A program made the position numbers and the translations under genes. A model generated the notes under the pieces. The model was given only the letters and a program-made list of their open reading frames with translations. It made no database searches and was not told the DNA's origin. Positions 1-25,888 of a DNA stretch of 25,888 nt are shown piece by piece. Each line of letters starts with the position of its first letter. Position 1 is the stretch's first letter. The DNA is from Cochliopodium minus (lineage: Eukaryota > Discosea > Himatismenida > Cochliopodiidae), in NCBI GenBank assembly GCA_024220525.1, contig JAMYWO010000217.1, positions 1 through 25,888 of the forward strand, given 5' to 3'.

Positions 1-185
1 TATCATCATTATTTAGATCATTATTATTTATTTTATTATTATTATCATTATTATTATTTAAATGATTATTTTTTATTTTTTATTTTTTTATTTTTTTATT
101 TTTTATTTTTTATTTTTTATTTTTTATTTTTCATTTTTTTTATTTTTTATTTTTTTATTTTTTATTTTTTTTGTGCAGATTTTTT
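1..185. repeat. A/T low-complexity tract downstream of the kinesin gene
   Basis: Positions about 1-60 are ATT/ATC-rich triplet-like sequence. About 60-180 is a degenerate direct repeat of TTTTTTA units, period 6-8. It lies just past the stop codon of the minus-strand kinesin gene and so is 3' flank or UTR. No gene is visible in it. Confidence 0.85.
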
Positions 186-3100
186 TTATTTTTTTTTTTT
201 TTTACTTTCTAGGGTCAACGGAACAAAATTAGATTTTCCTTTAGATTCATTGGTAATGTTTGGGTCCAAATCCTCAACCCATGCTCTCATGTCCTTTTCG
301 GAGTTTGCTTGAAGAATCCACACTTTGTGTTTGGTGATAATACCAAATGTAAAAGGGTTCTGAATGTTGGAAAAAATAAAAATTAAATCAAAAGTACAAA
401 ATAAATCCAAAATAAAACGAAAAATTAAAGTCAAAAGTTATTCTGAAAAATGTATAAAAAAAAATAAAAAATAAAAAATGAAAATAAAAAAATGAAAAAA
501 ATAAGAAAGTAAATGATAAATAAAAAATAAAAAATAAAATAAAAATAAAAACATGGAATAAAAATGAAAAAAAAAAATAAAAAATTAATAAAAAAAATGA
601 AAAAATTTTTTTTTAAAAAAAAATAAAAATTAAATAAAAAATATAAAAATAAAATATAAAAAAATTGCTTCTTTGAATATAAAAAATAAAAAAAATTTAA
701 ACTTTAAATGTGATCAAAAAAAAATTGGAAAGCAAAAATAAAGAAATGAGAAAAGAAAATGATTATTTTTTTTTAAAAAAAAAAGAAATTGTCTTTACAC
801 TAGGATCAGGTTTGTTGAGAGTGATGACAGACTTGGCCAAATCAATAGCACCATTCTCCTTGATACCATTGTTAAGATCCTCCTTGCGAGTGTAGTAATA
901 GAGGTAAGGCTTCCTGAGAACAAAGTATCTTCTCTTCCACTCGTTGTTTTTGCTTCTCTTGTTCAGGTACCCCTGTCTTCCCTTTTTCTGTCTCGTTTTG
1001 ACTTCTTCTACTGTGACGGAGAGCTTTCTTGCTCTGGGGGAGACTAAGCCTTCGCCGATGCCGTTTTTAATTGATTTTTCAAGAATCTCTAATTGTCTAA
1101 AGTCAAAAAAAAAAAATGAATGAAACTAAAAAAAGCTCAATTTATTAGACAAAAATAAATTTTAAAATAAAAAAATTAAATAAACAAACAATAAAAAAAA
1201 AATTAAATATTAAAAAAAATCAAAAAATAAAAAAAAACTCTTTAGAAAATTGTATAAATCAAAAATTTAAAAATTGAAAATTAAAATAATAAGAGGAAAA
1301 TATTATGAAAAAAATTTAAAACAAATTTTTTTGGTTGAATAAAAAATACAGTTGCGATTTGGATTTGAGTTCTTTGGTGAGTTTTTTGCTGGATGGCTTT
1401 AGCGGAGTTTTATTAGTTGTCAACTTGTTTTGAAGATCAAGTTCTTGTCTTTAATTTGTAAGAAAAAAAAAATTTTTTAAAAAAAATCGAATTTTTTAAA
1501 AAATCAAATTATTTAAATTAAATTTTAAAAAATTTTTACTTTAATTTTTCAGATTGTAAAATCGCTCCAAGATGCACAGCGTGTCCTTTGTGGTTTTCCA
1601 TGATGGCGAGACTTTCATTTTGAGTGTCCAATATGTTTTTCAATGAGACGTGCACAAACTGGGAAGAGTCTTCCTCTTCATTTCCCAGCTCACTTTTGAA
1701 TTTCTCGATCAAATGGGATTGAAAATCTAGAAGAAAAAAGTGTTTTAAAATTTTTATTTGAACTAAAAAATGTATGATAAAATCGAAAAATAAAAATAAA
1801 AAATTAATAAAAAATTAAAAATAAAAATAGAAATAAATTGTAAAATTTCTGACCACTTTTTCTTCCAAACTTTTTGTTATTTTCATATATCTTAAAACAA
1901 AATTCCTTGCTTATTGTGACAGGAGAATTGAGCTTATTCAACTTCAAAACGATCATTAAAGTGACGACAACCCTTCCTTTAGTGATTTTATTGAGGTCTT
2001 CTTTGGTTTCGTTTGGCCAGTTGAGAGATACGAAATCCTTTCCGGACTCCAAAATTTTGAGCGGGATGAGCAAGTCTTGGTTGGTGTTTGTATCTTCAGA
2101 TGTGAACTTTCCAAAAAACTTGATGCCAGAAAAAGAAACAGAATCCCATCTAAAAATAAAAGATCATTGATTTATAAATCAAAAATTTAAATGTTATCCA
2201 ACATTTCTTTATAAAATAATATGATAATTTGGATCATTGATATATATTCTGAAGTTGATAAGAATTAATCCATAAATGTTTTCATACATTTAAAAAATTA
2301 AATTTAATTTTTTTAATGTTACCTTTCCACAACTAAATTAGGATCTGAAGCCTCCATGAAATATATTTTCAAGTTTCTGTTGATGTTCTCCCTCAACCTA
2401 AACACGACGCCAGGGTTGTTCCAAGGCTCAAACTTGGTGGAAACGACCTTAAAGTTGCTACTGTCGGAACTAGACTCGGAGATCTCCAATTTCAGATCAA
2501 AATCAAAGAATTGGGGTTCGTCTTCTTTCTTTTTGGAGATTTTTTCAAGGATGGATTTTTTTTGCTTGTAAGATTTGACCCATACTTCGATAGGCATGAA
2601 TTTGTGCTTCAAATGATCCAAAAAATCTTGGGAGACGTTCTCAAAGGTGAGGGTTCTCAAGTGATTGAAGATGATTTGATTAGAGTTCTTCTCTTTGTTT
2701 TCCTCGACGATTTCTGTCTTCAAATTTTGTTGATTCCAAAGAGAGTAAGTACAATAGATGAAGGTGAAATCGGATATTTCGAGATTGGATATTGCTTTGA
2801 TATGGACGTTGTATTGAAGGGTCTTTCCCAACAAGAAGAGATCCCATTCTTTTTCTTCGCTGAAACAGACGTCAAAGTTGGCAACTGGCTCTATTTCCAC
2901 CGATATTTCTCCCAAATTTTCTCCAATATGAGAGACAATTACAATGTTCCATTTCAAAGCAGAGAAATAATACAAGTGCTTCAAATACAAATGACCAACA
3001 CCAAGCAAAACCTATTTAAAAAAAAATAAATAAAAAGATTAAAATTAATTTTAAATTGGAATTACATTTTGGGTTTTTATGTTGAATGGATCATCCTTGG

Positions 3101-5987
3101 GATCATTGTTTTCAATGACAGAGTTTTTCTTATGCAAACTCTCCAAATTGAGCTTCAAATGCTCAAAGTTGCCCGAATCACGGTTATCAGAGTTGCTTTT
3201 CCTCAAGTCAATGTTGATACTGATATTCTCAATCTCCCTCTCATACATCTCCCTCATCTGTTCCAAACGCTCCATAAACTCGGACTGAGTAAAGAAAGCA
3301 GTGGTTCCCTCTTTGTTGTCCATCGCTTGAACCAAAATTTCAGTATCTTCAACAAATTCACCAGAATTGAACTTTTCAGGATCAGGAAGCACAGGACGTA
3401 CGGAGATTTCGAACCTGATATTCTTTTGAAGAGAACTCGCAAGATTGTTTGCCTCGTTGACCCACATGATGGTTGATATCAATTCCTTTTCCTTCTGCTG
3501 AGTGTTGAGCTTCTCTTTGAATCTCTTTTCTTGGGAGATCTGAATTTTCTCTTTTTTCATTTCGAACACTTGATCCAATTTCTCATCGCGGCTCTGTATC
3601 TTTCTTTTCTGATTCTCAAAATCGTTTTCTGCCTCTTCTTTGAGCTGTTCCTTCTTTTCTTCTGATAACTCCATTTTTTCGATTTCGCTGATTTTTTCTT
3701 GGAAATTCACTTTTTTCTCTTTGAGAAGTTTCTTTGACTCTTTTTTGTCTTTTTTGAGCTTCAACAGAAAATCTTCAATCAAGTTTTCATCTTGTTGGAG
3801 AGTTTCTTGATTACTAGTGAGTGCTTCAACCAAATTACTGTTCTGTTGATTCGCAAACTCTTTCACAGCAAAGTGCCAATCAGGAGAGAAGCTGTCATTA
3901 GATGATTCGTCTTCCTCAAAAGGGTTGTTAACTCTAAAAACGTGGTTTGTCCCCAAAATAACTCTGAAATTGTGAAAAAGAGAAATGGGTCCCTTTATTA
4001 ACTCTCCATTTACATATACATGTCCCTCTAAAGGTTCTATTGTAATTGTGTTGTCCTCATTTTTCAGCACACAATGCTCCTTTTCTATTCCGATACCAGT
4101 AAGATAGTGGTTTTGTTGGACACTGGAATCGAATCTCCCTATTTTAATTATTCCATCCGGAAGGTAGTATACCAAACATTCAGAGTGTAGAGGATCTTCG
4201 TGAAGATTTACAAGTGCAGGAATCCTCTTGAATTGAACTTTACCAGTGACTCCTTCTATATTCTAAAAAAAAAAGATTTAAAAAAATTGTTAAAATAATG
4301 ATCAAAAAATACTCACATGTTTCGAATTTTCCGACTTTGTTCTTTCCATTAACTCTTTTGTTTTGAATAATTTCTCTTGCCAAGATAAAGTTTGCTCCAA
4401 TTTTAAATGATCAAACAGCTGTTCCGTTTGTTCGAGCTTCTCTTTTAAATTTGACATGTCCCCTTGTCCAGAATTTTCACCTGAAGGAGTATTAGGAAGA
4501 GAGCCTCCATTACGGAGCATTATCTTCAATTTTTCAATCTCTTCTCTCAACTCTCTAATCAAAATAGCATTTGGATCTTCATTAACAATAGCATTGTTCT
4601 TAATAGCTTTGGCTCTTTCAGCATATCTCAAAGTACTCAATGTTTCTTCAAAATTGATATCAGCAGGACTAATGGCTGCTACCATGATTGTTTTAGCATT
4701 ACCTCCGAGAGACTCTTTTAGCAACCATGTTAAGACAGAGTCACGGTAGGGAACAAACACATTTTTGTTTACATTCTCCGGGTTGGATTTCTCTGCGAGG
4801 GCATTAATGACGAGGCCCAACGAAGAAAGAGACTTGTTAATTCCCGCTCCTTCTTTGAGTGTGTCTCCTTGTGCTCCTGTCTTTTTTGCTCTTTCACTTC
4901 CAGCAAGATCAACAAGATTGATTTTACTTAATTATAAATAAGTCAATTATATATTTTTAATTAAAAGTCGATTATATGATATAAGAGATTTCACAATTGA
5001 TCTTTAAATTGATAAATTATTCCTAATTCAATTTTTTACCTCACTAAGTCAGTTTCTATTTTAGTCAATGGATCCCTTTTGGTTTGGGTGAATACTATCG
5101 AAAAAATAGCATGTGATCTGGAAGATGTGGCATTCATATTGGTGGCTGCCACTGTTCTGGTCTTACTACCTTCATCCATAATCTCTTCTACCTCTTTGAA
5201 ATTGGATACTGCACATTTGGTTAAACTTTCGACATATGGGCCAGTGGATGGATGATTTCTCACTTTTAAATTAACTTGTTTTGATTGTGCAACCAATAAA
5301 TCTCTCACTTGCTCGTTATAAATTTCCATAAATGATACCTCCACTTTGTAGTTGATATTTGGGTCTTTGTTATTTTCTATTCTTTTAAATAATTCTTCGC
5401 AGATTAACGGAATTATTCCCACATCGGTTCCATATCCAAGCTAAATATAATATAATTGAAATATTTGAGATTATATTCATTTTATTTACCATACTATAGC
5501 TCTTTCCTGAACCAGTTTGACCATAAGCAAATATACTGGCATTATATCTTTTAGGTCAAAAAATGAATGAAAAAATTAAGTCTATTATTGTCTCATTTGA
5601 TATATTCCTTACCCTTCAAATGCATTTTTGAGTACATCCAATCCAAGATCTTTGAATAATAATTGTTGTGTTGCATAATGTGAATCTTTTTTTTCATGAG
5701 ACCAATAACTATAGAATGAATTCGAAAATATATTGATTTGAATTTTATAAATGAATGATAATTTTATTTTTATAACCTATGATCAAAAGTAAATGTTTTT
5801 TCTTCCTTTGTTGCAGGATTAGTGATTATCGTCGTTGGACCTTGCATTTTAATAACGCATGAAGAATTGGCTTCAATTTCTCTGGAATTAAAAGGTCTAA
5901 CGCGGACTGCCACTATAATAATAACGAATATTAAAATATGTTTCAAAAGAGAAATTGATGATTATCATTACCTTTGACATTTGACAT
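186..5987 (-). CDS. Kinesin-3 family motor (KIF1/Unc-104 type), 13 exons, complete
   Basis: A microtubule motor expected to carry membrane cargo toward plus ends. The exons I infer on the minus strand are 5987-5972, 5912-5777, 5708-5613, 5547-5490, 5440-5040, 4926-4317, 4262-3066, 3011-2323, 2149-1854, 1726-1540, 1448-1350, 1096-799 and 359-186. They sum to 4257 nt (1418 aa) with matching phases. The motor begins [17 protein letters not shown]. The P-loop GQTGSGKS is at residues 92-99. Switch [11 protein letters not shown] and switch [11 protein letters not shown] are intact. The start of exon 7 ([13 protein letters not shown]) leads into an FHA domain (about 465-545), the usual kinesin-3 mark. 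A charged coiled coil follows (about 590-690), then a KIF1-type middle region beginning [17 protein letters not shown] domain (about 1300-1395, split by the last intron) would bind phosphoinositides on cargo. Length and domain order match the family. The weakest junction is the GTCAGA donor at 1853. No CAP-Gly domain is seen. Confidence 0.9.
360..798 (-). other. Longest kinesin intron (439 nt), low complexity
   Basis: It separates the two halves of the PH domain. The donor follows codon AGT at 799 and the acceptor precedes AACCCT at 359, both phase 0. Most of it (about 440-700) is AAAAATAAA-like on the plus strand, so it is T-rich on the coding strand. Nothing else is visible in it. Confidence 0.75.
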
Positions 5988-6113
5988 CCTATTTTTTTTT
6001 TTTTTATTGGAGAAATTTCAATTGAATATTATGATGTATCAATCAGTAATAAATGAAAACCTTCATATATTGTTCAAAAATATATGGTTTCAAAAAAATG
6101 ATTAAAAAAAAAT

Positions 6114-7196
6114 TTATTTGTTGAATCTTTTAGAATTGACACCCTCATTTTTGCCAGAAGGCCAAGTACTCATTAGAGCTTTATCTTTTGCCCTGGGATT
6201 CTCCTCAAAGTATTGATGTTTCAAAGCAAGAGATGCGGAAATTCTTTTGGAAGGATCATAGGTCAAAAAACGATTCAACAAATCGAAATTCTTATCAGTT
6301 ATGTCAGGGAATACTTTCTTGAGATTATTATAAGGTTGTGTTTTCAATTTGATGTTTTTGATGTGAGGCAAATCATTGAAAGCAGGCCATATTTTGGAAT
6401 TGGGAGTTCCCAATAGGTTGAATATTTTGTCGACTTGTTGGATTTCGCCATCACCAGGGAATAAAGGTTTGCTGGAAATGAATTCGGCAAAAATACATCC
6501 TACTGACCACATATCCACTGCTACTGTATATGTCTTTGTTCCCAAAAGCAATTCAGGTGCTCTATACCATAGAGTGACGACCAATGGAGAATATTCTTTA
6601 GATTGTTCTCCATATAGTCTCGCCAATCCAAAATCAGCGACTTTCAAGACTCCATTGTTGGTGTACAAAAGATTGGATGTCTTTAAATCTCTATGTATGA
6701 TACAATTATCATGCATAAATTCTGTTGCATCCAATAATTGTAACATCAGACATTTTACTTCACTGGGAGAAAAGGGCTTCTCATTTTTCTCCATTAAATC
6801 TTTTAACTCATGCTCCACAAAATCCATTACTATGAAAAAATCCAATTTGGTTGGGCTCACTGCCACTTCTTTCACATTTATTATGTTGGGATGTTCAATG
6901 CTCTGTAATATCTTTATTTCTCTCAATGAAGTCAAAGGGAATCCTTTTTTCCCTTGATCCACCAATTTCAATTTTTTGAGTGCCACAATATCTTTGTTTT
7001 GTTTATCCTTTGCTCTATATACAACTCCATACGTTCCCTCATCTATCCTATTCAATTTCTCATAATTATCAACAGATCTACACCCAAATGTGTCTCTTTT
7101 CAAGGATAATTCTTTTTCCAATTCCAATTCTCTTTTCAATTTTTTAGATTTATCATCTTCATCAATGCTTTTTCTCTTATTATTCTCGTTTTTCAT
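6114..7196 (-). CDS. CDK11: CDK11 (PITSLRE)-like cyclin-dependent kinase, intronless
   Basis: A Ser/Thr protein kinase of 360 aa. In animals CDK11 pairs with L-type cyclins and acts in transcription and pre-mRNA splicing; that role is inferred here from family. A lysine- and glutamate-rich N-terminus (1-37) leads to GCRSVDNYEKLNRI, closely matching the CDK11 lead-in. The glycine loop is DEGTYG (52-57), the ATP lysine is in VALKK (K74), and the cyclin-binding helix reads PLTSLRE (87-93) where animal CDK11 has PITSLRE. HRDLKTSN (168-175), DFGLA (188-192), TLWYRAPE (208-215) and DMWSVGCIF follow. The C-terminus carries the CDK11-like PYNNLKKVF and STWPSG. I start at ATG 7196; the frame stays open a little upstream only through a GTG. 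It is the only complete gene here without an intron. AATAAA overlaps the stop codon. Confidence 0.93.
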   Translation of the reverse strand: MKNENNKRKSIDEDDKSKKLKRELELEKELSLKRDTFGCRSVDNYEKLNRIDEGTYGVVYRAKDKQNKDIVALKKLKLVDQGKKGFPLTSLREIKILQSIEHPNIINVKEVAVSPTKLDFFIVMDFVEHELKDLMEKNEKPFSPSEVKCLMLQLLDATEFMHDNCIIHRDLKTSNLLYTNNGVLKVADFGLARLYGEQSKEYSPLVVTLWYRAPELLLGTKTYTVAVDMWSVGCIFAEFISSKPLFPGDGEIQQVDKIFNLLGTPNSKIWPAFNDLPHIKNIKLKTQPYNNLKKVFPDITDKNFDLLNRFLTYDPSKRISASLALKHQYFEENPRAKDKALMSTWPSGKNEGVNSKRFNK

Positions 7197-7385
7197 CAAT
7201 CGCAATTTTTTTTTTTTGTCATGTTGAATTTTCACGTAAATTGAAAATTTTCAAAATTCTTGAAGAAAATGTAAGATAAAGTTTGATTTTCTAATGGAAT
7301 CGTCACAAATATAATACAAAATGGGAAATAAAATCCATAATTTGGAAAAAAAAAAAAATTGTTTGATATTTGAATAATTGATAAT
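7197..7385. promoter_or_regulatory. Divergent intergenic region between CDK11-like and 4-TM genes
   Basis: This 189-bp stretch separates two divergent start codons and must contain both promoters. It holds a T12 run at 7206-7217 and an A-run near 7346-7358. No specific factor site is recognisable. Confidence 0.5.
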
Positions 7386-8941
7386 ATGGCATGTGAAGGA
7401 TGTAAAATGGGATTATACAATCTAATTTTGATTTTGTTTTTAAGGTAAGACATCCAAATATTTTTCTTTCCAAAATAAACTTTACTTATTTTTTTTTTAG
7501 TGCTGCAGCATTTGGATATGGTTCATTGGTTGGTGTTTCTATATGGCAAACACAAAAAGTAGTTTTTCAATTCCTCTTTTGATCCAAAGAGAAATTATTT
7601 TTTATTGAACGATTTTTTTTAGAGCCAGGCAGCAGATAATTCCACTATAGTGTGTTCAGATCTTGCAAAGAAACCCTTTAAATATCAAGAAATTGTATAA
7701 TCATTTTTCCATTTCAACATCACTTTTAACCATTATAATTATTTAACAGGGATCAACAAGCAAACAAGTAAAAAACTTTTAAAGAAGTACATCATTTGAT
7801 TCTGATCTTATATTATCTACTCAATAGTTTATTCAATGCCCTTGGCCAGGAATTAATACTGCATTTCGCATAACAGGAGGGATAGTGATGTTTATTCTAA
7901 TGATTGTTGGTAAAAAACATCCATATGATAATTTTTGAAAAAAAATAGCCTCTATAATCACAAGATCTTAATAATTTATTTGAAAGATTCCCTAAAAACA
8001 AACATATCAAAAATTAGAAAGTATTTATTTTATATTTTTTTTGCTTATTCAATACAATTCTTTGTTGTTTTATATTCAAGTTATCCTCATTCAAAATAAC
8101 TAAAAAATTGAATAAATTTAATATCAAAAACACTTTTGACCTCATTATCTCCCATATATTGATTGAGAAAGAATATTTCAGCTTCGGGTTTAATTTAAAT
8201 TATTTTGAAACTTAAATTTATTCGGCTCTTTCATGATCCCATATGATTGAACATTTCGAAAATAAATTAAAAATAAATAAATACCTGAATATTTTCACCT
8301 TCAATTGTATGGAGGCAAAAATTGAACTTTATCTTATTTCGTTTATAAATAAAATATATCCTCAATTATCAAATCAGATATGCGTTTCCCAATTTTCAGA
8401 GAATTTTTATGGAATCAAATTGGTTTTTGATTTATCATTTTGCATTTAACAATTGAATTTTTTATGTTGATAAATTTTGTTCCTCCTTATATCATTTGTT
8501 TTTCTTTTTTCAGCGTTGGTAATAGTCATTAGAGGAGGGTACGGAAGGGGTTTGTGTATCGTAGTTAACATCATCTTTATTGCTATGGTCATTGCCAATT
8601 TTTATCTGATGATATTTGACGCCGTGAGGGCCGTCCAAGGATACAACTATTGTAAATCTGTATGACTTTTTTGTTATTAAAAAAAAACTATCCAAATAAT
8701 TTTTTTTTTAAAAATTGTTTTAATTTAAATTTTTATTTGTTTTTATTTATTTTTATTTATTATTTTTTTTTTCTTTCAGTTACCCAACAAAAAGTGTATC
8801 AATATTTTTGCGATCCCCATTTTGGTTGAGTTTGGAGAAATTCTTTGTATGATCGTCAACATTCTCTTGATGTTTTTCTACATTAGAAACAAGCACTATG
8901 AAAAGACTGGTACATACACCAACCAACAGGATGACTTGTAG
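7386..8941 (+). CDS. Small four-pass membrane protein, 7 exons
   Basis: The function is not recognised. The exons I infer are 7386-7444, 7501-7558, 7623-7694, 7750-7767, 7828-7909, 8514-8659 and 8780-8941, which sum to 597 nt (198 aa) with consistent phases. Exon 4 is only 18 nt. The N-terminus MACEGCKMGLYN precedes a first hydrophobic segment (about 10-32). A polar loop with two or three cysteines lies at about 35-85. Three more hydrophobic segments follow (about 88-107, 113-138 and 152-173), then a polar tail ending in TNQQDDL. This topology resembles tetraspan-type proteins (tetraspanin, claudin-like, MARVEL), but no diagnostic motif such as the tetraspanin CCG is visible. It shares a short divergent promoter with the CDK11-like gene. 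Codon use and hydrophobic patterning support a real protein although individual exons are short. Confidence 0.75.
7910..8513 (+). other. Long phase-1 intron (604 nt) of the 4-TM gene
   Basis: It runs from GTAAAAAAC to TTTTTTCAG and is the longest intron in the window, many times the local norm. It is AT-rich but less repetitive than other long introns. An ATG-started open frame of 68 codons (8243-8449) lies inside it, without recognisable similarity. I cannot support a gene or RNA here. Confidence 0.6.
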
Positions 8942-9240
8942 ATGTATCAATAAAATATTAAAAAAAAAAACAAAAAAATTTTTGTATTGTTTTTGTTGAG
9001 ACCTATCGATTTCTTTTCAATTGAATTCTAGGATGATAAAAGGAGACTTTTTAAATATTAAAATACTTCTCACTAAATCTTATGGGAGCATGACCAGAAG
9101 GATAATCGATAGATTTGTAGATTTAATAAATCTATTTATTAAACTTCTAATAATTAGATTTCTTTTGGTGAGTAACATATCATCAACAATAGGGTATAAT
9201 TAACATTCGATTTAATTTTTTTAAATAAATTTTTTAATTT
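8942..9240. other. Convergent 3' intergenic region with inverted repeats
   Basis: The region lies between two convergent genes. It contains CTATCGATT (9003-9011) and its inverted copy AATCGATAG (9104-9112), plus a perfect 7-bp stem with a 3-nt loop at 9118-9134. An open frame of about 60 codons (9021-9203, plus strand) has no protein-like character I can defend. No tRNA or known RNA is recognised. Confidence 0.5.
8949..8954 (+). terminator. Possible poly(A) signal AATAAA of the 4-TM gene
   Basis: AATAAA lies 8 nt past the TAG stop and is followed by an A-rich run. In DNA this AT-rich such matches are common, so the call rests mostly on position. Confidence 0.4.
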
Positions 9241-12200
9241 TTAAATAAATTTGTTTCTAATTTCTTCAAGATTATCATTGTAATGAGGTTGTATGAACAG
9301 TTCATTTTTCAACAAATAAGGCACAATGTCTATCTTGTCTGAATATTCTTTAGTTGAACAAATATCAAGGAGAATGTTAATTAAAGATTCGATCGAAGGT
9401 CTTGAATTAATATCAGCTTTAGTCATTGAATCGACCATTTTTTGGATAGTTAAGTCAATTTGAATATCCCAATTTTTGATAATAAACTCAAAAGTTACTC
9501 CTAAAGAATAAATATCACCTAATAAAGTGAATAAAACTCTTTTATTGTAAATTATTAAAAAGGTCCTACTTCCGAATGATTCTTCTTTTGTGTTTATTTC
9601 TCTAGGGCTGAAAAACTCTGAAATAGTTCTAATTTTTTCCTTATTTTCTTTCAAATCATGCGAAGAACCAAAGTCAATAAAAATGTAGTAATATTGGCCA
9701 TTCTTTGAGTAAAACATGATGTTATCTAATTTTATATCTCTGTGTAAAATATCACTTTTATGAAGTTTATTGAGTTCGTTCAAAAGCAACAACATCAATC
9801 TTACAAGATTAATTTCATTGTTGAAATCAAAATCTTTAATTAATCTTTTACCAAAAGAAAATAAAGATCCTCCTTTAAACAAAAGTTAAGCAATTATTTA
9901 AATACAAATTTTTAAACATTAACCTTCTATCCATTCAATCAACAAATATTTATCTTTAATTTTGTTTATCTTATCATCCAACAGTCCTACAAAACGAGAA
10001 GTAGTCAAATTTGGCACTTTTTTTTCAATGTTTCTTAAAGTTTCTATTTCTTCATACCAAAACTTGATTGCTGTATTTCCATTATTTAATCTTTCTTTTA
10101 CAGCAACCAATGAATTTGTATTCAATTCCCTCATCTTAAAAATTCTTCCAAATCCCCCTTAACAAAATATAAAGTTTTAAAAAATGAAAACAGATCATTA
10201 AGCTGTTTAATGACATTTCACCTTGTCCAATAACTTGAACCAATGCAAGTTTATTATCAAAAAAAATATTTTTTGACATGCCTTTTTTAAACAAAAAAAA
10301 ATTATCAAAAAAAAAATATTTCAAGATTTTTTTTCTTACATTTATCACATTCTTCTATTTTATCAAGCAAACATGTCTGAATTCCACAAAAAGCACATTT
10401 AAAATTTTTGATTTTTTCTTGGACTTCGTTTTTGGGTGTGATGCTGAAAAAATCATTGATGTTTTGGATGGTTATTTTGTTGTTTTCATCAATTCTGATC
10501 TTTTCAATTTCAAAAATAATCTGTTTTGCAATTACAGGATTGATCCATTGATTGACAAATGACTGAATGGATGAATGAATAGAAGAAAACAACATGTTAA
10601 TGTCTCCTAAATCCGATTTTAATTCAATATTCATCACTTCTTGATTGTTTTTCTCGTTTTCTTTAAAAAAAGAAAGTTGCAAATGAGACTTTGTTTTTGT
10701 AACATCATTTTCAACAAATTGGAAAACGAATCCATTCATCCAATAAACTTCTTTTACCATTGTCTTTTTGGACTCATCCCCAACACAACTTTGTCTGATT
10801 CTGATGAATAGTAATTTCCAAAGAGAAGATGGTTTGAAAGGGAGGAAATAGTATATTTTCCATTCATTTTTGAATTGGTTTTGTTTTTCCATTTCAGAAA
10901 ATTTTGGTTGTTTAGAGGGAAGCAAAAGAGGCACAATAAAAGTTCTAGTAATCTAATGGGTAAATAAAATTCAAATTAAATGTCACAAAAAAACATTTAA
11001 GATTTTTTTTTTTTTACCTTTACTGAAAATCCTTCTGACAAATATTTAACAGGTTTGCTTGGAATAATGAAATCGAACTGGGATAAAAGCGCGACAAAAA
11101 TTTCGTAGAATTCTATTTTTTTCAGAATTTTGAGAAAGACGTCCAGAAGCAAATCATCTTCCGAAATGAAAACAAATTGCTGAGAAACGGCAGAATTTTC
11201 CACAATACCTTCGATTTCCAACGTAGGTTCTTTCTTGAAAATCTCTTCAACTAGCTTCTCTAAGTGATCTAATAAGTTTGAATAACTTATTTTGTCAACA
11301 TTTGATTTTTTTATCTCTTCTTTGTCTCTCCATATTTCTATCAAACTTTCTTTTTTTGAATTTCCTTTCAACCATTTAATTATTTTTGTTGTTTCAACTT
11401 TTAAAGGACTTTGGTTCGACAATTTGTTGTGAATTTCTTGAATTGACATTTGAATCTTCTTTCTTCCCATATCCAAAATTGTTTTGAAGACTAAAAAAAT
11501 TAAACTGTGTGAAATAATCTTTTAAGAAAAAATTTTTTAACCTAGATTAAACCATTGAGGATTTGCGATGATGACATCTTTTAGGATATCATTGTTTATA
11601 TAAACAATAATTCCTAATTGATTAAGGTCAGATAAAATGTTCTCCAATTCTCTTTTCTCAACCGTTTCATTGTTTTCATTCAAAATAAATGTTTTCAAAG
11701 ATTCCACACTAATAAAGGGAAACTCTGGAATATCAGAACCACCAGTATAAGTTTTTAAGTTTTGATTCGCAAAAAGATGTCTTAAGGGGTTTCTGGATTT
11801 ATATCTTTCATTTACTAATTTGAATTTTTGTTTAGACTTCGATAAGCTTTCGATTGATTTTATGATCTGCTGATGTTTCAATGTAAATTTTACAGAATTT
11901 TCAACTTTGTTATATTGTTTGGAGATCAGCTCGTAAAGTTTTTGAATCCCAGATTTTTTTAGATTGAGCTCTCTGTTCTTTGCGATGGTGAAAATAAAAT
12001 TTTCTTCTTTGAGCTTTAACTCTGTGTCATTGTAATAAATGTAGTCAATATCAAAGTATTGAAAGATGTGAAACTTTAAAGTGATATTGTTTTCTTTCAC
12101 TATTGTTGTTATCACTTTTTTAAAAAAAAAAAAATTAAAAAAATAATTGAATGAATAAGAAAAAAAAACTAATTAAAATTTAAAAAACAAATTACAGTCA

Positions 12201-14022
12201 TTAACTTCTTTGATTCTATCAAGAACCAAATATTCTATTGTTCCTTTTGAAACGGATTTTTCTTTTTGTATTTTTAAAGATGAGATCAACAAATCAAGTT
12301 TTGTGGCGATGAGAACAATAGGAGATTTGTCACCAATTTGAGTCTGCAAAAAATAAAACCAGTAAAGGAGTTTGTTTTGACTTTCCATTTCAGACAAGTC
12401 TTTGGAAATATCGAATAAAAGTAAATAAACAGAACTGCTTTGGAAGAAAAAAGAATGAATAACGTGATACTCTTCATGTCCCGCAAAATCCCAAAGAGAA
12501 TAGCAAGAATTTGTTTTTTTGTCTTCCCATTTGTACATTTCTACTCCGTGTGTCATATCTTCTTCCCTTTTATCTGTCAATACCAACCTATGTGCATTTC
12601 TGTTTTCTTTTTTATCAACAGAACCCATCAATCTTCTTTTCAATGTTGTTTTGCCAACATCCCTTTTTACGAAAAATAAAAAATGAGTTTTTTTTTAAAG
12701 GTTGATTTAATAATAAAAATTATTTTACCTGTTTCCTACAATCATTAATCTTATTCCTTCAAAAATCCTTGTCTTATTTATCAGTTCTCCTTTTTCGTTG
12801 TATTCAACGTTATATTCGAAATCATTTTTGTCAGTTAAGACTCCAATGCCAAACTTTAATCCATTTTTTATGGTTCCTATGAATAACTCTCCCTCACTCA
12901 TAACTTTTCCTCTCCCGTCCCACTCCTTTCCCTTTTTTTAAAAAAAAAAAATTAAAATTAAATCCACAATGATTTTAATCAAAAATACATATTTGTATTC
13001 TCCTTCCCAATAGACAGTTTCTTTAGATTCAAATTTTTTTGCATATCCGTGAGGTAGAAACGAACTGATGCTATCTCCTTCAAAATTAAATCCACAATAA
13101 TGAAACTTGACATTCTTGACATACTTTACAATTTTTAATTTGAATGATAAGTTCATTTCCTTTGAAACTTTGAGAAATTTATCCAAGCTGATATCTTTAT
13201 TGTTTGATTTTAGGTCTAAAATCTCGTAGAGTTTAATGGATGGAAAATTCTCTTGAATATGTTCCCGAAAACACATGACAGAGCCTTCCGGGAAAGTATC
13301 AGAAGAAATCATTTTACATAATTGATCATCCTTTGAATATTAGAAAATTTAATTAAAGCAGTTTAAAGGTGTGTTCTCAACTTACAATTTCAATGTTTAA
13401 AATGATTTTTGATTCAATGAATTTTGATACTTGTTCCTAAATGATTGAAATTAAAAATAATAAATAATAATAATTTTTTTTATCTCACCCCCAGTCCGAA
13501 TCTTAATGCATTATCGAAAGCAATTTTCAAGTTTCTCTGATTTATTAATGAACATTCTACGTATTGGAAAGCTCCTATCTCTTTGGACATTTCCATTCCT
13601 TCTTCATAGGTGATGGGAGCTCTCCCCATTCTGGATAATTCTTCAATGGTATCTGGATCATTTCTCAGTTCTAGATTAATCGCCACTAGAATCTTTTTTA
13701 CATCAGGGAGATGTTTATTTATTTCGGGGAGCCATTTCGTTTTGATGTTTTCAAATGTTGCAGGGGATACCAATGAAAATAAAAACATGATTATATCGGT
13801 CCCTTTATATGTTATAGGCCTCAATCTTTCATACTCTTCTCCTCCTGCAGTATTCCATAATTCCAAATTGACCGACTTTCCATTCACCATCACATTTGAG
13901 GTATAATTATCGAACACATTTGGAACATATTCTTTTGGGAAATTATTTGTTGTATATGTGATCAACAGTTTAGTTTTCATATCTTTATAGTTATCACCCA
14001 CAACAACCAATTTTAAATTCAT
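9241..14022 (-). CDS. Rho-like/MORN/Roc-COR/kinase fusion protein (Roco family), 12 exons
   Basis: A predicted signalling protein of 1376 aa. The exons I infer (minus) are 14022-13489, 13436-13386, 13330-12989, 12931-12729, 12662-12196, 12114-11542, 11490-11018, 10952-10340, 10281-10222, 10157-9924, 9872-9570 and 9518-9241; they sum to 4131 nt. Domains in order: Rho-like (1-178); a linker of unknown type; MORN-like repeats (about 287-360); Roc GTPase with GNRDVGKT (375-382), DFAGHE (435-440) and TKLD (497-500); COR (about 533-1065, with NPQWFNLV); a cysteine cluster (1067-1086); and a kinase with GQGGFG (1104-1109), VAVK (K1126), HRDIKLDN (1227-1234), DFG (1250-1252) and DIYSLG. Roc-COR-kinase is the Roco/LRRK layout and all kinase catalytic residues are present. 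The join of the Rho exon to the rest relies on a 51-nt exon (13436-13386), in phase on both sides and without stops. If that join is wrong, a separate Roco gene would start at ATG 13312. Confidence 0.8.
9519..9569 (-). other. 51-nt stopless, 3n-length intron in the kinase activation segment
   Basis: The frame is open through this stretch, but GTAGGACC at the donor and TTTATTAG at the acceptor allow a 51-nt phase-1 intron. Removing it turns the odd insertion between ESFGS and DIYSLG into the canonical kinase spacing. Reading through would add 17 mostly hydrophobic residues just before subdomain IX. I treat it as an intron. Confidence 0.7.
13489..14022 (-). other. Rho-family domain with altered nucleotide-binding motifs (first exon of the fusion)
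   Basis: The exon reads as a Rac/Rho protein nearly end to end: EYVPNVFDNY, NVMVNGKSVNLELW, RLRPITYKGTD, FSLVSPATFENIKTKW, PITYEEG and SKEIGAFQYVECS. The Rac P-loop GDGAVGKT is replaced by GDNYKDMKT, one residue longer and without the glycine before lysine. The switch I threonine is Asn (VPN for IPT), DTAGQ is NTAGG, TKLD is INLE and CSAL is CSLI. Since the rest is well conserved, this looks like selection on shape without GTP hydrolysis rather than a decayed gene. There is no C-terminal CAAX box because the frame continues into the next exon. Confidence 0.85.
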
Positions 14023-14234
14023 TTTTTTTTATTTAATTTAATATTTAATTTAAAAGTGAACGTCGACATATCCAATTTCATGAAAAATTGTTTCACTTAT
14101 TTTCCTTTCAATGAAAGGTTGCAAAGAATTTCCAGCTTTTTAGATTTCATTTATTTTTGGAAAATCAAATAGTTTGAGTTTTTATATATATTTAATATAG
14201 TTTTTTTGAAAAATTTTTTTTTGGAGAACAAATT
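14023..14234. other. Intergenic spacer between the LamG-like gene and the Rho-Roco gene
   Basis: A 212-bp spacer between two minus-strand genes. It must hold the 3' end of the upstream gene and the promoter of the fusion gene. It is AT-rich, with an A9 run on the coding strand directly abutting the ATG at 14022. No recognisable element is visible. Confidence 0.45.
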
Positions 14235-16498
14235 TTAAGCATTCAATTCAAAAGGGAATCGAATAGGTGGCCAAGGTTTTCTGATCTCCTGCCCATATCT
14301 AATCAAAAATCTGTCCATGGAGTGGATAAAAGGGTCGATTTTGCCGCAGAAGTTGTTCATGGAGGAGATACGGTTGGACAAGGACTTAGGAACAGGAGAA
14401 GGAAGGTCAACATACAAAGGGTTGTAGAATTCGTTCTTTCTAAACAAAAGGTTGTTAGCCAAAACATAAGAATCCATAGAAGTGATGAACTCTCTAGCAT
14501 TTTCTAATTTGGAGATCATGTCGTCTATAGTGTATTCGACTAAAAAGAAATCAACTCTGTCAATTGGTTGATCCTTGTAGACTGCACAACAGGTGCCGTT
14601 TCCGTTACAGATGTTACATTGGTCGAAGGTGCCGTTGCAGGGAGGCACGCATTCGTTATTTCCCCCACATTGTCCACAGCTGTCCACTATCTTGTTGGAG
14701 AAGGCCACTTGATCGCATCCTTTGCAAGAGCTTCCATCTCCGTTACATACACCACAAATATCCAATACACCCCCTGAATTAAAAAAAATGAATACAATTA
14801 TGATATTGCTTTGTTGTATACCAATTAATATTCATAAATGCACGAGAAATTATAGAATGATTTTTTACCTTTTCCATCACATGAGAGTGGGCAAAGAGTA
14901 CGATGTTTTCCTTTATATGGTTCATAACCGTGGTATTTGTTGCTATCAGGGCTTCCAAAGATCGAACCAGCGCTCTTCTTATAAGGTTTGGTTGGTTTTG
15001 GTTTTCCTGGTTTGTGAGGAGGCACCACAGGAAGCGAGGTGTTTCCACCGCAAACTCTGCACAAATCTTGATCTACACCTGTATGGCAAACAGTTTGAAA
15101 TACGAGCACAGCAGGCCCAGAAGGTTCGGGAAAAGATCCGTTGTTACGTGCTTCATAATATACAAGATCTACTCCCGCGATTTGACCAGGGACATATTCA
15201 ATCACATTTGTCAAGTGATGGGTTCCAATGTTGAGTGGCAAATCAGCCTTGGTGATCTCTCTTCTTATGTTTTTGAATTTGTTGTCTCTATAATCGCTCC
15301 ACAAGAACTTTGCATCGGTGTTTCTCACGATCTTGGTGATGTACATATCCACCCCGTTTGGATTCACCAAAGGTCTGCTGGTTACTGTAAATCCTTGGGT
15401 AGATACGGCAGGGATAGGCCAAGATTTCATATCGCTTTCTTTCCAGATCACATTGAAGTTTAATTCTTCACCAATGATCACCTTAGGAATTCCATTGCTT
15501 CCTATCACAATGTTGGCTGAGAAATCTGGTGGAGGCAATCCATAAAAGTCTCCCAATGATTCTCCAAATGTATGATAGGATACCAATCCCTCACTGTTTC
15601 TTGGCACTCCTCCATGGTAAAATTGTGCCACTTCATCATCTGAACGTGCTTTTCCCCATATTCTTATTTCATCCATATCTCCAATCCAATATTTGAGCAA
15701 ATGATCTTGATTATCAAAATAACCCAATGTGATTGGAACACCTAAAATTTGATAAGGAAAATACATTAAATCTTGTCTGTACAATAATAATAATTTATAC
15801 TCATAACAATATATCAATGAATCATAATGTTTTTTTGGAATTTTCATTTTTTTTAAATATTTATTGAAAAATATTTTTCATTATCGAAAAAAATAAATTT
15901 TTTTACCAGGTTGTCTCAATCTTCTTTGCCCGTTACAGTTAGGAGAGGATGCACCCCATAGAGCAGCATCAACCAAAATACCATCAATAAATACTTTTGC
16001 AATACCAGTTTCTACTCCAACATCATTTCTCCATTTGACAGTTACAGCTGCATGAGTCCATCTATCTTGGATGACTCGGTAAGTGTTGAGCATTGGATAA
16101 AAATTTGGTTGATGAACAGCAGTATAATAACCATAGTTTACATATGATCCACATCCAGTAAAAAAATTTATTGCATTATTCCATTGCACTTCCAAAAGAA
16201 ATTCACATTGTCCATTATCAGTATATAGGGGATTTTTATGATCTAATTTATGTTTTGCAATAAGAGGTCTATATTCGCCTCTTCCTGTTCTCTTTCTAAA
16301 CCATAACTCAATAGTAAAATCTTCTCCCATTTTCTCATCGTATATTTCTGGATTTGAAAGTTGTATAGCAGTATTTCCAGTGAATCTAATATGATTATCT
16401 GCTGCTCCAGATATAGCAGTATTTGGATTAGTTGTGCTGTATACACATACAATCACAAATACGAACAGTAGAAATACTTTCTTCAAATATCCATTCAT
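14235..16498 (-). CDS. Secreted LamG-like, cysteine-rich protein, 3 exons
   Basis: A predicted extracellular or cell-surface protein of 667 aa, perhaps for adhesion or matrix. The exons I infer are 16498-15907, 15741-14869 and 14773-14235 (2004 nt, all junctions phase 1). Residues 1-21 form a clear signal peptide (MNGYLKK then LLFVFVIVCVYS). A LamG/concanavalin-like domain spans about 30-270: FTIELWFRKR, RWTHAAVTVKW, AKVFIDGILV and, after the first intron, GDMDEIRIWGKARSDDEV, a hallmark of LamG-type lectin folds. A beta-rich region with no family I recognise follows, then a short Pro/Lys-rich stretch (PPHKPGKPKPTKPYKK). The cysteine-rich part has ICGVCNGDGSSCKGC, SCGQCGGNNEC and QCNICNGNGTCC, the CGVCNGDGSSC style known from ADAMTS cysteine-rich regions and many amoebal surface proteins. 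No C-terminal membrane anchor is seen; the tail is about 110 polar residues. A 9-10 A run sits directly before the ATG. Confidence 0.85.
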
Positions 16499-16647
16499 TT
16501 TTTTTTATTTTTTTGACCTTTCAATTCAACGTGAAAAAAAAAATTTATTCAAGAAAACAAAAAAAATCAGAGATTACTTCAAGATCAAGTGAAATTATAT
16601 AGAATCATATCAAAGAGGTGAACACATCTTCATGGAAATAAAGTTCT

Positions 16648-19008
16648 TTAAAAAATAAATATTTTCTCTTTAATAAACTCTTTTTCGAAATCTTCCAAAT
16701 CCACCTGGTTTGAATTTCTCTTGATTGTATTAAAGGCAGCTTTTCTACAAAAGTTTTTGATATCTGCTCCACAGAAACCATGCATCTTGCTGATGAGATA
16801 ATCCATCTTATCTATCACAGATTGAGAACAAGGAATTCTATTCAATTCTTGGGTCAAAATGGATTTGATAGCTTTGTTGTCTGGTAAAGGCACATAAATA
16901 GATCTACTGAATCTACCTTCAGTTAACAAAGAACTGTCAATTGCTTCGGGACAGTTTGTCGCAGCGAGAACTACAACCTAAAAGAAAGAAAAAAAAAAAA
17001 GAATTGTAAAGAATTTCTTGGAATAGAATTTTCTAAAAATTGGCTCAATAAAGTTTATAAAAAATATTTTTACTTTTGAATCAAATGTATTTATAAGATC
17101 CATTTCGGTCATTAGCTGTGACACAAGCTGTTTGTCCCATTGACTCCCACTTTCTCTGTCACCAAAAATGGCCTGAATCTCATCGATGAAAATGATGGTA
17201 GGAGCAAAAATTTTGGCTTTTTTAAACACATCAGTCAAGAGAGATTCAGACTTTCCAATTTCCGAATTGATCATCTCACTGATGTTGATATAGATAAAAT
17301 TGGAGTTGGAATGGTGAGCAGCAGCTTTACACAACATTGATTTTCCTGTTCCTGGTTTTCCATAGAGCAATATTCCATTGGAAGGAGTAATTCCAAACTT
17401 GGAGTAGAGTTGATGGAGATTTTTGGAAGGAGAAATGACTTTTTTCAATTCTTCTTTGATTTCGTCTAACCCTCCAATATCATCCCACTTGATGTCGGGT
17501 ATCTTGATATTGACCACGAGACTGTTGGAACGGTTCTTTTTGAAATCTTTGGCGGAGAGATGGAAATGTTCGGTTTTGACTTTCACCAGTTTCTCTTCTG
17601 TGGTTTGCTTTTTGTGAACATCAAATGCAATCAAAAATGCTTTGTGACAAATCTTTTCCAAATCGGATCCAACCAACCCATGGCAAAATTTGTCACTGAA
17701 AGAGTTGAGATCTTCTACACTCGCTTCCAGATCAAACTCGTTTGTGACAAAACTTTTGAGGATGTTTTCTATGCATGATTTCATTATGATCCTCCTTCTT
17801 TGGGGAAGGGGTACTGTCAATTCAAACTCTTCCTCACACATGTTTCTGATCTCTGTGTGGAGATCTTTGGATTCTCTTGATATGGCAACAAAAAGCACAG
17901 GGATATCCTCTCTCCTCACCAATCTTTCCAATCCAAGCAAGAAATGAGATAAAAGGGCCAATTTATCTTTTTCCCTATCTTCATTTTTGAATAATTCATA
18001 ATCATCCAACAAAATCACCGAAGGAAACATCTTTTCTGCCAATTCAAAGATTTTTGTGACAGAATATTTCAAAGCTTTTATATCTGTAGAATTATTCGCA
18101 ATCATATTTATATTCTCCCAATTGAGATTGAAGAGATTGATGCCCTTTTGGAAGACCATGCTGGTGATTATCTTTGATTTCCCCGTACCTTGTTGACCAC
18201 AAAGAAATAAGCTCTTGCATTTACTCTTCCTATCTATCAATCCATTGAGGAAGATCCCAAAGATATTCCTGAAATCATCATAGCTATCATCTATCACTCC
18301 AATAGGATTTGTCTGCGAATATAAATTGCCTATCTGAAGATTTGATTTTTCTAGAAAGGGTATACTTGTTAGTGATGGCATATAAACAATCATATTGGTC
18401 TCAACATCCAATATTCTCCAATCTATTTCATCATCTTCAATCCCTTCCTCTTCCCAAAACACCCTTATTTTTGTGGTTGAACTATTGAGTAGAGGAACTT
18501 TAATTTTTTTTCCTCTCTTTATGAATTTGATTTTTTCCTTGAGATATTCTTCTATTGCTTTTCCACTTGAATAAATCAATTGACCAAAATTATTTTCGTT
18601 ATTCGATGTGAATAATTTGTAAGGAACTATTATTCCCTTGGGTATTGATCTCAAATTTTCTTTTTCTATCAATTTAACTTGGAAATCATCTGTCCCTCCT
18701 ATTATCAACTGCTTTTTCTTTATCTCTTTGAAGATATTGGAAGATAAATAGATGATGTCATCCTCATTTTTATGTATTAGATCTATTTCTGCCCATAATC
18801 TCAATATATAGGTCATTTCTTTCGAATCATTTTGAGGTATTAATTTTATGTAACATCCCATAGATGTTTTAAAATTCAATCTTTTCCATCCTTGAGGAGA
18901 TACAAATGCAAAGAAGACATTTGGATAATGCAATCTCTTCATCTTTTTCTTCTCATAAATATCTCTCTGTACCATTTTCTCTTGAAATTCTTTTATATGG
19001 AACATCAT
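16648..19008 (-). CDS. Double-AAA ATPase, Cdc48-superfamily; possibly Pex1-like
   Basis: Two exons, 19008-17074 and 16977-16648, give 754 aa. Type II AAA proteins form hexamers that unfold or remodel protein complexes using ATP. Domain D1 has Walker A GQQGTGKS (about 271-278) and Walker B VILLDD, with Asp-Asp in place of Asp-Glu. It lacks the usual AATN and arginine-finger motifs (AISR instead). D2 is fuller: WDDIGGLDEIKEEL, Walker A GKPGTGKS (about 550-557), Walker B IIFIDE (about 605-610), then after the intron VLAATN and EGRFSR with the arginine finger, and GFCGADIKNFCRKAA. A D1 Walker B ending LLDD with a degenerate second half of D1, ahead of a canonical D2, resembles the peroxisomal import ATPase Pex1. 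However, the N-terminus is much shorter than in human Pex1 and I do not recognise it firmly. The start is ATG 19008, preceded by an in-frame TGA. It shares a 55-bp divergent promoter with the next gene. Confidence 0.85.
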
Positions 19009-19063
19009 TAGAGATGTCAAAAGTATTCAAGATTTGATTATTCTCAATTTTTTATTTAAAAAA
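19009..19063. promoter_or_regulatory. Very short (55 bp) divergent promoter region
   Basis: Only 55 bp lie between the two divergent start codons (19008 on minus, 19064 on plus). It contains TTTTTTATTTAAAAAAA next to the plus-strand ATG. No defined factor site is recognised. Confidence 0.5.
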
Positions 19064-21101
19064 ATGAGGTTCTTTGTTTGTATTTTATTATCTACTATAT
19101 TCTTTGCATTCTCCATATCAGCAAAAATATCAACCCTATATCATATCTCAGATTTTCATTATGGTATCGAAAAAAATTTTGTGAAATTCATAAACAAAAC
19201 TAACTCGATCCAGATCCTCTTTATAATGGTAACTATTTAATTGAATTGATTTACATTATTTCATTTAACAAATTAATTAAGCATCATTCAATTCTTCGAC
19301 CTATTGCCGAAATGTTGCAAATCATATAAAGAAAGATAATCATAAATTCATTCAACAGAATGTACAATTTGGACAGTAAAATGATCATACATCAAAATAA
19401 TTTTCAAAAATTTGATTTTTTGCTTAGATATGGCTGTGATTCTCCTGCACTTTTAGTTTCAACTGTGTAATTATCATTTTTTTCGTATGTTTGTTGTAAA
19501 ATAATTTTTTTTGAAGTTTGAAAAGCATGCAAAAGGTAAATGCAAGTTTGATAACTTGCCAATAGAATTATAATCCTTCATCAAATAGTTACACAGCAAG
19601 CCAGAAATAATAATCTAGTAAAAATCAATTTTTTTAAAAAGGAAATAACATATTAAGCATAATTAATCTTCAATTATAATAGTACCGGGGATTTTGCAGC
19701 ACATAATCTCGATAATGAAACATTGGAAATAGAAACCATAACTTATCTCACCAAACAAATAACTGACACCTTTCCTGATGCTCTATTTGTTCCAAGTATT
19801 GGAAATAATGATAATGTGTTGGATTATGAAATACCTGATGCTTCATGGTTAAAAGTATTATACAAAATATGGCAAAGATGGATTCCAGGTAAAATAAAGA
19901 ATCCAAGTTTTTCTGTATTACATTTTAAATTCATTTGGATAGATCATTCTGTTCAAGATTTTTTGAGAGGAGGATACTTTTATGTTGATCATCATGATTT
20001 GAGAATAATGAGTCTCAACACCATCTTTGTAAAAAAAAATAGATTTTTTTTGTTTAAGAAACAAACTAATATAAACAAATAAAGTATGCTTTGGAGAACA
20101 ACGAAACAGTGCCTGACCCAGGTAAGAATTTTTTTTTGTTTTTAGAAAAGTAATTTTTTATTTAAAATTTATTATAGGTAACCAATTTGCTTGGATGAAA
20201 GCCACTTTGGCCGATGCACAAAGAAAGGGAAAGGTAGTTTACATCATTGGACATATTGCACCTGGGTGCAATGTGTTTCATTATCAACATTTATGGGTCA
20301 ATCAATACGTTGATACTTATTTGTCTATCCTCGCCCAATACGCTGGTGTAATTACAGGTAAAAAAAAAATTTTTTTTTTATCATTATTGAAATGAATAAC
20401 TTTTTTTTCCAAAAGCGCAATTGTTCGGGTATGATTCAAATCTTTATTATTTTTGATGATTTATTTAAATCATTTTAAAGGCACACACATCGTGATGAAT
20501 ACAAAGTTTTCAAAGTGAATTATACCAACCCCCAAAATAACGTTACACAGACTGTACCCAAAGCCATTCTCTTGACTTCCTCTTTATCTCCCATCACCGA
20601 CACCAATCCTTCTTACAGATTAGTGTTTTACGACACAGATAGCTATGTGATTAAAGATTATGATGAATATTATGCTGATTTAGGTAGAACTAATTTTTTA
20701 TTGGCTTTTTTACGATTTTATTTTGTTTTTCTTAATTTCTTTTTAATGAAAATTTAAATATTGATTTTTCTTTTTCAATTTTTTGTTCAGGAGTTTTGGC
20801 TACTAACCAATCACTCGAGTTTTCTTTGGAGTATGATTTTGACACTGCTTACCAGTCTCTTGATTTAACAGATACAAGTATCCAAGGTCTTTTACATGCC
20901 ATGCAACTTAACCCTCTTCTGTTTGATGAATGGATGATGAGGTTTGATATAATTAGATTTTGTTGTTATATTATCTGTTTACTAATCATTTTTATTTTTA
21001 GGAGAACTGTTCTGTACAATAGTGAAAGATATGCTTATTTTTGTGCCATCACTCATCTTGATGGAAATGATTTCGATAGATGCATCATTAGAAAAGATTA
21101 A
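19064..21101 (+). CDS. Secreted acid-sphingomyelinase-like metallophosphodiesterase, 12 exons
   Basis: A predicted secreted or lysosomal phosphodiesterase of the SMPDL3/acid sphingomyelinase group (calcineurin-like metallophosphoesterase fold). The exons I infer are 19064-19163, 19282-19375, 19428-19466, 19517-19535, 19589-19617, 19683-20028, 20085-20121, 20178-20357, 20416-20428, 20481-20683, 20791-20941 and 21002-21101, giving 1311 nt (436 aa). A signal peptide spans 1-20. Metal-binding motifs are complete: ISDFHY (D30, H32), TGDFAAHN (D97), SIGNNDN (N135-D137), IGHIAPG and GHTHRDEY. YGCDSPALL is the family's conserved cysteine segment. The GHTH motif is built across a 13-nt exon. Exons 2-5 were found by matching reading phase to family motifs. 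Exon 1 could run on to a donor at 19229, but only the donor at 19164 keeps the frame. Substrate (lipid or nucleotide) cannot be told from sequence. Confidence 0.88.
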
Positions 21102-21214
21102 ATCATTTTTTTTAATTATTGTCTCATACCAAGTCACAATTATTTGATTCTTAAATTGGTTCTCCTTTATAATATTAAAAAAATTAAAAAATTAAAAAAT
21201 AAAAAAAAAAAAAA
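21102..21214 (+). other. Intergenic spacer with poly(A) leader of the LRR gene
   Basis: A 113-bp spacer between two plus-strand genes. It holds the upstream gene's 3' flank and ends in about 15 consecutive A residues directly before ATG 21215. Nothing else is visible. Confidence 0.45.
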
Positions 21215-24200
21215 ATGGAGAATCATCAAGAAACTTCTTTTACTGAAGATGATTTATTATTCAGAAAGGTAAAAAAAAAATAAGATCAAATATATTGTGT
21301 TCAAAAAAAAGAATTTTTTTTCGAATAGATTTTGGAAGAAGAAAAATTAACAGTTTCTTTGATAGAGAAATTCAAAAATTGCAATCTCACAACGATCTCA
21401 ATCAAAAATTATGAGAAATATTCAGCAAAAGAAAGAAGAATATATCCTCTCTTTGATATTTTCAAGTTCAATGACAAAAAATCAAGAATGAGATTGGTTG
21501 GTCACTTGAATAAAGAAATGATAAGAAAGATCTTCGAAATAGATAGTCTCAAAACAATCGAAATTACCAATTTTATAGAAATGGATGCTGATTGTATTGA
21601 TTGGAAGAGGGGATTACCAAAGAATTTGGAAAATCTCAATTTTTCCAAAACAAATGTTGATGACAGATTTCTATATGAGCTATGGTAAAAGAATTATCTG
21701 TTGATTTTTTATCTTCAAATTATTTATCTCTCTCAATCTTTATCAATCATTTAGCTATTCAAAAATTGCTCCTCAAATAAAATCATTGAATTTAAAGAAC
21801 AGTTTGGGTATGCATTTTTTTTTGGAAATTAATTTGAATTTCATCTTATTAATTTGAAAATATCATTTCAATCTCCTTTAGTAACCAAAGATGGATTGAA
21901 ATATCTTGAAAAACTCGCTAGTTTGACAAGTTTAGATTGTAGATTAGAAAATCTGACAGCATCAGATTTTCTCTATTTATATCCACTCAAAGATAGATTG
22001 ATAAAGTTGAAACTGTACACTAACGAAGATCTCTCACAATTCGAAAAAATAAAGGATATCTCTGTCAGAGCGATCAAGCCAATAAGAGAAGTGATACAAC
22101 GCTACGAACAACTTTCGATTGATGATATCGTTGAATTAAAAACAATGGAGGGAATGAATTTCAAAAAACTAAAACTCGACACCACAAGTAGCTACAGAAA
22201 TGTTCAAGAAGGAAACCCTTTAGGTAAAGTATCTGAAATAGAGGGTTTGAAAAGCCTCGAGATAAAATTTGGTTACAACGTAAAGTATGACGTCTCGAAT
22301 TTTATAAAATTCAAAGGGCTGGAAAGACTGAGAATGAACGACGGATTCACAAAAGAGCTCAACAAACTCGAACAATTGGAAATTCCATTCTGCGAAACCC
22401 TCACCGAACTCGATCTAACCCAAACCAGAGACTATGACAAAGAATATCACGAATTGAACAATGCAAACGAAGGGTATCGACCCATATTTTTGAACGATGG
22501 GTTTTCTCAAAACATTCATCTCTTCACCAACTTGAGAAAGTACAGGGGCCTTCCTTCTCCTGATTTTGATATTTCCAAGTGGCTTGATGAACATTTCCCG
22601 AAAGATCAAGAATCTAAAGTGTTGAGAAAGGTAGAGTTTCTGGGTATTCCTGCTTACGAGGAGCTCATTCTAAGATTTTTCCACAAAGAAAGAAAAATCG
22701 AGTGTTTTCCTCAATTAATCAACTTGGATTTGAGATACCCCGTCAAATCTTACGAGGTGGATTATGAACTTCCAGAATACATTGGGACTTTGATTTATAA
22801 TCAATGCAGACTTCCTGACAGTTTGGAATTTCTTCACGTGGCCATGGGAAATAAAGATGGAGATGAATGTTCCTTGGATTTCTTGAAAAACCTCACCAAA
22901 TTGAAATACCTTGTGGTTGCCTTGCCTTCTGCTACTGAAATAGACAAAAAATTTGAGAAGATCTACTTCAACAACTTGGAACCTCTTTTAAACCTTCAGT
23001 CTTTGAGATTTTTGGAGATTACTGGGGAAACATATGAATTTGAGAGTAACTTTGCTTTAATTTTTTACTTATCTTTTAATTTTTTGGTTTTTTTTTATCT
23101 TTTTGGTTTTTTTATTATAATTCATATTTTTTAATTATTTTTTCTTAAATTTTTTTATTTTTTAATGTTTCATCCTTAAATTTTTTATTTTATTTTTTAT
23201 AAATTTTTTGTTTTATTTAGATCTTCCAGAGGAAACAAGAGAAGAGTTGGGAGGCAAAGATGAAGGATGGAATGTACTCGGTAAATTGGAGAATTTGGAG
23301 TACTTGGACATCTCAGCACATTACGACATAGGAAACTCTTTCATTGCAGCGATTTCCAGCCTGAAATACCTTTCTTACTTAAACTTGTCGGAATGTGGAT
23401 ACATCACTGACATTTCTCCTCTTTCAGAGCTTCCAAACCTGAAATTCTTGAACTCAGTGGATATGCTAAGATTGAAGAAAGTGTTTGGGAAACAAGAATC
23501 CCTTCAAAGTTGGAAGTGCAACAATATTTTGGGTAAAATTTTGGACGGATTGGAAGTGAACATTCATCTTCCCAACTTGACTGAACTCGACATCGATTCT
23601 GATAAAGAACTCACAGAAAAAGGAATGAAATATATACTTGAATTCCCTTCCATCAAAAGAGTCACCTTTGCGCATGATTGCAATGTGAAAGTTGCATGGC
23701 TTCATCACCTTTCAAAGTCCAAGACAATCGAATACTTACAGTTGAGAAGTTGCCCCGACGTGACCGACTACAAAAAGAAACAAGAATTGCTCGTGTCTTA
23801 TGAAGTAGAACAACTCATTGTGAAACACACTCTCAAGGATCCCCTCAAAGAGTTCGTTTTGGAGCCTCTTTTAACCGAGTTTATTCCTTATGCTACTCTC
23901 TTCCAAAAGTTCATCTTGGAACAATTAGAGTTGCTTTATCAAAATACCCTCAAAGATGTTCAGTCATTCATTTCCGAAAACAATGTTAGTGGAGTGGAGC
24001 TCCGCAAAATCTTCGCTCTCCAATTTTCTAAACACAGATTTTCTCCTGTTTATTTTGAGGTTTTTAATAAGTTGCTTTCCAACCCTCTTTTCGACACCAA
24101 ATCTCTCCAAACTTTATTTTTTAGGAAATTGAACAGTGAGATCAACAAAAATTGGCCTCAATTAAGATACAGAATTTTTTCTAACAAGAAAATCATTGAT

Positions 24201-24230
24201 TTCATTCCTATCAAATATCACAAACAGTAA
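21215..24230 (+). CDS. Leucine-rich-repeat protein, 5 exons
   Basis: A protein of 878 aa from exons 21215-21268, 21329-21684, 21755-21807, 21882-23045 and 23221-24230 (2637 nt, phases consistent). The function is not recognised. Leucine-rich segments recur through most of the length: LKTIEITNFIEM, LENLNFSKTNV, IKSLNLKNSL, LTSLDCRLENL, LKSLEIKFGYN, LTELDLTQT, LINLDLRYPV, LRFLEITGE, LEYLDISAHYDI, LSYLNLSECGYI and LTELDIDSDKEL. The spacing is irregular, closer to the long cysteine-containing and internalin-like repeats than to a tight 24-residue array. The last 170 residues or so, after VTDYKKKQEL, are predicted helical and lack LRRs. No signal peptide, membrane segment, F-box or kinase motif is seen, so it is probably an intracellular scaffold. 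Intron 4 (23046-23220) is strongly T-rich. Confidence 0.85.
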
Positions 24231-24681
24231 TTTTATTTTTATTTTTATTTTTATTTTTTATTTTTTTTACATTTTTTATCAATTATTTTATTTTTATTCA
24301 TTTTCTTGATTAAAGATACATGAGTCTCAATACATTCATTGGTAATGCATGGAACATCAGCTTTACTAATAAAGAGCTCAAGATTTACAGATCCTTCCAA
24401 AAAACCAAAAGTATTGTGTTCTTGTTGATTCTCATCAAGAGGATAAAGATGTTCATACCTAAGAGATTGTTTCAATACATCATCTCTTTCCTCAGTTTTT
24501 GATTAATTATTTATACGTTTCATTTTTGAAAAATTCAGAATGTGGGATAATTAAAATTTATTTATTATTCAGCTAATGGACATTTTTGATCTCAACTTAT
24601 ACAACCAAATGATTTAGGAGCCGAAATTTTAACCAAATTTTTTCTCAGATCAACAGAGGGGAAAAAAAAAAAATATAAAAA
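24231..24681. other. Intergenic region with a coding-like stretch on the minus strand
   Basis: The first 70 bp are an ATTTTT-type repeat after the LRR stop codon. Positions 24305-24505 are less AT-rich and look coding. The remainder (24506-24681) is AT-rich and ends in an A-run before the next ATG. No complete gene can be built here. Confidence 0.5.
24251..24505 (-). pseudogene. Possible gene remnant or orphan exon, unknown family
   Basis: Read on the minus strand, the open stretch starts near 24505 and contains protein-like sequence (RYEHLYPLDENQQEH, FGFLEGSVNLELFI and CITNECIETHVSLI), then runs into a lysine/asparagine-rich tail made by the A/T repeat. There is no ATG in frame, and the flanking 70-180 bp have no convincing further exons. 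The plus strand is also open here (24320-24502, ATG-started) but gives a less protein-like, isoleucine- and phenylalanine-rich product. It may be the relic of a duplicated exon, or chance. Confidence 0.25.
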
Positions 24682-25716
24682 ATGAATTTCTCTTTCAAGA
24701 AATATGAAGATAAAGATGAAAATTCGACATACAAAGTTTTGAAAAAAAGCAGCAAAAAGATAACATGCCTTATCAAAGATAATGAAATACACTGCTATAA
24801 AAAATTGAGTGATAATAATTTATTGTTCTCAATATCGTTGAAAGGGTCAAAGGAATTGATAGAAAAAGAGCAATTTATTATTTTGGAGAACAATAAGGAA
24901 TCATTCATCTTCCTCAGTGAGGATAAAGAGAATATTCAATCTTTTGTAAATGAAATCCAATCTATTATCTCCAAGAACCATGATATATTCAAACGACAAC
25001 AGAATATCCTCTCCAATAAAATCATTAAGAAATCGATGGAGGATATGATACGAAATACCTCTTCCATCAATAAAAATGAAATCAATAGATCTGTATATGA
25101 ATCCACTGCTGCTTTTGTATTGAGTGCTCCCTTAGAGAAGAAAAATTCGATCAGTTATATAGGTATAAAACTCTTATGATATCTTTTTATTAAACATATT
25201 GATTGTTGAGTTCATTTGATCCTTATATTAATTTTTATATAAAATTTTCTTTCAAATAAACTTGATTGAATGATATCAAATCAAGTGGGTTGATTTAAAA
25301 TATTTAGATTTAAAAGGATATTTATAAACGGAAGATTGTATTTAAAAATGTAGTAATCAGGCATTGTAAAATCATGATAAACCAAATTTATATGGATCAT
25401 ATATATTTCTTAAAAAAAAAAAAATTTTCTTATAATTATGACCGATGATACATGTATCATGTTACCATAGAATTCTATTGAAAAAATTATTTCAAAAAAT
25501 AATTTTTTTATAAAAAAACAAATTTATTTTTCTTCAACTACTAATCCTTCCGGTTTTTGTTTACCGAACAGAAAGGGGTTTGGGAGATTACAACAGGCTC
25601 TTTCAGGAAACTTACGCAAAATGGATAGAGATAGATGACGACACACCAGTCAATTCTCAAATACAAATCAATTTAAATTTGATCCATTTGGCAGAGGATT
25701 TTATAAATAGTGCCAG
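24682..25716 (+). CDS. PH-like domain protein, 3' end beyond the window
   Basis: Two exons are visible, 24682-25162 and 25572-25716, joined in phase 1. The donor at 25717 opens an intron or further exon that cannot be resolved before the window ends. About residues 15-105 have the pattern of a pleckstrin-homology domain: alternating beta strands (ITCLIKDNEIHCYKK, LLFSISLKGS, EQFIILENN and SFIFLSED) closed by a C-terminal helix (KENIQSFVNEIQSII). A helical segment follows, and exon 2 begins RGLGDYNRLFQETYAKW, helical and acidic, with no family I recognise. A PH domain would suggest membrane lipid binding, perhaps in a Rho/Ras regulator or kinase, but the catalytic part, if any, lies outside. 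The start is the first ATG, just after an A-rich leader. Confidence 0.65.
25163..25571 (+). other. 409-nt intron of the PH-like gene
   Basis: It runs from GTATAAAAC to ACCGAACAG, phase 1. It is AT-rich with no repeat array, open frame or RNA-like structure that I can support. Confidence 0.6.
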
Positions 25717-25799
25717 GTATTGTTTTTTTGTTTTTTTTTTTTTACCTGATTTTTTCCTTTAGCAAAATAGAAATTAATTTATATTTCATTTTTTTCATT

Positions 25800-25888
25800 T
25801 TCTATAAAAATTTTTTTTATTTTTTATTTTTTATTTTTTATTTTTTATTTTTTATTTTTTATTTTTCATTTTTTATTTTTTATTTTTT
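25800..25888 (+). repeat. Heptamer-like ATTTTTT direct repeat at the right edge
   Basis: At least ten tandem units of ATTTTTT, with one T-to-C change near 25867, run to the end of the window. It lies in the last intron or 3' part of the PH-like gene. It is probably a slippage-prone microsatellite. Confidence 0.85.

Follow-up and report, generated by a model that had tools for sequence, protein, structure and literature searches.

The window (the whole 25,888-nt stretch of DNA analysed) carries on its minus strand, from position 14022 down to 9241, a set of 12 predicted exons that join into one chain of 1376 residues. The order of this predicted chain was confirmed as a Rho/Rac-like domain, a linker, a MORN-like region, a Roc GTPase, a COR-like region and a protein kinase. 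Exon 1 (13489..14022, with its ATG at 14022) encodes a 178-aa Rho/Rac-type head, a predicted pseudoGTPase, which ends with ...NALRFGLG at a phase-0 donor. It is followed by intron 1 (13488-13437, 52 nt), a 51-nt linker exon (exon 2, 13386..13436, EQVSKFIESKIILNIEI) and intron 2 (13385-13331, 55 nt); in the gene model both introns are bounded by GT..AG and lie in phase 0. The junctions 13489/13436 and 13386/13330, proposed by an earlier sequence-only reading of this DNA, are exact in the gene model, and the paralogue described below shares both introns. Exon 3 (12989..13330) joins the head to Roc and becomes MORN-like in its C-terminal part, exon 4 (12729..12931) carries MORN-like repeats followed by the first strand of Roc and the start of its P-loop (FEGIRLMIVGNR), and exon 5 (12196..12662) holds the Roc GTPase. 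The COR-like region begins in exon 6 (11542..12114), continues through exon 7 (11018..11490; gene model and paralogue) and closes in exon 8 (10340..10952; gene model), where it gives way to cysteines (CxxC...CxxC) that are present in the paralogue too and putatively bind zinc. The kinase starts in exon 9 (10222..10281; 60 nt in both copies) and extends through an N-lobe in exon 10 (9924..10157; GQGGFGRIF, AVK) and the HRDIKLDN and DFG motifs of exon 11 (9570..9872), also seen in the paralogue, to a C-lobe in exon 12 (9241..9518; DIYSLG), which runs to the stop.

Exon 1 matched Pfam Ras with 118.7 bits over residues 4-174, a full-length Rho-type domain whose best solved relative is human Rac1 (E 1.4e-63). 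Splicing raised the Roc match from 60.7 bits on a single exon frame to 110.8 bits (cut-off 27, best stretch 370-500) and the Pkinase match from 44.4 bits on the frame of exon 11 to 87.7 bits (best stretch 1100-1294). Roc domains of the ROCO family carry the motifs GxxxxGKT, DFAG and TKxD; the corresponding motifs here are GNRDVGKT (P-loop, exons 4 and 5), DFAGHEE and TKLD. The best solved relatives of this Roc are CtRoco (PDB entry 3dpu, named 'Rab family protein', which we take to be CtRoco) and the LRRK2 Roc. The kinase lies C-terminal to the COR-like region and contains GQGGFG, AVK, HRDIKLDN and DFG, so that the motifs of both Roc and kinase look intact. A COR-A match was found in the expected place after Roc at 22.1–24.1 bits against a cut-off of 35.3 (for exon 6, 23.8 bits on the exon frame and 22.1 bits spliced); it is not listed in the whole-chain search, and the ROCO entries among the PDB matches align to Roc alone.

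The region between head and Roc is less sharply defined. Its MORN match reaches 10.6 bits against a cut-off of 22.5, Pfam gave no match on the exon 3 frame, and comparison of the linker-to-MORN region with PDB profiles gave nine hits, all too weak for an assignment (a sulfotransferase came first with E 0.22, and MORN4 had E 4.5); stretches similar to exon 3 precede other Roc loci of the genome. A ubiquitin-like domain formed by exon 3 together with the last part of exon 2, suggested by eye, received no support from Pfam and was dropped. Structure predictions for exon 1 alone (mean pLDDT 50.3) and exon 3 alone (45.2) were too poor to use. In the available text of PMC6337361, an LRR N-terminal to Roc is part of the group 2 topology of ROCO proteins. 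Since Pfam matched no LRR in the spliced protein (maximum E-value 10), the predicted gene is described here as group-2-like in its core, without assignment as a strict group 2 member.

A paralogue on contig C108 of the same 44.65-Mb genome has Rho, Roc and kinase on one strand, arranged as in the window gene. The two copies are identical at 931 of 1368 aligned residues (69% in Rho, 81% in Roc and 62% in the kinase), intron phases are equal at 11/11 junctions, and exons 2, 3, 4, 9 and 10 are equal in length (342 nt for exon 3, 203 nt for exon 4). Because order, strand, phases and exon lengths are all kept, the domain combination is more than chance, and the fusion into one gene with this architecture, as the sequence-only reading had it, gains the backing of a conserved second copy while still being a prediction. 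Head and kinase parts would accordingly sit on a single mRNA. Exon 2 has 51 nt and phase 0 on both sides, with 10 of 17 residues identical in the paralogue. Nucleotide identity does not separate it from introns (0.75 versus 0.62–0.84; shuffled 0.61–0.80), and the argument that it is coding therefore rests on length, phase and protein identity. Overall dN/dS between the copies is ~0.18 (head 0.24, Roc 0.13, kinase 0.15); for exon 2 alone (17 codons) it is 1.03, a value at which constraint is not seen. Exon 3 contains a conserved methionine (202/203) that could start a headless form.

The head has lost much of its nucleotide-binding signature. Out of 12 G-motif residues, 5 are kept in the window head (59% identity elsewhere) and 8 in the C108 head (71%); host Rho ORFs with 62–65% (L010b, L018, L020, L021) or 72–76% (L016, L017) identity elsewhere keep 11–12. 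In both heads the P-loop is one residue longer and G15 is lost (GDNYKDMKT in the window, GDKGNYMKT in C108), and the G4 motif TKLD has become INLE and TDLE, respectively; neither copy thus has the intact G1 and G4 of a working Rho. K116 is replaced by N/D, D118 by E and A159 by L/P, positions that presumably contact base or phosphate. T35, D57 and Q61 are lost in the window head and kept in the C108 head; neither head has lost K16 or T17. A good part of the switch surface has nevertheless been retained: both heads still have Y32, V36, F37, D38, N39, Y40, W56, Y64 and L67. Among the surface positions compared, residue 66 is unlike host Rac in both heads, and residues 35, 54, 61, 70 and 73 are unlike it in the window head, which is 57% (101/176) identical to host Rac; switch II identity is 9/17 for the window head and 15/17 for the C108 head. 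These surface changes may have altered partner binding. Exon 1 ends with GLG and runs into exon 2 without a CAAX box, and a CAAX-type end is present in 14/14 other retrieved host ORFs covering nearly the whole Rho domain (one partial ORF, L022, is without). A plain host Rho-like ORF with CAAX (L027, 35% identity) keeps 7/12 G-motif residues, so G-motif loss also occurs outside fused heads.

Given that G1 and G4 are degenerate in either copy, and that the window head has also lost T35, D57 and Q61, the head is probably a pseudoGTPase, with its fold assigned by homology, rather than a second working switch, and probably does not bind nucleotide. The proposal that one chain combines two small-GTPase folds and a kinase thus holds for the folds, while the second switch probably does not work; of the two roles suggested with it, a built-in decoy would fit the degenerate head better than control by two switches.

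Several other readings were weighed. Head and kinase could belong to two neighbours, with a small Rho gene stopping at TAA 13482-13480 and exon 3 opening an independent MORN-Roc-COR-kinase gene, as unspliced exon 1 does run into a stop (GLGVR-stop in the window, GLGVKYN-stop in the paralogue) and the exon 3 methionine is conserved. However, the Rho-only products of both copies would lack the CAAX end of the other retrieved host ORFs of near-full Rho length, exon 2 is conserved between the supposed genes, as are the introns on either side of it, and a single open frame of 592 aa in a relative on contig C185 covers a Ras-type head together with ankyrin and MORN-like repeats; the two-gene reading was set aside as very improbable. 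Both products might instead come from one gene, with retention of intron 1 giving a free CAAX-less pseudo-Rho and splicing giving the headed kinase. Intron 1 is short (52 nt in the window, 63 nt in C108), and if it were retained, translation would stop after 2 further codons in the former and 4 in the latter, but AT-rich introns often give a stop if retained, which weakens the point, and we consider such dual use rather unlikely.

The remaining alternatives concern the head itself. It might still bind nucleotide, perhaps with a changed specificity or locked in one state as in Rnd, and control the kinase intramolecularly: K16 and T17 persist in both copies, T35, D57 and Q61 in C108, and Rnd and RGK proteins are classed as nucleotide-binding pseudoGTPases in the available part of PMC5593906. 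Against this stand the P-loop insertion with loss of G15, the substitutions at 116, 118 and 159, and the absence of T35, D57 and Q61 from the window copy, leaving a minority possibility of perhaps modest weight. That the Rho domain is a neutral, decaying leftover of gene fusion would agree with the longer head branch in the window than in C108 (0.35 versus 0.14), yet the head dN/dS and the absence of stops and frameshifts in either copy at pS 0.48 make this the least credible reading.

We therefore return, with slightly better than even confidence, to a single gene for a ROCO-type kinase with a docking or decoy pseudo-Rho head, a reading for which the predicted exon structure, domain order, paralogue, selection and motif loss are the basis shown here. 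In this proposal the N-terminal sensor slot would hold a Rac-derived pseudoGTPase and Roc would be the nucleotide switch of the chain. As the head likely does not cycle GTP and has no CAAX anchor, yet has preserved a large share of the Rac switch surface, it would most likely act as a nucleotide-independent dock or decoy for a Rho-pathway partner (GEF, GAP, GDI or effector). Docking could bring the Roc-COR-kinase engine to that partner, and the MORN-like region would possibly place it at membranes.

Other ROCO-type loci of the genome carry different modules. At the C185 locus, ankyrin and MORN-like repeats share one frame with a degenerate Ras-type head, the C22 locus has RCC1 repeats upstream, and a MORN match above threshold (25.4 bits, cut-off 22.5) at C472:8411-8473 precedes another Roc match by ~0.8 kb. 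With Ras-type plus ankyrin in C185, RCC1 in C22 and Rho-type in the window and C108, heads thus appear to be interchangeable among the predicted MORN-ROCO kinases of this genome, and degenerate small GTPases of two kinds are among them. There is about an even chance that ROCO kinases expanded in this genome and had their sensor slot filled more than once by dead small GTPases, Rac-derived in two genes and Ras-derived in another; if so, nucleotide-independent mimics of GTPases would direct a class of kinases to Rho and Ras pathways. How N-terminal parts recruit or regulate ROCO kinases such as LRRK2, the Parkinson's protein, is still debated, and a natural family with a frozen small-GTPase copy up front would make two questions cleanly addressable: what partner this slot recognises, and whether Roc-COR-kinase can be steered by a pseudoGTPase.

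Searches of a general contig collection with the Rho exon (20 pattern matches) and of viral contigs with the Roc exon (8 matches) gave no relatives; neither collection is meant for eukaryotes, so these negatives carry little weight. Described N-terminal modules of ROCO proteins include LRR, ankyrin, armadillo, N-GEF, RasGEF, cNB, GRAM, myotubularin, PTP and DEP in the available text of PMC6337361, and also WD40, RhoGEF, PH, TPR, CARD, death and TIR in that of PMC11378527. The word MORN is absent from the main texts of both, and neither describes, as far as its available text goes, a ROCO architecture with a Rho domain. The claim that no Roco with a Rho-type first module had been described met no counterexample in the open-licence literature searched, from which the predicted combination of a pseudoGTPase Rho head with a ROCO-type kinase is absent.

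The closest known systems each share a part of this arrangement. ROCO group 2 kinases (among others LRRK1/2, Dictyostelium GbpC and Roco4) likewise place a COR-like region after Roc and a kinase at the C-terminus; the window gene differs in having no LRR match and in filling the N-terminal slot with a Rho-type pseudoGTPase and MORN-like repeats. Rac1 and host Rac share the full domain, Rac1 being the best solved match, whereas the window head is fused, has broken G1 and G4 and lacks CAAX. EhRabX3 of Entamoeba is, we assume, of Rab type and without ROCO or kinase, unlike the window gene. The pG1 and pG2 domains of p190RhoGAP are, in the available part of PMC5593906, small-GTPase folds with degraded G motifs within a large Rho-pathway protein, as the head may be here; the protein that contains them, however, is a RhoGAP with a further, GTP-binding GTPase domain, and the head of the window gene is predicted to be carried by a ROCO-type kinase.

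The gene was modelled as 12 exons on the minus strand of contig C217 (positions 1-25888 in an assembly totalling 44,654,751 bases in 598 contigs), from an ATG at 14022 to a stop codon ending at 9241. The exons (14022-13489, 13436-13386, 13330-12989, 12931-12729, 12662-12196, 12114-11542, 11490-11018, 10952-10340, 10281-10222, 10157-9924, 9872-9570 and 9518-9241) join into one open protein of 1376 residues; all 11 introns, 51-81 nt long, are GT..AG. A Pfam scan of the spliced chain placed Ras best at residues 4-174, Roc at 370-500 (110.8 bits) and Pkinase at 1100-1294 (87.7 bits). Exon 1 by itself scored 118.7 bits as Ras, with human Rac1 as its best solved relative (E 1.4e-63). MORN is weak (10.6 bits, cut-off 22.5). 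COR-A appears at the expected position with sub-threshold 22.1-24.1 bits (curated cut-off 35.3) and was not among the Pfam matches to the whole spliced chain. Since COR is sub-threshold and LRR was not found in the protein, the label we use is ROCO-type, and we do not assign the protein to group 2 ROCOs in the strict sense.

Searching the species' own genome with single exons revealed a paralogue on another contig, C108, where matches to the Rho (109041-109577, 69% identity), Roc (107689-108186, 81%) and kinase exons (104534-105175, 62%) lie on one strand. Its model has 1416 residues and the same 12 exons, intron phases agree at 11/11 junctions, and exons 2, 3, 4, 9 and 10 are equal in length in both copies (51, 342, 203, 60 and 234 nt). 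Of 1368 aligned residues, 931 are identical in the two proteins. Between the two Rho-headed genes, Nei-Gojobori dN/dS is 0.18 overall; by region it is 0.24 in the Rho head (1-178), 0.20 in residues 196-376, 0.13 in the Roc part (377-560), 0.175 in 561-900, 0.173 in 901-1115 and 0.15 from 1116 to the end. The stretch linking the COR-like region to the kinase has CxxC...CxxC cysteines in both copies (window 10340-10420, minus strand), a possible zinc knuckle.

What counts against one gene is exon 2, whose dN/dS alone is 1.03 (17 codons, too few to mean much) and whose nucleotide identity of 0.75 is not above that of the introns (0.62-0.84). Intron 1 measures 52 nt in the window copy and 63 nt in C108 and has an in-frame stop in both, and so is non-coding. 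The sequence-only reading had proposed one gene fusing a Rho domain to MORN-Roc-COR-kinase and had named junctions 13489/13436 and 13386/13330; these are exactly introns 1 and 2 of our model, and the fusion as one gene holds, most strongly through the paralogue with its matching exons and phases. We are highly confident that the Rho-ROCO fusion is real. Domain order, exon structure and selection are read from the DNA itself, and a single mRNA is predicted to span head to kinase.

The upstream neighbour (14235-16504, minus strand) comprises three ORFs of a Cys-rich, probably secreted protein, and some 210 bases separate its end from the Rho ATG; Laminin_G_3 is weak there (25.7 bits against 27.6). 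A 682-aa ORF at 16978-19026 (minus strand) matches AAA ATPase (PF00004, 123.5 bits) in two stretches.

Both heads were aligned to a host Rac and described in Rac1 numbering. Their P-loops are one residue longer and lack G15 (GDNYKDMKT in the window, GDKGNYMKT in C108, versus GDGAVGKT). The G4 motif is lost (INLE and TDLE versus TKLD), as is A159, and the window head has also lost T35, D57 and Q61. Among 12 G-motif residues that we chose as the key ones, 5 remain in the window head and 8 in the C108 head, with slight uncertainty over where the P-loop falls in this alignment. Host Rho/Rac loci 62-65% (L010b, L018, L020, L021), 72-76% (L016, L017) and 91% (L008) identical elsewhere keep 11 or 12; the 35% identical L027, a plain ORF with a CAAX end, keeps 7. 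Y32, V36, F37, D38, N39, Y40, W56, Y64 and L67 are the same as in host Rac in both heads. Residue 66 is changed in both; the window copy further differs at 35, 54, 61, 70 and 73, and its switch II as a whole matches host Rac at only 9/17 positions, against 15/17 in C108. The parts played by individual residues and surfaces are taken from structural work on Rac and Ras. The Rho head is probably a dead switch: it quite likely does not cycle GTP normally, and it may have lost nucleotide binding.

All 14 other fetched host ORFs covering nearly the whole Rho domain, from a sample of at least 157 genome Rho matches, have a CAAX-type end (CNIL, CNIF, CNIC, CSIL, CVIF, CFMF); the partial ORF L022 and both fused heads have none. 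In a 14-row tree whose bootstrap had not settled, the fused heads form the only starred pair (99/97); a second pair has weaker values (82/54), and the remainder lacks resolution.

Elsewhere, C187:25675-57787 (minus strand) holds at least 28 short Rho-like matches in 32 kb, mostly to query parts 16-49, 31-81 and 79-141, with internal stops in 15 of the 28 among the matches listed; the arrangement resembles tandemly repeated Rho-like genes that are split by introns or in decay. Five Rac genes (L003-L007, on C346, C45, C148, C3 and C182) have near-identical G domains and differing tails. L027 derives from C1:633719-634150, where a Rho-like match sits in a frame given as 14,711 aa, a length that may not be real as the locus contains N.

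The Roc exon gave 113 genome matches, merging to 72 Roc-like loci, at least 6 of which (C131, C224, C43, C69, C395, C92), when compared with the Rho search, prove to be cross-hits to plain Rho genes. A kinase match lies within 7 kb downstream in 41 of the 72, and a MORN-like match, taken up to E about 8, within 3.5 kb upstream in 23, of which 14, both Rho-headed genes among them, reach E 0.01 or better. By eye among the matches listed (150 of 228 candidates scored), a Rho match lies just upstream of Roc in two loci, C217 and C108. The region upstream of Roc was read in two further loci. At C22:151000-155500, RCC1 repeats (75.7 bits) precede a MORN-like stretch and the Roc region, a possible further ROCO head type. 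At C185:6300-9800, the Pfam matches are a degenerate Ras-type half-domain (profile 63-160) at 85.2 bits, ankyrin repeats at 80.8 bits and, below threshold, a MORN-like stretch at 15.1 bits, all in one uninterrupted frame of 592 residues. Roc lies just downstream (32.9 bits), with COR-A (21.8 bits, E 0.004, sub-threshold) and a kinase match (2467-2745) further along the same strand. KRas and HRas are the nearest solved relatives of this Ras piece, and the exon before it reads MSEFKPNISFCGAPNSGRALYINHYG. The head lacks the GxxxxGK[ST] lysine, its switch I and DTAGQ segments are missing or can no longer be recognised, and joining the exons still matched only profile 63-160 (87.8 bits). Searching with it (at least 149 matches; 150 of 229 candidates scored) gave, by eye, no other clear match near Roc; the nearest among the matches listed, on C589, has 25 bits and two stops and lies 7.2 kb upstream of Roc. 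Motif loss, the missing CAAX and the other heads are likewise features of the genomic sequence.

We propose, as the best reading, that the Roc domain would be the working nucleotide switch of the chain and the kinase its output, and that the head slot, which holds different modules from gene to gene, would pick the partner. The Rho head could be a nucleotide-independent Rac mimic, either docking a Rho regulator or effector or competing for one; we give docking or decoy about an even chance of being its job. Membrane placement may also be involved.

Many N-terminal partners of ROCO proteins have been described (PMC6337361, PMC11378527 and, for Dictyostelids, PMC8923023); the available parts of these papers include no Rho or Ras domain architecture among them, and the word MORN is absent from their main texts. 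In the open-licence literature, by title and abstract start, we found no ROCO-MORN proteins, and nothing joining ROCO, MORN, Rho and COR domain, Roc-COR and MORN repeat, or ROCO and pseudoGTPase, which is not proof of absence. The Rho head finds a likeness in p190RhoGAP, a Rho-pathway protein that, according to the available part of PMC5593906, is already known to contain pseudoGTPase domains.
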